Shown here piece by piece: positions 1 to 64,000 of a stretch of DNA of 64,000 bases. The notes under the pieces are model-generated. The model did no database searches. It was not told where the DNA came from and saw only the letters and a program-made list of their open reading frames with translations. The number at the start of each line of letters is the position of its first letter. The first letter of the stretch is position 1. The position numbers and the translations under genes were made by a program. Source of the DNA: an uncultured Gemmiger sp. (GTDB taxonomy: Bacteria; Bacillota; Clostridia; Oscillospirales; Ruminococcaceae); contig CALXAH010000003.1 in the NCBI GenBank assembly GCA_944386225.1, positions 1-64,000 of the forward strand, given 5' to 3'.

Positions 1-2036
1 GCCTGGGCCTCGTCAGCCCGGCGGTCTGCGGCTTCACTCATTTCCAGCAGCTCCTGGATTTTGGCGTCCCGCTCCTTGAGCATGGCCATGGCCTCTTGGT
101 ACTGCTTGTGGGTGGTGATGTCGCCATCCTTCACGGCCTGTACCAGTTCGGCAGGGGCGCTGGGCTTGGCGGCTGCGTAAAGCAGCGTAGGGGACAATTC
201 CTCCAGCACTTTCTGCTCGCGAGGTGTGCTGCCATCCATCAGTTTGGAAACCTGCAAAAGCCGCTCGGCTGCTTTGCGATTCAAACCCACGCTTTCGCAC
301 CACCGACCAAAGTTTTTTTCGCTGGCTGTAAACGCTCCATCGCCATTGCGACATTTTGTCGCAATGGTAACGCAAAGCGCGTCGTGTGCGATCGCCACGG
401 CATCAGCCATCCGGCGCAGGCCCATTTCGGCCATCTTCTTGCCGCTGGAATACTCACGCTCGGCCAGATGCAGGTCGGCCACCGTCTGGTCGTCCAGGCC
501 GGAGTAGTCAAACTCCGGAGCCGCCGAAATAGGGGCAACCTGGGCAATGCCCGAGGGTTCGTTCTCGCTCAGTGCATCCTCGGCAGAGGGGGAGCTGCTT
601 ACAGTGCCGGTCTTCATCTCCGAGCAATCGGTAGAAGTTTCCGCCTTCGGCAACTGCACGGCCACAACACTCTCGCCCGACATCGCAGCAGTATCCACAC
701 TCGGGGCACAGATCGTTTCGCCGCCACATACGGTCTCCATCCTTTCAACATACTCGGGACAACTCTCGGTCAGGCAGGATTCGTCAGCATTGGCAGGGCA
801 CTCTCTTGCACAGCCATTCGCGCAGCAGCTCTCTTTTCCACAGGTGCGGCACATGCAACTGACTCTGTCGGGTTCATCATCGTCCATCTGTCCGGCTTTC
901 TCTTGCCGATCCAGGTACCAGCCACAGCCGAGAAACGTTTTGTTGCAGATCTCCTGGTTCACGAATTTGTCACCGCAGATGGAGCACTGGAAGGCGTACT
1001 TCTTCCTGGTGCTGTTTTCCAATGGTTGAAGATATGGGCAACCATCGGGCGTGGTGGAATCATCCGCCGGACTGGTATCGACCTGCTCTTTCACAGCCGC
1101 ATCAGCGGCGGCGTCTTCGCACCTTGTATCATGGCTGCAACCATTCTGCGCGCAGTTCTGCTCTCCATCGCAGTATTTCCGGCCCATAGCTTTATGCCCT
1201 CCAGGGCAAGTACAGTCCTGCCGCTTGCAATCGGCACAGGTGCAAGTGGCGCTGCCCTTCTTCTCGTCAAGCAACTCCCAGCCTTTTTCTCTGGCTAAGT
1301 ACGCAAGTCTGCTCTGCACCGATTCCACTCTTGGATGCTCCTGTGCTGCCTTACGATCTGGCTTCCAAATCGCGCTGCTCTTCGGATCGAGGTATTGAAT
1401 GCAATAGGTCGCTTTTTCGCCTTCCGGATTCGGGCTTACCCGATACAACCACCCGGTCGCGGGGTCCTTGTAGATCACGGTGCTCTCCTCCTTCTTTTGC
1501 GCCCGCGCCTTGCCCGCCTCGATGGCGGCCAGGATGTGGGCTTTCTCCTGCTGCGGGGTCATATCCAGCCGGTGACCTCCCGGCCCGAAAAACCGCGCCA
1601 GCAACGCGGCCTTGGCGGCCATGCCGGCCTTGTTCTGGGCACACGTGACAGACAGGCTGTAGCGCCCCCTATTGCAAAAATCCGTGCCCCGCATACTGCC
1701 CCGGGAGAACCCAGCACTCAGCGTATCGGCGGCGTTGTCGTAGATCCACGCCTGTACCTCGTCCAGAAAAGTCAGGTCAAGGCTGTGTATTTTGAGTGTG
1801 CATTTGTCATCCGCGCTTCCGCTGTAATCGGTGGCGTAACTGATCTCGGGGGACATCCGGCACTCATAGCCTTTGACATCCTGGGTGTACCCCTTCTGCT
1901 GATCATCCCAGACCATAGGTCCCCAGGGCAGCAGGTACGGGCAGCCATTGCAGCCGGCGGTGTCCCGGTTGCCGGTGTTGTCGGCGCTTGTGCTCTTGGC
2001 CACCACCCGCCCGCATTTGCATATGTACTTGGTCAT
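1..2036 (-). CDS. Very long Cys-rich prophage protein with DUF3102-like C-terminal part (3' end off the window)
   Basis: Reading the minus strand from the ATG at 2036, one frame stays open to base 1, giving at least 678 residues; it has no stop in the window, so it continues past the left edge. The N-terminus (MTKYICKCGR) and residues 240-460 are full of CxxC and CxC pairs, suggesting several small metal-binding modules. From about residue 512 the character changes to a helical segment (WCESVGLNRKAAERLLQVSK, then ELVQAVKDGDITTHKQYQEA and a coiled coil) that resembles phage DUF3102 proteins. An internal GTG near 1478 has a good GGAGG, so a shorter internal product is possible. Its ATG overlaps the upstream DUF3846 stop (ATGA), so it belongs to the leftward phage operon. 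Function unknown; the DUF3102 assignment is from pattern only. Confidence 0.75.
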   Translation of the reverse strand, partial: MTKYICKCGRVVAKSTSADNTGNRDTAGCNGCPYLLPWGPMVWDDQQKGYTQDVKGYECRMSPEISYATDYSGSADDKCTLKIHSLDLTFLDEVQAWIYDNAADTLSAGFSRGSMRGTDFCNRGRYSLSVTCAQNKAGMAAKAALLARFFGPGGHRLDMTPQQEKAHILAAIEAGKARAQKKEESTVIYKDPATGWLYRVSPNPEGEKATYCIQYLDPKSSAIWKPDRKAAQEHPRVESVQSRLAYLAREKGWELLDEKKGSATCTCADCKRQDCTCPGGHKAMGRKYCDGEQNCAQNGCSHDTRCEDAAADAAVKEQVDTSPADDSTTPDGCPYLQPLENSTRKKYAFQCSICGDKFVNQEICNKTFLGCGWYLDRQEKAGQMDDDEPDRVSCMCRTCGKESCCANGCARECPANADESCLTESCPEYVERMETVCGGETICAPSVDTAAMSGESVVAVQLPKAETSTDCSEMKTGTVSSSPSAEDALSENEPSGIAQVAPISAAPEFDYSGLDDQTVADLHLAEREYSSGKKMAEMGLRRMADAVAIAHDALCVTIATKCRNGDGAFTASEKNFGRWCESVGLNRKAAERLLQVSKLMDGSTPREQKVLEELSPTLLYAAAKPSAPAELVQAVKDGDITTHKQYQEAMAMLKERDAKIQELLEMSEAADRRADEAQ

Positions 2037-2332
2037 GGTGCAGCCCTCCCCAGCATGTGCAGGATCAGAGCAGCGTCTCCATCGTCCAGGCTGCACATCT
2101 CATCGCCATCGATGCCCACCACCAGAATCGGGCCGACAAAGGAGATGTCCAGGAAATCGCAGTTGTATGGCAGGCCCCGCAGCCGTCCCTCTTCGTTACA
2201 GACGATTGCGGCATCCACACAAAAGGTCACCGTCTCGATATAGCCTCCCACGGCCTGCTGCAGCGCAGCCAGGGTGTTCTCCATCTCCACCAGCTCCGGT
2301 GGCCGGCCGGGGTCTTTACGAATCACTTTCAA
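2033..2332 (-). CDS. DUF3846 family phage protein
   Basis: 99 residues beginning MKVIRKDPGRPPELVEMENT and containing GGYIETVTF, CNEEGRLRGLPYNCDF and VGPILVVGIDGDE, the hallmark blocks of DUF3846. Members are common in phages and conjugative elements of Firmicutes, often beside DNA-modification and replication genes; the biochemical role is not known. It overlaps its downstream neighbour by 4 bases and its upstream neighbour by 4 bases, which indicates translational coupling in one leftward operon. Confidence 0.85.
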   Translation of the reverse strand: MKVIRKDPGRPPELVEMENTLAALQQAVGGYIETVTFCVDAAIVCNEEGRLRGLPYNCDFLDISFVGPILVVGIDGDEMCSLDDGDAALILHMLGRAAP

Positions 2333-2616
2333 TCAATCCGCCCCCTTTCCGCCGCCCGGGCAAGGGCCCGGGCCAGCCAGCCGCACACGCCCGCCATCAC
2401 AAGCGGGCCGGTCACGCCGCCGGCAGTGCCGGCGCAAATTGCACAAAGCCACCACAAAGATGCCAAAGCGGCCAGCACTGCGCCGCAACGCAGCAGGTAG
2501 GTCTTGCAGGCTGCTGCGGCCTGGTGTACAATGGGGGCGGTAGGACGTCCAATCTTACCATCACCCTTGCCGTCACGGTGTTCCAGCACCGGGGCGGCAT
2601 TCTTATTTCCCAACAT
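2329..2616 (-). CDS. Small phage membrane protein
   Basis: 95 residues. Residues 37-80 hold two hydrophobic stretches (TYLLRCGAVLAALASLWWLC and AGGVTGPLVMAGVCGWLARA) likely to form a membrane hairpin; the N-terminal third is charged and ends are Arg-rich. The ATG has a strong AGGAGG eight bases upstream. No family recognised. Four-base overlap with the DUF3846 gene argues that it is a real operon member rather than a chance frame. Confidence 0.6.
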   Translation of the reverse strand: MLGNKNAAPVLEHRDGKGDGKIGRPTAPIVHQAAAACKTYLLRCGAVLAALASLWWLCAICAGTAGGVTGPLVMAGVCGWLARALARAAERGRID

Positions 2617-2631
2617 TGATCTCGCCTCCTC

Positions 2632-2754
2632 TCAAAAGAATGCTCCGATAATTACCAGCCTGATGACCTGGATCCACCACCACACGCCGCCCAAAAGCAG
2701 CGCGGGAAGCACGAACGCGGCCACGGCCAGCAGTACTGTCTCGTAAAATTTCAC
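2632..2754 (-). CDS. 40-residue single-pass membrane peptide
   Basis: A short frame starting at GTG 2754, overlapping the upstream gene's stop as GTGA and preceded by AAAGGAAG. The product is almost wholly hydrophobic (ETVLLAVAAFVLPALLLGGV, then WWWIQVIRLVIIGAFF), so it should be one or two membrane passes. The tight coupling with both neighbours is the main support; phage operons often carry holin-like or superinfection peptides of this size, but no function can be assigned. Confidence 0.5.
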   Translation of the reverse strand: MKFYETVLLAVAAFVLPALLLGGVWWWIQVIRLVIIGAFF

Positions 2755-2915
2755 AGCCCAGCTTCCTTTCTCTGCTCGGCCAGGAGGTTATCCACCAAGG
2801 CTTTGGCGATCACCCTGCAGGCTCTGTCCCAGCTCTCGGGAGTCATGCGCTCCAGCTGAAGAACCTCACCGGTCTTTCGGTCGATGATGATGCAGTCGCC
2901 TGTCGGCTTATCCAT
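2751..2915 (-). CDS. Small phage protein, 54 aa
   Basis: Starts at MDKPTGDCII with GGAGG eight bases upstream; the frame is open further upstream but that part overlaps the HTH gene and lacks an RBS. The sequence (IDRKTGEVLQLERMTPESWD, then a helical RACRVIAKALVDNLLAEQ) is soluble and predicted helical at the C-terminus. It overlaps the HTH gene by eight bases. No family recognised. Confidence 0.55.
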   Translation of the reverse strand: MDKPTGDCIIIDRKTGEVLQLERMTPESWDRACRVIAKALVDNLLAEQRKEAGL

Positions 2916-3102
2916 GGTCTGCCTCCTTCGGTCGGGTGGCGTTGGCGTCGTAGAAGGCCAGGATGTCATCGGTGCTGATCCGCAGGGTCTTCGTCCCGGA
3001 CAACTTGCTGGCGCGCAGCCGGCCGGTCTTTACCCAGTTCAGCACGGTATCCTCAGATACGCCCATCTGGGCGGCGGCCTGCTCAGGGGTCAGAAACGGC
3101 AT
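2908..3102 (-). CDS. Excisionase-like helix-turn-helix protein
   Basis: 64 residues with the winged-HTH (MerR/excisionase, HTH_17) layout: MPFLTPEQAAAQMGVSEDTV, a recognition helix NWVKTGRLRASKL and a wing TKTLRISTDDILAFYD. Such proteins bind DNA in phage excision or early regulation. Its ATG abuts the stop of the BRO-N gene (TGAATG) and has GGAGGTG upstream. In this leftward operon it could be the directionality factor for the serine recombinase at 5472 or a second regulator; that is inference from position. Confidence 0.75.
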   Translation of the reverse strand: MPFLTPEQAAAQMGVSEDTVLNWVKTGRLRASKLSGTKTLRISTDDILAFYDANATRPKEADHG

Positions 3103-3657
3103 TCAATTCACCTCCTTCAGGTTTCGGATTTCATCGGTCAACGCCTGCTCCACCGCCCGAAGGTTCCGGCGACAGCGGTCACGCTGCTCTCTCAGCTTGT
3201 CGTAGTGTTCACGGAACACCCGGGCCTTCTGGCAGGCATCGGCGGTCAGGCGCTCCATTTCATCGGTCAGGCTACGCCATTCATCCAGCCGCTTTTGCAG
3301 GGCGGTGATTCTGGCCACCTGCTCGGGCGGGATTCCATAGGCTCCGGTCTTGCGGATGCTGGGGAGCACATCGTGGGTTACCCAGCGCTTGAACTGTTTG
3401 GCCTCCGGCTTGTCCGACCGAAGAATGACGGCGTACAGGCCGGGCTCGTTGATGATGGTAGTCGACTGGACGCGCCCCATCCCATCGATGAGGTCGGTCA
3501 AATCGACCTCATCCGGGTCGAGCCGCTTTTTGGTATCGGTCACGTTGCCGATATTGAGCACCCGGCAAACATCCCGCAGCACCCACCACAGGCCGTCATC
3601 CCGCTGTACGGTGCGCAGCTGCTCGCCGCTGTAAATAAAAATCTGTAAGTCGTTCAT
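3103..3657 (-). CDS. BRO-N domain antirepressor
   Basis: 184 residues from MNDLQIFIYSGEQL (AAGGAACC upstream; the frame extends further but without an RBS). Residues 1-100 are a BRO-N domain: LWWVLRDVCRVLNIGN, INEPGLYAVILRSDKPEAK and FKRWVTHDVLPSIRKTGAYG. The C-terminal 80 residues form a charged coiled coil (ITALQKRLDEW through EIRNLKEVN). BRO-N/antirepressor proteins bind DNA and relieve repression of temperate phages. It is the first strong regulator of the leftward operon, downstream of the promoter at 4408-4436. Confidence 0.85.
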   Translation of the reverse strand: MNDLQIFIYSGEQLRTVQRDDGLWWVLRDVCRVLNIGNVTDTKKRLDPDEVDLTDLIDGMGRVQSTTIINEPGLYAVILRSDKPEAKQFKRWVTHDVLPSIRKTGAYGIPPEQVARITALQKRLDEWRSLTDEMERLTADACQKARVFREHYDKLREQRDRCRRNLRAVEQALTDEIRNLKEVN

Positions 3658-3715
3658 GTTGGTTCCTTTCTCTCCGGCCGCCGTGCTATAATGGCGGCGA
3701 AAGGGGATGCTTTGA

Positions 3716-4048
3716 ATGGATGTCATGAGCCTTTGCCTGCTCGCTAAACTGAACCGTGAGTACCGAAAAGCCACCAACCCTAAAATCGTCACACTGGACC
3801 GCTTGATAAAGCGCAAAGATCAAACCGACGATTATCATCGCTGTCTCCAATACTTGATAGAAACTGGTTATGTAATTGCACATCATACTCCAGATGAGAG
3901 GGTATGCCTCGGATACTCGCCTACCCACAAGGGTTCGCACTGGATTCAGTTTTTCACCATAGGATCTGTTGAGTTCTGGTGCAACAGTGTAATTGTCCCC
4001 ATCCTCGTGAGCGTTTTGACCCAGTGGGTCTTATCACTGATTTTTTAA
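3716..4048 (+). CDS. Small phage protein with C-terminal membrane segment
   Basis: 110 residues on the opposite strand to its neighbours. The ATG has GAAAGGGGA upstream, and a TATAAT at 3687-3692 could be a -10 element, though no good -35 is seen. The first 80 residues look like a small winged-helix or DNA-binding fold (LDRLIKRKDQTDDYHRCLQY, then IETGYVIAHHTPDE); the last 25 (SVIVPILVSVLTQWVLSLIF) are a membrane anchor. Convergent overlap of 15 bases with the next gene. No family recognised. Confidence 0.55.
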   Translation: MDVMSLCLLAKLNREYRKATNPKIVTLDRLIKRKDQTDDYHRCLQYLIETGYVIAHHTPDERVCLGYSPTHKGSHWIQFFTIGSVEFWCNSVIVPILVSVLTQWVLSLIF

Positions 4049-4228
4049 GAAAAAAAACAGTGTTGTGACGACGACGGCCGTGATCCCAGACATAAGTGCC
4101 GGGAGCAGAAAGTAAACAAACACCCAGAGAAAAACCGCCAGAGCCATATCCCTCAGATCCATTAGCTTTTCGACCAGATCCTTTGCTCTGTCCGTGCCTT
4201 TCGGCCGGACAGGTTTTTTGTTATCCAT
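4034..4228 (-). CDS. Small phage membrane protein
   Basis: 64 residues from MDNKKPVRPKGTDRAKDLVE; AAGGAGGTG seven bases upstream decides this start over a longer in-frame one at 4327. Basic N-terminus, then a long hydrophobic segment AVFLWVFVYFLLPALMSGIT and a second AVVVTTLFFFL. It is the first gene downstream of the leftward promoter next to the repressor, the position where phages often put superinfection or immunity genes; the role here is unknown. Confidence 0.6.
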   Translation of the reverse strand: MDNKKPVRPKGTDRAKDLVEKLMDLRDMALAVFLWVFVYFLLPALMSGITAVVVTTLFFFLKNQ

Positions 4229-4407
4229 AGATTTCACCTCCTTCCATGCGGGCTTTTCTTTGCCTTTTCCCGGTGTTTTCTCTTGCTTTCCTTGGGCTTT
4301 TGTGCTATGTTTGAGGTGCAAAGTCAAAACTTAATATAAAAGCCGCTTTTCTTGGGGTATTCCCCGGGTAAGGCTGGTGTTTTGTACCCGTTTGCTGGTA
4401 CAAGGGT

Positions 4408-4453
4408 AGTATAATTCCGAATTCAGAATTTATCAAGGGTTAAATTCTGAATT
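4408..4453 (-). promoter_or_regulatory. Leftward prophage promoter with inverted-repeat operator
   Basis: On the minus strand TTGATA (4436-4431), a 17-base spacer and TATACT (4413-4408) form a near-consensus sigma-A promoter facing the phage early genes. A perfect 13-base inverted repeat AATTCAGAATTTA / TAAATTCTGAATT with an 8-base spacer (4420-4453) covers its -35 region, and a further half-site (AATTCCGAATT) lies inside the spacer. This is the expected operator for the adjacent XRE repressor. A rightward promoter for the repressor is not clear; TAGAAT at 4454 is a possible -10. Confidence 0.75.
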
Positions 4454-4496
4454 TAGAATTTTTCGTTGTTTTATATGGTTTTTGGGGGGCGTTTTT

Positions 4497-4829
4497 GTGG
4501 GGTTTTATGATAGGCTGCAACTGTGCTGCGAAAAATCAAACACCACCGTAACGGCTTTGTTGAAAACGCTCAGGCTGAGCACTTCAAAAGGGACAGCGTG
4601 GAAAAACGGCTCAGTACCAAAATCTGATGTTTTGTATAAGCTGGCTGCCGCCCTCCACACCACCCCCGCCTACCTGATGGGAGAAACAGACAATCCTTCT
4701 GCAGAAACAAAAAAAGAGCCCACCGGCCTGGTGGCCGATGGGCTGAGCGATGAGGATCGCGAACTTATTGAGGCGTTTCGGGCGGCTTCGCCGGAGAAGC
4801 GGCAGGCGATCCTGGCACTTCTAAAATGA
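4497..4829 (+). CDS. XRE-family phage repressor
   Basis: 110 residues. Start taken at GTG 4497, giving the usual MGFYDRLQLCCEKSNTT opening, with GGGGGG upstream; a TTG at 4482 is the alternative. Residues 5-65 are a Cro/CI-type HTH (ITALLKTL-like recognition helix VTALLKTLRLSTSKGTAWKN, then DVLYKLAAALHTTPAYLMGE). The C-terminal part (LSDEDRELIEAFRAASPEKR) is the short helical tail common in clostridial phage repressors; there is no peptidase domain, so release is probably by antirepressor rather than RecA cleavage. Confidence 0.85.
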   Translation: MGFYDRLQLCCEKSNTTVTALLKTLRLSTSKGTAWKNGSVPKSDVLYKLAAALHTTPAYLMGETDNPSAETKKEPTGLVADGLSDEDRELIEAFRAASPEKRQAILALLK

Positions 4830-4905
4830 CCTGAATCTTTTTCCGCAGCTCTGGATCAGCATGCACTGCTGCCAGCAGCTTACGTTCTTCTTCCGTGATG
4901 GTCAC
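4765..4905 (-). CDS. Possible small protein convergent with the repressor
   Basis: 46 residues from a GTG at 4905 with GGAGGG upstream; the frame is open to an ATG at 4971 (68 residues). The part outside the repressor overlap (TITEEERKLLAAVHADPELR, then KKIQVILE) looks like a genuine helical protein, whereas the last 20 residues are Pro/Ala-rich and antisense to the repressor gene. A strong minus-strand terminator at 5320-5358 lies upstream rather than downstream of it, so transcription is unclear. Confidence 0.35.
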   Translation of the reverse strand: MTITEEERKLLAAVHADPELRKKIQVILEVPGSPAASPAKPPETPQ

Positions 4906-5098
4906 CCTGATCCCTCCGCTCCTGGAAAATTGTGCAAGACCATCATATAACAACCATCGGTTGTTTTTCAATAGGCAATCTATCCAAATAGCGCTCAGTT
5001 TTTTCTGTATGAGTGTGATCTCTATAGTCCTGGTTATAGTACACTTGCGGGTGTATCATATGACATAAAGTATTCTACTTTTTCAGGAGGAATCAACT

Positions 5099-5311
5099 AT
5101 GAGATGTCCCAAATGCGGTAGTGAAAACGTTCAAATCCAGGCAGTTGCAGAGCTTCAGAAACGCGGCTGTCTGAAAATTCTTCTCTACATTGTTCTTCTG
5201 TGTATTCCGGTAATCGGGTGGATCGCGCTGATCATGCTATTGCGCGGTCGAAAGTCGAAGACCGTCAATTATGGTGTGTGTCAGTCTTGCGGACACCGTT
5301 GGAGAGTGTAA
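5099..5311 (+). CDS. Zinc-ribbon membrane protein
   Basis: 70 residues. An N-terminal CPKCGS pair and a C-terminal CQSCGHRW pair form one split zinc ribbon around a single hydrophobic segment (LKILLYIVLLCIPVIGWIAL). CAGGAGG lies eight bases before the ATG. Similar small proteins are often found beside integrases and repressors of Firmicute mobile elements; the function is not known. Confidence 0.65.
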   Translation: MRCPKCGSENVQIQAVAELQKRGCLKILLYIVLLCIPVIGWIALIMLLRGRKSKTVNYGVCQSCGHRWRV

Positions 5312-5319
5312 TCAAGGAT

Positions 5320-5358
5320 AAAAGAAAAACGCCCCGCCGGCGGCAACCGGCAGGGCGT
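5320..5358 (-). terminator. Rho-independent terminator, minus strand
   Basis: Stem ACGCCCTGCCGG / CCGGCGGGGCGT (one mismatch) with a 6-base loop, followed on the minus strand by TTTTTCTTT. It sits between the zinc-ribbon gene and the recombinase. No minus-strand gene to its right is convincing, so it may shield the lysogeny region from antisense transcription; on the plus strand it lacks a T-run. Confidence 0.7.
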
Positions 5359-5471
5359 CAATAGAACAGGTCTACCCGAAAAGGTATAACCCCGTCCCGA
5401 CAGCGAGATTATACCACCTTCCGGGTAGGCTTGTCAAAGTGCATCCGACAGGCCCAAAGGAAGGTGTTTTT

Positions 5472-7196
5472 ATGCCCACAGCTTTCATCCTCACACGATA
5501 CAGCACGGACAACCAGAATCCGGACACAACTGCCGTACAGGTGAAGAAATGCGCCGAGTACTGCCGGGCGCATCAGTTCACGATCCTGGACATCTTCTCC
5601 GATGAGGCGGTATCCGGGATGAAGCAGCATCGCCCGGAGTACGACCGGATGATGAACCTGTACCGGACTGGGAACGGAGCCGACACGGTGGTGATCTACG
5701 ACCAGAGCCGCATGTTCCGTGATATGGTGGAGTGGTTCACCTTTCGGCGGGAGCTGCAGGCCCTGGGCGCGCGGGTGGTGAGCGTAACGCAGCCTCTGGT
5801 GGGCGGCGATCTGCTGGACCCGTCCGTCTTCATCAACGAGGGAGCAATGGCCCTCTTTAACCAGATGCACGTCCTGGTCACCCGCCAGAAGGTCGTGGAA
5901 AAAATGCGCTTTATGGCTGCCCAGGGCCGCGCTTGCGGCGGCACTCCGCCCCTGGGCTATGATGTGGACGCCGATCGGCGCTATATCATCAATCCCTGGG
6001 AAGCCGAAACAGTGCGGAAGATCTTCACAATGCACGCCGCTGGCTCCAGTTACGGCGAGATCCTCACGGCACTGGCTGCCGAAGGCCGTACCACCAAAAG
6101 CGGGCGCCCATTCGGCAAAAACAGTCTGCACGATATCCTGAAAAACGAGAAGTACATCGGGCGTCTGATATACGGCGCGGTGCCGCGGGCGCATGGCGGC
6201 GCAAAGCGGAACAGCCACGGCCACCCCGCCGAGGGGCGTCTGGTGATCGAGAACGCTGTTCCCCGGATCGTAGATCAGCAGCTTTGGGAGGAGGTTCAGG
6301 CGCGTATGGCAAGCCGGCAGAACGAGGGCGGGCGCTACTCGGCCAAGAACGAGTATCTGCTTGCCGGAAAGGTATTTTGTGGGGAATGCGGCGGGGCCAT
6401 GGTGGTGACGGGCTGCAACCAAAGTAAGGACGGACGCCAGTACCGGTACTACAACTGTGTCAACAAGCGACAGACGCGCACCTGCGCCTCCAAGGGCGTT
6501 GGCGTCGGTACCCTGGAGGTTATGGTGGCCAAGGCCGTAAAAGACCAGCTGGGGGGCTCTGATTCGGCCTCACGCATTGCCAAGGTGGCAACAACGTACC
6601 GCAACGAGATCCAGCAAAGCGCCGCGCCGAAAAATGATGCCCTCGCAACGGAGCTGAAAGCCGTGGAAACACAGATCGGCAATCTGGTGAGCCTACTTGC
6701 CAGCGGGACGAAAAGCGATGCGATAACCGCGCGTCTGGCCGAGCTGGAAGAGCGCCGGGCACAGCTGCAGTCTTCCCTCCGGGTTCTGGGAGAAGCCGCC
6801 CGGACGGTGGGGCTTTCCGACGCCCAGATCGCCGAAGCGTCTGAAAAGCTGGCAGCCGCCAGCCCCGACACACCCGCCGGCCTGCGCACCTTGCTGGCCA
6901 CAGTCTTGCGTGTAAATGTATTCGCCGACCATATTGAGGTCTATACCCTGTTCGGGGGAGGATCACCGACCGAGCTTTCGCCTGATATCAAGACCGCGGC
7001 CCGTGAGTTTATAAACACGGTGGGTGCCGCTCCACCGGCACCAGTTCGTCGCGGACTTCGGTCCGTGCAAAAGCCTCGGTCTACTGACCGAGGCTTTCTT
7101 CATCCCTGCGTCGCTCCTCACTTCCCCACGAAATTTTGCTTTGCAAACTTTCGCGGGGCCCCGCCCTGCGGGCCGTTTCTGTTTACTGCGAGGTAA
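5472..7196 (+). CDS. Large serine recombinase (phage integrase)
   Basis: 574 residues from MPTAFILTRYSTDNQN (GGAAGGTG upstream). Residues 1-150 are the resolvase catalytic domain, with nucleophile Ser11 and DQSRMFRD; 165-270 the recombinase domain (PPLGYDVDADRRYIINPWEA, ILKNEKYIGRLIYG); 300-360 a zinc ribbon (CGECGG ... CVNKRQTRTC); 390-460 a coiled coil. It catalyses attP x attB integration. The last ~45 residues are doubtful: the frame runs through a terminator at 7071-7100 and into what looks like host DNA, giving a Pro/Phe-rich tail ending at 7196, six bases before the NUDIX gene. The native stop may have been lost at the junction or by an indel. Confidence 0.9.
   Translation: MPTAFILTRYSTDNQNPDTTAVQVKKCAEYCRAHQFTILDIFSDEAVSGMKQHRPEYDRMMNLYRTGNGADTVVIYDQSRMFRDMVEWFTFRRELQALGARVVSVTQPLVGGDLLDPSVFINEGAMALFNQMHVLVTRQKVVEKMRFMAAQGRACGGTPPLGYDVDADRRYIINPWEAETVRKIFTMHAAGSSYGEILTALAAEGRTTKSGRPFGKNSLHDILKNEKYIGRLIYGAVPRAHGGAKRNSHGHPAEGRLVIENAVPRIVDQQLWEEVQARMASRQNEGGRYSAKNEYLLAGKVFCGECGGAMVVTGCNQSKDGRQYRYYNCVNKRQTRTCASKGVGVGTLEVMVAKAVKDQLGGSDSASRIAKVATTYRNEIQQSAAPKNDALATELKAVETQIGNLVSLLASGTKSDAITARLAELEERRAQLQSSLRVLGEAARTVGLSDAQIAEASEKLAAASPDTPAGLRTLLATVLRVNVFADHIEVYTLFGGGSPTELSPDIKTAAREFINTVGAAPPAPVRRGLRSVQKPRSTDRGFLHPCVAPHFPTKFCFANFRGAPPCGPFLFTAR
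7071..7100 (+). terminator. Terminator inside the recombinase reading frame
   Basis: Perfect 10-base stem AAGCCTCGGT / ACCGAGGCTT with a 6-base loop and TTTCTT. Just upstream is a UUCG-tetraloop hairpin CGGAC-TTCG-GTCCG at 7051-7064. A terminator this strong should lie after the stop codon, so the open frame past this point is probably not native coding sequence. Confidence 0.7.
7126..7160. other. Imperfect palindrome, candidate attachment junction
   Basis: CGAAATTTTGC-TTT-GCAAACTTTCG (7131-7155) is an 11-base inverted repeat with one mismatch, between the recombinase terminator and the first host gene. Serine-integrase attachment sites are short imperfect palindromes next to the integrase gene, which fits, but the left end of the element is outside the window and no direct repeat can be shown. 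Confidence 0.25.
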
Positions 7197-7201
7197 GGAA
7201 T

Positions 7202-7678
7202 ATGGATATTTCTTTTCAAAACGGAAACGCAAAATTCAACTACCGCGTCTGCGCTGTAATCCTGCATGAGGGAAAGATCCTGGCAATGCGGGATGAGCGT
7301 TCCCCCTATTACTACCTGCCCGGCGGCCGCGTTCAGATGGGCGAGACAGCCGAACAGGCCGTCTTGCGGGAGGTGGCAGAGGAACTGCGGATCACCGCCC
7401 GGATCATCCGCCCGCTCTGGCTGAACCAGGGCTTTTTCCAGGAAGACGTGGACGGTCTGCACTATCACGAACTCTGCCTGTATTTTCTGGTGGATGTCTC
7501 CCATACCGATCTGCTCCGCCGGGGCGACCGGTTTTCCCTGTCGGAAGGCAAACACCAGCACACTTTTCAGTGGCTGGCCTGTGAACAATTGCAGCAGGAA
7601 TATTTTTATCCGATTTTTCTGAAAAAGAAGATTTTTGACCTGCCCCAGACCTTTACGCTGCTGACGGAATACGAATAA
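7202..7678 (+). CDS. NUDIX hydrolase
   Basis: 158 residues from MDISFQNGNAKFNYRV, with AGGTAAGGAAT just upstream. The NUDIX box GGRVQMGETAEQAVLREVAE-EL (residues about 42-64) is complete, with the REVAEE metal ligands, so it should be an active diphosphohydrolase on a nucleoside- or sugar-diphosphate. The GKHQHTFQWL block is typical of the broad MutT-like group. Substrate cannot be read from sequence. It is the first host gene after the prophage and is followed by a GNAT gene 32 bases on. Confidence 0.85.
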   Translation: MDISFQNGNAKFNYRVCAVILHEGKILAMRDERSPYYYLPGGRVQMGETAEQAVLREVAEELRITARIIRPLWLNQGFFQEDVDGLHYHELCLYFLVDVSHTDLLRRGDRFSLSEGKHQHTFQWLACEQLQQEYFYPIFLKKKIFDLPQTFTLLTEYE

Positions 7679-7710
7679 TTCGGTTTTTATACCGGAGAAA
7701 GGCGGCTCCT

Positions 7711-8334
7711 ATGCTTACCAAACAGGCCTATCTTGCCGACCCCTGCCGCGTCTCGTCACTCCCCTATTGGAAAGCCTGCCGGATTGTGCCGCCGCCGGGG
7801 ATAGTGCTTGTGCACGAGGAAAATTTCGCCTCGGCGAATTATCCTGACTATCGGGATGAGCCGTATTTTCGTCTGCGGCACAACTTGAAAGCTGTGCCTG
7901 CGCCCCAGTTGCCGGATGGCTTTTCAGGCTGCGCTCTTTCCCTTTCGGAGTACGCCTCCCATATCAACCGCTGCTATGAAGATATCGGAGTGACCGAATC
8001 TGAATTGCGGCAATTCACCGACTGGCCGGTATACGACGCCACCCTGTGGATTGCGGCAAAAGACAGCCGGACCGGCGCTGTGGCCGCGACCGGCATTGCC
8101 GATCTGGACCGGGAGATCAAAGAGGGCATTCTGGAATGGATTCAGGTATCGCCGGAATACCGGGGACGTGGGCTGGGCCGTTGGCTGGTCTGCGAACTGC
8201 TGCGGCGTACGCAGGGCCGGGCAGATTTCGCCACCGTATCCGGCCGGTGCGGCAATCCCACTAATCCGGAGCAGCTTTACCGTGCCTGCGGTTTTACGGG
8301 CTGTGATGTATGGCACATCCTGACCCCTGTATGA
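7711..8334 (+). CDS. GNAT-family N-acetyltransferase
   Basis: 207 residues. The acetyl-CoA site is the VSPEYRGRGLGRWLVCELLR block (residues about 147-166; Q/RxxGxG/A type), followed by the C-terminal NPTNPEQLYRACGFTGCDVW strand-helix typical of GNAT folds. The first 90 residues form an unassigned N-terminal extension. AGAAAGG lies nine bases before the ATG. Probably co-transcribed with the NUDIX gene. Acceptor unknown. Confidence 0.85.
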   Translation: MLTKQAYLADPCRVSSLPYWKACRIVPPPGIVLVHEENFASANYPDYRDEPYFRLRHNLKAVPAPQLPDGFSGCALSLSEYASHINRCYEDIGVTESELRQFTDWPVYDATLWIAAKDSRTGAVAATGIADLDREIKEGILEWIQVSPEYRGRGLGRWLVCELLRRTQGRADFATVSGRCGNPTNPEQLYRACGFTGCDVWHILTPV

Positions 8335-8335
8335 C

Positions 8336-8380
8336 AAAACCGCCGCGCTGGAGAAACGCTCTCCCGGCGCGGCGGTTTTA
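8336..8380. terminator. Bidirectional terminator
   Basis: AAAACCGCCGCGC pairs with GCGCGGCGGTTTT (allowing a small internal loop), so both strands have a T-run. It separates the rightward GNAT gene from the leftward phosphoesterase gene. Confidence 0.85.
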
Positions 8381-8384
8381 CTTA

Positions 8385-9053
8385 TTATTCCAGTGGGATC
8401 ACGTCGCAGAAAACCGCGCGGGCTTTCTGGGTCAGGTGCAGGTCCCGGTGATAGCGGCCGAAGTACCACACCTTATATTGCACCCGGGTGGTCAGCCGGT
8501 CGAAAAAGGCGTGCAGCCAGTTGACCTGGGGCTTTTCGGCCATCTGGCTGAACTCCAGCAGACGGGCGGGGGCGTCGTGGGTGAGTATGTAATCCACCTG
8601 ATCACCGCAGGCGGCCAGGTTATCGTCGCACCAGTCCAGCTCGTCGCTGGTGGGCATCTCCGCCCGCCACCAGTTCAGGCCTTCCTCCAGATCTTCCTTG
8701 TCGAAGCTCTCGCCGCCGCCAAAACACAGCAGCTTTTTGCCCTCCAGTTCCAGCACGCTGCCCCGCAGCACCTGGTACAGATTGCCCTCAATATGCCGGG
8801 CGCGGCCGCCGCAGAAATCCTCCACCGGATACTCTTTCAGCAGGTCGTAGTTATCGTGGCAGCCGTCCAGAAACAGGATCTTGTACCGGCGGCGGGCCAG
8901 CCAGGCCAGGTTTTTCTTTTCGGCCTTGCTGCCGTCCCATAAAAAGCCGAAATCCCCCAGCACGATCAGGGTGTCCCCCTTTTTCAGCCGGCGGATGGAT
9001 TTTTCTTCAAAGCGTTCCCGCTCGCCGTGGGTATCGGCGGTCACATAGATCAT
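8385..9053 (-). CDS. Calcineurin-like metallophosphoesterase
   Basis: 222 residues from MIYVTADTHGERERF (GGAGGG upstream; the open frame extends 57 bases further without an RBS). Metal-binding motifs are in order: DTHG (residues 7-10), GDFGFLW (about 33-39), GCHDN (a GNHD variant, about 65-69), THD (about 173) and, in place of the usual GHxH, FGRYHRD near residue 205. It should hydrolyse a phosphoester in the cytoplasm; the His-to-Arg change in the last motif is notable but occurs in some family members. Substrate unknown. Confidence 0.85.
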   Translation of the reverse strand: MIYVTADTHGERERFEEKSIRRLKKGDTLIVLGDFGFLWDGSKAEKKNLAWLARRRYKILFLDGCHDNYDLLKEYPVEDFCGGRARHIEGNLYQVLRGSVLELEGKKLLCFGGGESFDKEDLEEGLNWWRAEMPTSDELDWCDDNLAACGDQVDYILTHDAPARLLEFSQMAEKPQVNWLHAFFDRLTTRVQYKVWYFGRYHRDLHLTQKARAVFCDVIPLE

Positions 9054-9117
9054 CGGAACCCTCCGTCTTTTTGTCAGAATTTGTGGGCGGCGGGTTGTGA
9101 ATCTTTCCATAAAACCC

Positions 9118-9146
9118 TTTATTCTTCCAATTTGTGCTGGTATAAT
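9118..9146 (+). promoter_or_regulatory. Probable promoter of the D,D-carboxypeptidase gene
   Basis: TATAAT at 9141-9146 with an extended -10 (TGG directly before it) and a weak -35 TTTATT 17 bases upstream. The coding start is about 100 bases downstream. Confidence 0.55.
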
Positions 9147-9251
9147 AAAGGATAATATCCGCGCCCGGGCCGCGTCGTGAAGCCATTTTCCGGCTGTGTC
9201 GGCGCGCCGGCCCTGTTTTTTATTCTATCGCTTTTCAGAGGAAATGTCTAT

Positions 9252-10610
9252 ATGAAAAAACTCGCCGCCTGCCTGGCCGTGCTGCTGCTGGGCTGTTCGC
9301 TGCTGGCCGTGCCCGCGGGCGCGGTCGGGTTCACCTCCACCTATACCCCCGCCGCCGAAGGGGTGTATATCGTGAACCTGGACACCAACATTATTGTATA
9401 TGAAAAGAACAGCGAAACGCCGCTTTCCGCCGCCAGCCTGACCAAGCTGATGACCTGCCTGCTGCTGCTGGAGACCTACGGGGACGACCTGGACACCCCC
9501 ACCGCCACCCTGACCTACGAGCACACCAACTATCTGTACGGCAAGAACGCTTCCCATGCGGACATCCGCCAGGGCGAGACCCACACCATGCGCACCCTGC
9601 TGTACTGCATGCTGCTGCCCAGCGCCAACGAGGCGGCCCTGATGGTGGCGGACGCCATCGGCGGCAGCCAGAGCAACTTTGTGTATATGATGAACGCCCG
9701 GGCCAAGGAGCTGGGCTGCACCGGCACCACCTTCACCGACGCCTGCGGCCTGGATCCGAACAACATGACCACCGCCCGGGACATGTATCTGATCCTGCGG
9801 GCGCTGCTGGAATACGACATCTTCAAGGAGATCATCCGGCTGGAGAAATGGGACGTGCCCGCCGCCGCCAAGCATTCCGAACCCTATATGATCCAGACCA
9901 CCAACCTGACCATCCGGCCCAGCGCGGGTGCGGAGTTTTACCGCAGCTACTCCCAGGGCGGCAAGACCGGCAGTCTGGAGGACTGGAAAAACTACGCGGG
10001 CTGGCACAGCCAGGACGGGGCCAGCTATATCAGCGTGGTGCTGCACAGCCCCAACAGCTGCGACCAGTGGGGCGTTCAGTATACCTATGACGACGGCACC
10101 CCCAAATACAACCCGGCCCTGTACGAGACCGATATGCTTATGGACTGGGTGTTTGACAGCTTCTCCATCCAGGCGGCGCTGGACACCCAGCAGCCCATTG
10201 AGGAGGTCAAGGTCAAGTACAGCGCCCAGACCGATACCCTGCTGCTCTACCCGGCGGATGATCTGCAGACCCTGCTGCCCAAGGACGGGGACGGCACCGA
10301 GACCCAGCGGGTATTTGACCTGCCGGAGAGTGTGGCCGCCCCGGTGAAGCAGGGGGATGTGATCGGTACGGTGACCGTATCGCTGAGCGGGCAGGTGCTG
10401 GGCACGGTGGAGCTGCTGGCCGGCTCGGACGTGGAGCGCAGCGAGCTGCTGTTTGTGGCCGCCAAGGTAAGCGAATTTTTCGGCAGCCGGTATTTCAAGG
10501 TGGTACTGGTGCTGACCATCCTGGCTTTTGTGGGATACCTCGTGGCCTGGGTGACCATCACCGTACAGGATAAACGCAAGAACCGCAACAAGATCCGCCG
10601 CCGGTACTGA
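9252..10610 (+). CDS. D-alanyl-D-alanine carboxypeptidase (penicillin-binding protein 5/6 type)
   Basis: 452 residues. The start is set by a signal peptide MKKLAACLAVLLLGCSLLAV and AGAGGAAA upstream; the open frame begins earlier at 9177. All three active-site motifs of peptidase S11 are present: SLTK (62-65), SAN (about 126) and KTG (about 237). It trims the terminal D-Ala from peptidoglycan stem peptides outside the membrane. Unlike PBP5, which ends in an amphipathic helix, this one ends in a clear membrane helix (VVLVLTILAFVGYLVAWVTI) and a basic tail, so it is held by a true C-terminal anchor. Confidence 0.9.
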   Translation: MKKLAACLAVLLLGCSLLAVPAGAVGFTSTYTPAAEGVYIVNLDTNIIVYEKNSETPLSAASLTKLMTCLLLLETYGDDLDTPTATLTYEHTNYLYGKNASHADIRQGETHTMRTLLYCMLLPSANEAALMVADAIGGSQSNFVYMMNARAKELGCTGTTFTDACGLDPNNMTTARDMYLILRALLEYDIFKEIIRLEKWDVPAAAKHSEPYMIQTTNLTIRPSAGAEFYRSYSQGGKTGSLEDWKNYAGWHSQDGASYISVVLHSPNSCDQWGVQYTYDDGTPKYNPALYETDMLMDWVFDSFSIQAALDTQQPIEEVKVKYSAQTDTLLLYPADDLQTLLPKDGDGTETQRVFDLPESVAAPVKQGDVIGTVTVSLSGQVLGTVELLAGSDVERSELLFVAAKVSEFFGSRYFKVVLVLTILAFVGYLVAWVTITVQDKRKNRNKIRRRY

Positions 10611-10659
10611 CGGCGTCCCCGGTTCCGCACCGCGGGGCCGCAACGAAAGGATGAGCAGG

Positions 10660-12108
10660 ATGTTCAACGTACAGCGCAATCTTACCACCATCATGGATTT
10701 TTATGAGCTGACCATGTCGGCCGGTTATCTGGAAGAAGGCTACGAAGACAAGATCAGTGTGTTCGATATGTTCTTCCGCCGCATCCCGGACGGGGGCGGT
10801 TTCGCCATCATGGCGGGCCTGGCCCAGTTCATCGAATCCATCGACAACCTGCATTTCACCCCGGAGGATATCCGCTTTCTGCGGGGTACCGGCGTGTTCA
10901 ACGAGCGGTTCCTGACCTATCTGGAAAACTTTCAATTCCACTGCAACGTCTGGGCCATCGAGGAGGGTATGCCCATCTTTCCCAAGGAGCCGATTGTGAC
11001 GGTGGAGGGCCCGGCCATCGAGTGCCAGCTGATCGAGACGCTGCTGCTGGTCACCTTCAACCACCAGTGCCTGATTGCCACCAAGGCCAACCGGATCGTG
11101 CGGTCGGCCCAGGGGCGGCCGGTGATGGAGTTCGGCGCCCGCCGGGCCCAGGGCTACGACGGCGCGGTGTACGGCGCCCGGGCCGCCTACATCGGCGGCT
11201 GCGGCTCCACCAGCTGTGTGATGGCAAGCCGGGATTTTGGTATTCCGGCCAGCGGCACCATGGCCCACAGCTGGGTGCAGATGTTCCCCAGCGAGTATGA
11301 CGCCTTCAAAAAATACGCCGAGTTATATCCCGACGCCTGTGTACTGTTGGTTGACACCTACAGCGTGACCAAGAGCGGCGTACCCAACGCCATCAAGGTA
11401 TTTGACGAGGTATTGAAGCCCATGGGCAAGCGGCCCAAGGGCATCCGCATCGACTCGGGCGATATTGCCTACCTGTCCAAGAAGGCCCGGCGGATGCTGG
11501 ACGCGGCCGGATATCCCGACTGCACCATCTGCGCTTCCAACAGTCTGGATGAGTACATCGTGCGGGATCTGATCCTGCAGGGCGCCAAGGTGGACAGCTT
11601 CGGCATCGGTGAAAACATGATCACCGCCAAGAGCGACCCGGTATTCGGCGGGGTGTACAAGCTGGCCGCCGTAGGCGACGACGAGGGCGGCTACATTCCC
11701 AAGATCAAGGTGAGCGAGAGCATCGAGAAGATGACCATTCCCCACCTGAAAAAGGTCTGGCGCATCTATGACAACGAGACCGGCAAGGCCATGGCCGACC
11801 TGGTGACGGTGTACGATGAAATTGTAGAGACCGAAAACGGCATCACCCTGTTTGACCCGGTGGAGACCTGGAAACAGCGCACCTTTACCGGCTGCAGCGC
11901 CCGCTGCATCACCACCCCCATCTACCAGGGCGGCAAGCGGGTATACGAAAGCCCCAGCCTGCCCCGCATCCAGGAATACTGCGCGGCCCAGGTGGCTACC
12001 CTGTGGGACGAGGTAACCCGTTTCGAAAACCCCCACCGCTACTATGTAGACCTGAGCCAGAAGCTGTGGGACTGCCAGCAGGCGCTGCTGCGCGGCCTGA
12101 ACCGCTGA
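10660..12108 (+). CDS. pncB: Nicotinate phosphoribosyltransferase
   Basis: 482 residues from MFNVQRNLTTIMDFYELTMS; GAAAGG nine bases upstream favours ATG 10660 over ATG 10651. Matches the clostridial/bacillary NAPRTase throughout: FFRRIPDGGGFAIMAGL near the N-terminus, GARRAQGYDGAVYGARAAYI in the middle, the HSWVQMF block and RIDSGDIAYLSKKARRML at the phosphoribosyl site. It makes nicotinate mononucleotide from nicotinate and PRPP, the entry step of NAD salvage. Followed by its own terminator. Confidence 0.95.
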   Translation: MFNVQRNLTTIMDFYELTMSAGYLEEGYEDKISVFDMFFRRIPDGGGFAIMAGLAQFIESIDNLHFTPEDIRFLRGTGVFNERFLTYLENFQFHCNVWAIEEGMPIFPKEPIVTVEGPAIECQLIETLLLVTFNHQCLIATKANRIVRSAQGRPVMEFGARRAQGYDGAVYGARAAYIGGCGSTSCVMASRDFGIPASGTMAHSWVQMFPSEYDAFKKYAELYPDACVLLVDTYSVTKSGVPNAIKVFDEVLKPMGKRPKGIRIDSGDIAYLSKKARRMLDAAGYPDCTICASNSLDEYIVRDLILQGAKVDSFGIGENMITAKSDPVFGGVYKLAAVGDDEGGYIPKIKVSESIEKMTIPHLKKVWRIYDNETGKAMADLVTVYDEIVETENGITLFDPVETWKQRTFTGCSARCITTPIYQGGKRVYESPSLPRIQEYCAAQVATLWDEVTRFENPHRYYVDLSQKLWDCQQALLRGLNR

Positions 12109-12125
12109 TTTTTCCGTATGAACCG

Positions 12126-12163
12126 AACACCTCCGGGGAAAACTCTTCTCCGGAGGTGTTTTT
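12126..12163 (+). terminator. pncB terminator
   Basis: AACACCTCCGG pairs with CCGGAGGTGTT, followed by TTTTTCG. The 3' arm contains GGAGGTG, which is also the only RBS-like sequence before the next gene. Confidence 0.85.
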
Positions 12164-12168
12164 CGTCT

Positions 12169-12534
12169 ATGCGGGAACGGACAATTACATTTTGTACCGG
12201 GGCGCTGGGCTATGGGGCGGTGGAGTTGGCCTGGCGGGGTTCCACCCACTGGACCATGCTGCTGGCCGGCGGGCTGGCGCTGCTGTTGATCGAGGGCATC
12301 AGCGACGGGCTGCGGCTGCCGCTGGCGGTTCAGGCCGCCGCCGCGGCAGCGGCCATCACCCTGCTGGAACTGGCAACAGGGCTTGTGTGCAACCGGCTGC
12401 TGGGCTGGCAGGTCTGGGATTATTCCCGGCAATGGGGCAACCTGTGGGGGCAGGTCTGCCCGCTGTACAGCCTGTTCTGGTTTGCGCTCTGTCTGCCCTG
12501 GGTGTGGATGTTCCGCCGCACCCGGCACAGCTGA
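12169..12534 (+). CDS. Putative ABC-transporter-type membrane protein (CmpB/DUF1113 family)
   Basis: 121 residues from MRERTITFCTGALGYGA. Four hydrophobic segments and the family signature YSRQWGNLWGQVCPLYSLFW near the C-terminus identify PF06541-like membrane proteins. Function is not established. The start lies only six bases after the pncB terminator; its RBS would be the GGAGGTG in the 3' arm of that hairpin. The frame is open upstream to 12118, but that would run through the terminator. Confidence 0.7.
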   Translation: MRERTITFCTGALGYGAVELAWRGSTHWTMLLAGGLALLLIEGISDGLRLPLAVQAAAAAAAITLLELATGLVCNRLLGWQVWDYSRQWGNLWGQVCPLYSLFWFALCLPWVWMFRRTRHS

Positions 12535-12545
12535 GCGGCGATACA

Positions 12546-12602
12546 CAAAAAACGGCGGGGCACGCCGTGGGGGGATTCTTTTTCCCCACGGTGCGCCCCG
12601 CC
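12546..12602 (-). terminator. Long hairpin, minus-strand terminator
   Basis: A 19-base stem GGCGGGGCACGCCGTGGGG / CCCCACGGTGCGCCCCGCC (near perfect) with a pyrimidine-rich loop, followed on the minus strand by GTTTTTTG. It is the second of two hairpins after hsp20 and also insulates the rightward gene. Confidence 0.75.
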
Positions 12603-12647
12603 TGCGGTTTGGCCCGTTCTCCGGGCGGAGAGGGTAGAAACGCGAAA

Positions 12648-12688
12648 GGCCCCCGGTCTTCCGGGCGGATGCCGGAAAACCGGGGGCC
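12648..12688 (-). terminator. Hairpin downstream of hsp20
   Basis: On the minus strand GGCCCCCGGTTTTCCGG pairs with CCGGAAGACCGGGGGCC, followed by TTTCGCGTTT. Lies 30 bases after the hsp20 stop and probably acts with the hairpin at 12546-12602. Confidence 0.65.
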
Positions 12689-12717
12689 GCGTTTGGTGAT
12701 GCTGTCCCGGTGCGCCG

Positions 12718-13158
12718 TTACTCAATGGCGATCCGGTTGGGCTGCTGCGGCAGAGCCGGGCTCTGCTTGGGCATGCTCAGGGTGAGCACGCCGGACTCAA
12801 ACTTGCCGCGGATATCCTCGGGCTTCAGATCGCCCACATAGAAGCTGCGGCTGCAGGAACCGGCGTACCGCTCCCGGCGGATATACCGGCCTTGCTTGTC
12901 GGTCTCGTCCTTGTCCAGGCCCTTCTGGGCGCTGACGGTCAGGTAACCGTCCTTCAGTTCCACGTTGACCTCGTCCTTCTTGAAGCCCGGCAGGTCGACG
13001 GAAAGCGTATAGCCGTTCTCATTCTCCTGCACATCGGTTTTCATCAGGTTGCGGGCGTGCTTGCCGTACAGGGCGTTGCTGCCGTTCCACAGCCGGCGCT
13101 CAAAGGCGTCATCAAAGAATTCATCAAACAGGTTTTCACCAAAAATGCTGGGCAACAT
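12718..13158 (-). CDS. Small heat-shock protein Hsp20/alpha-crystallin
   Basis: 146 residues. Residues 40-130 are the alpha-crystallin domain (TDVQENENGYTLSVDLPGFK, VNVELKDGYLTVSAQK, RRERYAGSCSRSFYVG, ESGVLTLSMPK); the short N-terminal arm MLPSIFGENLFDEFFDDAFE is typical of clostridial Hsp18-like proteins, and the C-terminal tail ends NRIAIE (I-x-I motif). It holds unfolding proteins in the cytoplasm. The gene has a sigma-A promoter covered by a CIRCE-like operator, so it is expected to be heat-inducible through HrcA. Confidence 0.92.
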   Translation of the reverse strand: MLPSIFGENLFDEFFDDAFERRLWNGSNALYGKHARNLMKTDVQENENGYTLSVDLPGFKKDEVNVELKDGYLTVSAQKGLDKDETDKQGRYIRRERYAGSCSRSFYVGDLKPEDIRGKFESGVLTLSMPKQSPALPQQPNRIAIE

Positions 13159-13250
13159 AAGTCATTCCTCCATTCTTGATGTTGCTTTCTTGTGTTGCAG
13201 GTACCCGGCCCGGGCCTCTCTCTGGGGCTCCGTTCCTTTGGTACGCCTAC

Positions 13251-13293
13251 ACTATACCACCGTTCTTTAGCACTGTCAAGCTTAGATTGCTAA
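13251..13293 (-). promoter_or_regulatory. hsp20 promoter with CIRCE-like operator
   Basis: Minus strand: TTGACA (13279-13274), 17-base spacer, TATAGT (13256-13251). Overlapping its -35, plus-strand 13267-13293 reads TTAGCACTG-N9-GATTGCTAA, which differs from the HrcA operator consensus TTAGCACTC-N9-GAGTGCTAA at one position in each half. Confidence 0.75.
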
Positions 13294-13375
13294 TGTTTAC
13301 AGAAAAATAATATTTCCGTCACAACTGGCCCGGTTTTTGGCTAAATCAAGCCATTTCTCATTTCGCAACATATTT

Positions 13376-13402
13376 TTAGCACTGTTTAACTTATATTGCT
13401 AG
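13376..13402. promoter_or_regulatory. Second, weaker CIRCE-like element
   Basis: TTAGCACTG-N9-TATTGCTAG, same orientation and same spacer core (..AACTTA) as the element at 13267 but 109 bases further from hsp20. No promoter is evident on it. The stretch 13159-13537 otherwise holds only the hsp20 leader, these two sites and the rplL terminator. Confidence 0.5.
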
Positions 13403-13443
13403 CAAATCAGAATAACGCCTCACAGCATCAAACAGGCGTCCGG

Positions 13444-13484
13444 ACAAGCAAAAGAGGCATGGCTCTACAGAGCCATGCCTCTTT
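13444..13484 (-). terminator. rplJ-rplL terminator
   Basis: Perfect 15-base stem AAAGAGGCATGGCTC / GAGCCATGCCTCTTT with a 4-base loop and TTTTGCTTG on the minus strand, 50 bases after the rplL stop. Confidence 0.9.
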
Positions 13485-13537
13485 ATACACTGTGCAAAAC
13501 AGGTGTGCCGCAGAACGCGGCATTGCAAGGGAAGAAC

Positions 13538-13909
13538 TTACTTCAGCTCGACCTTGGCGCCAGCCTCTTCCAGCTTCTTCTTGATGTCCTCGGCGTCGGC
13601 CTTGGAAGCGCCCTCCTTGATGGGCTTCGGGGCGTTGTCAACCAGGTCCTTGGCGTCCTTCAGGCCCAGGCCGGTGATCTCCTTGACGATCTTGATGACG
13701 TTCATCTTGCTGGCGCCAACCTCGGCCAGGATAACGTCAAACTCGGTCTTCTCCTCAGCAGCAGGAGCAGCAGCGGCAGCGGGAGCGGCAGCAGCGGCCA
13801 CGGCGGACACGCCGAACTCCTCGCAGTAGGTGTCGATCAGCTCTTTCAGCTCCAGAACGCTCAGCTCTTTGACGGCGTCGATGATCTTGGTGATTTTCTC
13901 AGAAGCCAT
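13538..13909 (-). CDS. rplL: 50S ribosomal protein L7/L12
   Basis: 123 residues from [20 protein letters not shown] (GGAGG upstream; an in-frame TTG 15 bases earlier overlaps the RBS). N-terminal dimerisation helices, an Ala-rich hinge ([19 protein letters not shown]) and the C-terminal factor-binding domain [20 protein letters not shown] ... [20 protein letters not shown]. It forms the stalk that recruits translation GTPases. Last gene of the rplJL unit. Confidence 0.97.
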
Positions 13910-13998
13910 TGTATTTACCTCCAATTTAGTTGAATTTTGTTTTTGGGGTCCGGCACGCTCATGCGGCGCGGCGGACGGGTTGCAGCCGGATCAGGCGA

Positions 13999-14511
13999 TC
14001 AGGCGGCGGGTTCCTCGCTGGACTTGTCCACGTAAGCCTGCATGGCCACAGCCAGACCGCTGAGGGTGCTGGTGAGGGCGCCGGCGAACATGGAGAGCAT
14101 ACCCTCCAGACCGGGCAGCTTGGCAATAGCCTCAACCTCGGCCTTGTCCATCAGCTGGCCGTCGATGTAACCGACCTTGACATTGAACTTGTCCTTGCCG
14201 GCATCGGCGTACTTGCACAGGATACGGGCGGGGGCGATGCGGTCCTCCTTGGAGATGGCGATGGCGGTGGTGCCTTCCAGCACGCTGCTCATGCCCTCCA
14301 GTTCGGTGCCGGCCAGAGCCAGACGCAGCATGGTGTTCTTGACAACCGCATACTCAACGCCGGCCTCGCGCAGCTCCTTACGCATCTTGGTATCGTCGGC
14401 CACGGTGATGCCTTTGTAGTCCACGACCACGCCGGCCACGGAAGCCGCGAGCTTCTCTTTCAGCTCGGCCACATAGGCCTGCTTCTCGCTCAGGATTTTT
14501 GCACTGGGCAT
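13999..14511 (-). CDS. rplJ: 50S ribosomal protein L10
   Basis: 170 residues starting MPSAKILSEKQAYVAELKEK, with the L10 core VVVDYKGITVADDTKMRKEL and a C-terminal helix for L12 dimers. GAGGTG precedes the ATG. It anchors L7/L12 to 23S rRNA, and free L10 represses its own mRNA through the leader immediately upstream. Confidence 0.97.
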   Translation of the reverse strand: MPSAKILSEKQAYVAELKEKLAASVAGVVVDYKGITVADDTKMRKELREAGVEYAVVKNTMLRLALAGTELEGMSSVLEGTTAIAISKEDRIAPARILCKYADAGKDKFNVKVGYIDGQLMDKAEVEAIAKLPGLEGMLSMFAGALTSTLSGLAVAMQAYVDKSSEEPAA

Positions 14512-14517
14512 TTGATT

Positions 14518-14673
14518 TCACCTCGTTTCACACTTACTAGGCAACATAAAAGCCACCCTCCCGCACTGCGAGAAGGTGGCATAACACACTTGTAAACAAG
14601 CCTGATGCGCGTTTCTCGGCAGGCAAGGGCAGGGCCCTTTTATGCGGATTGCACCTGCTGTCTTAAAAACAGC
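14518..14673 (-). ncRNA. Ribosomal protein L10 leader with attenuator
   Basis: On the minus strand the transcript carries AAGACAGCAGGTG (14664-14652) and CCTGCCGAG (14623-14615), the conserved internal-loop sequences of the bacterial L10 leader. A strong stem GCCACC...GGTGGC (14580-14552) followed by TTTTATG lies between the leader and rplJ and can act as an attenuator. In the family, L10(L12) binding to the leader reduces rplJL expression. Confidence 0.8.
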
Positions 14674-14679
14674 ATGAGT

Positions 14680-14708
14680 ATTATACCGCGCAAAAGGCGG
14701 CTTGTCAA
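14680..14708 (-). promoter_or_regulatory. rplJL promoter
   Basis: Minus strand TTGACA (14708-14703), 17-base spacer, TATAAT (14685-14680): a perfect sigma-A promoter just after the rplA stop and upstream of the L10 leader, so rplJL is transcribed independently as well as by any read-through from rplKA. Confidence 0.9.
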
Positions 14709-14725
14709 GGGTTTTGCTGAAGAAA

Positions 14726-15421
<696 letters not shown>

Positions 15422-15519
15422 GGCTATCTATCCTCCTAATGTGGTGGTATCGGGCGTATGGCCCTCCCACGTTATGGGGGCAGGCGCTGCGGCCCGCCCG
15501 CTTACGGGATCGCCGGGAA

Positions 15520-15945
15520 TCAGTCCACTACGGTGACGCCCATGCTGCGGCAGGTGCCGGCGATCATGCTGATCGCGGTCTCCAGGCTGCCGGCGTTCAG
15601 GTCGGGCATCTTGGTCTTGGCGATCTCTTCCAGCTGAGCGCGGGTGATGGTGGCAACCTTGGTCTTGTTGGGCACACCGGAACCGCTCTCAATGCCGCAG
15701 GCCTTCTTGATCAGGACCGGGGCCGGAGGAGTCTTGGTGACGAAGCTGAAGGAATGGTCCGCGTAGACGGTGATGACCACGGGGATGATGTAGCCCATAT
15801 CCTTCTGGGTACGCTCGTTGAACTCCTTGGTGAACGCCATGATGTTCACGCCGTGCTGGCCCAGGGCGGGACCTACCGGGGGAGCCGGAGTCGCCTTGCC
15901 GGCGGGGATCTGCAGCTTGATATAGCCAATAACTTTCTGCGCCAT
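15520..15945 (-). CDS. rplK: 50S ribosomal protein L11
   Basis: 141 residues. N-terminal [20 protein letters not shown] thiostrepton-region motif and the C-terminal RNA-binding domain ending [17 protein letters not shown]. Forms the base of the GTPase-associated centre. GGAGGTG before the ATG. Confidence 0.97.
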
Positions 15946-16026
15946 AATAATGCACCTCCAAAATTTGTGGTAAGTTAGCGGGCCGGGTCACGGCCCTCCC
16001 ACGGGCACGGCTCGCCGCCGCGCCCT

Positions 16027-16053
16027 ATAAAAACCGCGCCTGGCGGTTTTTAC
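16027..16053 (-). terminator. Weak terminator or attenuator between nusG and rplK
   Basis: AAAAACCGC pairs with GCGGTTTTT (5-base loop), giving T-runs on both strands. Lies 30 bases after the nusG stop, so it may lower read-through into rplKA rather than fully terminate. Confidence 0.55.
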
Positions 16054-16079
16054 CGTTGCGTTTTGTGGCCGGTTTGCGG

Positions 16080-16601
16080 TCACACGGGTTTGGCCTGGCT
16101 CAGTTCCAGCTCCGCCGAGGTATCGCGGCCGAACATGGATACCTTTACCTTGACCAGGCGTTTTTCCAGGTCGATGGATTCCACCACACCCACAAAGCCT
16201 TCCAGAGGCCCGGCGGTGATCTCCACATTGTCGCCCTGCTCATAGTCCACGCTGATTTCGCTGGCGCTCTCCACGCCCAGCCGGTCCACTTCCTCCTGAG
16301 TCAGGGGGATGGGCTTGGTGGACGTGCCCACGAAGCCGGTGACCCCGCGGGTGTTGCGCACGATGTACCAGCTCTCGTCGGTCATGACCATCTTGACCAG
16401 GACATAACCGGGGAAGAGCTTGTGCTCCACCATACGCTCTTTGCCGTCCTTGATCTCGGGCACGACCTCCACAGGGATGCGCACCTCACTGATCAAATCC
16501 TGCAGGCGGCGGTTCTCCACCATGGTGGAAAGGTCCTGCGCCACCTTGTTTTCGTAACCGGAATAGGTATGCACTACATACCACATCGCCTGTTCTGCCA
16601 T
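16080..16601 (-). CDS. nusG: Transcription termination/antitermination protein NusG
   Basis: 173 residues. NGN domain (MWYVVHTYSGYENKVAQDLS, KLFPGYVLVKMVMTDESWYI, VRNTRGVTGFVG) followed by a KOW domain (GDNVEITAGPLEGFVGVVES). Binds RNA polymerase and couples it to Rho or ribosomes. Standard position after secE. Confidence 0.97.
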   Translation of the reverse strand: MAEQAMWYVVHTYSGYENKVAQDLSTMVENRRLQDLISEVRIPVEVVPEIKDGKERMVEHKLFPGYVLVKMVMTDESWYIVRNTRGVTGFVGTSTKPIPLTQEEVDRLGVESASEISVDYEQGDNVEITAGPLEGFVGVVESIDLEKRLVKVKVSMFGRDTSAELELSQAKPV

Positions 16602-16641
16602 GACGTCACCTCCGCAATCGCAAGTCAGATGGGCGAACGGC

Positions 16642-16875
16642 TCACATCAGCACGCCCAGCACGCCGCGGAACAGCATGTCCAGCAGCAGTACGCAGACGG
16701 TGCACACCGCCACTACCACGATAACGACAACCGTGTTGTTGATGACCTGCTTGCGGCTGGGCCACACAACCTTCTTCATCTCGCTGGCAGTGTCGCGGAA
16801 GAACTTGGCGATGCCTTTGAAAAAGCCTTTGACCCGGGCAAAAAAGCCGGGCTTTTTGCCAGTGTTCTGTGCCAT
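16642..16875 (-). CDS. secE: Preprotein translocase subunit SecE
   Basis: 77 residues from MAQNTGKKPGFFARVKGFFK; the frame is open further upstream through rpmG sequence. The SecE signature ASEMKKVVWPSRKQVINNTV precedes one membrane helix (VVVIVVVAVCTVCVLLLDML). It clamps SecY in the translocon. Standard rpmG-secE-nusG order. Confidence 0.95.
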   Translation of the reverse strand: MAQNTGKKPGFFARVKGFFKGIAKFFRDTASEMKKVVWPSRKQVINNTVVVIVVVAVCTVCVLLLDMLFRGVLGVLM

Positions 16876-16892
16876 AATTCGCTCCGCCTTTC

Positions 16893-17042
16893 TTACTTGG
16901 TCTCGCGATGGACAGTATGCTTTTTGCAGAAGCGGCAATACTTTTTCATCTCGAGCCGGTCAGGGCTGTTCTTCTTGTTCTTCATGGTGTTGTAGTTGCG
17001 CTGCTTGCACTCCGTGCAGGCCAGGGTGATCTTCACTCGCAT
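16893..17042 (-). CDS. rpmG: 50S ribosomal protein L33
   Basis: 49 residues: [20 protein letters not shown], then [20 protein letters not shown] and a short tail to HRETK. The two CxxC pairs mark the zinc-binding (C+) form of L33. GGAGGTG eleven bases before the ATG. First gene of the secE-nusG transcription unit. Confidence 0.95.
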
Positions 17043-17148
17043 TTGTCTTCGGCACCTCCATTATAACGGTTTATTAAGCCTCCCTCAGACATGCGGGCTG
17101 CACCTAAAAATGGGCACAAAAAAATAAACCCGCAAAAGAGGTGCTACC

Positions 17149-17177
17149 ATAATACCACAAGTCCCGGGCCGCGTCAA
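17149..17177 (-). promoter_or_regulatory. Promoter of rpmG-secE-nusG-rplKA
   Basis: Minus strand TTGACG (17177-17172), 17-base spacer, TATTAT (17154-17149). The rest of 17043-17355 holds the rpmG leader and, on the plus strand, TATGAT near 17259 with a 4/6 -35 (TAGAAA), a possible ddl promoter. Confidence 0.75.
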
Positions 17178-17355
17178 GGGGCGCGGCGGCAGAAAATCCC
17201 GGTTTTTCGCCCGCAGCAAAATTGCCCGCAAAGGTAGAAATGCCGGTATTTTTATGCTATGATATGGATACCTATGTATAAAGTTCCCCCGTACCCTGCC
17301 GGGCGCGGGGATCACGCGGCAATATGCCGCTTAAGAGAAGGCAGGTTTTACAGCT

Positions 17356-18435
17356 ATGAACAAACAGCGTGTCGCCGTCCTGTTCGGCGGCGTTTCCAGT
17401 GAGCACGAGGTAAGCTGGAAGAGCGCCGCCACCATTCTGGGCGGCCTGGACGAGGAAAAATACGAGATCTATCCCATCGGCATCACCCGCGGGGGCGACT
17501 GGTTCTATTGCCCGCTGCCCTACGACCAGATCGCGGACGGCCGCTGGCGCCAGAGCCCCGACAAGATCCCCTGCACCCTGAGCCCCAGCCGGGCGGACGG
17601 CGGTTTCCTGCTGTTTGAGCAGGGCGGCGTGAAGCCCCTGCCGGTGGATGTGGTGTTCCCGGCGCTGCACGGCAAGAACGGCGAGGACGGCACCGTCCAG
17701 GGCCTGCTGGAACTGGCCGGGCTGCCCTATGTGGGCTGCGGCGTGCTGTCCAGCGCGGTCTGTATGGACAAGGCGGTGGCCAACACCCTGCTGGACGCGG
17801 CGGGGGTGCCCCGGTGCGAATGGCTCTGGGCCGGCCGGGCGGAATGCGCCGACTTTGAAGCCCTGCGCGCCCGGGTGGAGGGCCGCCTGCCCTACCCCAT
17901 CTTTGTAAAGCCGGCCAACGCGGGCAGCAGCGTGGGCATCAGCAAGGCCGCCGACGCCGCCCAGCTGAAAGCCGCCGTGGCCACCGCCCTGGCCGAGGAC
18001 GACAAGGTGGTGTTCGAGCGGTTCGTGGACGGGCAGGAAGTGGAATGCGCCGTGATCGGCAACGATACGGTCTGCGCCACCACCCCCGGCGAGATCCTGG
18101 TCAGCGCCGAGTTCTACACCTACGACGACAAGTATGTCAGCGGCACCAGCCGCACCGCCATCCCGGCCCAGCTGAGCGAGACCAAACAGCAGGAGGTGCG
18201 CGGCTGGGCGGAAAAGGCCTACCGGGTGCTGGGCTGCACCGGTCTGGCCCGGGCAGACTTCTTTGTGGAGCGGTCCACCGGCGAGGTGCTCTGCAACGAG
18301 CTGAACACCCTGCCCGGCTTCACCGCCATCAGCATGTACCCCAAACTCATGGAGGCGGCGGGCACGCCGCTGCCCCGTCTGCTGGACCGGCTGATCACCC
18401 TGGCGGTACAGCGGAGGGAGGGCCGCCATGGATAA
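17356..18435 (+). CDS. ddl: D-alanine--D-alanine ligase
   Basis: 359 residues, ATP-grasp fold. N-terminal VAVLFGGVSSEHEVSWKSA, FPALHGKNGEDGTVQGLLEL, the ATP-grasp loop PIFVKPANAGSSVGISKA and catalytic LCNELNTLPGFTAISMYPKL. Makes the D-Ala-D-Ala dipeptide for peptidoglycan. The omega-loop region (EFYTYDDKYVSGTSR) contains the YxxK-type Tyr of D-Ala-specific ligases rather than a VanA-type His, so D-Ala-D-Ala is expected. First gene of ddl-murI-DUF1934-argS. Confidence 0.93.
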   Translation: MNKQRVAVLFGGVSSEHEVSWKSAATILGGLDEEKYEIYPIGITRGGDWFYCPLPYDQIADGRWRQSPDKIPCTLSPSRADGGFLLFEQGGVKPLPVDVVFPALHGKNGEDGTVQGLLELAGLPYVGCGVLSSAVCMDKAVANTLLDAAGVPRCEWLWAGRAECADFEALRARVEGRLPYPIFVKPANAGSSVGISKAADAAQLKAAVATALAEDDKVVFERFVDGQEVECAVIGNDTVCATTPGEILVSAEFYTYDDKYVSGTSRTAIPAQLSETKQQEVRGWAEKAYRVLGCTGLARADFFVERSTGEVLCNELNTLPGFTAISMYPKLMEAAGTPLPRLLDRLITLAVQRREGRHG

Positions 18436-19237
18436 GCGGCCCATCGGGGTATTCGACTCCGGGCTGGGCGGCCTGACCGCCGTGCGGGAGCTGCGCCGCA
18501 TCCTGCCCGGGGAGGACATTGTGTATTTCGGGGACACCGGCCGGGTTCCCTACGGCACCCGCGGGCGGGACACGATTCTGCAGTACGCCCGCCAGGATGT
18601 GCGGTTTCTGCTGGCCCAGGACGTCAAGTTCATCATGGCCGCCTGCGGTACCGTGAGCAGCATATATCCCACCGAGGAGGCCTCCCGGCTGCCGGTGCCC
18701 TACACCGGGGTGGTGGGGGCCACCGCCCGGGCGGCGGCAGCGGCCACCCGCAGCGGCCGGATCGGGGTGATCGGCACCGCGGCCACCGTGCGCAGCGGCA
18801 GCTTCGCGGCGGTGCTGGCCCAGCTGGACAGCCGGCTGGAAGTGCGGGCCAAGGCCTGCCCCATGTTTGTGCCGCTGGTGGAGAACGGCTACGTGACCCC
18901 CGGCGACCCGGTTGCGCTGGCCATCGCCCACCAGTATCTGGACGAACTGCGGGACGCGGGGGTGGACACCCTGATCCTGGGCTGCACCCACTATCCCCTG
19001 CTGACCGGCACCATCCGGATGGTGATGGGCCCGGACGTGGCCCTGATCGACCCGGGCCGGGAAACCGCCGACGCGGTGAAGGACGCGCTGGAACAGCTGG
19101 AACTGCTGAACGGCGAAGGCGGCGCCGCCCGCTATTATGTAAGCGACGCGGTGGAGCAGTTCCGCCAGGTGGCGGATCTGTTTTTGGGGGAGTACGCCGG
19201 CGGGCCGGTGGAGCAGATCCCCATTGAGACCTATTGA
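18428..19237 (+). CDS. murI: Glutamate racemase
   Basis: 269 residues overlapping ddl by 8 bases. MDKRPIGVFDSGLGGLTAVR, VYFGDTGRVPYGTR and the second catalytic Cys in ILGCTHYPLL match MurI. The first catalytic motif reads AACGTVSS instead of the usual ACNTASA: Cys is kept, Asn is Gly. It supplies D-Glu for peptidoglycan, in keeping with its partner ddl. An alternative Asp/Glu racemase homologue lies at 23175. Confidence 0.9.
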   Translation: MDKRPIGVFDSGLGGLTAVRELRRILPGEDIVYFGDTGRVPYGTRGRDTILQYARQDVRFLLAQDVKFIMAACGTVSSIYPTEEASRLPVPYTGVVGATARAAAAATRSGRIGVIGTAATVRSGSFAAVLAQLDSRLEVRAKACPMFVPLVENGYVTPGDPVALAIAHQYLDELRDAGVDTLILGCTHYPLLTGTIRMVMGPDVALIDPGRETADAVKDALEQLELLNGEGGAARYYVSDAVEQFRQVADLFLGEYAGGPVEQIPIETY

Positions 19238-19272
19238 CCCACGCACAGGAGAAACAAAAGAAAGGAACGAGC

Positions 19273-19710
19273 ATGCGCGAGGAGTATCTGATCCGGATCC
19301 ACGGGGTGATGGAACAGGACGACGACCGGGACAGCGTGGAGCTGATGACCCGGGGCAGCTTTGTCTGCCGGGAGGGCAGTTTCTATATTACCTATAAAGA
19401 AACAGAGGCCACCGGCTACGAAGGCTGCACCACCGTGGTACGGGTAAACCGGGACCAGCGGCGTGTGAGCATGATGCGGTACGGCAAAACCTCCAGCCAG
19501 CTGGTGATTGAAAAGGGTGTGCGGCACATCTGCCACTATGAAACCGCCTATGGCGCCATGAGCCTGGGGGTGGCCGCCGATGAAATCGAAAGCCACCTGA
19601 CCGAGGACGGCGGCGAGGTACGGTTCAGCTACACCCTGGACACCGAACTGAACGGCCTGGTGAGCCGGAACCTGGTGCACATCACGGTGCAGCCGGTCCC
19701 GCCCCAGTGA
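19273..19710 (+). CDS. DUF1934 (YwiB-like) calycin protein
   Basis: 145 residues from MREEYLIRIHGVMEQDDDRD (AAAGGAACG upstream). The alternating beta pattern (FYITYKETEATGYEG, TTVVRVNRDQRRVSMMRYG, MSLGVAADEI, VRFSYTLDTEL) is that of DUF1934, a small beta-barrel family commonly encoded just upstream of argS in Firmicutes. Function unknown. Confidence 0.85.
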   Translation: MREEYLIRIHGVMEQDDDRDSVELMTRGSFVCREGSFYITYKETEATGYEGCTTVVRVNRDQRRVSMMRYGKTSSQLVIEKGVRHICHYETAYGAMSLGVAADEIESHLTEDGGEVRFSYTLDTELNGLVSRNLVHITVQPVPPQ

Positions 19711-19750
19711 ACAGGAATATACCAAATCATATAAAGAGAGGAAATGAAAC

Positions 19751-21538
19751 GTGGAGAAACAGTACGCGGAACTGATCGCCGAAATGAAAGAGACCTACAA
19801 GAACTACAACCCCCGCCAGGCCAGTCTGGACGAGGCCCGGGCCCTGCTGACCCAGGCCGCCCAGGCCGCCATGGCGGCAGGCGACCTGCCCCAGGTGGAA
19901 CTGCCGGACTTCATCGTGGAGATCCCCGCGGACCCGAAAAACGGCGACGTGGCCTGCAACCTGGCCATGGCCGGCGCCCGGGTGTTCAAGAAGGCCCCCC
20001 GCCAGATCGCCGAGGCCATCCTGGCCCATCTGCCCGACCTGACGGACAGCCCCGTGGACCGGGTGGAGATCGCCGGCCCCGGCTTTCTGAACGTGTACCT
20101 GAGCACCGGGCCCTACACCGGCACCGTCTACGCCGCCACCCTGAACGAGGAGTACGGCCGCACCGACTGGGGCAAGGGCCAGAAGGTGAACGTGGAGTTT
20201 GTTTCCGCCAACCCCACCGGCCCCATGCACCTGGGCAACGCCCGGGGCGGCGCGCTGGGCGACTGCCTGGCCGCGGTGCTGGACTGGGCCGGCTGCGATG
20301 TGACCCGTGAGTTCTACGTGAATGACGCGGGCAACCAGATCCAGAAGTTCGGCAAGAGCCTGAGCGTGCGCTACCAGCAGATCTTTGTGGGCGAGGAGGC
20401 CGCTCCCCTGCCGGAGGACTGCTACCAGGGCGAGGACATCAAGGTTCTGGCCCGGGCCTTTGCGGATCAGGAAGGCGACAAGTGGATGACCGCCGACGAG
20501 GAGGCCCGCAAGCAGGCCCTGATCGACTTTGCCCTGCCCAAGAACATCGCCGGGCTGGAGCGGGATCTGGCCAAATACCGGATCACCTACGACGTGTGGT
20601 TCCGGGAGAGCACCCTGCACGACAGCGGCGCGGTGCAGGCGGTGGTGGACAAACTGCTGGCCAGCGGCGCCTGCTACAAGGCGGAGGACGGCGCCATCCT
20701 GTACCGCAGCGCCCAGTTCAGCGAGAAGTACGGCGCGGCCAACAAGCGCAAGGACGAGGACGAGGCCAAGGACGAGGTGCTGGTGCGTGCCAACGGCATC
20801 CCCACCTACTTTGCCGCCGACATCGCCTACCATTACAACAAGCTGGCGGTGCGGGGCTTTGACAAAGCCATCGACGTGTGGGGCGCGGACCATCACGGCC
20901 ACGTGGCCCGGATGAAGGGCGCCATGGACGCGGTGGGCCTGGACGGCACCAAGCTGGACGTGGTGCTGATGCAGCTGGTCAAGCTGGTGCGGGACGGCCA
21001 GCCCGTGCGGATGAGCAAGCGCACCGGCAAGGCCATCACCCTGACCGACCTGCTGGACGAGGTGCCCATCGACAGCGCCCGCTTCTTCTTCAACCTGCGG
21101 GAAGCGGGCAGCCAGGTGGAGTTTGACCTGGATCTGGCCGTCAAGGAGGACAGCGACAACCCGGTGTACTATGTGCAGTACGCCCACGCCCGTATCTGCT
21201 CCATCCTGAAGAAGCTGGCCGCCGCCGGCATCGAGTACGAGGGCATCCACGCCTGGGCGGGCTACACCTGGCCGGAAGAGGCCGAGCGGGACCTGATCCG
21301 CGCGGTGGGCGCCTTCCCCGCCGAGATCGTGACCGCGGCCAAGAACTACGACCCGGCCCGCATCACCCGGTACGTGATCGACCTGGCCGGCAGCTTCCAC
21401 AAGTTCTACAACAGCTGCCGCATCCTGGACGCCGAGCCCGCCACCCGGCAGGCCCGCATCGCCCTGTGCCTGGCGGTGAAGCAGGTTATCTTCAACGTGC
21501 TGACCATGTTCAAGATCACCGTGCCCGAGCAGATGTAA
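19751..21538 (+). CDS. argS: Arginine--tRNA ligase
   Basis: 595 residues from GTG 19751 (AGAGAGGAAA upstream). Class I synthetase: HIGH-type motif in SANPTGPMHLGNARGG (about residue 158), MSKRTGKAITL (about 421) and a C-terminal DALR anticodon domain (YVIDLAGSFHKFYNSCRILD). Charges tRNA-Arg. Last gene of its unit. Confidence 0.97.
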   Translation: MEKQYAELIAEMKETYKNYNPRQASLDEARALLTQAAQAAMAAGDLPQVELPDFIVEIPADPKNGDVACNLAMAGARVFKKAPRQIAEAILAHLPDLTDSPVDRVEIAGPGFLNVYLSTGPYTGTVYAATLNEEYGRTDWGKGQKVNVEFVSANPTGPMHLGNARGGALGDCLAAVLDWAGCDVTREFYVNDAGNQIQKFGKSLSVRYQQIFVGEEAAPLPEDCYQGEDIKVLARAFADQEGDKWMTADEEARKQALIDFALPKNIAGLERDLAKYRITYDVWFRESTLHDSGAVQAVVDKLLASGACYKAEDGAILYRSAQFSEKYGAANKRKDEDEAKDEVLVRANGIPTYFAADIAYHYNKLAVRGFDKAIDVWGADHHGHVARMKGAMDAVGLDGTKLDVVLMQLVKLVRDGQPVRMSKRTGKAITLTDLLDEVPIDSARFFFNLREAGSQVEFDLDLAVKEDSDNPVYYVQYAHARICSILKKLAAAGIEYEGIHAWAGYTWPEEAERDLIRAVGAFPAEIVTAAKNYDPARITRYVIDLAGSFHKFYNSCRILDAEPATRQARIALCLAVKQVIFNVLTMFKITVPEQM

Positions 21539-21577
21539 CAACACAAAACCCGCCCCGGTAACCCGGTGCGGGCATAG

Positions 21578-21614
21578 AAAAGGTGGATCGCATATGGCGA
21601 CCCACCTTCTTTAT
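21578..21614 (+). terminator. argS terminator
   Basis: AAGGTGGATCGC pairs with GCGACCCACCTT (one mismatch), followed by CTTTATTG. A second GC-rich hairpin (21548-21573) precedes it. Confidence 0.7.
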
Positions 21615-21713
21615 TGTACCGCAAAACCCGCCCCAATTTCAAGACAACATTTGTACAAATTTTGGGCGTTTTTTCCATATAGTTCGTCAATGGATTTTTC
21701 CCCTGCCTGCGTA

Positions 21714-21719
21714 TATAAT
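21714..21719 (+). promoter_or_regulatory. -10 element of the non-coding transcript
   Basis: TATAAT in the context CTGCGTATATAATATAGAC. No good -35 is visible 16-18 bases upstream, so this may need an activator or an alternative sigma factor. Confidence 0.5.
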
Positions 21720-21725
21720 ATAGAC

Positions 21726-23011
21726 AAAGAAAGACAGACAGCGAAAAGGAAAGGCTCAGGGGAGCCGGAAACGCTGACTATCGAAAGAAAGGAGCGATCC
21801 CGATGTCCAATACTGAACCCGTGCAGCAGTGGCAGGCACGGGGGCGCTGAACAAGAACCGCTTAACCAGATGCGGGTGGTAACCCGGAAAGACCAAATGA
21901 GCTGAGTTCTTAAAAAAGCGATCACCCCGTGTTCCTGCCGAAGAGGAACCCTTTAATATAGATGGTACAAGAAACGACTTGGTTTGAACGTTCGAAGATT
22001 CAAGAAATATTTTGAGTTGCGAAACAAACCCGATCGACTGGCCACCTAACAAACGATCAGAAGATTCTCATTTCGGTTTTTCCGAAGTGAAATACCAAAT
22101 TTATCTGACCGAACATTTTTTCAACAACAAGAGGCTTTGACGCCGATGCACAAGTAAATTTGTATCGCGCATCCCCTGTTTCGGAGATCCGAAACCGCAC
22201 CTTTCAAAAGCGTGGCTGCTTCTCAACAATGCGATGGCGGCGTTCAGACATCAGTCCACTGCGGGACGTGCAGGTCGGATAACCGGCATGCGGATGCACA
22301 ACTTCCAAAACTTGTGAGGTTTACTCCAATGTACTGAATTGTGATCGCCCTCGATCCCCAGGAGAAAGGGCAGGAAAACAATAGTCAGGTACTATTGCGA
22401 AGAACGGGGGCCCTAAACCCGTCCGTTGTACGAACAGCAAGGTCCGCACTTTCCTGATAAGAGAGCAGGCGGATAGCGTTCGTGGATACCGTTCATGGCT
22501 CCCGTTTTATTACCGCCCGAATGGGTCTGGTACAGCCGGCAAATGCATATCCGGATGCGGTGTACGCCCGGATGGCTGCCCGGAAAATTCGGAACAGGGT
22601 TTCCGAATGATTCTTCCTCAAAAGGAAAACGCGTTGAAACGTATCCCAAACCCCGAACCGCAAACGAAAAAATCTGTATACCGCCTCTGCCTTGCATCAT
22701 AAGCAACCAGCAGTTTCAAAGGCAACCCATGGATCTTTTTCAAAAGCATACGGGAATTAAGAACGAGTGATGTCCGCGTAAAACCGATTGGCAAGGCAGA
22801 ATTCGGAAAATTACCCCGATTTTGAATCAACTTTCGAGCAGATATAGGATTGGGATTTCTGGTAAATCTTCTATCAAACGTTTCATCCAATCGCGCAGAT
22901 CGATCCCTGTAAGGATATGAATGATCCGGCCGAAATACCACAGAATTAAGAGGGCAGTCCAATGTACTGAACAATTTCGCGCGAGCGCCGTGTCCGGCGC
23001 TCGCGTTTTTT
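21726..23011 (+). ncRNA. Candidate large structured non-coding RNA (about 1.28 kb)
   Basis: No frame here on either strand exceeds about 140 codons, has an RBS, or resembles a protein, and base composition is clearly lower in GC than the flanking genes. The region is bounded by a -10 box and a strong terminator. It holds many perfect hairpins: CAGCG/CGCTG enclosing GGCTC/GAGCC (21739-21776), CCCGTGC/GCACGGG (21818-21842), GTTCCT/AGGAAC (21931-21949), CATTTCGG/CCGAAGTG (22069-22089), GTTTCGG/CCGAAAC (22178-22195), CAATAGT/ACTATTG (22379-22397), ATTCGGAA/TTCCGAAT (22587-22608), TTCCT/AGGAA (22614-22627). TCCAATGTACTGAA occurs at 22325 and 22958, with TCCAATACTGAA at 21806. It matches no large bacterial RNA class I can recall in detail (OLE, GOLLD, ROOL, group II intron, tmRNA, RNase P); a known class cannot be excluded. 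Confidence 0.65.
22980..23011 (+). terminator. Terminator of the non-coding transcript
   Basis: Perfect 10-base stem CGCGAGCGCC / GGCGCTCGCG with a 6-base loop and TTTTTT. There is no gene immediately upstream of it on the plus strand other than the non-coding region. Confidence 0.9.
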
Positions 23012-23174
23012 GTTGTGTGGGTTCCGGGCGTCGGTTGCAAAACCTGCGGCGATATGGTACGATAAAACAGGCCATAAGCCCCGGATTTTCCCGCTGCGGA
23101 ACCGGCGGCCGGGCCCGAAACTCTGTGCGCCGCGCCCTTCCCTGCGCGCCGCCCGAAAAGGGGGGCTTTAGTTT

Positions 23175-23903
23175 TTGAAGCCTGTACAACAGCCCAAACA
23201 TCCCGTGCTGGGCATCCTGGGAGGCCTGGGGCCCATGAGCACGGTCTACTTTTACGAGATGCTTACCCGGCATACCGTGGCCCACTGCGACCAGGATCAT
23301 CTGGACATCGTGATCTCCAGCCGGGCCACCACCCCCGACCGCACCGCCTATATCCTGGGCCAGAGCCACGAGGATCCCTTTGCGGTGATGGAACAGGACG
23401 CCCGGATGCTGGTGGAATACGGCGCCACGCTGCTGGCCATTCCCTGCAACACGGCCCATTATTTTTACGACCGGCTTTCCCGCAGCCTACCGGTGCCGGT
23501 GCTGAACATGGTGCAGCTTACCGCCCGTCAGGCCAAAAAGATGGGCTGCACCAAGCTGGGTATTCTGGCCACCACCGGCACGGTGGCCAGCGGCACCTAC
23601 CAGGCCGTCTGCGAGGCAGAGGGGCTGCAGTGGGCAGTTCCCTCCCCGGCCCGGCAGTCCGCTTTGATGGAGATCATCTACTGCCAGATCAAGCAGGGCC
23701 AGCGGGCGGATATGACCCGCTTTATGGAAATTGCCGACGAGCTGCGTGCCGCCGGCTGTCAGCAGGCGGTGCTGGGCTGCACTGAACTGTCCCTGATCAA
23801 GCGGGACGAGGGGCTGGATTCCTTCTTCCTGGACAGCACCGAAGTGCTGGCCAAAGAAACCCTGGCCGTATGTGGAAAGCCCAGCGAAGGGTTTTCCTTC
23901 TGA
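23175..23903 (+). CDS. Aspartate/glutamate racemase family protein
   Basis: 242 residues from TTG 23175 with GGGGGG upstream. GILGGLGPMSTVYFYEMLTR at the N-terminus and the two Cys motifs AIPCNTAHYFYDRL and AVLGCTELSLI match the PLP-independent Asp/Glu racemase (YgeA/RacX) group. Likely interconverts L- and D-aspartate or another acidic or broad-spectrum amino acid; substrate is not readable. A GC hairpin (GGCGCCG...CGGCGCC, 23912-23939) follows the stop. Confidence 0.85.
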   Translation: MKPVQQPKHPVLGILGGLGPMSTVYFYEMLTRHTVAHCDQDHLDIVISSRATTPDRTAYILGQSHEDPFAVMEQDARMLVEYGATLLAIPCNTAHYFYDRLSRSLPVPVLNMVQLTARQAKKMGCTKLGILATTGTVASGTYQAVCEAEGLQWAVPSPARQSALMEIIYCQIKQGQRADMTRFMEIADELRAAGCQQAVLGCTELSLIKRDEGLDSFFLDSTEVLAKETLAVCGKPSEGFSF

Positions 23904-23961
23904 GATTGTTATTCCGGCGCCGTTCCATTCGCGGCGCCGTTTAAGAAAGGACAGAAGCAAG

Positions 23962-25938
23962 ATGAGCGAGAAAAAAACATTCTACATCACAACCCCCATC
24001 TACTACCCCAGCGACAAGCTGCACATCGGCCACAGCTACACCACCGTAGCCTGTGACGCGCTGGCCCGCTACAAGCGGATGCAGGGCTACGACGTGATGT
24101 TCCTGACCGGCACCGACGAGCACGGCCAGAAGATCCAGGACAAGGCCGCCGACAAGGGCGTGACCCCCAAGGCCTATGTGGACGAGATCGTGGCAGGCGT
24201 CAAGGACCTGTGGAAACTGCTGAACATCAGCTACGACCGGTTTATCCGCACCACTGACGAGTACCATATGGAGAGCTGCCAGAAGATCTTCACCAAGCTG
24301 TACGAGCAGGGCGATATCTACAAGGGCGTGTACAAGGGCCACTACTGCAAGCCCTGCGAAAGCTTCTGGACCACCAGCCAGCTGAAGGACGGCAAGTGCC
24401 CCGACTGCGGCCGCGACGTATACGAGGCCGAGGAGGAAGCCTACTTCTTCCGCACCAGCAAGTACGCCGACCGTCTGCTGAAGCTGTACGAGGAGAATCC
24501 CCAGTTCATTCAGCCGGAAAGCCGCAAGAACGAGATGATCAGCTTCATCAACCAGGGCCTGCAGGACACCTGCGTGTCCCGTACCACGGTGCCCTGGGGC
24601 ATCCCGGTTCCCTTTGATCAGAAGCACACCATGTACGTGTGGGTGGACGCGCTGAGCAACTACATCAGCGCCCTGGGCTTCGGCAATCACGCCTACAACG
24701 ACTACGACAAGTTCTGGCCCGCCGACCTGCACATGGTAGGCAAGGAGATCCTGCGGTTCCACACCATCCTGTGGCCCGCCATGCTGATGGCGCTGGATCT
24801 GCCCCTGCCCAAGCGGGTGTTCGGCCACGGCTGGCTGCTGCTGGACGGCGGCAAGATGAGCAAATCCAAGGGCAACGTGGTGGACCCGGTGGTGCTGGCC
24901 GACCGGTACAGCGTGGACGCCATCCGCTACTTCCTGCTGCGGGAGATCCCCTTCGGCAACGACGGCATCTTCAGCAACGAGGCCCTGATCAACCGCATCA
25001 ACTCCGACCTGGCCAACGACCTGGGCAACCTGCTCAGCCGCACCGTGGCCATGGTGGAGAAGTACTTCGGCGGCACGGTGCCTGCCGTGCGGGAGGCCGG
25101 CGAATTTGACCAGGATCTGATCGACACGGTCAGCGCCATGCCCGACCGCGTGACCAAGGCCATGGACGAGCTGCTGATTCCCCAGGCCACCCAGGAGATC
25201 TTCAAGGCCATCCAGCGCGCCAACAAGTACATCGACGAAACCGCCCCCTGGGCGCTGGCCAAAAACGAGGAGAACAAGCCCCGTCTGGCCATGGTGCTGT
25301 ACAACCTGTGCGAAGCGTTGCGCTACGCCACCGTGATGCTGGCCCCCTTCCTGCCTGAGACCGCCGACAAGATGGCGGTACAGCTGGGCCTGACCGAGGC
25401 CGACCGCCGCTTTGGCGATCTGCATTTCGGCGGCAAGGCCGAGTACACCGTGCACAAGGGCGATGCGCTGTTCCCGCGTATCGACGTGGCCAAGGAGCTG
25501 GCCGAACTGGAAGCCCGTCAGGCGGCTGCCCAGGCCGCGGCCAAGGCGGCCGAACCCGCCCCCGCGCCCCAGCCCGCCGCCCCGGCCGAGCCGATCGAGC
25601 ATCAGCCGGAGATCGCCTTTGACGATTTCTGCAAGGTGGAGATGCGGGTGGCCCAGGTGCTGACCTGCGAGACCCTGCCCGAGAGCAAGAAGCTGCTCAA
25701 GATGACCCTGTTTGACGGCGAGCGGGAGCGCACCATCCTGTCCGGCATCGCCAAGTGGTACAAGCCGGAGGATCTGATCGGCCGCAAGGTGGGCATCGTG
25801 GCCAACCTGGCCCCCCGCCCGATGATGAAGGGCAAGTACGTCAGCGAGGGCATGGTGATGGCAGCCGACACCGCCGACGGCGGCGCTTCGGTGGTATTCT
25901 TCCCCGACGACGTGCCCGCGGGCAGCGGCATCCACTGA
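23962..25938 (+). CDS. metG: Methionine--tRNA ligase
   Basis: 658 residues from MSEKKTFYITTPIYYPSDKL (AAGAAAGGACAG upstream; the open frame extends into the racemase gene). HIGH in KLHIGHSYTT (22-25), zinc ligands in CKPCESFW and CPDCGRDV, KMSKSKGNVVD (about 297), anticodon domain, an Ala/Pro linker (residues 525-555) and a C-terminal OB-fold tRNA-binding domain (FDDFCKVEMRVAQVLTCETL). Charges initiator and elongator tRNA-Met. Confidence 0.97.
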   Translation: MSEKKTFYITTPIYYPSDKLHIGHSYTTVACDALARYKRMQGYDVMFLTGTDEHGQKIQDKAADKGVTPKAYVDEIVAGVKDLWKLLNISYDRFIRTTDEYHMESCQKIFTKLYEQGDIYKGVYKGHYCKPCESFWTTSQLKDGKCPDCGRDVYEAEEEAYFFRTSKYADRLLKLYEENPQFIQPESRKNEMISFINQGLQDTCVSRTTVPWGIPVPFDQKHTMYVWVDALSNYISALGFGNHAYNDYDKFWPADLHMVGKEILRFHTILWPAMLMALDLPLPKRVFGHGWLLLDGGKMSKSKGNVVDPVVLADRYSVDAIRYFLLREIPFGNDGIFSNEALINRINSDLANDLGNLLSRTVAMVEKYFGGTVPAVREAGEFDQDLIDTVSAMPDRVTKAMDELLIPQATQEIFKAIQRANKYIDETAPWALAKNEENKPRLAMVLYNLCEALRYATVMLAPFLPETADKMAVQLGLTEADRRFGDLHFGGKAEYTVHKGDALFPRIDVAKELAELEARQAAAQAAAKAAEPAPAPQPAAPAEPIEHQPEIAFDDFCKVEMRVAQVLTCETLPESKKLLKMTLFDGERERTILSGIAKWYKPEDLIGRKVGIVANLAPRPMMKGKYVSEGMVMAADTADGGASVVFFPDDVPAGSGIH

Positions 25939-26732
25939 TGGGCCCGATCTTTGACACCCACGCCCACTACGGCAGCCGCCAGTTCGACCCGGACCGGGAC
26001 GCGCTGCTGGACGGTCTGCCCGGCCGGGGCGTGGCCGGCATCATCGACTGCGGCACCGACCTGGACACCAGCGAGCGGTGCCGGGCGCTGGCCCACAGCC
26101 GCCCCTGGATCTGGGCGGCGGCGGGTATCCATCCGGAAAGCCTGATCGAAGAAGATTCCTCCACCACCGTTCGTTTCGGCGGGGACTGGCGGGCCGAACT
26201 GGCCGCGCTGCGTCCCCTGTTTGAGGACGAGCGGGTGGTGGCGGTGGGTGAAATCGGGCTGGACCATCACTGGCCGGTTCCCCGCCAGGAACAGCTGGAC
26301 CTGTTTGAGGCCCAGATCCGCCTGGCGCTGGAGCTGGACAAGCCGGTGATCGTGCATGACCGGCAGGCCCACGAACCCACCTATGCCCTGCTGCGCCGAT
26401 ACCGGCCCCGGGGCGTGCTGCACTGCTATTCCGGCAGCGCCGAGGACGCGCTGGCCCTGGCGGAACAGGGATTCTACTTCGGTTTCGGCGGCGCGGTGAC
26501 CTTCAAGGGGGCCAAGCGGGCGGTAAAGGCGGTGCAGGCTTTGCCCGCCGACCGCATCCTGCTGGAGACTGACTGCCCCTACATGGCCCCGGAACCGCTG
26601 CGGGGCCAGCGGTGCGATTCCGGCATGATCGCCCACACGGCGGCCTTTATCGCCGAAGTGCGGGGCGTTTCCCCGGCGGAACTGCTCACACAGACCGACG
26701 CCAACGCACGGCAGCTGTTCCGGCTGCCCTGA
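25938..26732 (+). CDS. tatD: TatD-family metal-dependent hydrolase
   Basis: 264 residues; its ATG overlaps the metG stop (TGATG). Metal ligands appear in order: DTHAHYG (6-12), GEIGLDHHWPV (about 94-104), VIVHDRQAHE, VLHCYSGSAEDAL and LLETDCPYMAP (about 213). TatD proteins are 3'-5' DNA/RNA exonucleases or D-tyrosyl-type hydrolases. metG-tatD is a conserved Firmicute pair. Confidence 0.93.
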   Translation: MGPIFDTHAHYGSRQFDPDRDALLDGLPGRGVAGIIDCGTDLDTSERCRALAHSRPWIWAAAGIHPESLIEEDSSTTVRFGGDWRAELAALRPLFEDERVVAVGEIGLDHHWPVPRQEQLDLFEAQIRLALELDKPVIVHDRQAHEPTYALLRRYRPRGVLHCYSGSAEDALALAEQGFYFGFGGAVTFKGAKRAVKAVQALPADRILLETDCPYMAPEPLRGQRCDSGMIAHTAAFIAEVRGVSPAELLTQTDANARQLFRLP

Positions 26733-26758
26733 CCATACACAATACAGGAGGACATTCC

Positions 26759-26983
26759 ATGAAAGCCCGTATCCCCAAACATCGTGAATTTGTGATTGCA
26801 TTCCCCGAAGGCAGCGACGAGAAGCGCAACGAGGAAGCCTGGACCAAGCTGAACCAGATCCTGGAGGACTACAAAAAGCAGGGCAAGAGCGTATACACCC
26901 CGACCTTTATCGAAGATTGCCAGGCCCAGGTGGACGCTCTGAAAGAAGAGTACGGCTTTACCTACACCATCGAACTGCGCTGA
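26759..26983 (+). CDS. Small hypothetical protein
   Basis: 74 residues, soluble: MKARIPKHREFVIAFPEGSD, a Lys/Glu-rich helical middle (RNEEAWTKLNQILEDYKKQG) and a C-terminal EEYGFTYTIELR strand. ACAGGAGG lies seven bases upstream of the ATG, and codon use matches its neighbours, so it is very probably expressed. No family recognised. The 127 bases after it hold only a small GCGG/CCGC hairpin. Confidence 0.7.
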   Translation: MKARIPKHREFVIAFPEGSDEKRNEEAWTKLNQILEDYKKQGKSVYTPTFIEDCQAQVDALKEEYGFTYTIELR

Positions 26984-27110
26984 GCGGCATTCCGCCGTTC
27001 CGGCGCGCATAGGCTGTATCAGGCCGACCCGCAGACGACCCGCCCCGCTTTTTACGCCCGGCGTGCCGGCTGCGGGCCGTGTTGTTTTGCCCGGAAAGGA
27101 GGAAGGTTTT

Positions 27111-28712
27111 GTGAATCTGCTTTTGCTTCTCTGCGCGGTGGTGCTGCTGGCCAGTATCCTGGGCAGCAAGCTGTCCGGCCGGCTGGGCATCCCCACCCTG
27201 TTTTTCTTTATCGCGCTGGGTATGCTGTTCGGCACCGACGGGCTGCTGAAAATCGACTTTGAAAACTACCACCTGGCCGAGCAGGTGTGTTCCGCTGCGC
27301 TGATCTTTATTATGTTTTACGGTGGCTTCGGCACCAAGTGGAGCGCCGCCAGACCGGTGGCCCGCCAGTCGGTGCTGCTGAGCACCCTGGGGGTGGTGAT
27401 CACCGCCGGGCTGACCGGGCTGTTCTGCCGGTTTGTGCTGGGCATAGGCCTGGCGGAGGGCCTGCTGGTGGGGGCGGTGCTTGGCTCCACCGACGCGGCG
27501 TCGGTATTCTCGGTGCTGCGCAGCCAGCGGCTGAACCTGAAATACAACACCGCTTCCCTGCTGGAGATCGAAAGCGGCAGCAACGACCCCTGCGCCTATA
27601 TGCTTACCGTGACCCTGCTGGCTGTGCTGGGCGGCACCGCCAGCGCCGGGCGGGTGGCGGTGATGCTGCTGGAACAGGTGGTGTGGGGGGTGGCCATCGG
27701 GGTAGCGGTGGCCTGGGCGGCAGGATATGCGCTGCGCCGCTGGCCGCTGACCGGCGGCCTGGACGGCATCTTCCTGATTGCGGCGTCCCTGATCGCCTAC
27801 GCCCTGCCCACCCTGTTGGGCGGCAACGGATACCTGAGCGCCTATCTGGCCGGTATTCTGCTGGGCAACCAGGATATTCCCCGGAAAAAGAATCTGGCTG
27901 CCTTTTTTGACGTGTTCAACAACATGATGCAGATCCTGATCTTCTTTCTTCTGGGTCTGCTGGTGTTCCCTTCCCGGCTGCCGGCGGCGCTGCTGCCCGC
28001 GGTGGGCATCGCGCTGTTCATGACCCTGATTGCCCGCCCGGCGGCGGTATTTCTGCTGCTGCGGCCCTTCCGCGCGCCGCTGAATCAGATGCTGGTGGTG
28101 TCCTGGGCAGGGCTGCGGGGCGCGGCCTCCATCGTGTTTGCCATCGTGGCCACCGTATCCCCCGCTTATGGGGACGAGAGCATCTTCCAGATCGTGTTCT
28201 GCGTGGTGCTGCTGAGTATCCTGTTCCAGGGCACCCTGCTGCCCCGGGTGGCACGGAAAGCCGGTATGATCGACCGGCACGGCAACGTGCTGCGCACCTT
28301 CAACGACTATTCGGAGGAGACCAGCGTAGGCTTCATCCGGGTGGACGTGGACGCGCAGCATCCCTGGCGGGGAAAGCCGATCCGGGATATCACCGTGTTT
28401 CCCGGCACCCTGATTGCGGCCATCCTGCGGCAGGGCAAGGCCATTGTGCCCAAGGGCGACACCTGCCTGGAGGAGGGCGATGCGCTGATTATCGGCGCCA
28501 AGGAGTATTCCGGGCAGGACGGCATTGAGCTGAGCGAAATCCTGATCGACCCGGACAGCCCGCTGGTGGGCAAAACCCTGCGGGAGGCGGATCTGCGCAA
28601 GGATTCGCTGGTGGTGCTGATCCAGCGGGAGGGGCACGACATCATCCCCGACGGCGAAAGCCGCCTGTGCGCCGGGGATATGCTGGTGCTGTACTCGCGG
28701 CATAACATCTGA
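27111..28712 (+). CDS. Cation:proton antiporter (CPA1, NhaP2-like) with RCK C-terminal domains
   Basis: 533 residues from GTG 27111 (AAAGGAGG upstream). About twelve membrane helices, residues 1-390, with the CPA1 motifs STDAASVFSVLRS and LEIESGSNDPCAYML; then two TrkA-C-like regulatory domains (GFIRVDVDAQHPWRGKPI, PLVGKTLREADLRKDSLVVL). It should exchange K+ or Na+ for H+ across the membrane under ligand control. Ends in a REP-like palindrome and a terminator. Confidence 0.88.
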   Translation: MNLLLLLCAVVLLASILGSKLSGRLGIPTLFFFIALGMLFGTDGLLKIDFENYHLAEQVCSAALIFIMFYGGFGTKWSAARPVARQSVLLSTLGVVITAGLTGLFCRFVLGIGLAEGLLVGAVLGSTDAASVFSVLRSQRLNLKYNTASLLEIESGSNDPCAYMLTVTLLAVLGGTASAGRVAVMLLEQVVWGVAIGVAVAWAAGYALRRWPLTGGLDGIFLIAASLIAYALPTLLGGNGYLSAYLAGILLGNQDIPRKKNLAAFFDVFNNMMQILIFFLLGLLVFPSRLPAALLPAVGIALFMTLIARPAAVFLLLRPFRAPLNQMLVVSWAGLRGAASIVFAIVATVSPAYGDESIFQIVFCVVLLSILFQGTLLPRVARKAGMIDRHGNVLRTFNDYSEETSVGFIRVDVDAQHPWRGKPIRDITVFPGTLIAAILRQGKAIVPKGDTCLEEGDALIIGAKEYSGQDGIELSEILIDPDSPLVGKTLREADLRKDSLVVLIQREGHDIIPDGESRLCAGDMLVLYSRHNI

Positions 28713-28730
28713 ATAAGCAAGTTAATTAAG

Positions 28731-28768
28731 CCAATATGGGGGGGGAACAACGTTCCCCCCATGCCCCC
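28731..28768. repeat. REP-like palindromic repeat, copy 1
   Basis: CCAATAT followed by GGGGGGAAC and GTTCCCCCC arms around ACAAC, then ATGCCCCCTGAAA. Same element as 43486-43525 in the opposite orientation; related copies at 29787 and 43326. Here it lies directly between the antiporter stop and its terminator. Confidence 0.7.
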
Positions 28769-28775
28769 TGAAACG

Positions 28776-28806
28776 ACGGGCCGGAAAAATCCGGCCCGTT
28801 TTTTTA
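28776..28806 (+). terminator. Antiporter terminator
   Basis: ACGGGCCGGA / TCCGGCCCGT stem with an AAAA loop followed by TTTTTTT. It is also the second hairpin of the bipartite repeat that starts at 28731. Confidence 0.9.
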
Positions 28807-28815
28807 TCTCTATTC

Positions 28816-28866
28816 TTGACAAAACGCTCGGCAGCCGATATACTATATACATCGGAAGCCGATATA
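28816..28866 (+). promoter_or_regulatory. padR promoter and autoregulatory operator
   Basis: TTGACA (28816-28821), 17-base spacer, TATACT (28839-28844). Overlapping and following the -10 are CCGATATAC-TATATACATCGG and ATCGG-AAG-CCGAT, nested palindromes with ACAT-type half-sites like those bound by PadR regulators. Confidence 0.8.
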
Positions 28867-28893
28867 ACGGAAAGCGATAAAGGAGGCGGCACC

Positions 28894-29211
28894 ATGGCGG
28901 AATTGACATCGGCGCTGACCGAGGCGGTGTTTTACATTCTGCTGTCCCTGGGCCAGCCGCTGCACGGGTACGGCATCATGCAGCGGGCAGAGGAACTGAG
29001 CAATGGCCGGGTCAAACTGGCCGCGGGCACCCTGTACGGGGCGCTGACCACCCTGCAGGAGAAAGGCTGGATCGAGCCGGCAGGCGGCGAGGGGCGGCGC
29101 AAAAGCTACCGCATCACCCCCGCCGGGCGGGCGGCAGCCCGGGCGGAACTGGCCCGGCTGCAGGAACTGACACACAACGGAGAAACCATCATCGGGAGGT
29201 GGACGGAATGA
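28894..29211 (+). CDS. PadR-family transcriptional regulator
   Basis: 105 residues from MAELTSALTEAVFYILLSLG (AGGAGG upstream; the frame opens earlier inside the promoter). Winged HTH: HGYGIMQRAEELSNGRVKLA, TLYGALTTLQEKGWI and the wing RRKSYRITPAGRAAA. PadR proteins usually repress themselves and an adjacent membrane-protein gene; the operator at 28837-28866 and the coupled DUF2812 gene fit this. Confidence 0.92.
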   Translation: MAELTSALTEAVFYILLSLGQPLHGYGIMQRAEELSNGRVKLAAGTLYGALTTLQEKGWIEPAGGEGRRKSYRITPAGRAAARAELARLQELTHNGETIIGRWTE

Positions 29212-29762
29212 CCGGCAAGGAAACCAAAACCTGTTTCAGATCCTATACGGCCTGGCAGTACCAGGAGGAAGTGGACTGGATGAACAAGATGGCCGCAGAA
29301 GGCTGGGCACTGGAGCGCACCAACGGCTTTGTGCACCATTTCAGCCGCTGCGAGCCGGGCGCCTGGATCATCCGGCTGGATCGTCCGTCCTTCAAGATGA
29401 GCAGCCCGGAAGGGCAGGAATATCTGGCCATGCTGCACGACTTCGGCGCGGAATGGGTGGGTGGCGTAAACGGCTGGATCTATCTGCGCCGCCGGGCCGA
29501 CCAGGGCGAATTTGAGCTGTATTCCGACCTGGCCGGCAAGGAACACCTGCTGCTGCGGGCCCGCAGCCAGATGCTGTTTGCGCTGGCTCTGGCGCTGGTG
29601 GGCTGGCTGGTCAGCCTGCTGCTGGCTATTTGCAGCAGCGAATCCTTCATGGCCGTCTATCCGGTGATCTATCTGTCCATCCCCATCGCGGTGGTGCACG
29701 GCCTGACCCGGCTCAACCGCCAGCTGAAAGCCGTGCGCCAGGAACGGCAGCTGCATGAATAA
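29208..29762 (+). CDS. DUF2812 membrane protein
   Basis: 184 residues, ATG overlapping the padR stop (ATGA). Soluble N-terminal DUF2812 domain (FRSYTAWQYQEEVDWMNKMA, GWALERTNGFVHHFSRCEPG) and two C-terminal membrane helices (FALALALVGWLVSLLLAICS, YPVIYLSIPIAVVHGL). padR-DUF2812 pairs are common in Clostridia; the domain's role is unknown. Followed by a REP-like repeat. Confidence 0.88.
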   Translation: MTGKETKTCFRSYTAWQYQEEVDWMNKMAAEGWALERTNGFVHHFSRCEPGAWIIRLDRPSFKMSSPEGQEYLAMLHDFGAEWVGGVNGWIYLRRRADQGEFELYSDLAGKEHLLLRARSQMLFALALALVGWLVSLLLAICSSESFMAVYPVIYLSIPIAVVHGLTRLNRQLKAVRQERQLHE

Positions 29763-29786
29763 AATCCCCGCAGGCCAGGCTATTCC

Positions 29787-29823
29787 GGGGACATGGGGGG
29801 AACGCTGTTCCCCCCATATCTGG
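29787..29823. repeat. REP-like palindromic repeat, copy 2
   Basis: GGGGACATGGGGGGAACG then CTGTTCCCCCCATATCTGGC; same arms as the copy at 28731, in reverse orientation, directly between the DUF2812 stop and the nagA terminator. Confidence 0.65.
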
Positions 29824-29860
29824 CAAAAAGGGGCGCGTTCCTGTCGGAACGCGCCCCTTT
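29824..29860 (-). terminator. nagA terminator
   Basis: Perfect 14-base stem AAGGGGCGCGTTCC / GGAACGCGCCCCTT with a TGTC loop; T-run TTTTTG on the minus strand, 17 bases after the nagA stop. Confidence 0.9.
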
Positions 29861-29876
29861 GGCGTTTGTATCTCGC

Positions 29877-31007
29877 TTACTGGCGCTTGCCGCCGATGAA
29901 GATAACCTCCGGCTGCAGGGTGCCTTTGTCCATGACCAGCACGTCGGCGCGCTTGCCGGCGGTGACGCTGCCCACCTCGTCAAACAGGCCCACGGCCTTG
30001 GCCGGGTTGATGGTGGCGGCCTTCAGAGCGGTCTCCACCGGTACGCCGAAGCTTACGGCGCGGCGGAAGCACTCGGGCAGGCAGGTGGCGCTGCCCGCGA
30101 TGGTGCCGTCCTCCAGGGTGGCCTTGCCGTCGGTCATAAAGACCTTCTGGCCGCCCAGGCTGTACTCGCCGTTGGGCATACCGGCCGCCCGCATGCTGTC
30201 GCTGATCAGGCAGACGCGGTCGGCGCCGAACAGGGCAAAGACCGCACGCACCACCGCCGGATGCAGGTGGATACCGTCGCTGATCATCTCCACATGGGCG
30301 GCGTAATCGCTCGCCGCGCCCACCACGCCGGGCGCCCGATGGGTAAAGGCGGGCATGGCGTTGAACAGGTGGGTGGTATGGCTGGCGCCGTTGGCAAACG
30401 CCTCCTTGGCCTCGTCGTAGGTGGCGCTGGTGTGGGCGATGGACACGGTGCACAGCTGGCTGGCCTTGCGGATAAACTCCACCGCACCGGGCAGCTCGGG
30501 GGCCACGTCCACCAGGCGGATGTTGCCGCCGGTCAGATCATACAGCCGCTTGAACATGTCGAAATCCGGGTCCACGATATATTTCTCGGCCTGCGCGCCC
30601 TTTTTGGACTTGTTGAAGAAGGGGCCTTCCATGTTGACGCCCCGCAGCACGGCGCCTTCGCCGTCCTTGTTGAAACGGGTGTTGGCCGCCTCAAAGATGC
30701 CGGTCAGGATCGGCTCGTCAAAGGCCATGGTGGTGCCCATGAAGGTGGTCACGCCCACGCTGCCCTCGTAGCGGCTGATGGTGCAGATGTCCTCGGGGGT
30801 GCCGTCGCAGAAGTCGCTGCCGAACGCGCCGTGCATATGGATATCCACAAAACCGGGGGTCACGTACTTGCCGGTGCAGTCCAGCACCTCGTCCCCTTCC
30901 AGGGTATTGGCGGGCGCCACCCGGACAATCCGGTCGCCCGCCAGCTCCACGTCGGCCGGGATGAAGCGGCCCAGATCAGTAAAAACAGAACCGTTGCGCA
31001 GAATCAT
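29877..31007 (-). CDS. nagA: N-acetylglucosamine-6-phosphate deacetylase
   Basis: 376 residues, amidohydrolase fold. Metal and substrate motifs: VTPGFVDIHMHGAFG (about 50-64), RGVNMEGPFFNKSKKGAQ, VSIAHTSATYDEAKEA, HTTHLFNAMPAFTHR and LISDSMRAAG. Converts GlcNAc-6-P to GlcN-6-P and acetate, feeding amino sugars into glycolysis. This links with the GNB/LNB phosphorylase locus at 55-61 kb, whose product GlcNAc or GalNAc would need this step. AAAGGATG before the ATG. Confidence 0.95.
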   Translation of the reverse strand: MILRNGSVFTDLGRFIPADVELAGDRIVRVAPANTLEGDEVLDCTGKYVTPGFVDIHMHGAFGSDFCDGTPEDICTISRYEGSVGVTTFMGTTMAFDEPILTGIFEAANTRFNKDGEGAVLRGVNMEGPFFNKSKKGAQAEKYIVDPDFDMFKRLYDLTGGNIRLVDVAPELPGAVEFIRKASQLCTVSIAHTSATYDEAKEAFANGASHTTHLFNAMPAFTHRAPGVVGAASDYAAHVEMISDGIHLHPAVVRAVFALFGADRVCLISDSMRAAGMPNGEYSLGGQKVFMTDGKATLEDGTIAGSATCLPECFRRAVSFGVPVETALKAATINPAKAVGLFDEVGSVTAGKRADVLVMDKGTLQPEVIFIGGKRQ

Positions 31008-31088
31008 AAGTAAAGCACATCCTTTCGCCTATTGCATCAAGCCGGGGCCCCGCGCCCCGCGCATATCATCTGCCCTCATTGTAGCACA

Positions 31089-31117
31089 AGGGGGCGGGCC
31101 AAAACAGCCCGCCCCCT
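31089..31117. terminator. GC-rich hairpin between permease and nagA
   Basis: AGGGGGCGGGC pairs with GCCCGCCCCCT, 45 bases after the permease stop; only CTTGTG follows on the minus strand, so termination may be weak. TACAAT just beyond it could be the nagA -10. Confidence 0.5.
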
Positions 31118-31161
31118 GCGAAAGGCGCGATTGTACAAATTTTGTGGCGTTTGGTCATCAC

Positions 31162-32022
31162 TCACAGCCCGGCCAGCGCCAGAAGCAGCCCCGCCACGGT
31201 GCCCAGCGCCCACAGCAGCAGGGTGATGAACAGGTTCTGCTTGCGGCTGGGGTTGGTCTCCCACAACACCAGCAGGCCGATGCCCGCACCGCTGCACAGC
31301 CCCGCCGCCACGCTGCTGAAGGGCAGCGTACCGGACAGATACAGCTGGGTAAGCAGCAGGCTGGAGGCACAGTTGGGGATCATGCCGAACAGCGCCGCCA
31401 CCGCCGGCTGCAGCGGGCCCAGGCTGGCCAGGAACGCGGCGATGGTCGCGTCGCCGATCGCCTCCACCGCCAGCCCGATCAGCAGGCTGAACAGGAAGAT
31501 ATACAGATAGATCGAGATGGTATGCCGCAGCGCCGCCAGAAAAATATTGCTGTGCTCGCCGTGTTCCTCGTGGCAGTCCACCTCGTCGGCGTGGCCGGTA
31601 TAGCCGCCCACCAGCCCGGCGGGCAGCAGCGGACGCAGCACCGTATCCAGCAGAAGCCCCGCCGCCAGCGCCCAGACGATCTTGACCGCCAGCAGCCCGG
31701 CCAGCGCCGGCCATTTTTCCGGCATGGCCATCAGCAGCGGCACCGCCTCGTCACTGGTGGCCAGGAACACCGCCATCAAGGTGCCCAGGGTGATCACCCG
31801 GCCGCCGTACAGATTGGCCGCCATGGCGGAAAACCCGCACTGGGGCACGCAGCCCAGCACCGCGCCCGGGATAACACCCCAGCGCCCGCCGCCGGCCAGG
31901 GCCTGCTCGATGCGCTGGCCCTGCCGCTGCTCGATATATTCAATAAACAGATACGCCAGATAGAGGAACGGCAGCATCCGCAGCGTATCCTCCAGCGTAT
32001 GCTCCAAAACATGCAGGAACAA
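31162..32022 (-). CDS. Putative manganese/arsenic-type efflux permease
   Basis: 286 residues from TTG 32022 with AAGGAGA eight bases upstream; the open frame to 32169 includes promoter-like DNA and lacks an RBS. About eight membrane helices in two halves, each with a conserved Pro-x-Cys turn: AVLGCVPQCGFSAMAANLYG and LFGMIPNCASSLLLTQLYLS. A His/Asp/Glu-rich loop (HADEVDCHEEHGEH) lies between the halves. This layout matches the PF11449 putative manganese transporter group. Direction and metal are inferred. Confidence 0.75.
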   Translation of the reverse strand: MFLHVLEHTLEDTLRMLPFLYLAYLFIEYIEQRQGQRIEQALAGGGRWGVIPGAVLGCVPQCGFSAMAANLYGGRVITLGTLMAVFLATSDEAVPLLMAMPEKWPALAGLLAVKIVWALAAGLLLDTVLRPLLPAGLVGGYTGHADEVDCHEEHGEHSNIFLAALRHTISIYLYIFLFSLLIGLAVEAIGDATIAAFLASLGPLQPAVAALFGMIPNCASSLLLTQLYLSGTLPFSSVAAGLCSGAGIGLLVLWETNPSRKQNLFITLLLWALGTVAGLLLALAGL

Positions 32023-32123
32023 AGGTACTCTCCTTCCGCCGGATTTTCCGGCCCGGGATGTAATGACCCCCGGAATGTGTATCAGTATAGCACAGTTTTG
32101 CCGGCTGTCCAAGGTTTTTGCCG

Positions 32124-32155
32124 CAAAAAGCCCCGTCTGCCGCTGCAGACGGGGC
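32124..32155 (-). terminator. Rubrerythrin terminator
   Basis: Perfect stem GCCCCGTCTGC / GCAGACGGGGC with an AGCG loop and TTTTTG on the minus strand. Confidence 0.9.
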
Positions 32156-32173
32156 CCATAAGGCAACAATCAA

Positions 32174-32716
32174 TCAATAGTTGGTGGGACGGATCACGAA
32201 GTAAGCCTGGGGATGGGCGCAGACCGGGCACACCTCGGGGGCGTGGGTACCGATGTGCACATGGCCGCAGTTGGTGCAGATCCACACCTGCTGGGTCTCG
32301 CGGGCAAAGACCTGGCCGTTGTTGATGTTCTCGGCCAGCTTGCGGTAACGCTCCTCGTGCTCCTTCTCGATGGCGGCCACGCCGTCAAACAGGCGGGCGA
32401 TCTCGTCAAAGCCCTCCTCGCGGGCTTCTTCGGCCATCTTGGAGTACATGTCGGTCCACTCGTAGTTCTCACCGGCCGCCGCGTCCGCCAGGTTGGTCAG
32501 GGTGTCGGGCACCGCGCCGCCGTGCAGCAGCTTGAACCACAGCTTGGCATGCTCCTTCTCGTTGCCGGCGGTCTCCTCAAAGATCGCGGCGATCTGGTTG
32601 TAGCCGTCCTTCTTGGCGCGGCTGGCGTAGTAGGTGTACTTGTTGCGGGCCATGCTCTCGCCGGCAAAGGCGGTTTGCAGGTTGGCTTCGGTACGGGTGC
32701 CTTTCAGATCTTTCAT
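32174..32716 (-). CDS. rbr: Rubrerythrin
   Basis: 180 residues. N-terminal ferritin-like diiron domain with ExxH motifs ([55 protein letters not shown]) and C-terminal rubredoxin domain with CTNCG and CPVCAHPQ. Reduces H2O2 to water using NAD(P)H-derived electrons in the anaerobe's cytoplasm. The gene has its own strong promoter. Confidence 0.96.
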
Positions 32717-32780
32717 GGGGATAACTCCTTTCTGCTATTACGCGTATACGTTAATAAGAACGATTCTCGTTTATGCTCTT

Positions 32781-32809
32781 AGTATACACACCGCTTACAA
32801 AAATGTCAA
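32781..32809 (-). promoter_or_regulatory. Rubrerythrin promoter
   Basis: Minus strand TTGACA (32809-32804), 17-base spacer, TATACT (32786-32781). Just downstream, ATAAACGAGAATCGTTCTTA is an A/T-rich imperfect palindrome reminiscent of Fur/PerR boxes, but the match is too weak to name the regulator. Confidence 0.85.
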
Positions 32810-32819
32810 GCAAAACCGC

Positions 32820-35432
32820 TCAGTATTTGCGGATCAGGGGCAGCGCCAGGGTCAGTGCGGCCCAGGCGGCGTGATACAGCACCATGGCGGGCAGGGCCAG
32901 CCCTACCAGACCGCCGGTAAAGGCCAGCAGCACCGCCATCAGGCAGCCGATCCCCACCGACACCGCCTGCACCAGATTGGCGCTGCGCTCGGCGGCCACA
33001 GCGCCGGCGGCGGCGTCCATGCCGCCCACAAAGGAGGCAAAGGAGCCGATGTGCAGCATGCAGCCGTCGGAGGCGGGCTGGTAGGCGGTGGCCGGGGCCA
33101 GCGCCGCCAGGTCGGAGGCCTCCAGCACCTTGATGCAGCCCTCGGGCAGGTTGTACACCTGGCTGACCAGGGTGCTGTTCAGGGTGAAATCGTCGCTCTT
33201 GACCAGCACCGAGATACCCCGGCCGTGCAGCCGGTGCAGCACCCGGCGGGTGGAAGGATTCGCCTTGTAGCTGACCAGGAACATGCCGAACAGCCGCCCG
33301 GACACCGCCAGGTAGACCAGCTCCCGGCCGCCGCGGGTGTAGCGGCTTTCGTAATCCCGGGAGGGGGTGTCCACCCCATGCTTGCGCATCAGTTCCCGGT
33401 TGCCCACCAGCACCCGGTTGTTCTGCACCCAGCCGGTGAAGCCCAGGCCGGGTTCGTTGGTCAGGTTCTCCACCGGGAACAGCATCTCGGTCTTGTTCTG
33501 AATGATGGCCAGGAACACATCCCGCAGGGTGTCGCAGCCCTTGACCAGCACCGAGGCGGCATACAGGATGGCCAGGTCGATGCGCTCTTTTTCAAAGGTC
33601 TTGATGCCGTGCAGCCGCACGCATCCGGCGGGGAACAGATCCCGCGCCCCCACCAGGATCATGTTGGCGCTGCCCAGTTCTTCCTGGGCGCTCCAGCCGG
33701 GCACCACCGCCCCCACGCGGGATGCACTTTTCTGCAGCATCAGGCTGGGCACCGCGCTGACCAGGGTGGCGCAGACCGGGGCCGCCAGGCAGAGGGTACC
33801 CGCCAGGGAGGACACCGCCGCCAGGGCGGATTTGCCGATCACCGCGCCGCCGATCAGGGCCACAACGCCCGCCGCCAGCTGGCCCCAGGCCAGTTTTCGG
33901 GCCAGCGCGTCGCCGGGCCGGGCGGAAAAGCTCTGCCGCATGAAGCCCCGCATCAGTTCGGTGGGGCGGCTGATCAGAAGCGCCGGGTCCGGCTCGCCGG
34001 TACCGGCGGCCAGCCGGGCGGTCAGTTCCCGGTTGTGCACCAGGTAGGCGGCCTCCCGGTCCAGCCCGGAGGTAACCGCCTGGAAGTTGCGGCTGATCAC
34101 GCCGTTCATCATCCGGCGGCCCGCCGCGTTAAAGGCCAGCAGCAGCACCGCGGGCCCCGTGAACAGGGTCACGCCGGAGGGGTCCCAGGCCTTGCCGGCG
34201 ATCAGGCAGGCGGCCAGCTGTACCAGCGCGCCCAGCCCCGCAAAGGTGGCCAGGGTATCCGGGTTCGGGTTTTTGACCAATCCGGTCAGACCGCTGGCCA
34301 GGGTTGGGAAATTCACCAGAAGTGCCGCCAGCAGCAAAATCAGGTTCACCGCCAGGAATGCCCCCGGCGCCAGAGCCGGGTCGATGGGCGCCGGGGCCGG
34401 AACCCCGGTCAGGCTGGCCGACATCCCCAGATACAGCAGCGCCGCCCCCAGCACGCCGGTGAGGGCCACCCGCAGCGACAGGTTCGCCCCGGCGCTTTCC
34501 AGCTTGGTCTGAACGGCGGGGCCATCCTCCAGGGTTTCATACTCGGTGTTCTGCACCGGCTCTTCGTCCACGTCCTCCGGTTCCCGGCTGCCGAACAGCC
34601 GGGGCCGTCCGCCGGCATGGTCATCCGGCTCCCGGTCATCCCGGTCCAGTTCGATGGGGCGGGTGGCATCCTCTTCTTCAGAGTATGCCTCCACCCGCTG
34701 GGGCGCTACCTTCAGTTTGATCTCGCCCACCGCGCCCCGCAGGTTGATCTCGCCGGTGGCCTCCATGGCCTCCTCCCGGGACGGCAGCATAACGGTGTCG
34801 CCGCTGGAGTCGTGTTTGGCGGCGCAGCCCTTGCGCAGCCGCTGCCACAGGCTTACCCGTTCGGTTTCCTCCTGTTCGTCGGGCACCACCGCCACGCTCT
34901 CGGTGAAAAAGCGGGTAAACTCATCGTCCAGGGTCAGGCTGTCCTCCAGAGAGGGTTTGCCCGCCGGTTTTGCCGCTTCCCGGGTGGGGGTGGTATCCTC
35001 TGCCGGGCGGGCGGGCTTTTCCGCCGCACGGGGCTGGGCCGCGCCGAACATATCCCCCAGCCGGATCTCGCCGGTGGCTTCCTGCGCCGGGTCCTGACGG
35101 GCCGGTGCAGGCTTCTCTGCCGGACGCGGCTGTGCCTTGGGCGCACTGACCGGCTTGGCCTGCACCGGTTTCGGCTGCGGGGCTGTCTTGGGCTGGGCCG
35201 CCGGTTTTGCCGCCGGCTGACGGGCCGGAGCGGGCTTCTCCGCCGCACGGGGCTGGGCTGCGGGCTTCGGCTGGGCCGCCGGCCGGGCGGGCGGCACCGG
35301 GTCGCTCTGAAGGCCCAGACCGGCCAGGATATCGTCCACTGCGGCGTCGCTGGCCCCGGTGCCGGATACGCTGTCTACCCCCAGCCCTTCCAGGATCTGT
35401 TCTACCGGATCATTGGATCGTTCATGGGCCAT
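32820..35432 (-). CDS. P-type-ATPase-like membrane protein lacking the phosphorylation site
   Basis: 870 residues. Residues 1-260 are a Pro/Ala/Lys/Gln-rich linker with three TGEIxL-type repeats (ATGEIRLGD, ATGEINLRG, VGEIKLKV). From about 300 there are membrane helices and a P1B-ATPase-like body: KSASRVGAVVPGWSAQEELG, then MILVGARDLFPAG exactly where DKTGTLT should be, GFTGWVQNNRVLVGNRELMR as in nucleotide domains, and VLVKSDDFTLNSTLV in place of TGDN. The hinge GDGxND is also absent. Two membrane segments end the protein. It therefore has the shape of a pump but not its chemistry. AGAGGAGGAACC precedes the ATG; downstream of rlmB in the same direction. Confidence 0.65.
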   Translation of the reverse strand: MAHERSNDPVEQILEGLGVDSVSGTGASDAAVDDILAGLGLQSDPVPPARPAAQPKPAAQPRAAEKPAPARQPAAKPAAQPKTAPQPKPVQAKPVSAPKAQPRPAEKPAPARQDPAQEATGEIRLGDMFGAAQPRAAEKPARPAEDTTPTREAAKPAGKPSLEDSLTLDDEFTRFFTESVAVVPDEQEETERVSLWQRLRKGCAAKHDSSGDTVMLPSREEAMEATGEINLRGAVGEIKLKVAPQRVEAYSEEEDATRPIELDRDDREPDDHAGGRPRLFGSREPEDVDEEPVQNTEYETLEDGPAVQTKLESAGANLSLRVALTGVLGAALLYLGMSASLTGVPAPAPIDPALAPGAFLAVNLILLLAALLVNFPTLASGLTGLVKNPNPDTLATFAGLGALVQLAACLIAGKAWDPSGVTLFTGPAVLLLAFNAAGRRMMNGVISRNFQAVTSGLDREAAYLVHNRELTARLAAGTGEPDPALLISRPTELMRGFMRQSFSARPGDALARKLAWGQLAAGVVALIGGAVIGKSALAAVSSLAGTLCLAAPVCATLVSAVPSLMLQKSASRVGAVVPGWSAQEELGSANMILVGARDLFPAGCVRLHGIKTFEKERIDLAILYAASVLVKGCDTLRDVFLAIIQNKTEMLFPVENLTNEPGLGFTGWVQNNRVLVGNRELMRKHGVDTPSRDYESRYTRGGRELVYLAVSGRLFGMFLVSYKANPSTRRVLHRLHGRGISVLVKSDDFTLNSTLVSQVYNLPEGCIKVLEASDLAALAPATAYQPASDGCMLHIGSFASFVGGMDAAAGAVAAERSANLVQAVSVGIGCLMAVLLAFTGGLVGLALPAMVLYHAAWAALTLALPLIRKY

Positions 35433-35461
35433 GATCGGTTCCTCCTCTCTGCACGCCGGTA

Positions 35462-36244
35462 TCAGTTTTGACGCTGGCGCATGATCTCATACAGAATGAT
35501 GCCGGCCGCTACCGACACATTGAAGCTGTCCACCCCGGTGCCGCGGGCTGCCATATCCAGCCGTACCGCCCCGTCACACAGGCGGCGCACCAGCGGACTG
35601 ACCCCCGCGCCCTCGGCCCCCATCACCAGCGCCAGCGGGCCGGTCAGGTTGGTCTTGTGGGGGGGCTGGCCGTCCAGGTCGGCACAGTAGACAAAAACAT
35701 TCTGTTCTTTCAGGCGGCGGATCGTCTCCCCGATGTTGGCCACCCGGGCCACCGGCAGGCGGGTAGCCGCCCCGGCGCTGCTCTTGATCACGGTGGGGGT
35801 CAGCTGGGCGCCGCCCCGCTTGGGGATCACCACCCCGTGGGCCCCGCACAGCAGCGCCGTGCGGATCACCGCCCCCAGGTTGTGGGGGTCTTCGATCCCG
35901 TCCGCCAGTACCAGCAGCGGATCCTCCCCTTTTTCGGCCGCCGAGGCCAGCACCTCGTCCAGGGTGGCGTACCGGATCATGCTGGCAAAGGCCGCCACCC
36001 CCTGGTGGCTTTCGGTGCCGCACAGGCTGCGCAGCTTGGCGGGATGCACCCGCTTGACCACCGCGCCCGCCTGCTTGGCCATCGCCGTATAGTAGGAAGC
36101 CACCTGGGGGGCCAGCCCGTCGGCCAGCAGGACGGTGTCCACCCCCGCGCCGCTTTTCAGCAGCTCGGTGACCGGATTTTTGCCGTAAACCAGGCCCGCA
36201 TCCTTTTCCGCCGCGCCGCCGGTATGCTTTTGCTGTTCGCTCAT
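35462..36244 (-). CDS. rlmB: 23S rRNA (guanosine 2'-O) methyltransferase, RlmB/SpoU family
   Basis: 260 residues. N-terminal substrate-binding domain (LVYGKNPVTELLKSG, GTESHQGVAAFAS) and a C-terminal SPOUT knot with motifs LADGIEDPHNLGAVIRTALL, LVMGAEGAGVSPLVRRLCDG and VDSFNVSVAAGIILYEI. Methylates ribose in rRNA or tRNA. GGGAGG before the ATG; followed 29 bases later by the ATPase-like gene. Confidence 0.92.
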   Translation of the reverse strand: MSEQQKHTGGAAEKDAGLVYGKNPVTELLKSGAGVDTVLLADGLAPQVASYYTAMAKQAGAVVKRVHPAKLRSLCGTESHQGVAAFASMIRYATLDEVLASAAEKGEDPLLVLADGIEDPHNLGAVIRTALLCGAHGVVIPKRGGAQLTPTVIKSSAGAATRLPVARVANIGETIRRLKEQNVFVYCADLDGQPPHKTNLTGPLALVMGAEGAGVSPLVRRLCDGAVRLDMAARGTGVDSFNVSVAAGIILYEIMRQRQN

Positions 36245-36556
36245 CGTATCCTCCCGTGTCCCCTGTCGAATACGCGCCCATATACGCGCGGGGACGATTC
36301 TCTTTCAGTATACCATTCCTACGGCGCTTTTTCTACCTTTTTTGCCAGGGTTGCAGGCCGGGATACATTTTCCCGTTTTGTAAAGCCGGTTATACAACAG
36401 GTAATCGGGCACATCTGTTTTCCACATGTTGAAAACCCGGTGGAAAATGTGTAAAAGTGGCCATTTCATCGGTTTAAGTTTTTCGTTCTCCACCGTTTCA
36501 ACCGAGTTTTCAACAATTTCCCGGACAAGGTTTCAACATAACTGTGCGTTGAAAAC
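36245..36556. promoter_or_regulatory. Divergent intergenic region with repeated GTTGAAAAC and DnaA-box-like sites
   Basis: GTTGAAAAC occurs at 36428 and 36548, its complement GTTTTCAAC at 36506, and one-base-shorter GTTTCAAC at 36495 and 36530. Three 9-mers one or two bases from the DnaA box sit among them: TTTTCCACA at 36418 (plus), TTTTCCACC at 36447-36439 and TTTTACACA at 36456-36448 (minus). Lies between rlmB and fba; no gene is seen in it. Confidence 0.5.
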
Positions 36557-36609
36557 GCGTTGCCCGGCTCTGTCGCGCAGATCAAGGCATAAAGCCGCGA
36601 AAATGCCGA

Positions 36610-36638
36610 TTGATTTTGCGCCGGATTTGGGCTATACT
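36610..36638 (+). promoter_or_regulatory. fba promoter
   Basis: TTGATT (36610-36615), 17-base spacer, TATACT (36633-36638); about 60 bases of leader before the fba RBS. Confidence 0.85.
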
Positions 36639-36705
36639 GGTAGACAGAGAAGGACGGGCCCGCGCAAAGCGGGTATACCGATCAATGATCAGGAGGAGTG
36701 CAACG

Positions 36706-37569
36706 ATGCTGGTTAGCGCAACCGAAATGCTCAAGAAGGCCCGTGACGGTCATTATGCCGTGGGTCAGTTCAACATCAACAACCTGGAGTGGACCAAGTC
36801 CATTCTGCTGGCCGCACAGGAGGCAAACAGCCCGGTGATTCTGGGCGTGTCCGAGGGCGCCGGCAAGTATATGACCGGCTACAAGACCGTGGCCGCCATG
36901 GTCAGCGCCATGGTGGAGAGCCTGGGCATCACCGTACCGGTGGCCCTGCACCTGGATCACGGCAGCTACGAAGGCGCCAAGGCCTGCATTGAAGCTGGTT
37001 TCAGCAGCATCATGTTCGACGGCAGCCACTACCCCATCGAGGAGAACATCGCCAAGACCACCGAGCTGGTGGAGCTGGCCCATTCCAAGGGCATCTCTAT
37101 TGAAGCCGAGGTGGGCAGCATCGGCGGTGAGGAAGACGGCGTTGTGGGCGCCGGCGAAGTGGCCGATCCCGCCGAGTGCAAGAAGATCTCCGATCTGGGC
37201 ATCGACTTCCTGGCTGCCGGTATCGGCAACATCCACGGCAAGTATCCCGCCAACTGGAAGGGCCTGGACTTTGAGGCTCTGGACGCCATCCACAAGGCCA
37301 CCGACGGTATCCCCCTGGTGCTGCACGGCGGCACCGGCATCCCCGAGGATATGATCAAGAAGGCCATCAGCCTGGGTGTGAGCAAGATCAACGTGAACAC
37401 CGAGTGCCAGCTGAGCTTTGCCGCCGCCACCCGCGCCTACATCGAGGCCGGCAAGGATCTGCAGGGCAAGGGCTTTGACCCCCGCAAGCTGCTGGCTCCC
37501 GGCGCCGAGGCCATCAAGGCCACCGTGCTGGAGAAGATGGAGCTGTTCGGCAGCGTAGGCAAGGCCTGA
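36706..37569 (+). CDS. fba: Class II fructose-1,6-bisphosphate aldolase
   Basis: 287 residues from MLVSATEMLKKARDGHYAVG (AGGAGGAG upstream). Zinc ligands and active-site blocks: FNINNLEW, ALHLDHGSYEGAKACIEAGF, FDGSHYPIEEN, EVGSIGGEEDGV, GIGNIHGKYPANW and LHGGTGIPEDMIKKAI. Cleaves fructose-1,6-bisphosphate in glycolysis. Monocistronic with its own terminator. Confidence 0.97.
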   Translation: MLVSATEMLKKARDGHYAVGQFNINNLEWTKSILLAAQEANSPVILGVSEGAGKYMTGYKTVAAMVSAMVESLGITVPVALHLDHGSYEGAKACIEAGFSSIMFDGSHYPIEENIAKTTELVELAHSKGISIEAEVGSIGGEEDGVVGAGEVADPAECKKISDLGIDFLAAGIGNIHGKYPANWKGLDFEALDAIHKATDGIPLVLHGGTGIPEDMIKKAISLGVSKINVNTECQLSFAAATRAYIEAGKDLQGKGFDPRKLLAPGAEAIKATVLEKMELFGSVGKA

Positions 37570-37592
37570 GCCGCTCGTCCGTAAACGAAACC

Positions 37593-37630
37593 AACCCCGC
37601 CGTACCGGGATCGGTACGGCGGGGTTTTCT
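37593..37630 (+). terminator. fba terminator
   Basis: AACCCCGCCGTACC pairs with GGTACGGCGGGGTT, followed by TTCTG. Confidence 0.9.
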
Positions 37631-37642
37631 GTTGTTTATACC

Positions 37643-38133
37643 GCTTTCTCCAGCTGCATGACCACCACCGTTATATCATCGGGCGGCAACAGCTGCGAGA
37701 TAAGGCGGCCTTTCTTAAAGGCTGCCGCATCCGCAGATGTCCGCTTACGCAGCGGACGGATGGGCAGACGTGCAGGGGCCCCGGCAGCGCCGGGGGTGCC
37801 CACAGGGCATTTATCCTGCATGCCTGACCATCCGGGAGCGGCCCAGAACGCACAGCCCGTTTCACACTGCTTTCTCCAGCTGCATGACCACGACCGTTAT
37901 GTCATCAGGCGGCAACAGCTGCGAGATAAGGCGGCCTTTCTTAAAGGCTGCCGCATCCGCAGATGTCCGCTTACGCAGCGGACGGATGGGCAGACGTGCA
38001 GGGGCCCCGGCAGCGCCGGGGGTGCCCACAGGGCATTTATCCTGCATGCCTGACCATCCGGGAGCGGCCCAGAACGCACAGCCCGTTTCACACTGCTTTC
38101 TCCAGCTGCATGACCACGACCGTTATGTCATCG
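37643..38133. repeat. 226-bp tandem duplication carrying the spoIIE 3' end
   Basis: Two full units (37643-37868 and 37869-38094) are followed by the first ~39 bases of a third, which is the genuine 3' end of spoIIE. The units differ at only about three positions, all in the spoIIE-derived part. Each, read on the minus strand, ends in a frame whose last 15 residues (PDDITVVVMQLEKAV) are identical to the SpoIIE C-terminus, preceded by unrelated sequence with hairpins GGCAGCC...GGCCGCC and CCCCGGCGCTGCCGGGG. No promoter or RBS for a separate peptide was found. The rest of 37570-38087 is the fba terminator. Confidence 0.85.
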
Positions 38134-40346
38134 GGCGGTACACCGGGTCGCTGGCGGGCGGCGGCCATCTCGGCCAGGATGTCCGCTGTCTCCTGGGGGG
38201 TGTTGCCCACCGCGGCACACAGTTCCAGCTGCTGGGTCACCCAGGCAGGGCCGTCGGCCAGGGCCCCGTCGCTGAGCAGCACCGCCAGATCCCCCTCGGT
38301 CAGGGTCACCGGCTGGCGGCGGCTGACCACCTTGTCCAGAATGCCCACCGGCAGGCTGGGGCCGTCCAGCACCCCGGCCTTGCCCTGCCGCACCACAAAG
38401 CCCGGCGCGGCCCCCGCCTTGAAGATCGTGCCCTTGCCGGTGTACAGATCCACCGTGAGCAGATCCAGCGTGGCGCCGCTCTCCTCCTCGCTTTTGAGGG
38501 AAAGGGCTACGTTCACCAGCCGGGCGGCAGCTTCGCCCCCAAAGCCCGCCCGCACCAGCTGACCGGTGAGCCGGGCGGCCAGATTGCCGTCCACCGCCGC
38601 CGGACGGCCGGTGCCCATTCCGTCACAGAGCAGCATATGCGCACAGCCGAAGGCATCGCAGAACTGATCCGCCGCGTCTCCGCTGACCCCGTCCCTGGCG
38701 GCCCGGCCCGCCAGTGCGAACCGGGGCGCGTAGACCGGCTGTTCCCGCAGCGTCAGGGTGGTGAGGGTACGCCGGTGCACGATCTCCGGCGCGCTGAGTG
38801 CCCGGCGGCAGATGTGGCCGGTCTCGGCGGTGATCTCCCGCTGCTCGGCGGCGGTAAAGGCGGTGCGGGAGACGGTGACCGTTACCTGCATCCGGCCCGC
38901 CAGATCCAGCTGCACCGCGCATTCCAGCGGCTCCAGACCCCAGGAGGCAAACCAGCCTGCCACCCGCTGGCTTTTTCCCTCGTCGGTGGAAAGCCCCTGG
39001 TTCAGCTCGTCCGCGATCCGGGCCAGCGCGTCGGCCATGGCGCCGTACTGCTCGGTGAGGGCCGCCCGCATCGCCCCCGCCTGCACCCGGGCCTCCCGGC
39101 GGCTGCGGTAGAGGGCATAGGCCCGGCTGGTGGCGCCGCACAGCTCCACCGGATGCACGCACCGGCAGAACTGCCCGGGCAGCTGTTCCACCGTCGCCCG
39201 GCCCTGCCGCTCCAGCACCGGTTTCAGCTGGTAGAACCCGTCCATGGTGGTACTGTATCCCGCCACCCAGCACACCTCCCGGTTGGCGCAGCTGCGGCAG
39301 AGTTCCTCCGCCACGTGATCCACCACCCAGTTGTAGCTCTCCCCTTTTTTGGGCAGCTTCTCGCAGACCTGGTTCACGATGTCGGCCACCTCTTCCAGCG
39401 TATCCGCCACCCGCACCAGCCGGGCCCCGGCCCCGGCCAGCACCGGACGATTGCCCTCCACCGCCGCCGGGGCCGCCGTACCGGGAAAGGCCTCCCGCAA
39501 TCGCCGGGGCAGCAGAAAGAACCCCACGCAGGCAATGCCCGCACAGGCGGTAAGCTGGGCCGCCTGCCCCAGGGTGGGGGCCGCCAGCACCCCGGTAAGG
39601 GCCCCGGCAAAGAACAGCGCCGCGCAGCCCGCGGTTTCCCCCGGGGCGAACACCGCTGCGGCCAGGCACCCCGCCGCCGGGCCCATCAGTCCGAAGGCCA
39701 GCGGGCTGCCCGCCGCGCCCAGGGCCGCGCCGCCCACCACGCAGAGCACCGCCGTATCCCGTACCCGGCCCCGGCTGGCCGGGATCAGGCCCAGCAGACA
39801 GAACGCCAGCACCGCCGGCTGGAACAGCCCGGAGGAAAACTGATCCAGCCCGATCAGCCCCGCCGCCGCCCAGGGCAGCAGACTGGACGGGTCGGAGGCC
39901 GCGCCCCGACGCATGGCCCAGCCGAACGCTGTGGCCAGCACGCAGTCCCCCACGGCGGCGGCCCAGTCGGCCGCACCGCCTGCCCCGCCCGCCGCCAGCA
40001 GGGTCTGGATCAGCAGCAGGGTGCCGCAGCCCGCCGCCGCGGCGGGCCAGAAGGCTGAGGGGCGGCGCACCATCAGCCGCCCGGCCACGGCCGCCGCCAG
40101 CGCGCCCAGATAGCGGGCCGCGTCGGCGGCGGGCAGCAGGAACACGCAGCCCAGCGCCGCCCCCGCGCCCGCCAGCAGGGCCGTGCTGCCCCGGGCCCCC
40201 AGTACCAGCGCCAGGCCCAGCGGATGCACCGCCCCGAACACGCTGGCCCCCGCCAGCACAAAACCGCCCGGCGCCGCCGCCAGCCGCCAGAGCACCGGCA
40301 CGGCCCGCCGCAGCTGGATCCGCACCATTCCGCCGATCGTTTGCAT
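38088..40346 (-). CDS. spoIIE: Stage II sporulation protein E (PP2C phosphatase)
   Basis: 752 residues from MQTIGGMVRIQLRRAVPVLW (GGGGAGGAG upstream). About ten membrane helices in residues 15-300, a middle region with several Cys pairs (ELCRSCANREVCWVAG, RCVHPVELCGA), then the SpoIIE PP2C domain: LLCDGMGTGRPAAVDGN, FKAGAAPGFVVR, LAVLLSDGALADG and PPDDITVVVMQL with metal-binding Asp residues intact. In sporulation it dephosphorylates SpoIIAA to activate sigma-F in the forespore. A TATACT (40412-40407) upstream lacks a -35. Its 3' end is tandemly duplicated downstream. Confidence 0.93.
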   Translation of the reverse strand: MQTIGGMVRIQLRRAVPVLWRLAAAPGGFVLAGASVFGAVHPLGLALVLGARGSTALLAGAGAALGCVFLLPAADAARYLGALAAAVAGRLMVRRPSAFWPAAAAGCGTLLLIQTLLAAGGAGGAADWAAAVGDCVLATAFGWAMRRGAASDPSSLLPWAAAGLIGLDQFSSGLFQPAVLAFCLLGLIPASRGRVRDTAVLCVVGGAALGAAGSPLAFGLMGPAAGCLAAAVFAPGETAGCAALFFAGALTGVLAAPTLGQAAQLTACAGIACVGFFLLPRRLREAFPGTAAPAAVEGNRPVLAGAGARLVRVADTLEEVADIVNQVCEKLPKKGESYNWVVDHVAEELCRSCANREVCWVAGYSTTMDGFYQLKPVLERQGRATVEQLPGQFCRCVHPVELCGATSRAYALYRSRREARVQAGAMRAALTEQYGAMADALARIADELNQGLSTDEGKSQRVAGWFASWGLEPLECAVQLDLAGRMQVTVTVSRTAFTAAEQREITAETGHICRRALSAPEIVHRRTLTTLTLREQPVYAPRFALAGRAARDGVSGDAADQFCDAFGCAHMLLCDGMGTGRPAAVDGNLAARLTGQLVRAGFGGEAAARLVNVALSLKSEEESGATLDLLTVDLYTGKGTIFKAGAAPGFVVRQGKAGVLDGPSLPVGILDKVVSRRQPVTLTEGDLAVLLSDGALADGPAWVTQQLELCAAVGNTPQETADILAEMAAARQRPGVPPDDITVVVMQLEKAV

Positions 40347-40570
40347 ATCTGTAATCTCCTCCCCGCTGTACGCTTCGGGCGGCATGATCCGCCGCCTTGC
40401 CGCATAAGTATACTAGGGGGCGTGCGGCGGTTTTTGCCGCAGAGCGCAGAACCGCCCGAAACTGCGGCAAACCGGCAGCTTTGGCCCAAAAACGCGGGGC
40501 GGGTTTTCACAAAAAAGCGGGGGCGGCCGGGATGGATTTTGGCGCGCCGCGAAAAGTTTTTCCTGATTTC

Positions 40571-40599
40571 TTGACAAAGGCCGGACGGTGCCGTAGTAT
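40571..40599 (+). promoter_or_regulatory. typA promoter
   Basis: TTGACA (40571-40576), 17-base spacer, TAGTAT (40594-40599). The rest of 40347-40658 holds the spoIIE leader and nothing else recognisable. Confidence 0.85.
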
Positions 40600-40658
40600 T
40601 AGAACGTTACGATGGTAAGCTATGTATAAATTAAAGTATAGAGGAAGGATATACAGGA

Positions 40659-42488
40659 ATGGAACGCAAAGACCTGCGCAATATTGCGATCATCGCCCAC
40701 GTTGACCACGGCAAGACCACCCTGGTGGACCAGATGCTCAAGCAGAGCGGCGCTTTCCGTGAGAATCAGCAGGTGGCCGAGCGCGTGATGGACTCCGGCG
40801 ACATCGAGCGGGAGCGCGGCATCACCATTCTGGCCAAGAACTGCTCCACCGTGTACAACGGCGTGAAGATCAACATCGTGGACACCCCGGGCCACGCCGA
40901 TTTCGGCGGCGAGGTGGAGCGCGTGCTGAAGATGGTAAACGGCGTACTGCTGCTGGTGGACGCGGCGGAAGGCTGCATGCCCCAGACCCGTTTTGTGCTG
41001 CAGAAAGCCCTGCAGCAGAACCTGAGCCTGGTGATCGCCGTGAACAAGATCGACCGGCCGGACGCCCGCATCAAGGAAGTTATCGACGAGGTGCTGCTGC
41101 TTCTGATGGATCTGGGCGCCACCGACGAACAGCTGGACAGCCCGATGGTGTTCTGCTCCGGCCGTGCCGGCACCGCCAGCTACAGCCCGGACGCCCCCGG
41201 CACCGACCTGAAACCCCTGTTCGACACCATTCTGGAGTACGTCAAGTGCCCGGAAGGCGATCCGGACGCGCCCTTCTCCATGCTGTGCTCCAGCGTGGAC
41301 TACAACGATTTTGTGGGCCGTATCGGCATCGGCCGCATCCAGAACGGCCGGCTCAAGGTGGGCCAGGACGTGCAGGTGTGCGACTGGCATGACCAGGATG
41401 TGAGCTTCAAGGGCCGCATCACCAAGCTGTACGACTTCAAGGCCAACGGCCGTGAGCCCATTGATATCGCCGAGGCCGGCGACATCGTGGCGTTCAGCGG
41501 TATCACCGATGTGACCATCGGCAATACCCTGTGCGATCCCTCCAGCGTGGAGCCGCTGCCCTTTGTGAAGATCAACGATCCCACCGTGGAGATGACCTTT
41601 GCGGTCAACGACAGCCCCTTTGCGGGCCGGGAAGGCAAGTACGTGACCAGCCGCCAGATCCGCGACCGGCTGCACAAAGAGCTGCTGAAGGACGTGGCGC
41701 TGCGGGTGGAGGATTCCGCTACCAGCGATTCCTTCCGTGTGATGGGCCGCGGTGAGATGCACCTGTCCATCCTGATCGAGACCATGCGCCGCGAAGGCTA
41801 TGAGCTGCAGGTGAGCCCCCCGAAGGTTCTGACCCATGTGGAGGACGGCAAGACCATGGAGCCCATGGAGCGGGTTGTGATCGACACCCCCACCGAGTAC
41901 CAGGGCGCTGTGATGACCGCGCTGGGCGCCCGCAAGGGTATCCTGCAGCAGATGGAGCCGATCGGCAGCCGTGTGCGTCTGGAGTTCCGTATGCCCAGCC
42001 GCGGCCTGTTCGGTTACCGCAGCCAGTTCCTGACCGATACCCACGGCGAAGGTATCCTGAACACCATCTTTGACGGCTACGAGGAGTGGCAGGGCGACAT
42101 CACCTGCCGCAACACCGGCAGCCTGATCAGCCACGAAACCGGCGAGGCCGTGACCTACGGTCTGTTCAACGCCCAGGGCCGCGGTACCCTGATCGTGACC
42201 CCCGGCGAGAAGGTGTACGAGGGCATGGTCATCGGCTACACCCCCACCGGCGAGGACATCAGCGTGAACGTGTGCAAGACCAAGCACCTGACCAACACCC
42301 GCGCTTCCGGTTCGGACGACGCGCTGCGTCTGGTGCCGGTGAGCAAGTTCAGCCTGGAAGGCTGCCTGGAGTTCCTGGCGCCGGACGAGCTGCTGGAGGT
42401 CACCCCGGAGAGCCTGCGTATCCGCAAGCGGATCCTGAACCACGACCTGCGCATGAAGCAGCTGAAGGGCAAAAAGAACAACGGTTAA
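40659..42488 (+). CDS. typA: Translational GTPase TypA/BipA
   Basis: 609 residues. G1 [13 protein letters not shown], switch [13 protein letters not shown]3 [12 protein letters not shown]4 NKIDRPDAR, then EF-G-like domains and the TypA C-terminal domain ([38 protein letters not shown]). Ribosome-binding GTPase for stress and low-temperature 50S assembly. GAGGAAGG upstream. Confidence 0.97.
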
Positions 42489-42502
42489 TCCCTGCAAACC
42501 AC

Positions 42503-42537
42503 ACCGGGGCCGCCCGCGCGGGCGGCCCCGGTTTTTG
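42503..42537 (+). terminator. typA terminator
   Basis: ACCGGGGCCGCCCG pairs with CGGGCGGCCCCGGT, followed by TTTTG. Confidence 0.9.
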
Positions 42538-42561
42538 CATGGTAAAAAGGAGGCAGCCGCC

Positions 42562-43320
42562 ATGGAACAACGCACGGCAAAGCCGCCCCGCTACGTTCTG
42601 CTGGACACAGTCCGGGGCGTGACGGTGGTGAACATGATCCTGTATCATTTTCTCTATGACTGGTACGTGGTGCTGGGCCACGCGCCCGGCTGGCCTTGGC
42701 TGACCGGGGTGCGGGTATGGGAACGACTGATCTGCGGCACCTTTATCCTGCTGGCGGGGATCTGCCTGCATTTTGACCGGCATCCGGTGCGCCGGGGCGG
42801 GATGCTGTTCGGCTGGGGCTGCGTGATCACCCTGGTGACGGTGCTGGTAATGCCGGGGCAGGCGGTGCATTTCGGTATCCTGAGTTTTCTCGGCGCGGCC
42901 ATTGCCCTGACCGGGGCGCTGCGCGGGGTGCTGGGGCGTATTCCGGCCTGGGCGGGCCTGGCGGGCAGCCTGGTGCTGTTTGTGCTGCTGCGGCGTACCA
43001 GCGCGGGGCTGATCACCGTTGGCCCGCTGGTTCTGGCACAGATGCCGGCAGGGCTGTACCGGTGGTATCCGGGGGCGCTGCTGGGATTCCCGCCGGCAGG
43101 GTTTGTTTCCAGCGATTATTTTCCGCTGCTGCCCTGGCTGTTCCTGCTCTGGTGCGGATGGTTCGGCTGGAGGCTGGCCGCCCCGCGCCTGACCGCCGGG
43201 AAGCTGCTGCAGCGGCATATCCCCGCCTTTACCGCCATCGGCCGCAAAAGCCTGCTGCTCTACCTGCTGCACCAGCCCGTCTGCATGGCCCTGGCGTTTG
43301 GGCTGAACGCAGTGATTTGA
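42562..43320 (+). CDS. DUF1624/HGSNAT-like membrane protein
   Basis: 252 residues from MEQRTAKPPRYVLLDTVRGV (AAAGGAGG upstream; the earlier in-frame ATG lies in the typA terminator). Seven or so membrane helices with DTVRGVTVVNMILYHFLYDW near the N-terminus and AIGRKSLLLYLLHQPVCMAL at the end, the signature of DUF1624 and related heparan-alpha-glucosaminide N-acetyltransferase-like proteins. Substrate unknown. Confidence 0.82.
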   Translation: MEQRTAKPPRYVLLDTVRGVTVVNMILYHFLYDWYVVLGHAPGWPWLTGVRVWERLICGTFILLAGICLHFDRHPVRRGGMLFGWGCVITLVTVLVMPGQAVHFGILSFLGAAIALTGALRGVLGRIPAWAGLAGSLVLFVLLRRTSAGLITVGPLVLAQMPAGLYRWYPGALLGFPPAGFVSSDYFPLLPWLFLLWCGWFGWRLAAPRLTAGKLLQRHIPAFTAIGRKSLLLYLLHQPVCMALAFGLNAVI

Positions 43321-43325
43321 GCCGA

Positions 43326-43378
43326 TCTGGGGGGACAACGTCCCCCCAGACCCCGGAAATAAGGGCCGGAATACTCCG
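43326..43378. repeat. REP-like palindromic repeat, copy 3
   Basis: CTGGGGGGAC-AAC-GTCCCCCCAGACCCCGG followed by a second hairpin AGGGCCGGA-ATAC-TCCGGCCCT. The same two-hairpin layout follows the antiporter gene at 28731-28806. Lies directly after the DUF1624 stop. Confidence 0.65.
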
Positions 43379-43400
43379 GCCCTGGGGAAAGAAAAATAAC

Positions 43401-43440
43401 AAAGGCTCACGCAAAACCATATTGGTTTGCGTGAGCCTTA
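43401..43440. terminator. Bidirectional terminator
   Basis: Perfect 14-base arms AAGGCTCACGCAAA / TTTGCGTGAGCCTT with an ACCATATTGG centre; T/A runs on both sides. Confidence 0.8.
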
Positions 43441-43454
43441 TTTCTATATAAATC

Positions 43455-43525
43455 CCCTATGGCCGAAGGTATTCGGCCATGATTTCAGGGGGTATGGGGG
43501 GAACGTTGTTCCCCCCATATTGGCT
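43455..43525. repeat. REP-like palindromic repeat, copy 4
   Basis: GGGGGTATGGGGGGAACG then TTGTTCCCCCCATATTGGCT (43486-43525), an inverted near-identical copy of the element at 28731. Its partner hairpin TATGGCCGAAGG / CTTCGGCCAT-type lies at 43458-43481. Located just downstream of the yggS stop on the minus strand. Confidence 0.7.
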
Positions 43526-44237
43526 ATACTTTATACGCCCGCGGCCCGAAGATAGCGGTGCCTACCCGCACGAGGGTTGCGCCCTCGGCGATGGCCTGTT
43601 CAAAATCGCCGCTCATCCCCATGGAAAGCATCTCCATCCGCACCCGGCTGTCCCCTTTCCAGCGGTCGGCGGCCTCGTCAAACAGGCGGCGCATGGCGGC
43701 AAACCACCGCCGCGCCTCCCCCGGCTGTTCCTCCACCGGCGGAATGGTCATCAGCCCCTGCACCTGTACCGAAGGCTGCGCCGCGGCCGCCTCCAGCAGC
43801 GCCCACAGCGCCCCGGGCTCGATCCCGCTCTTGCTCCCCTCCCCGCCGATATTCACCTCCAGCAGAATCGGCTGCACCAGCCCCCGGCGCTGGGCCTCGG
43901 CGGCAATCTTGCTGAGCAGATGCTCGCTGTCCACCGACTGGATCAGATCGCAGCCCACCACCTGCTTGACCTTGTTGGTCTGTAAATGTCCGATAAAATG
44001 GGCCGGTTTCGGTGCATAGGCGTTTGCCGCCTGCTTCTCCACCAGCTCCTGCACCCGGTTCTCGCCAAACAGATCAATGGGCAGGGGCGCCGCCAGCCGC
44101 ACCGTTTCCGCCGTGCGGGTCTTGCTGGCCGCGCAGAGCAGCACCTCGTCCGGCCTGCGCCCGGCGGCCCGGGCCGCGTCGGCCATGCGGGCGCGGATGC
44201 TCTCCACATTCGCCCGCAATGTTTCCTGTTCCGTCAC
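43524..44237 (-). CDS. YggS-family pyridoxal phosphate homeostasis protein
   Basis: 237 residues from GTG 44237, overlapping the upstream stop (GTGA). PLP-binding TIM barrel: VLLCAASKTRTAETVRLAAP (active-site Lys in ASK), LFGENRVQELVEKQ, AHFIGHLQTNKVKQVVG, EVNIGGEGSKSGI, LMTIPPVEE, LSMGMSGDFEQAIAEGATLV and RVGTAIFGPR. Cytoplasmic PLP carrier. The frame is open to 44459 inside its neighbour but without support. Confidence 0.93.
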   Translation of the reverse strand: MTEQETLRANVESIRARMADAARAAGRRPDEVLLCAASKTRTAETVRLAAPLPIDLFGENRVQELVEKQAANAYAPKPAHFIGHLQTNKVKQVVGCDLIQSVDSEHLLSKIAAEAQRRGLVQPILLEVNIGGEGSKSGIEPGALWALLEAAAAQPSVQVQGLMTIPPVEEQPGEARRWFAAMRRLFDEAADRWKGDSRVRMEMLSMGMSGDFEQAIAEGATLVRVGTAIFGPRAYKV

Positions 44238-44824
44238 GGCTGCACGCCCCCTTCCCCCTGCTGGCTGTGGATGTCCGCGGTGTAGACCGCCCGGGCCCCG
44301 CCCACGTAGGGCGGACGGGTGCGGGCCGCGGTCAGATGGGCGCTGCCGATGGCACAAAGGCTCAGCCGCACCGGCACCGCCACCCGCCGCAGATGCATCC
44401 CGATAAAGGTATCCCCGATATCCAGCCCGGCGGCGGCGCTCACCTCGCAGACCGCGCAAGGCGCCTCAAAGGCCTGCCAGGCCGCGGTGGCAAAACTGCC
44501 TCCCGCCTTGGGCTGCGGCACCACGCTCACGATCTGTTCCCACCGGGTCACCGCCGCCCGCTCCACAATCAGGCTGCGGTTCAGATGCTCGCAACACTGG
44601 GCCGCCAGATACAGCCCCTTTTCCCGCAAAGGCGGCAGCAGCCCTTCCAGCACCGCTTTAGCCGTTTCAAAGCTGGAACCGTGGCCGATGTGTTCCCCCA
44701 GAATCTCGCTGGAGGAACAGCCCACCACCACAATATCGCCGGGCGCTGTGTCCGCCGCCGCCAGCAGTTCTTCCATGGCCCGGCGGCTCTGCCGCCGCAC
44801 CAGGGCCAGTTCCTGTTCGTTCAT
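44234..44824 (-). CDS. UPF0340/TIGR01440 (YwlG-like) protein
   Basis: 196 residues. VVGCSSSEILGEHIGHGSSF, GLYLAAQCCEHLNRSLIVER, GGSFATAAW, GLDIGDTFIGMHLRRVAVPV and IGSAHLTAARTRPPYVGGAR are the conserved blocks of the family. Biochemical role not established. Coupled to yggS by a 4-base overlap. Confidence 0.9.
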   Translation of the reverse strand: MNEQELALVRRQSRRAMEELLAAADTAPGDIVVVGCSSSEILGEHIGHGSSFETAKAVLEGLLPPLREKGLYLAAQCCEHLNRSLIVERAAVTRWEQIVSVVPQPKAGGSFATAAWQAFEAPCAVCEVSAAAGLDIGDTFIGMHLRRVAVPVRLSLCAIGSAHLTAARTRPPYVGGARAVYTADIHSQQGEGGVQP

Positions 44825-44831
44825 TTCCCAT

Positions 44832-44993
44832 TCACCGCCTTTTTGTCAACTGCGCCATAATAAAACCGCCCATCACCGCTACCGCCAGCACCACGCCGAA
44901 CCCCGGGATATTCCACCCGTCGCTCATCTCCAGCGCCGTGCCCAGCAGCCAGGCGGCCAGGGTACAGACAATGCTCAGTATCGTCATACCCAT
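44832..44993 (-). CDS. 53-residue membrane protein
   Basis: Starts at MGMTILSIVCTLAAWLLGTA with GGGGAGG nine bases upstream, two bases after the CYTH stop. Two hydrophobic segments (about 4-20 and 32-47, FGVVLAVAVMGGFIM) with a TKRR tail. No family recognised; tight spacing on both sides supports it being an operon member. Confidence 0.55.
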   Translation of the reverse strand: MGMTILSIVCTLAAWLLGTALEMSDGWNIPGFGVVLAVAVMGGFIMAQLTKRR

Positions 44994-44994
44994 C

Positions 44995-45483
44995 TCACAT
45001 ACCTCCCCGGGTAGCCTCCCAGTAGGCCCCCATGCTCTGGCCGGGCTGGCCGGTCACCTCGTTGGCCAGGTAGGCCGCCAGCGCCTGGGGCGGTTGCCAG
45101 GCCAGGGCCTGGGCCTCGGTGTCGAACTCCACCTCCGCGTACCAGAACTCCCCCGGCTGGCCCGCGTCCACCCGGTTGGCCTCCAGAACCAGCCCGCCGG
45201 GCAGGGCGTACCGGCGCTGCTCCTTTTCAATCAGCGGGCGGCCGATGAACGCCTCCAGCTTGCGGAAGGTCTCCTCGTCCACCCGGGTTTCGATCTCCTG
45301 GCGGGACAGCCCGCCCGCGCTTTTGAAACACAGCACATAGGCCGCGGGCTGGCCGTCCGGCTGCTCGCTGCGGATGCGCACGGTGGGCCGCACCGTGATA
45401 TAGCCCTGCCGCATGGTAAAGCGGGCCGTCCGGGGCAGGCCCTGGGGCCAGCCGGTCACCAGCCATTTCCGTTCAATCTCCAA
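44995..45483 (-). CDS. CYTH-domain triphosphate tunnel protein
   Basis: 162 residues from TTG 45483 (AAGGGG upstream), giving the usual EIERKWLVTG opening. Tunnel-forming Glu/Arg/Lys-rich strands: MRQGYITVRPTVRIRSEQPD, YVLCFKSAGGLSRQEIETRV, IEKEQRRYALPGGLVLEANR and FWYAEVEFDTEAQA. Bacterial members hydrolyse inorganic triphosphate or make cyclic AMP; the compact form here suggests a triphosphatase. Confidence 0.85.
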   Translation of the reverse strand: MEIERKWLVTGWPQGLPRTARFTMRQGYITVRPTVRIRSEQPDGQPAAYVLCFKSAGGLSRQEIETRVDEETFRKLEAFIGRPLIEKEQRRYALPGGLVLEANRVDAGQPGEFWYAEVEFDTEAQALAWQPPQALAAYLANEVTGQPGQSMGAYWEATRGGM

Positions 45484-45552
45484 ACCTTCATCGCCCCTTT
45501 CTCTTTTCCTATTATACCCCCGGCGGCAAGGGCCCCGCAACCGAAAAATCAC

Positions 45553-45581
45553 TTGCCCTGCGGCTCCGGGGCGGGTATACT
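45553..45581 (+). promoter_or_regulatory. Promoter of the rRNA methyltransferase gene
   Basis: TTGCCC (45553-45558), 17-base spacer, TATACT (45576-45581), 33 bases before the ATG. Confidence 0.75.
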
Positions 45582-45614
45582 GGTTAGGAGAAGATACAAG
45601 CGGGAGGAACCGAC

Positions 45615-46835
45615 ATGAAAACCACACGCCCCTGGCCCTGTTACACCGTGACCCCCAAGGCGGAGGCCGCCCTGGTGGGCGGGCATCCCTGGGTATACGA
45701 AGACGAGATCACCGCCGCCCCCGACACGGCGCCGGAAAACGGCAGCCTGGTGGACGTGCTCAGCGCCAAGGGCCGGTACCTGGGCACCGGGTTTTTGAGC
45801 CAGCACAGCAAGATCCGCATCCGGCTGGTGAGCCGCAACGCCAACGACAAATTTGACGAAGCGTTCTGGCGGCGGCGGATCGAGTACGCCTGGGCCTACC
45901 GCAAGGCGGTGATCGAACCGGAACACTGGCACTGCTGCCGGGTGATCTTTGGCGAGGCCGACCAGTTCCCCGGCCTGACCGCCGACCGGTTCGGGGATGT
46001 GCTGGTGGTGCAGATCCTGTCGGTGGGCATCGAGCGGATCAAGGGCATGCTGCTGCCCCTGCTGGCGGATGTGCTGCGGGCCGATGGGCAGGAGATCCGC
46101 GGTGTATACGAGCGGGAGGACGCAGCCCTGCGGGAAAAGGAGGGCCTGCCCCTGTTCAAGGGCTGGTTCGGCACGGACGGCGGCGCTACCCAGGTGGCCA
46201 TCACCGAAAACGGCGTGCGGTACACGGTGGACTTTGAAAACGGGCAAAAGACCGGGTTCTTCCTGGATCAGAAGTACAACCGGCAGGCGGTGGCCCGGCT
46301 GGCCCGGGGGCGCCGGGTGCTGGACTGCTTCACCCACACCGGCAGCTTTGCGCTGAACGCGGCCATGGGCGGCGCGGCCCACGTGACCGCCGTGGATGTG
46401 AGCGAGACCGCCGTGGAGATGGCCCGGGCCAATGCGGTGGCCAACGGCCTTGACGACCGGATGGATTTTGTCTGCTGCGACGTGTTTGATCTGCTGCCCC
46501 GGCTGGAGAAAGAGGGCAGCGGCTACGACTTTATCATTCTGGACCCGCCCGCCTTTACCAAGGCCCGCAAGACCGCCCAGAACGCCATGCGCGGCTACAA
46601 GGAGATCAACTACCGGGCCATGAAGCTGCTACCCCGGGGCGGCTATCTGGCCACCGCCAGCTGCAGCCATTTTGCCACCGAGGCCATGTTCCGCAAGATG
46701 CTGCACAGCGCCGCGGCGGATGCCGGGCGGCAGCTTCGCCAGATCGAGGTGCGCCAGCAGGCGGCGGATCATCCGGTGCTGTGGGGCGTGGAGGAAACCG
46801 AATATCTGAAATTCTTCCTGTTCCAGGTGGTGTAA
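45615..46835 (+). CDS. Class I SAM-dependent rRNA methyltransferase (RlmI-like)
   Basis: 406 residues (GGGAGGAACC upstream). N-terminal PUA domain (KAEAALVGGHPWVYEDEITA, YLGTGFLSQHSKIRIRLVSR), central EEHD-type domain and a Rossmann methyltransferase: KTGFFLDQKYNRQAVARLAR, VLDCFTHTGSFALNAAMGGA, AVDVSETAVEMARANA and the catalytic-region IILDPPAFTKARK. Probably methylates a cytosine in 23S rRNA. Confidence 0.92.
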   Translation: MKTTRPWPCYTVTPKAEAALVGGHPWVYEDEITAAPDTAPENGSLVDVLSAKGRYLGTGFLSQHSKIRIRLVSRNANDKFDEAFWRRRIEYAWAYRKAVIEPEHWHCCRVIFGEADQFPGLTADRFGDVLVVQILSVGIERIKGMLLPLLADVLRADGQEIRGVYEREDAALREKEGLPLFKGWFGTDGGATQVAITENGVRYTVDFENGQKTGFFLDQKYNRQAVARLARGRRVLDCFTHTGSFALNAAMGGAAHVTAVDVSETAVEMARANAVANGLDDRMDFVCCDVFDLLPRLEKEGSGYDFIILDPPAFTKARKTAQNAMRGYKEINYRAMKLLPRGGYLATASCSHFATEAMFRKMLHSAAADAGRQLRQIEVRQQAADHPVLWGVEETEYLKFFLFQVV

Positions 46836-46841
46836 AAAATC

Positions 46842-46870
46842 TTGACCGGCGGGTGCAAATGCCCTATCAT
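46842..46870 (+). promoter_or_regulatory. Glutamine synthetase promoter
   Basis: TTGACC (46842-46847), 17-base spacer, TATCAT (46865-46870), immediately after the methyltransferase stop. Confidence 0.8.
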
Positions 46871-46926
46871 AGAAAGGTAATGCCGCGGGGTGCGGCATCG
46901 AGTGTGAGAACGGAGGGGTATCGTAT

Positions 46927-49017
<2,091 letters not shown>

Positions 49018-49033
49018 TGGAATTGCCAGCATG

Positions 49034-49072
49034 AAACCGCCCGCCGGAGCTGTCCGGCGGGCGGTTTTCTTT
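49034..49072 (+). terminator. glnN terminator
   Basis: AAACCGCCCGCCGGA / TCCGGCGGGCGGTTT with a GCTG loop and TTCTTT. Confidence 0.9.
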
Positions 49073-49087
49073 GAAACAATATATAAG

Positions 49088-49131
49088 CGGGCGGGGCCCG
49101 GCACACTCAGCGCCGGGCCCCGCCCGTTTTC
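49088..49131. terminator. Terminator between glnN and the flavin reductase
   Basis: Perfect 15-base stem CGGGCGGGGCCCGGC / GCCGGGCCCCGCCCG; TTTTC on the plus side, CTTATAT on the minus side, so it may serve both strands. Confidence 0.75.
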
Positions 49132-49152
49132 TATGTCAGGGATTGGGAAAGC

Positions 49153-51609
49153 TTATTCAGCCGCCGCAGCCTGGCCGGCGATACGGCCGGAAACCAGGAT
49201 CTCGGTGATGGCGTTGCCGCCCAGACGGTTGCCGGCGAAGATACCGCCGGTGACCTCACCGGCCGCATACAGGCCGGGGATGATGCTGCCGTCCTCGGTG
49301 AGGACATGGCGCTGCTCATCCACCACCAGACCGCCCATGGTGTGATGGGTGCTGGGGGCCAGGAAACGGACAGACAGGATGCCTTCTTCGTTGAAGCTGC
49401 CGTCCTCGTTGTAGTTGCCGATGGGGGCGTTGGCCGCGCTCTTGGGCACGTCCAGGCTGTCCAGCTCACCGTTGAAGTAGGCGGTGTCGTACTCCATGAT
49501 GGTCTCGCGCAGGGTGTCGGCACTGATGCCGGTCAGCTCCGCGGCTTCGGCCAGGGTGCAGAAGTACTCCTTGCCCTCACGGTTGTTGGCGCTGGTGTTG
49601 TCGCCGCCGTTCTGCAGCTGGACGGTCAGGCCGTTCTCGCCGCCGTAGGTCAGCTGGCCCTGGCTGAGCACGTCGCGCTCGGCGCTCTCATCCACGAACC
49701 GCTTGCCCTCGTTCTCGGTGCCCGCCGGGCTGACGAAGATCACGTCCTCGCCCATACCGCCGGCCAGCTTGCCGTCGTCGGCCCAGCCCAGAGGCATCAG
49801 CTGGGTGAAGCCCATGCCGGTGACCGCTGCGCCCACTTCCTGGGCCATGGTGATGCCTTCACCCTGGGCCAGGCTGCGGTTGGTGGTCAGGATGCTGGCG
49901 CTCAGCTCTTCCGCGTTCCAGTATTCGTTGGTGCCCAGCACCATCTCGATGTTGGCAGCATAGCCGCCGGTGGCCAGGATCACGGCCTTGTTGGCGTGCA
50001 GGGTGACGGGGGTGCCGTCGTACATCTCGCAGGTCACGCCGGTCACACGGCCGGTGTCATCGGTGATCAGGCTCTTGGCGGTGGTGCGGTACATGACCTC
50101 GTTCGCCTCGTTGGCCTTGAGCACGGTGTTGATGGGCACCGCGAAGTAGCAGCCGTACTTGCTGTTGTCCTCCACACCGTCCACGACGCCGCCCACGAAG
50201 GTATTGATACGCTGCCACATGCAGCCGATCAGGGTGTTGCAGGTGGTGCCCCAGTCAAAGACGGAGCCCTGGTCGGCCATCCAGGCCTTGGTGTCGCCGA
50301 TCTGCTCCACCACCTGGCACACCAGGTCGATGTTGCTGTAGATCCAGTAGCTGTGGTCGTTGCTCAGACGCAGACCGCCGTAGTAGGTCTGGAAGATGTG
50401 CAGCTCGGGGGTGGAGAACACGGTCAGGTCGGTCTCCTGCGCACCGGCAGCAATCTTGGCGTCGGCCCAATCCAGGTACTCCTGAATCTGGGCTTTCAGG
50501 GTCTGCAGGGTTTCCAGGTACTCGGCATGTACGCCGCGGTTGGGCAGGTCGTACTCCTCAACGGTCAGGGCCTCGTCGGTATCCACGGTCTCGTCGAAGG
50601 GCTCCTCGCTCCAGTTCAGGATCATGCGCAGGGTATCCAGACGGCCCATGTCGTTGGTGGCCTTGTCGTAGGTTTCGCCGTTGTACTCACACACACCGGT
50701 GGTGGCGTCCGGGTTCTTCGGATCCCACACCTGGTAGTCCGCTACGTTCTGGTAGGAGCAGCCGGCCACCAGGGTGTTGCCGCCGGCTTCGGCTTCCTTC
50801 TCCACGATGCAGACGGTGGCGCCGTCCTGGGCAGCCTGAGCCGCAGCGGCCACACCGGCGCCGCCGGCGCCCACAACCACCACGTCAAAGGTCTTTTCGA
50901 TGGCTTCGCCCGGGGTCACTTCGTAGGGAATCTTGCCCTCCCGCAGGGCGGCCACGTCGCAGCCGGCCTGGGCAGCGGCATCCTCCACAGCGGCCAGAAT
51001 GGCGTTGCTGGTGAAGGTGGCGCCCGCCAGACCGTCCACACCGGTGGAGGTGAATTCCATGATCTCCTCGCCCACGATGTCGAAGGCGGGGGTACCCACG
51101 TGATCGGTCTCGCTGCTGGACACCACCTCAATGCTGGTGATGGCGTCCTCGGTGAAGGTCACAGCCAGCTCCACCGGGCCGCCGTAGCCCTCACCGGTGC
51201 CGGTGTAGGTGCCGGGGGTGAAAGCCAGCTCGCCGACTTCCGCCACGTTGCCCTTGGCCGCCTCAATGGCAGCCGCGGCAGCGGTCTTGGCCGCGTCGCT
51301 GGTCAGGGTCGCGCCGGCCACGCCGTCGATCTCGGCGGACTGGGCATCCAGGATGCTGGACGCCAGGGTCTCCAGGGCCGCGCCGCCGATGCTCTCGGTC
51401 TCGCCGGGGCCTTCCACCTTAACGTCGGTGATCTTGTCCGCGTCCACGGTGATGGTGACGGTCACGTCGCCGCCGTAGCCGCGTTCGCTGGCCGAATAGA
51501 TGCCCGGGGTGTAGACCCCGGCGGCCGAATCGCTCTTGCCGCAGCCCACTGCCGCCAGCAGCAGGCAGCCGGCCAGCACGAGGGCCAGAATGCGTCTGCT
51601 CATCTTCAT
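49153..51609 (-). CDS. Secreted flavinylated fumarate-reductase-like flavoprotein
   Basis: 818 residues. Lipoprotein signal MKMSRRILALVLAGCLLLAA with lipobox Cys at 23. Two consecutive FMN-bind domains (about 30-115 and 120-215), each with the covalent-flavin motif: DGVAGATLTS (near 100) and DGLAGATFTS (near 200). Then a FAD-binding reductase domain: VVVGAGGAGVAAAAQAA, VEKEAEAGGNT, ILATGGYAANIEM, STHHTMGGLVV and GLYAAGEVTGGIFAGNRLGG. ApbE-type flavinylation would pass electrons from membrane quinones to an extracellular acceptor. The acceptor (fumarate, urocanate, cinnamate-like) cannot be read. Divergent from a sensor kinase. Confidence 0.9.
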   Translation of the reverse strand: MKMSRRILALVLAGCLLLAAVGCGKSDSAAGVYTPGIYSASERGYGGDVTVTITVDADKITDVKVEGPGETESIGGAALETLASSILDAQSAEIDGVAGATLTSDAAKTAAAAAIEAAKGNVAEVGELAFTPGTYTGTGEGYGGPVELAVTFTEDAITSIEVVSSSETDHVGTPAFDIVGEEIMEFTSTGVDGLAGATFTSNAILAAVEDAAAQAGCDVAALREGKIPYEVTPGEAIEKTFDVVVVGAGGAGVAAAAQAAQDGATVCIVEKEAEAGGNTLVAGCSYQNVADYQVWDPKNPDATTGVCEYNGETYDKATNDMGRLDTLRMILNWSEEPFDETVDTDEALTVEEYDLPNRGVHAEYLETLQTLKAQIQEYLDWADAKIAAGAQETDLTVFSTPELHIFQTYYGGLRLSNDHSYWIYSNIDLVCQVVEQIGDTKAWMADQGSVFDWGTTCNTLIGCMWQRINTFVGGVVDGVEDNSKYGCYFAVPINTVLKANEANEVMYRTTAKSLITDDTGRVTGVTCEMYDGTPVTLHANKAVILATGGYAANIEMVLGTNEYWNAEELSASILTTNRSLAQGEGITMAQEVGAAVTGMGFTQLMPLGWADDGKLAGGMGEDVIFVSPAGTENEGKRFVDESAERDVLSQGQLTYGGENGLTVQLQNGGDNTSANNREGKEYFCTLAEAAELTGISADTLRETIMEYDTAYFNGELDSLDVPKSAANAPIGNYNEDGSFNEEGILSVRFLAPSTHHTMGGLVVDEQRHVLTEDGSIIPGLYAAGEVTGGIFAGNRLGGNAITEILVSGRIAGQAAAAE

Positions 51610-51744
51610 CGGATTCCTCGATCTCCTTTACTCACATTGTCCGCCGGCCTCTCCGGCGGCTCCGGGGGCTATTGTACCATATCAGCAGGCCCGCCGGGGC
51701 GCTATGCTGAAAGCGGAAGTTTTACGCAAAAGGGAGGAACGCCC

Positions 51745-53615
51745 ATGATCCGCAACGGGCTGCGGGCCGGCGCACTGGCGCTGGCGCTGATGGCGTTTAC
51801 ATTCGGGCTTTGTTTCTGGCTGAACGGCCGTGCCCCGTTGTGCAGAACGGCACACCGGCGGTACCCGGCGCACCCGCCGCCCTGACCGGCTGGGAATGGG
51901 AGGGAAACGAGCAGTTTTTTGATCTGGAGACGGCGCCCGGCAGCCGGGCCGCGCTGCTGTACGGCGCGCTGGACGGGCCGCTGTACGACGACGGCGAGCT
52001 GCTGACCGGGCCGGTGCCCTATTCCCAGTTTTCCGGCCTTCGGCTGGAGGGGCCGGTGCAGCTGCAGCGTACCGCGGAAGGGCGCAGCGCGGTGCTGTAC
52101 CTGGCCGACGCGGACATAGCCCGGCAGGCGGTAATCACCTACAACACCCTGTTCGGGCTGGGGCTGGGGGTCACGGTGCTGATGGGGCTGTACGCCCTGT
52201 CCCTTTACTGGCACAAGCGCAGCGAAACCTACCTGGCCTGGTTTGCGGCCTACGCGGCGATGCTCACGGTGTGGAGCCTGGGCTCGCTGAGCAACGGGCA
52301 GGCACTGGGGGCGGCGGCCTTTGTCACCCGCAACGCCTACGGGTGGAGCGCCCTGCTGAACCTGTTTCTGTGTTTCCGGATGTTCGGCCTGCCGCTGCCG
52401 GGGCAGCGGCGCGGGGTACCCGGCTGGGCGCTGGCGCTGGGTGTGCTGGTGCTCTGGTGCCCGCTGTGCGCCGTGGTTCCGGCCGCCGTATGGGATCTGA
52501 CCCACGCAGGGCTGTTCCTGTGCAGCCTGTTTGTGCTGGTATGGGCCTGCGCCGCCCGGCGGCCGGGGGCCTGGCTGGCCCTGACCGGCCAGGCGCTGAG
52601 CCAGGGGCTGCGGATGGTGATTGCTCTGAACGGCCTGACCGGGCAGACGGTAGGGTTTTCGCTGCGCACCATGCAGTATGCCAAGCTGTTCAATCTTCCG
52701 TTCCTGCTTTGCGGAATGTGGATCATCAGCCGCAAATTTTCGGAACAGTTTACCCGCTCGGAGCAGCTTTCCGCCCAGCTGGAAACGGCGAATCACGGTC
52801 TGGAGCAGCAGGTGGAGCAGCGCACCCGGGCCCTGCGGGAGGAGCAGGTGCAGCGGGTGGCCTTTATGGCCAACGCCTTTCATGATCTGCGCACCCCGCT
52901 GTTTGTGGTACAGGGTTGCCTGGACCGGCTGGAATCCGGCGCGGAGACCGCCGGGAATCTGACCGGCGTGATGCGGGACCGGCTGGATTTCATGCGCAAA
53001 CTGGTGGAGGATATGTTCCTGATGGCCAAGCTGGAGGAAAAGCAGGTCATCTTTGACGAGGACCGGGTGCCGCTGGCCCCGCTGGCCGAACGGGTGACCG
53101 ACGGGCTGCGGGAAGCCGCCATCCGGCGGAATATACGGCTGACCCTGGAGATCCGGGACCGGTGCATCGCCTGGGGGGACGATCTGCGGCTGGAACAGGC
53201 GCTGCAGAACCTGGCAACCAACGCGCTGCATTACACCCCGCCGGGCGGCGTGGTGACGGTGCGGCTGTACGCGGACGGAACCGAGGTCTGCCTGGAGGTG
53301 CGGGATACCGGCCCCGGCATCCCGCTGGACGAGCAGGACAAGGTATTTCTGCGGTACTACCGCTCGCCCCGGGCCAAGCGGCAGGGTTCCAGCGGGCTGG
53401 GCCTGTCCATCGCCCGGCAGATCGTGCTGCAGCTCCAGGGCCGCATCACCCTGGACAGCCGGCCCGGTGAGGGCTCGGCCTTTACCATCCGGCTGCCGGC
53501 GGTGCGGCGGCCGGGGGGCGGAACCCCTGTAAACACAACAAAACGCGCCGGCGTTCCGGGGCAGCTTTGTGCCCGGAACGCCGGCGCGTTTTGTATTGCT
53601 TGGTTCAGGCGGTGA
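51745..53615 (+). CDS. Sensor histidine kinase, apparently frameshifted at both ends
   Basis: A good start (ATG 51745, GGGAGG upstream) encodes MIRNGLRAGALALALMAFTF, a signal/membrane helix, but this frame stops at 51885. The rest of the protein is in another frame from about 51810: extracellular domain, seven membrane helices (about 52100-52740; 7TMR-DISM-like), coiled coil, HisKA (AFHDLRTPLFVVQG, His codon 52881) and HATPase (NLATNALHYTPPGG, VRDTGPGIPL, GSSGLGLSIARQIV). One extra base in the CCCC run at 51835-51838 would fuse the two. At the 3' end the frame runs through a terminator to 53615; one base fewer in GGGGGG (53514-53519) would stop it at TAA 53530. No response regulator gene is adjacent. 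Confidence 0.75.
53540..53592. terminator. Bidirectional terminator
   Basis: Perfect 21-base stem from AAAACGCGCCGGCG to CGCCGGCGCGTTTT, 11-base loop. It lies inside the last open stretch of the kinase frame and 13 bases past the cotransporter stop. Confidence 0.9.
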
Positions 53616-55386
53616 GCTCGGCGCCCATCCGCTCGCAGTATTTTTCCCGGTAGCGGGCCATGCTTTCGCTGTAGCCGGGCAGAACGCCGGTGTGCAGTTC
53701 CCGCCGCAGGGCGTGGGCATCCAGCGTTTCGTTGCGGCGCAGCCCCACCAGACGGGCCGCGATGTTGGAGCAGTGGTCGGAGATACGCTCCAGGTCGGTG
53801 AGCACATCCAGGAAGATAATGCCGCTTTCCAGCTGGCAGGCGCCGTCCCGCAGACGATCCACGTGGCGGCGGCGCATGGTGGCGCAGAGCAGGTCGATGG
53901 TTTCTTCCAGCGGCTCCACCCGGTCCAGGCTCTGGCTGCCCGGTTCGCCAAAGGCCTCGTTGGTCAGTTCCAGGATCTCCTGGATCGCGTCGGACAGCAC
54001 CGCCATCTCCGCGTAGGCGGAGGCGCTGAAAGCCAGTTCCTTGTCCCGCATCTCCTCGGCGCGCTCCCGCACGTTGATGGCGTAGTCGCCGATGCGCTCA
54101 AAGTCGGTGATAAAGCTGATCAGCTCGTTCACCTGCTGGTTTTCATCCTCCGACAGCTCGTGCTCGCTGATGCGCACCAGATAGTTGCTGACCCCTACCT
54201 CCATCTTGTCGATCAGGCTTTCCCGCTGGTCGATCTGGTCAGCGGTTTCCTCGTCGTATTTTTCCAGCATGGGCAGGGCCAGCTGCACGTTGCGGGCAGC
54301 CCGGGCGCCCATCTTGGCCACCGCGTTGCGGGCCTGCTGCAGCGCCACGGCCGGGCTGGTGAACAGGCGCTCGTCCAGCACGGGCATGGTCAGATCCGGC
54401 TCGCCGCCGGGCTTGTCCGGGATGGTGCGTTCGGCCAGCCAGGCCAGCACCCGGGTAAAGGGCATGAACATCAGGGTAACCACCACGTTGAACAGGGTGT
54501 GGAAGTTGGCGATGTCGCCCTTGTTCATCACGTCATACCAGAAGGGGAACAGCCCCGCCGCCCGCAGGCCGTAGATGCCCAGCAGGAACACAATGGTGCC
54601 GATGATGTTGAAGTACAGATGCACCACCGCGCTGCGCTTGGCCGCGGTGGAAGCGCCCATGGAGGCGATCAGCGGGGTGGAGCAGGTGCCGATGTTCTGG
54701 CCCAGGATGATGGGGATGGCACTGCCCCAGGTGACCGCGCCGGTGGCGCTCAGGGCCTGCAGGATACCCACACTGGCCGAGGAACTCTGGATGGCCACGG
54801 TGACCAGCGCGCCGGCCAGCACGCCCAGCAGCGGGTTCTGCAGTTTGGAGAACAGTTCCAGGAACAGCGCGCTTTCCCGCAAAGGATACACGGCGGTTTC
54901 CATGGTGAACATACCGGTAAACAGGATGCCGAAGCCCATCAGCACCTGGCCGATGGTACGCCTTTTGGGGGATTTGAAAAAGACGAACAGGATGGCGCCC
55001 GCCAGCGCCACCAGCGGCGAAAAGGTTTTGGGGTTGATCATGGTCAGCAGCAGGTTGTCGCCGCTGATATCTGCCAGACGGATCAGCTGGCCGGTGACGG
55101 TGGTGCCGATGTTGGCGCCCATGATCACGCCGATGGCCTGGGACAGCTTGAAGATGCCCGCGTTGACCAGACCGATGCAGATCACGGTGGTGCCCGCACT
55201 GGACTGGATCAGGCCGGTGATGATGGCCCCCAGCAGTACGGCCCGCCACACCGAACAGGTAAGTTTCTGCAGCACCTTTTCCATCCGGCCGCCGGCGATC
55301 TTTTCCAGGCCGGCCCCCATGATGGACATGCCGTACAAAAACAGGCCGATACCGCCGGCCAGGTTGATCACGTCAAATATCGTCAT
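53605..55386 (-). CDS. Na+/phosphate cotransporter (NptA/PF02690) with PhoU-like domain
   Basis: 593 residues from MTIFDVINLAGGIGLFLYGM (TGGAGCG upstream; the open frame begins 120 bases earlier). Two repeats of the QSSxxT motif define the family: GLIQSSAGTTVICIGLVNAG and TVAIQSSSASVGILQALSAT, with GANIGTTVTGQLI and GQNIGTCSTPLIAS. The C-terminal 220 residues are PhoU-like helices (DFERIGDYAINVRERAEEMR, LTDLERISDHCSNIAARLVG). Imports phosphate, or controls its flux, using sodium. Confidence 0.92.
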   Translation of the reverse strand: MTIFDVINLAGGIGLFLYGMSIMGAGLEKIAGGRMEKVLQKLTCSVWRAVLLGAIITGLIQSSAGTTVICIGLVNAGIFKLSQAIGVIMGANIGTTVTGQLIRLADISGDNLLLTMINPKTFSPLVALAGAILFVFFKSPKRRTIGQVLMGFGILFTGMFTMETAVYPLRESALFLELFSKLQNPLLGVLAGALVTVAIQSSSASVGILQALSATGAVTWGSAIPIILGQNIGTCSTPLIASMGASTAAKRSAVVHLYFNIIGTIVFLLGIYGLRAAGLFPFWYDVMNKGDIANFHTLFNVVVTLMFMPFTRVLAWLAERTIPDKPGGEPDLTMPVLDERLFTSPAVALQQARNAVAKMGARAARNVQLALPMLEKYDEETADQIDQRESLIDKMEVGVSNYLVRISEHELSEDENQQVNELISFITDFERIGDYAINVRERAEEMRDKELAFSASAYAEMAVLSDAIQEILELTNEAFGEPGSQSLDRVEPLEETIDLLCATMRRRHVDRLRDGACQLESGIIFLDVLTDLERISDHCSNIAARLVGLRRNETLDAHALRRELHTGVLPGYSESMARYREKYCERMGAELTA

Positions 55387-55602
55387 ACGCACGCTCCATT
55401 GTCCGTCTGTGTGGTACGGCCCCGCGCCGGTCACGCTTCCGTCCGCAAAGCCCCATACGGTTTTATTATACCAATCCGAAGGCAGCTTGCCTAGCATCCC
55501 GCGCACATTTGTTTTACATTTTCTTCACTTTTCCTTTACGTTTCCCCTGTCCGGCGGAAAGGCAAAGCCGTTTTCCCGGGAAATGGGCCCCCTTTTCCCA
55601 TA

Positions 55603-55641
55603 CAAAAAACCGCGGCGGCCCCCGGGTGGGGGCCGCCGCGG
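55603..55641 (-). terminator. Terminator of the GNB/LNB operon
   Basis: CCGCGGCGGCCCCC / GGGGGCCGCCGCGG stem followed by TTTTTTG on the minus strand, 32 bases after the phosphorylase stop. Confidence 0.9.
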
Positions 55642-55672
55642 CCGGTTACAGGCAATTGCGGATGCCGGATTC

Positions 55673-57841
55673 TCAGATCTCGTACCAGCGGATCTCGTTG
55701 GCGTCCATATCCAGATCGAAGCTGGTGCCGTCGCCCTTGTAGACGGTGGTGTGCTGCGGCTCGTAGGTGTTGTTGACCACGCAGTATTTGCCGTTCTTCA
55801 CATAGGCGTGCACTTCCACGTTGAAGTTCGAGCTGAACCACTTGTGCAGCTCGTCCTCGCTGTGGCTGGCCCACAGGATGGAGCGGTACAGGATACGGCT
55901 GTTCTCGAAGCTGTAGGGCAGACCGCTGATGTAGACGCTGCGGCCTTCGCCGAACTCGTTCACGGCCATCTGCACTTCCTTGTCGCGCTGCACCAGGATC
56001 TCGGCGCTCTCCAGCGCGTAGATGCTCTTCTTGCCCTCGCCGAAGTCCACCGGTTTGGTTGTATCGGCCAGGATGAAGTGGTCGGGATGCTCCTCCCAGT
56101 TGTACTTGTCGTAGTTCAGGGTGAAGCCGGTCTCCTTCTCCACGCCCATCACGCCGGCCAGCTGCAGGTAACGGCCCTGGTACTGGTGACCGGCGGGCTC
56201 GCCCACGCCGATGATGCCGCCGCCCCGATGCACAAAGCCCTTGATGGCGCTGGCGATGGTCTCGTCCTCCCAGTAGAGGCCGCCGGTGTGGGCGGTGTCG
56301 CCGTCGCCCACGTTGATGATCACGTCGATGCCGTCCAGGATGGCGGGATCGGCCTTGATGTCCTCAAAGCTGATGAATTTCACGTCAAACGGCGCGCCGG
56401 ACAGAGCCTCGATCACGCCGGCGTAGCTGTAGTTCTGCTTCTGGTACAGCGCATGGTGCACCATGTGGCAGCCCCAGCTGCGGCACTTGCCCCAGGCGTT
56501 CAGCACCGCCACCGTCTTGACGCAGTAGGCGGTGGTGCCCTTGATGTTCTGGTACAGCAGGCGGAACTCGTCGCAGACCGACTGGATGTACTCCATGAAC
56601 TCGGGGAACTCCAGCGCCAGCTTCAGGTAGCCGCCGTAGCCGATACGGTCGATGGGGCTGCGCAGGATGGCGCGGCGGGCGGTCACCCAGTTCTCCTTCG
56701 CTTCCTTGACGGGATCGCCGCCCTCGTGGAAGGTGTCGGGGAAGAAGTAGGGCAGGAAGCGGCCCTCGGTGTACTTGACGCCGGGGATGTCGCTGATCAG
56801 GCGCAGGGTGGAGCCGTTGCCCACGCTGCCCACCACCGCGTCGATGCCGATGGTGGCGAACTCGGGCATGAAGGGCTCGGTGCCGATCCAGTGGTCGCCC
56901 AGGAACATCATGGCTTCGCAGCCCAGCTCGTGGGTGATGTCCACCATCTCCTTGGCCAGCTTGGCCACCTCACGGCGCTGGAAGGCCATGAAGTCACGGA
57001 ACTCCTTCGAGGGCACACGGTACTGGTTGTTGTAGTAGCCCTGGTCGATGATGAATTCGGGGCGGAACTTGTAGCCCGCTTCCTTCTCGAACTGCTCCAG
57101 GATGTAGGGGGACACGCTGGCGGAGTAGCCGTACCAGTCCACGTACTTCTCCCGCTTCAGCTCGTCGAACATCAGGGTGAACTGATGGAAGAAGGTGGTG
57201 TAACGGATCACGTTCACGTAGGGATGGTCGGCGATGAACTTGCGCAGACGCTCCATGGTGAACTTGTGGGTCTTGGGCTGGCGCACGTCGAAGGTGATCT
57301 GGTGCTCCACGTCCTGCCAGTCGTTGATCACGGCGTTGTACATGTGGACGGGGTCCCAGATCAGGTAGGCCAGGAAGCTGACGGTGTACTCATGGAACGC
57401 GGCCGGGGCGGGAATGTCCACGCAGCCGGTGACGGCGTTGTAGCTCCACTCGGTGGTGGGAACCGGCTGGCCGGTGGTGCGGTCCATGACCTCCCACCAG
57501 CGGGCGGGATCGTCGTTGCCGTTGACCTGCATCAGTTCCGGGCTGATGCCCTTCATCAGGGGGATGCTCAGCATCCCGCCGGTGGCGGTGTGGAAGCCGG
57601 TCATGATGTAGCACTGCTGCACCTCGTCCGGATTGGCCTTGGCCCAGGCGTTGTCCTTACGGGTGGTGTAGTAGGTGGAGTAGATCTTGGCGCCGGTCTT
57701 GGTCAGTTCGGCGGGGAACTCGGTACCGTCGCAGTCGCGGATGGCGTCCGCGCCCCATTTTTTCAGGATTTCAATGGTTTCGGGCACTACGTCCAGGTCG
57801 GTGGGAATGGTTACGCGGCCGGTCAGGTTGGCTTCGCTCAT
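55673..57841 (-). CDS. lnpA: 1,3-beta-galactosyl-N-acetylhexosamine phosphorylase (GH112)
   Basis: 722 residues, the usual GH112 length. MSEANLTGRVTIPTDLDVVP, ETIEILKKWGADAIRDCDGT, YSTYYTTRKDNAWAKANPDE and MFLGDHWIGTEPFMPEF are characteristic; Asp316 in GDHW is at the place of the family's general acid (about 313 in the bifidobacterial enzyme, from memory). Phosphorolyses galacto-N-biose or lacto-N-biose to galactose-1-phosphate plus GalNAc or GlcNAc in the cytoplasm. AGGAGG precedes the ATG. Last gene of the transporter operon. Confidence 0.96.
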   Translation of the reverse strand: MSEANLTGRVTIPTDLDVVPETIEILKKWGADAIRDCDGTEFPAELTKTGAKIYSTYYTTRKDNAWAKANPDEVQQCYIMTGFHTATGGMLSIPLMKGISPELMQVNGNDDPARWWEVMDRTTGQPVPTTEWSYNAVTGCVDIPAPAAFHEYTVSFLAYLIWDPVHMYNAVINDWQDVEHQITFDVRQPKTHKFTMERLRKFIADHPYVNVIRYTTFFHQFTLMFDELKREKYVDWYGYSASVSPYILEQFEKEAGYKFRPEFIIDQGYYNNQYRVPSKEFRDFMAFQRREVAKLAKEMVDITHELGCEAMMFLGDHWIGTEPFMPEFATIGIDAVVGSVGNGSTLRLISDIPGVKYTEGRFLPYFFPDTFHEGGDPVKEAKENWVTARRAILRSPIDRIGYGGYLKLALEFPEFMEYIQSVCDEFRLLYQNIKGTTAYCVKTVAVLNAWGKCRSWGCHMVHHALYQKQNYSYAGVIEALSGAPFDVKFISFEDIKADPAILDGIDVIINVGDGDTAHTGGLYWEDETIASAIKGFVHRGGGIIGVGEPAGHQYQGRYLQLAGVMGVEKETGFTLNYDKYNWEEHPDHFILADTTKPVDFGEGKKSIYALESAEILVQRDKEVQMAVNEFGEGRSVYISGLPYSFENSRILYRSILWASHSEDELHKWFSSNFNVEVHAYVKNGKYCVVNNTYEPQHTTVYKGDGTSFDLDMDANEIRWYEI

Positions 57842-57904
57842 TATGGATTTCCTCCTGCAGATAACGGGTAAAGGCCGGCCGCACCGGCCTTTACCGCTGT
57901 TTGA

Positions 57905-58108
57905 TTATTTTGTATAGGGCTTGTTGTACAGGTACAGCAGAACCAGAATGCCGGCCAGGCCAACCAGCTCTACCAGCAGGCTGATAATGCTCTGCCGCAG
58001 GTCGCCCATGAAGCCCATGCTGTGGCCCGCGATCACCAGACCGATGAAAGCAAACAGCAGCGCCAGCCGGATCACGGTCTTTAATGTTTTCTTCTTGTAT
58101 TCATCCAT
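57905..58108 (-). CDS. Small membrane protein (DUF6903-like)
   Basis: 67 residues with two membrane helices (KTVIRLALLFAFIGLVIAG and LLVELVGLAGILVLLYLYNK) and short charged ends. Proteins of this shape sit between permease and phosphorylase genes in other gut Firmicutes; role unknown. Thirteen bases after the second permease gene, so co-transcribed. Confidence 0.75.
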   Translation of the reverse strand: MDEYKKKTLKTVIRLALLFAFIGLVIAGHSMGFMGDLRQSIISLLVELVGLAGILVLLYLYNKPYTK

Positions 58109-58121
58109 TGCGGCTGCCTCC

Positions 58122-59021
58122 TTACCCTTTCAGGCCGCCCAGGGTCATGCCCTGAGTCAGCTTCTTCTGCACGCACATATACAGGATCAGCACAGGCACC
58201 ATGACCAGAACCAGGCCGGCGTACATCTGGCCGTATTCCGCTTTGGCGTTCTGGGCTTTCATCAGGTTCAGCAGGCCGACCGGCAGGGTACGGGGACCGT
58301 TGGGGTCGGTAAGCATGGTCATGGAGATGATGTACTCGTTCCAGTAGGACAGGAACTCGAACAGGATCACGGTAACCACGCTGGGCTTGGCCATCGGCAG
58401 GATGATGCGTACCATGGTGGTGAAGTAACCGGCGCCATCCACATAGGCCGCCTCTTCATAGGCCTTGGGCAGGGTAGCCAGATAGCCGCTGAGCAGATAG
58501 ATGGTGAAGGGCAGGGTTGTGGAAGCCAGCACCACCGCCACCACAAAGGGATTGTTCAGGAAGAAGCCCTTACCGAACAGCTTGTTGAGCAGCCGGTCAC
58601 CGGAGACGAACATCAGGAAGATGGGCACTACGATGTAGTTCACGTTGATGAACAGGCCAGCCATAAAGCCGCCGTTCAGCAGCTTGCTGCCGCGGAAGGT
58701 GTAGCGGCTCAGCACATAGGCGGCCGGCAGCGCCACGATCAGCAGGATGATCAGGGCCATGGCGGTGATCATGACGCTGGTCATGAAGTAGTCGCCCATG
58801 TTGGCCTTGGTCCAGGCGTCCACGAAGTTCTGCCAGTGGATGCCCTTGGGCAGAGCGAAGGGGTTGCCGTAGAACTCGCTGTTTTCCTTGACGGAAGCCA
58901 TGAACACCCAGGCTACCGGGATGATAATGGTAATAGCCAGCAGGCCCAGCACAATGTAGGTAATGGCCTTACCCAGCACGCTGCTCTTTTCGCCCGCGGC
59001 TTTTTCTTTATTGATTGCCAT
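58122..59021 (-). CDS. Sugar ABC transporter permease (MalG type)
   Basis: 299 residues, six membrane helices. The EAA motif that docks the ATPase is EEAAYVDGAGYFTTMVRIIL. N-terminal ITYIVLGLLAITIIIPVAWV and long second periplasmic loop are typical of the CUT1 MalG branch. Pairs with the next gene to import galacto-/lacto-N-biose, by context. Confidence 0.93.
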   Translation of the reverse strand: MAINKEKAAGEKSSVLGKAITYIVLGLLAITIIIPVAWVFMASVKENSEFYGNPFALPKGIHWQNFVDAWTKANMGDYFMTSVMITAMALIILLIVALPAAYVLSRYTFRGSKLLNGGFMAGLFINVNYIVVPIFLMFVSGDRLLNKLFGKGFFLNNPFVVAVVLASTTLPFTIYLLSGYLATLPKAYEEAAYVDGAGYFTTMVRIILPMAKPSVVTVILFEFLSYWNEYIISMTMLTDPNGPRTLPVGLLNLMKAQNAKAEYGQMYAGLVLVMVPVLILYMCVQKKLTQGMTLGGLKG

Positions 59022-59039
59022 TGCGCACTTGCTCCTTCC

Positions 59040-59930
59040 TTACATTTCCAGCGGCTCGCGCTTGGTCACCCGGTTCACCACGGCAGCCAGCGCAAAGGAG
59101 AAGCTGAACACCACCACGCCGATCGCCATGCCGTAGCCGTAAGTAGAGTTGGTATACGCCTGCTTGTACATGTAGCTCAGGAACACCTCGGTAGCGCCGT
59201 CCGGGCCGCCGCCGGTCATGGCCTTGACAAACAGGAAGCTCATGTTGATGTTGGAGATGATAAAGAAGGTAAGGGTGGTGCGGATATTGGTCCAGATCAG
59301 GGGCAGGGTGATCTGGAAGAACTGGGTCATCTTGGAGGCGCCTTCCAGGTTGGCGCTCTCGTACAGGCTCTCGGAAACGGCGGACATACTGGCCATGTAC
59401 ATAACCATGTAGTAGCCGATGGCCTGCCAGACCATGGCAATGGCCAGGCTGTAGATAACCAGCTTCTGGTCGCCCAGCCAGTAGATCGGCTCGGCGTCGC
59501 CGCGGAACAGGCTCAGCAGGCTGTTGAGCAGGCCCTGCTTGGAGTCATAGATCGCGCTGAAGATCGCGCTGATAACAACGACGGACAGGATGTTGGGGAT
59601 GTAGAAAACAATGCGGAAGAAGTTCTGCCCGCGGATCTTTTCCCGGGTGAGAATCGCTGCAAACAGCAGCGCAAAGGTGATGGTCACCGCGGTAACCACC
59701 ACGATCAGCAGGATGGTGTTGCGGCAGGACTGATAGAAGTTCTGGTCCTGGAACAGGGTGACAAAGTTGCTCAGGCCCACAAACTCCTGATTGGGGGAAT
59801 AGCCGCCCCATCTGAACAGGGACATGCGGAACACGTTGATGGTGGGGATCACAAGAAAAATGAACGCAAGGATCGTGGCCGGAGCAACGCAGGCTGCGAT
59901 AAACCGGCTGCGGCCTTTGTTTTTCTGCAT
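59040..59930 (-). CDS. Sugar ABC transporter permease (MalF type)
   Basis: 296 residues with six membrane helices. EAA motif ESANLEGASKMTQFFQITLP; N-terminal ATILAFIFLVIPTINVFRMS. CUT1 family partner of the downstream permease. No ATPase gene is in the operon, so a shared MsmK/UgpC-like ATPase elsewhere is expected. Confidence 0.93.
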   Translation of the reverse strand: MQKNKGRSRFIAACVAPATILAFIFLVIPTINVFRMSLFRWGGYSPNQEFVGLSNFVTLFQDQNFYQSCRNTILLIVVVTAVTITFALLFAAILTREKIRGQNFFRIVFYIPNILSVVVISAIFSAIYDSKQGLLNSLLSLFRGDAEPIYWLGDQKLVIYSLAIAMVWQAIGYYMVMYMASMSAVSESLYESANLEGASKMTQFFQITLPLIWTNIRTTLTFFIISNINMSFLFVKAMTGGGPDGATEVFLSYMYKQAYTNSTYGYGMAIGVVVFSFSFALAAVVNRVTKREPLEM

Positions 59931-59956
59931 GAGTTCATCTCCAATCTCATTAAAAA

Positions 59957-59993
59957 TGCGGTGAGCAAAAGGCAGATCCTTCTGCTCACCGCA
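59957..59993 (-). other. Intra-operon hairpin after the solute-binding protein gene
   Basis: TGCGGTGAGCA pairs with TGCTCACCGCA (15-base loop), with TTTTTA beyond it on the minus strand. A partial terminator or mRNA-stabilising stem here would make the binding protein more abundant than the permeases. Confidence 0.65.
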
Positions 59994-60039
59994 CAGGTTA
60001 CCAGATCATCTGCGCAGGGAAATTATTGCACGCGGGCAA

Positions 60040-61395
60040 TTACATATTCGCAGCCATGGTGGCGCAGGCATCCTGCATATCGGTCCACCACTGTTCCACG
60101 GTCTTGTTGCCGTTGACAACGCTGTCCATGGTGAAGCAGAAGATCTGCTTGAAGTTCATGCCCTCAACAGGCTTGGTGGTGGCGAAGGTGCCGATAGCAG
60201 CCTTGGCGCCGTTGTCGTACACGCTGTAGTAGACCTTGTTGTCGTCGCTCAGCTTGTCGGTCATGCCGGCGATGGGCTGCACGGCGCCGCCCACGGTGGC
60301 AAAGATCTCAGCGGCTTCGTCGCTGTACAGGTAGCTGATGAAAGCCTTGGCCAGATCCTGGTTGGTGGAACCGGCGGGCACCCAGCACTGCTCAAAGAAG
60401 GTGTAGCTGTAGCGGTCGCCGCCCTCTTCCATGGCGGGCAGAGCCATGAAGCCCCACTCGAAGCCGTCGGCGCGGGGCGCGTCGGCCATCTCACCGATAA
60501 CCCAGTTGCCGTTGGGCATAAACAGGGCCTCGTTGTCCAGGATCAGCTGCTGGTTCTTCTGGAAGTTGTCGTTGTTACCGTTGGAGGTGGTGGACTTTTC
60601 GGTGTTCTCGGCGAGCTTGCCCAGAACCTCGAACATCTGGCCCATCTCTTCGCTGCTCCAAACCTCGGCGTCATACTGCAGAGCCTTGTTGAAGAAGTCC
60701 TGGCCGCCCACTTCGGGGATCATGGCGTAGATGAACGCATCCAGGTAGCCGGCGGTGGGGTAGGTGAACAGGGGGATGTCGGTCTGGTCAGCCAGAGCGA
60801 AGAACTCGTCCCAGGTGGTGGGCAGGGTCAGCTCGCCGCCGCCCTCGGTAAAGTTGGCCTTGTTGTAGAACAGGCCGCAGGGAGAGTAGAACATGGGCAT
60901 CATGAACACGCGCTCATCACCGTAGGGGTTGGTGGTGGTGTTGCCGGTGAAGCCGGGGATGATCTTCTCGCCCACGGTCACGTCCTCGCCGTAGACATTC
61001 ATGGTCAGGACATCGCTCAGATCAGCCAGGGCGTTCTCCTTCAGCATGGTCTCGGGCAGGGCCTTCTCACGGCCGGTGGCCAGATGAACCACATCATAGA
61101 AGTTGCCGGCCTTCATCTGGGGGTCGATCACGTCCTCCAGGTTCTTGTCGGTGGTCAGTTCCACGGTGGCGCCGGTCTTCTCCTCGAACTTGGCGCAAAT
61201 CTGCTCCCACATCTCAACGCCGTAAGCGGTCTCGATCGCGGCCACCTTCAGGGTCTGGCCGGCGAACTCGCCCGCAGGCTCCTGCGCATTGGAACCGCTC
61301 GCAGCAGGGGTGCTGCTGCTGGTGCCGTTGCCGCCGCAGGCGGCCAGGCTCAGAGCCAGGGCCAGAACCAGCACAATTGCCAGAATCTTTTTCAT
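60040..61395 (-). CDS. Sugar ABC transporter substrate-binding lipoprotein
   Basis: 451 residues. Lipoprotein signal MKKILAIVLVLALALSLAAC with Cys20, Ser-rich linker, then a cluster-B binding protein (LKVAAIETAYGVEMWEQICA, NFYDVVHLATGREKALPETM, GLFYNKANFTEGGGELTLPT, FMPNGNWVIGEMADAPRADG). First gene of the operon with both permeases and the GH112 phosphorylase, so its ligand is probably galacto-N-biose or lacto-N-biose. AAGGAGGAGAG upstream. Confidence 0.92.
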   Translation of the reverse strand: MKKILAIVLVLALALSLAACGGNGTSSSTPAASGSNAQEPAGEFAGQTLKVAAIETAYGVEMWEQICAKFEEKTGATVELTTDKNLEDVIDPQMKAGNFYDVVHLATGREKALPETMLKENALADLSDVLTMNVYGEDVTVGEKIIPGFTGNTTTNPYGDERVFMMPMFYSPCGLFYNKANFTEGGGELTLPTTWDEFFALADQTDIPLFTYPTAGYLDAFIYAMIPEVGGQDFFNKALQYDAEVWSSEEMGQMFEVLGKLAENTEKSTTSNGNNDNFQKNQQLILDNEALFMPNGNWVIGEMADAPRADGFEWGFMALPAMEEGGDRYSYTFFEQCWVPAGSTNQDLAKAFISYLYSDEAAEIFATVGGAVQPIAGMTDKLSDDNKVYYSVYDNGAKAAIGTFATTKPVEGMNFKQIFCFTMDSVVNGNKTVEQWWTDMQDACATMAANM

Positions 61396-61540
61396 TGTTT
61401 GCTCTCCTCCTTAAGTTTGTATCCTCACCGGCAGAACAGTCTGCATTGTCCTGCGTATGGTTCCCATACGCAGGACGGCGGGGCGCCCCGCCGGTCCGAT
61501 CATCAGGCGCCGTTCTCGTGGCGCCCTCCACACTTACAAG
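61396..61540 (-). promoter_or_regulatory. Structured 5' leader of the GNB/LNB operon
   Basis: Between the promoter and the RBS the transcript carries a perfect 13-base stem GTCCTGCGTATGG / CCATACGCAGGAC with a 3-base loop (61448-61476), the palindrome GGCGGGGCGCCCCGCC, and GGCGCC pairs around 61506-61525. No T-run follows, so it is not a simple terminator; it may protect the mRNA or respond to a ligand or protein. Confidence 0.55.
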
Positions 61541-61566
61541 TATACAAGTTTGGCGTGCCAAAACAA
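61539..61566 (-). promoter_or_regulatory. GNB/LNB operon promoter and palindromic operator
   Basis: Minus strand TTGTTT (61566-61561), 16-base spacer, TATACT (61544-61539). Within the spacer is the perfect palindrome TTTGGC-GT-GCCAAA (61549-61562), placed where a repressor would block polymerase. The stretch from 61567 to 61809 is AT-rich and holds no gene or other feature I can name. Confidence 0.65.
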
Positions 61567-61809
61567 GCAAATAGTTGCTATATATTTTATAAATATTGGC
61601 CTGTTGTGGTTTTTGCAAAAATGATTGCAATACTTTTGTTATTTTTTATGTATTCCTTACACAAAAAAACGATGTAAATTTTGTAAGCCTGCTTTTTACG
61701 GCCAAAAGCGGCTTTTTGCGGTTGGAAAAGAGCCTCTGGAAAGGGTTTTTACAGCTTTTTCCGGCCCGGTTGCAAAAGTCAATGGTAATTTTTATATCGA
61801 CAATATTTC

Positions 61810-63093
61810 TTAAGATGCGTTTTCTTCATTCCCGGCGGAATCAGCACAGGCAGCGTCCATCCGCCGCAGAAATTCTTCTGTATCGACCCGCCCGGCAAAC
61901 AGATCCAGCAGGTTTGCCCACAAGGCATCGAACACCGCCGGGTTGTCGTTCAGGCCCATGTTCCAGTCATACGCGGATGTCTGTGCCAGAAAATCCTCCC
62001 GCACGCCGGCCACGGGGTCCGGCCAGTCGGTATTGCGTATGTCCACCGGCAGGCTGTTGCAGGCCCGGGACATTGCCTGGTCCCACTGGCCGCTGGTAAC
62101 GTACAGAATAAACTGGAACGCGGCCTGGGGATCACGGCTTTCCCGGCACACCGCCATGGCCTGCGCCCCCACACAGGCAGCGGTATTTCCGTCCGGCCCG
62201 CCCAGATCCGGAAAGTTGAAGAAACCCCATTCCTCTTCACAGCCGGTGTGCTCCGCCACTTCAAAGGGCACCCAGCTGCCGTTTACCACCATGGCGGCGG
62301 TTCCCTGACCCAGCCGGTCCTCCCCTTCCGGAAACGGCTCGGCTCCTTCCCGGTTCAGATATTCCTTTTCCCACAGCTCCTGTACACAGAGAGCCGCCTG
62401 GCGGGCTGCGGCGTTTTCGCTCCAGCCGCCGCGGCAGACCAGATCCGACGCCGTTTCCTGCCCCGCAATCCGTGCCAGGAGGTATCCGTACAGAAACGGC
62501 GCAAAGCCCTCATCCAGAGCCAGCGGAAGATACCCGGCGTTCTTGAGTGCCTCGCACGCGGTCAGGAATTCCTTCCAGGTATCCGGCGTATCGGGGTTCC
62601 CCTGCCCGTCTAAAAGGCCGGCCGCGGCAAAGCTGCTTTTGGTAAAGAACACCCCGGTGGTATAAGGCTGGTACGGAATGCAGAGCAGACTGCCCGCCCA
62701 GCCGCGGGCTGCCGCCGTCAACACCGGAACCGCGTACTCCTCGTAGCCGGCAGCGGCCGCCAATTTCTCCAGATCCAGGCAATAGGCGGCCAACTGGGTA
62801 GAGACCCTCTGCATATCGTCATCAAACACGTCCACCGTCTCTTCTGCCGCCAGCGCATCGTCCAGGTATTCGGTAATGGCACGTCCCACCCAGACCAGAT
62901 TGACCTGAATTCCGGTTCTTGCTTCAAAGCTGTCGGCCGCCGCCTGCAGCACCGTTGCCTGTGGCTCGTAGTCGTTCCACATGGACCAGTAATTGATCTC
63001 GCGAACCGGCTCTTCCTCCACCGGAACGCCGCCGCAGGCCACCAGGGCAGCTGCCAGCATCAGCACCGACCCTCTGCCGGCGATTCCTCTCAT
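61810..63093 (-). CDS. Extracellular solute-binding lipoprotein (second)
   Basis: 427 residues. Signal peptide with lipobox Cys20 (MLAAALVACGG), then a MalE-like binding protein: INYWSMWNDYEPQATVLQAA, VDVFDDDMQRVSTQLAAYCL, LLCIPYQPYTTGVFFTKSSF and AAMVVNGSWVPFEVAEHTG. It is only distantly like the one at 60040. No permease gene adjoins it; it is divergent from the AraC regulator at 63322, so it may feed a sensor or share the neighbouring transporter. GGGGGGATG upstream. Confidence 0.88.
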   Translation of the reverse strand: MRGIAGRGSVLMLAAALVACGGVPVEEEPVREINYWSMWNDYEPQATVLQAAADSFEARTGIQVNLVWVGRAITEYLDDALAAEETVDVFDDDMQRVSTQLAAYCLDLEKLAAAAGYEEYAVPVLTAAARGWAGSLLCIPYQPYTTGVFFTKSSFAAAGLLDGQGNPDTPDTWKEFLTACEALKNAGYLPLALDEGFAPFLYGYLLARIAGQETASDLVCRGGWSENAAARQAALCVQELWEKEYLNREGAEPFPEGEDRLGQGTAAMVVNGSWVPFEVAEHTGCEEEWGFFNFPDLGGPDGNTAACVGAQAMAVCRESRDPQAAFQFILYVTSGQWDQAMSRACNSLPVDIRNTDWPDPVAGVREDFLAQTSAYDWNMGLNDNPAVFDALWANLLDLFAGRVDTEEFLRRMDAACADSAGNEENAS

Positions 63094-63167
63094 TCCGCAT
63101 CCCCCCGCATTACCAGCAGAAATTGCTGTACACCAGCCATTTTTTGTACAGGGTCTCTGCCCGCTTC

Positions 63168-63289
63168 TTGCTGTTTTTCTCCCGGCGCGTTATACTAATA
63201 ACGAGCAATATTATAATACATTATAATACATTATATAATAGTATCTGTACATTTTTGCGTTTTTGTAATAATATTGTCGAATATTGTCC
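63168..63289 (+). promoter_or_regulatory. Divergent AT-rich control region with short tandem repeats
   Basis: Plus strand TTGCTG (63168-63173), 17-base spacer, TATACT (63191-63196) is a likely araC promoter. Downstream are three tandem 10-mers ATTATAATAC, ATTATAATAC, ATTATATAAT (63210-63239), which offer TATAAT-like -10 elements on both strands, and two direct repeats AATATTGTCG / AATATTGTCC (63270-63289), the arrangement used by AraC-family regulators. Confidence 0.6.
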
Positions 63290-63321
63290 AGCCGGAATGC
63301 CAAAAAGGGAGGTGCATTTTT

Positions 63322-64000
63322 GTGAGCAATTCCCGGTATGACTTTGCGCCCCGGGTTCGGGTGCAGAGTTCGGTGAACCTGTTGTACGTGACCCGCAGCC
63401 GCTATGGCGGCGACTGGCACAGTCTGCTGCACACCCATCACTGCGCCGAACTGTTCTACGTGCTCAATGGCTCGGGGTTTTTCCAGGTGGAAAACGAGCA
63501 GTTCCCCCTGCGTCCCAACGACATGGTGCTGGTAAATCCGCAGGTGGAACACACCGAGGTAAGTTTTTCCGACAGTCCCATGGAATATATTGTAATTGGG
63601 GTGGAAGGGGTACATTTTCTGGATGAGCGCCAGAACGAGACCCGGTATGTCCGGCTGACCAACCTGCCCGACCGGGATGACTACCTGTTCTATCTGCGCA
63701 CCCTGCTGCGGGAGATGGAGCATCCGGATCTGGGCCATGAGGTAATCTGCCAGGGTCTGACCGAGGTGCTGCTGGCCCAGCTGAGCCGGCACATCCTGCA
63801 GGTGGAGCAGAAGTCCAACCAGCGCAAGGCCGGGCACGAGTGTGCCAAGGCCCGCCGGTATATCGACGAGAATTTCACCGAAAACATTACCCTGGATCTT
63901 CTTGCCGAACTGACCCACATGAACAAATACTATCTGGTGCACGCTTTCAACCGGGAGGTGGGCTGCAGCCCCATCAGCTACCTGATTGCCCGCCGCATTA
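63322..64000 (+). CDS. AraC-family transcriptional regulator (3' end off the window)
   Basis: Starts at GTG 63322 with GGGAGGTG eight bases upstream and is open to the right edge, giving at least 226 residues. N-terminal cupin sensing domain (HSLLHTHHCAELFYVLNGSG, FPLRPNDMVLVNPQVEHTEV) and the first part of the C-terminal double HTH (ARRYIDENFTENITLDLLAE, HMNKYYLVHAFNREVGCSPI). The cupin form senses small molecules, often sugars. Placement suggests control of the divergent binding-protein gene and perhaps the GNB/LNB operon. Confidence 0.92.
   Translation, partial: MSNSRYDFAPRVRVQSSVNLLYVTRSRYGGDWHSLLHTHHCAELFYVLNGSGFFQVENEQFPLRPNDMVLVNPQVEHTEVSFSDSPMEYIVIGVEGVHFLDERQNETRYVRLTNLPDRDDYLFYLRTLLREMEHPDLGHEVICQGLTEVLLAQLSRHILQVEQKSNQRKAGHECAKARRYIDENFTENITLDLLAELTHMNKYYLVHAFNREVGCSPISYLIARRI

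Follow-up and report, generated by a model that had tools for sequence, protein, structure and literature searches.

A stretch of about 1.29 kb in an uncultured Gemmiger species looks like a conserved, structured, single-copy, stand-alone RNA gene (positions 21726–23011, plus strand, of the window, that is, of the whole 64,000-nucleotide stretch of DNA that was analyzed), and spaced along it are ribosome-binding sites that are each followed by a start codon and an early stop. Comparison with relatives fixes the boundaries of the gene and establishes its conservation, its structure and selection for a start with an early stop, and from the sequence we infer that ribosomes load at these mini-ORFs and that their cycling or parking serves a regulatory role rather than being a by-product. 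Our preferred reading, to which we give a probability of roughly 0.45, is that this structured RNA is built to hold cycling or parked ribosomes for regulation and is not the mRNA of a protein. Bacteria have few large RNAs that yield no protein, and most of these lack a known mechanism. Selection at the modules described here keeps the instruction "bind a ribosome, start, stop early," which is a readable clue to the role, and this clue ties a large structured RNA to translation in a way that can be tested by profiling. Genes of this kind can escape both RNA searches that throw out ORFs and gene finders that ignore very short ones.

The element lies between argS, which ends at 21538, and an Asp/Glu racemase gene at 23175–23903 (gene names partly by eye), as the first-pass annotation had placed it, and the lower GC content (0.48–0.51 inside versus 0.59–0.68 in the flanks), the TATAAT and the perfect terminator that it had reported are all there. 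An inverted repeat at 21539–21625, directly after argS (by eye), is probably the argS terminator. The −10 element TATAAT (21714–21719, plus strand) was recognized by sequence and by an alignment of 14 loci from three genera, these first loci of g1, g58, and g25 having TATA[AGT]TATAGAC in common. About 24 nt upstream of it, the same alignment shows a TTCGTCA box (21683–21689, plus strand), at which position relatives have TTG[TC]CAAT. The spacing of this conserved TTG[TC]CAAT-like box to the −10 element differs from that of a standard sigma-A promoter, and the plus-strand promoter is absent from the output of a consensus promoter scan of the window, which has the −10 element and no standard −35. 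At the matching place in other groups, relatives carry TTGACA and, after 17 nt, TATTAT, TATAAT, or TACAAT (by eye). The predicted transcript (21726–23011, plus strand, ∼1.29 kb) is placed by the −10 element at its start and at its end by a strong intrinsic terminator (∼22979–23011, plus strand), which has an 11-bp stem (CGCGAGCGCCG/CGGCGCTCGCG), the loop TGTC and T6, and whose stem varies on both sides among genera.

Eight ORFs of at least 60 amino acids overlap 21726–23011, and stops or frameshifts break each of them in at least two of three genus relatives, which speaks against a hidden protein. Two of the eight (22413–22706, minus strand, and 21594–21905, plus strand) are still open in the nearest relative, L027, and none was found to be kept as a long frame across the three relatives. 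The earlier statement that no plausible protein is encoded thus stands for long frames, among which the conserved reading frame named as evidence to the contrary did not appear, but not for a 15-codon ORF and the mini-ORFs, which are kept. Over its full length the element is 95.5, 84.9, and 82.3% identical to the three genus relatives, compared with 91.0, 80.0, and 76.4% for the preceding DNA and 90.2, 76.1, and 68.6% for the DNA that follows. At third codon positions, identity is 95.0, 86.4, and 86.9% in argS and 87.6, 74.4, and 73.6% in the racemase gene, and by these figures the conservation of the element ranks between the two. With two of these relatives its identity falls below that of the argS third positions (0.849 and 0.823 versus 0.864 and 0.869), which counts against a role in engaging ribosomes.

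The RNA is predicted to fold strongly in several lineages. Relative to dinucleotide shuffles (25 or 60 per sequence, 25 for each window value), the z-scores of the fold energy are −4.8 for the window RNA, −4.5 for L016, −2.5 for L022, −4.9 for L096 and −1.6 for L101, and with the last 60 nt removed they are −3.9, −3.9, −1.8, −4.2, and −0.15, respectively; the weak fold of L101 and the moderate one of L022 also count against a structured RNA that holds ribosomes. Consensus folds gave z-scores of −12 (g1), −10.5 (g58), −12.7 (g25), and −6.2 (L096 group) against 15 column shuffles each, values that are flattered because column shuffles break dinucleotides. Compensatory base changes, which the first-pass annotation had asked for, exceed those of shuffled alignments in g1 (21 pairs versus a mean of 9.3 and a maximum of 13) and g58 (20 versus 10.7 and 16) but not in g25 (26 versus 19.9 and 28) nor, with its three sequences, in the L096 group (11 versus 13.8), two results that weigh against the ribosome-holding reading, and six close L101-type sequences have no change on both sides of a pair. 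Compensatory changes are also in excess in the 3′ domain, aligned for 12 copies of which 11 are distinct (the structure being derived from that alignment), where 96.4% of cells pair, 20 cells are changed on both sides compared with 7.8 after shuffling (0 of 500 shuffles), and seven pairs have a both-side change compared with 4.5 (11 of 500); further pair types are not in excess there (18 versus 18.9). Ahead of the last mini-ORF, the aligned g25, g58, and g20 copies have a hairpin with the loop AUGUGAA[GA]CnACAA. Two predicted pairings, if right, would allow modules to be opened or closed by the fold: in L101, nucleotides ahead of the first mini-ORF would pair with the Shine-Dalgarno sequence and codons of the second, and in the L096 group the start of the 5′ ORF is complementary to part of its coding sequence (GCTTGTC/GACAAGC, by eye). 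A separate hairpin for every Shine-Dalgarno sequence, formed with the CC before the AUG, was considered by eye and dropped as unproven.

The recurring motif that had drawn attention to the element, TCCAATGTACTGAA, is present at 22325 and 22958 as described, and it is a mini-ORF consisting of a Shine-Dalgarno sequence, a spacer ending in CC, and ATG-TAC-TGA (Met-Tyr-stop). The term non-coding is therefore inexact: no long protein is encoded, but the motif is a ribosome-binding site with a two-codon ORF, and an ORF of 15–16 codons is present in addition. The supposed shorter form of the motif at 21806 is not a copy; it lies inside this ORF and is not conserved in other genera. The Shine-Dalgarno sequence of the ORF, AAAGGAG (21788–21794, plus strand), and the ORF itself, MSNTEPVQQWQARGR* (21803–21850, plus strand), occur in all 16 Gemmiger-Fournierella copies, with 15 codons in g1 and 16 elsewhere, frame and length being kept in all 12 copies outside g1. 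Further downstream on the same strand, GAGG (22131–22134), a spacer and ATG-CAC-AAG-TAA (22146–22157) form a Met-His-Lys-stop mini-ORF (22131–22157) found in all four genus copies, which reads Met-His-Arg in L025 and whose context, aagaggctt..CC[AG]ATG, recurs with ATG-TAC-stop in g25 and g20. A Met-Tyr-stop mini-ORF (22316–22337, plus strand; GAGG at 22316–22319, a spacer, and ATG-TAC-TGA at 22329–22337) is likewise in all four genus copies, with TGA as its stop in three and TAA in one. Less certain is a possible mini-ORF with a weak Shine-Dalgarno sequence, ATG-TCC-GCG-TAA (22770–22781, plus strand), which is in three of four genus copies and has no counterpart in scans of other genera. The most conserved module is the last one (22950–22970, plus strand; GAGGG at 22950–22954, CAGTCCA, and ATG-TAC-TGA at 22962–22970), which fits GAGGG[CT]AGnCCAATGTACTRA in 16 of 16 Gemmiger-Fournierella copies and ends 8–9 nt ahead of the terminator.

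Relatives carry comparable series: Met-Tyr, Met-Trp, Met-Tyr in g58; Met-Tyr, Met-Cys, Met-Tyr in g20 and in g25, where the scan of L088 (from an 84% complete genome) lacks Met-Cys; Met-Asp, Met-Gln, and Met-Glu followed by Met-Tyr in L096, L136, and L137; and Met-Gly-Asn, Met-Tyr and an eight-codon ORF in L101. Where sites correspond, the start does not change, the codon after it may, and a stop comes next, with TGA, TAA, and TAG interchanging. In five g58 species, for example, the stop is TGA, TGA, TAG, TGA, and TAA at a Met-Tyr site and TAA, TGA, TAA, TAG, and TAA at the Met-Trp site, and three related Clostridia have ATG-GAC-TGA, ATG-CAG-TAA, and ATG-GAG-TAA together with Met-Tyr followed by TGA, TAA, or TAG. 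The same layout is found in another family of the order, where genome G589 has a 22-codon ORF, two Met-Tyr-stop sites, the last just ahead of the terminator, and a terminator; this RNA supports the view that the modules engage ribosomes. Its locus (L184, minus strand, module at ∼1900–1985 of the reverse complement) corresponds to an RNA of ∼0.7–0.8 kb with a promoter and the ORF MASEPQSECITEYTAMGACHRQ*. Genome G636 has one Met-Tyr-TAG, with GAGAGGACAGTCCAATGTACTAG right behind a promoter-like stretch (L183, minus strand, ∼640–700 of the reverse complement).

The association of start and early stop was also counted. Across 28 RNAs, 64 of the 79 ATGs preceded by both a Shine-Dalgarno core and CC[AG] end within three codons, as opposed to 61 of 363 other ATGs, by a criterion that was chosen after the motif had been seen, which counts against the ribosome-engaging interpretation. 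A core without CC[AG] (4 of 38) and CC[AG] alone (4 of 20) are not enriched over ATGs with neither (53 of 305), and hence the signal belongs to the whole module; the lack of early stops behind bare Shine-Dalgarno cores tempers that interpretation. Because the 28 RNAs are related, and some were found by means of the 3′ mini-ORF, as part of a pattern or model, the count was repeated without the 3′ site, giving 40 of 55 versus 61 of 363 overall, 29 of 33 versus 56 of 279 in the 16 Gemmiger-Fournierella copies, 16 of 23 versus 28 of 147 in 13 representatives (p = 2.4e-6), and 8 of 11 versus 15 of 82 in six lineages (p = 5e-4). G589 and G636 were left out of these counts, and the window contributes the AUGs at 21803, 22146, 22329, and 22962. 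Genome-wide, the pattern GAGGN{5,8}CCRATGNNNTRA, which was derived from these RNAs themselves, occurs 4, 5, 3, 4, and 3 times in G000, G001, G027, G221, and G022, with 2, 2, 3, 3, and 2 of these occurrences inside the RNA and no match for the same pattern run backwards; one of two occurrences in G945 and one of five in G946 are inside the RNA (0 and 1 backwards). Six of seven inspected matches outside the RNA are in open frames of 121–512 codons, the exception being L155.

A DNA search found the element at full length in all four genomes of the genus, its own included, and in 14 of 396 genomes of the family, the ten outside the genus being matched via the 3′ end alone. A covariance model of the 3′ core, R1, raised this to 16 of 396 family genomes in four genera (E ≤ 5.2e-15); the RNA is therefore present, with a diverged body, in three further genera. 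Altogether R1 matched 34 of the 396, namely the 16 copies, a different RNA with modules in G081, and others that were module-free when scanned except for one in G268 (L080), which was taken to be an IS3-like transposase gene (by eye). In the order, R1 matched 35 of 295 genomes at E 0.01, and inspection, by a two-strand rescan of 48 loci and 19 further stretches, identified real RNAs besides that of the window genome in G589 (L043, L184) and G636 (L056, L183); none of the other rescanned loci has a module by the pattern used. Four of 291 genomes matched in the class, two of which share a dispersed sequence, GACGGCAGACCAATGTCATAA, while one match looks coding. This sequence stands in differing contexts in the two Clostridia genomes (L112, L114, and L116, twice in G839).

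Scanning a named genome collection of 84,980 species with a pattern turned up 21 loci. Fourteen are titled Gemmiger, Fournierella, Candidatus Faecalibacterium or Oscillospiraceae, the family in which NCBI taxonomy places Gemmiger and Fournierella (now Allofournierella); five are from Lachnospiraceae and have one RNA in common (L092, L101, L103, L106, L107); and the other two are L096, from an uncultured Clostridia bacterium, and a lone Lachnospiraceae match, L104. RNAs with the same modules thus occur in Lachnospiraceae and other Clostridia as well. Searches started from these gave 7 matches in 200 genomes for the L101 family, with RNAs in G946, G1064, G976, and G1053 (further relatives being L129, L130, and L132) and three matches that look coding (L131, L133, L134), and 8 in 150 for the L096 family, with clear copies in G945, G1168, and G1296 (further relatives being L136 and L137) and five weak loci without a module (L138–L142). 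Between genera the body mostly aligns poorly, while the promoter, first ORF, mini-ORFs and terminator persist. Homology between the groups would rest on the likeness of the modules, as the bodies are not alignable, and module order differs: the long ORF opens the series in the RNAs of Gemmiger-Fournierella, L096, and G589 and closes it in those of L101, L130, and L132. A phage or plasmid origin of the window element, as for ROOL and GOLLD, was rejected, since searches with it through 50,697 phage and 72,556 plasmid records found nothing; IMG/VR has one exact motif match, within an apparent phage protein gene (by eye).

The element had been put forward as a candidate undescribed structured RNA of ∼1.28 kb without the known landmarks of tmRNA, RNase P, group II introns, OLE, GOLLD, or ROOL, and the searches bear this out for an RNA of ∼1.29 kb. 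Rfam 15 (4227 models, gathering threshold), which we take to include OLE, ROOL, GOLLD, and group I and II introns, has no match at the element, the best sub-threshold score being 24.7 against the 50 bits required, and further covariance-model searches gave nothing near threshold. No family was matched inside the RNAs at L101, L096, L087, L104, and L089 or at L130, L132, L136, L137, L022, and L016, around which RNase P, T-box and tRNAs were the only matches. ARAGORN finds no tmRNA in the window, and the tmRNA of this genome, at 154 bits, is encoded on a different contig, so that the element was rejected both as a tmRNA and as a substitute for a missing one. The raiA/ModT model (RF03072) has no match in the window and matched none of seven genomes, the control likewise being matched in none. 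No such RNA was recognized from the titles and opening lines of abstracts of the open-access literature, a body of work that mostly excludes subscription papers and preprints, nor does one appear in the available portions of PMC11109978, PMC2864571, and PMC5643018. Judged against Rfam 15 and this literature, the evidence suggests an undescribed kind of RNA.

Like OLE, GOLLD, ROOL, and raiA/ModT, the window RNA is a long, structured, stand-alone RNA gene of the Bacillota without a long ORF, but it matches no covariance model, and we know of no array of mini-ORFs in those classes. Its modules resemble the minigenes of axe-txe and of the phage lambda bar regions, the latter acting through tRNA starvation, in having a Shine-Dalgarno sequence, ATG, one sense codon and a stop; the combination of Shine-Dalgarno sequence, ATG, one or two sense codons and stop appears from its sequence conservation to be under selection and, unlike those minigenes, recurs in several bacterial families. 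STAB-SD stabilizers also bind ribosomes without a protein product and need no start or stop codon, whereas the window RNA keeps both. Dual-function sRNAs combine a regulatory RNA with a small ORF, as here, but they encode one working peptide, while the peptides of the window RNA would be of 2–3 residues at most sites and variable in those residues. GOLLD is reportedly bound by ribosomes in pull-downs, and OLE may sequester RpsU (PMC12286853, PMC12054373). The axe-txe mini-ORFs belong to a gene's leader and have their effect in cis (PMC8708949), in contrast to the several that are lined up here in a dedicated structured RNA gene.

In the mechanism that we favor, the RNA would have a promoter and a terminator to itself and would fold along its length, presenting three to five spaced modules, each with a Shine-Dalgarno sequence, a spacer ending in CC, AUG and an early stop: one ORF of 15–16 codons and several mini-ORFs of two or three. 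An initiating ribosome would make one or two peptide bonds and terminate, and since its anti-Shine-Dalgarno sequence would then still be beside the Shine-Dalgarno sequence, it could start again in place or remain attached. The RNA would thus carry cycling or parked ribosomes at fixed places, either titrating initiating ribosomes or particular tRNAs in trans or acting as a sensor that reports the status of translation through its fold, uses that, like protection of the RNA itself, would fit the sequence data. The accessible text of one study describes minigene toxicity as greatest at two codons and rising with a strong Shine-Dalgarno sequence because the ribosome re-initiates without leaving, and it describes the axe-txe minigenes as non-toxic and acting only in cis, which counts against the proposed role (PMC8708949). 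Two further points weigh against it, namely that the 1.3-kb body exceeds what merely carrying mini-ORFs needs and that L130 and L132 contain Shine-Dalgarno-like sites without ATG. An extended version, possible but rather unlikely, would make these RNAs a new class of the Clostridia that acts in trans, the row of start-stops capturing initiating ribosomes with initiator and second tRNAs and so buffering, sensing or throttling translation, with the fold setting the number of open modules.

The main rival is self-protection of the RNA, a serious explanation that we nevertheless consider doubtful, in which the mini-ORFs act only in cis: bound ribosomes would shield a long RNA that is not translated elsewhere from nucleases, as at STAB-SD, or aid its folding, while the structure, as a scaffold, sponge or ribonucleoprotein, does the real job. 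The spread of sites along the RNA, one of them beside the terminator, and the strong fold of the window RNA, L016 and L096 fit this, and ribosome binding at minigene sites has been proposed to protect mRNA (PMC8708949, in its accessible part). A bare Shine-Dalgarno sequence would suffice for shielding, however, which leaves the kept ATG and early stop with a variable codon between them unexplained, and RNAs with short bodies (∼0.2 kb in L130, ∼0.43 kb in L101) still bear modules.

It is improbable that the product is instead a small peptide, either one of 15–22 codons or a set of fMet dipeptides. Candidates would be M..EEP.Q.. in Gemmiger-Fournierella, MDLEPGQTSTRVVIQ in L096, MASEPQSECITEYTAMGACHRQ in G589 and MDIEEPIH in the L101 group, and this explanation draws on good Shine-Dalgarno sequences, on the presence of the ORF in 16 of 16 copies and on an EP core near its start that recurs in the Gemmiger-Fournierella, L096, G589, and L101 groups, which may reflect homology or chance. 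In the three L096-group copies, where 4, 4, and 6 columns of 16 codons vary by codon position, of the eight sense codons that vary, three have synonymous changes alone, and the stop is not constant either. For the 12 copies that are not from g1, by contrast, variable columns number 5, 3, and 5 by codon position over 17 codons, without a third-position excess, which makes the reading frame seem more important than the peptide it encodes; moreover, the mini-ORF codon shifts among Tyr, Cys, Trp, Asp, Glu, Gln, and Asn, and a structured body of ∼1 kb would be superfluous.

Still less probable is that the RNA serves as a long leader, with translation-dependent attenuation controlling the gene behind it. 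An ORF that ends at a terminator stem is an arrangement known from attenuators, and the mini-ORF end 8–9 nt from the stem, the stop of the last ORF that abuts it in L101, L130, and L132, and the racemase gene downstream in g1 and g25 are all in keeping with it. The gene 3′ of the RNA differs by lineage, however, being a racemase gene, a reductase-like gene in the L096 group, or a gene that by eye appears convergent in the Lachnospiraceae loci L130 and L132, so that the constant downstream gene expected of a cis leader is not found across lineages, and in L018 the racemase gene starts ∼1.8 kb past the terminator. Finally, it is very improbable that the RNA is a CsrB-like decoy whose GGA sites bind CsrA, with an incidental ATG-stop pattern, in favor of which are the recurring GGA motifs, the AAAGGA sites without ATG in L130 and L132 and the presence of CsrA in G221 and G946, as this leaves the kept stop codons unexplained and five of seven carrier genomes have no CsrA match at E 0.001 (control matched in 3 of 14), including the window's own G000, which therefore speaks against a decoy there.

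Some minor observations concern the relatives. In L096, L136, and L137 the RNA precedes a dehydrogenase/reductase-like gene (QIGEGNFLRAF) in the way that it precedes the racemase gene in g1 and g25. The RNAs of L130 and L132 (minus strand, from the family of G946) are short and have AAAGGA..ACCACC sites without ATG beside normal modules, and their ORFs, MDNQVH* and MDNEIR*, end at the terminator stem. L104 has a lone GGAGGGCAGTCCAATGTACTAA at ∼5859–5960, upstream of an ABC transporter ATPase gene (LivG-like by eye), which is possibly a single mini-ORF leader or a chance occurrence; about one chance match is estimated for the pattern that gave the 21 loci, and this may be that one. L089 (G081, g79; 1628–2207, minus strand) is a relative of ∼0.5 kb with Met-Glu-Arg-stop and Met-Asn-stop, in which there are two similar small ORFs, MRRKMQAKPMDSGEDTPKG and MNRKLQAAPKTDGEDTPKD, and GAGGATACGCC recurs three times.
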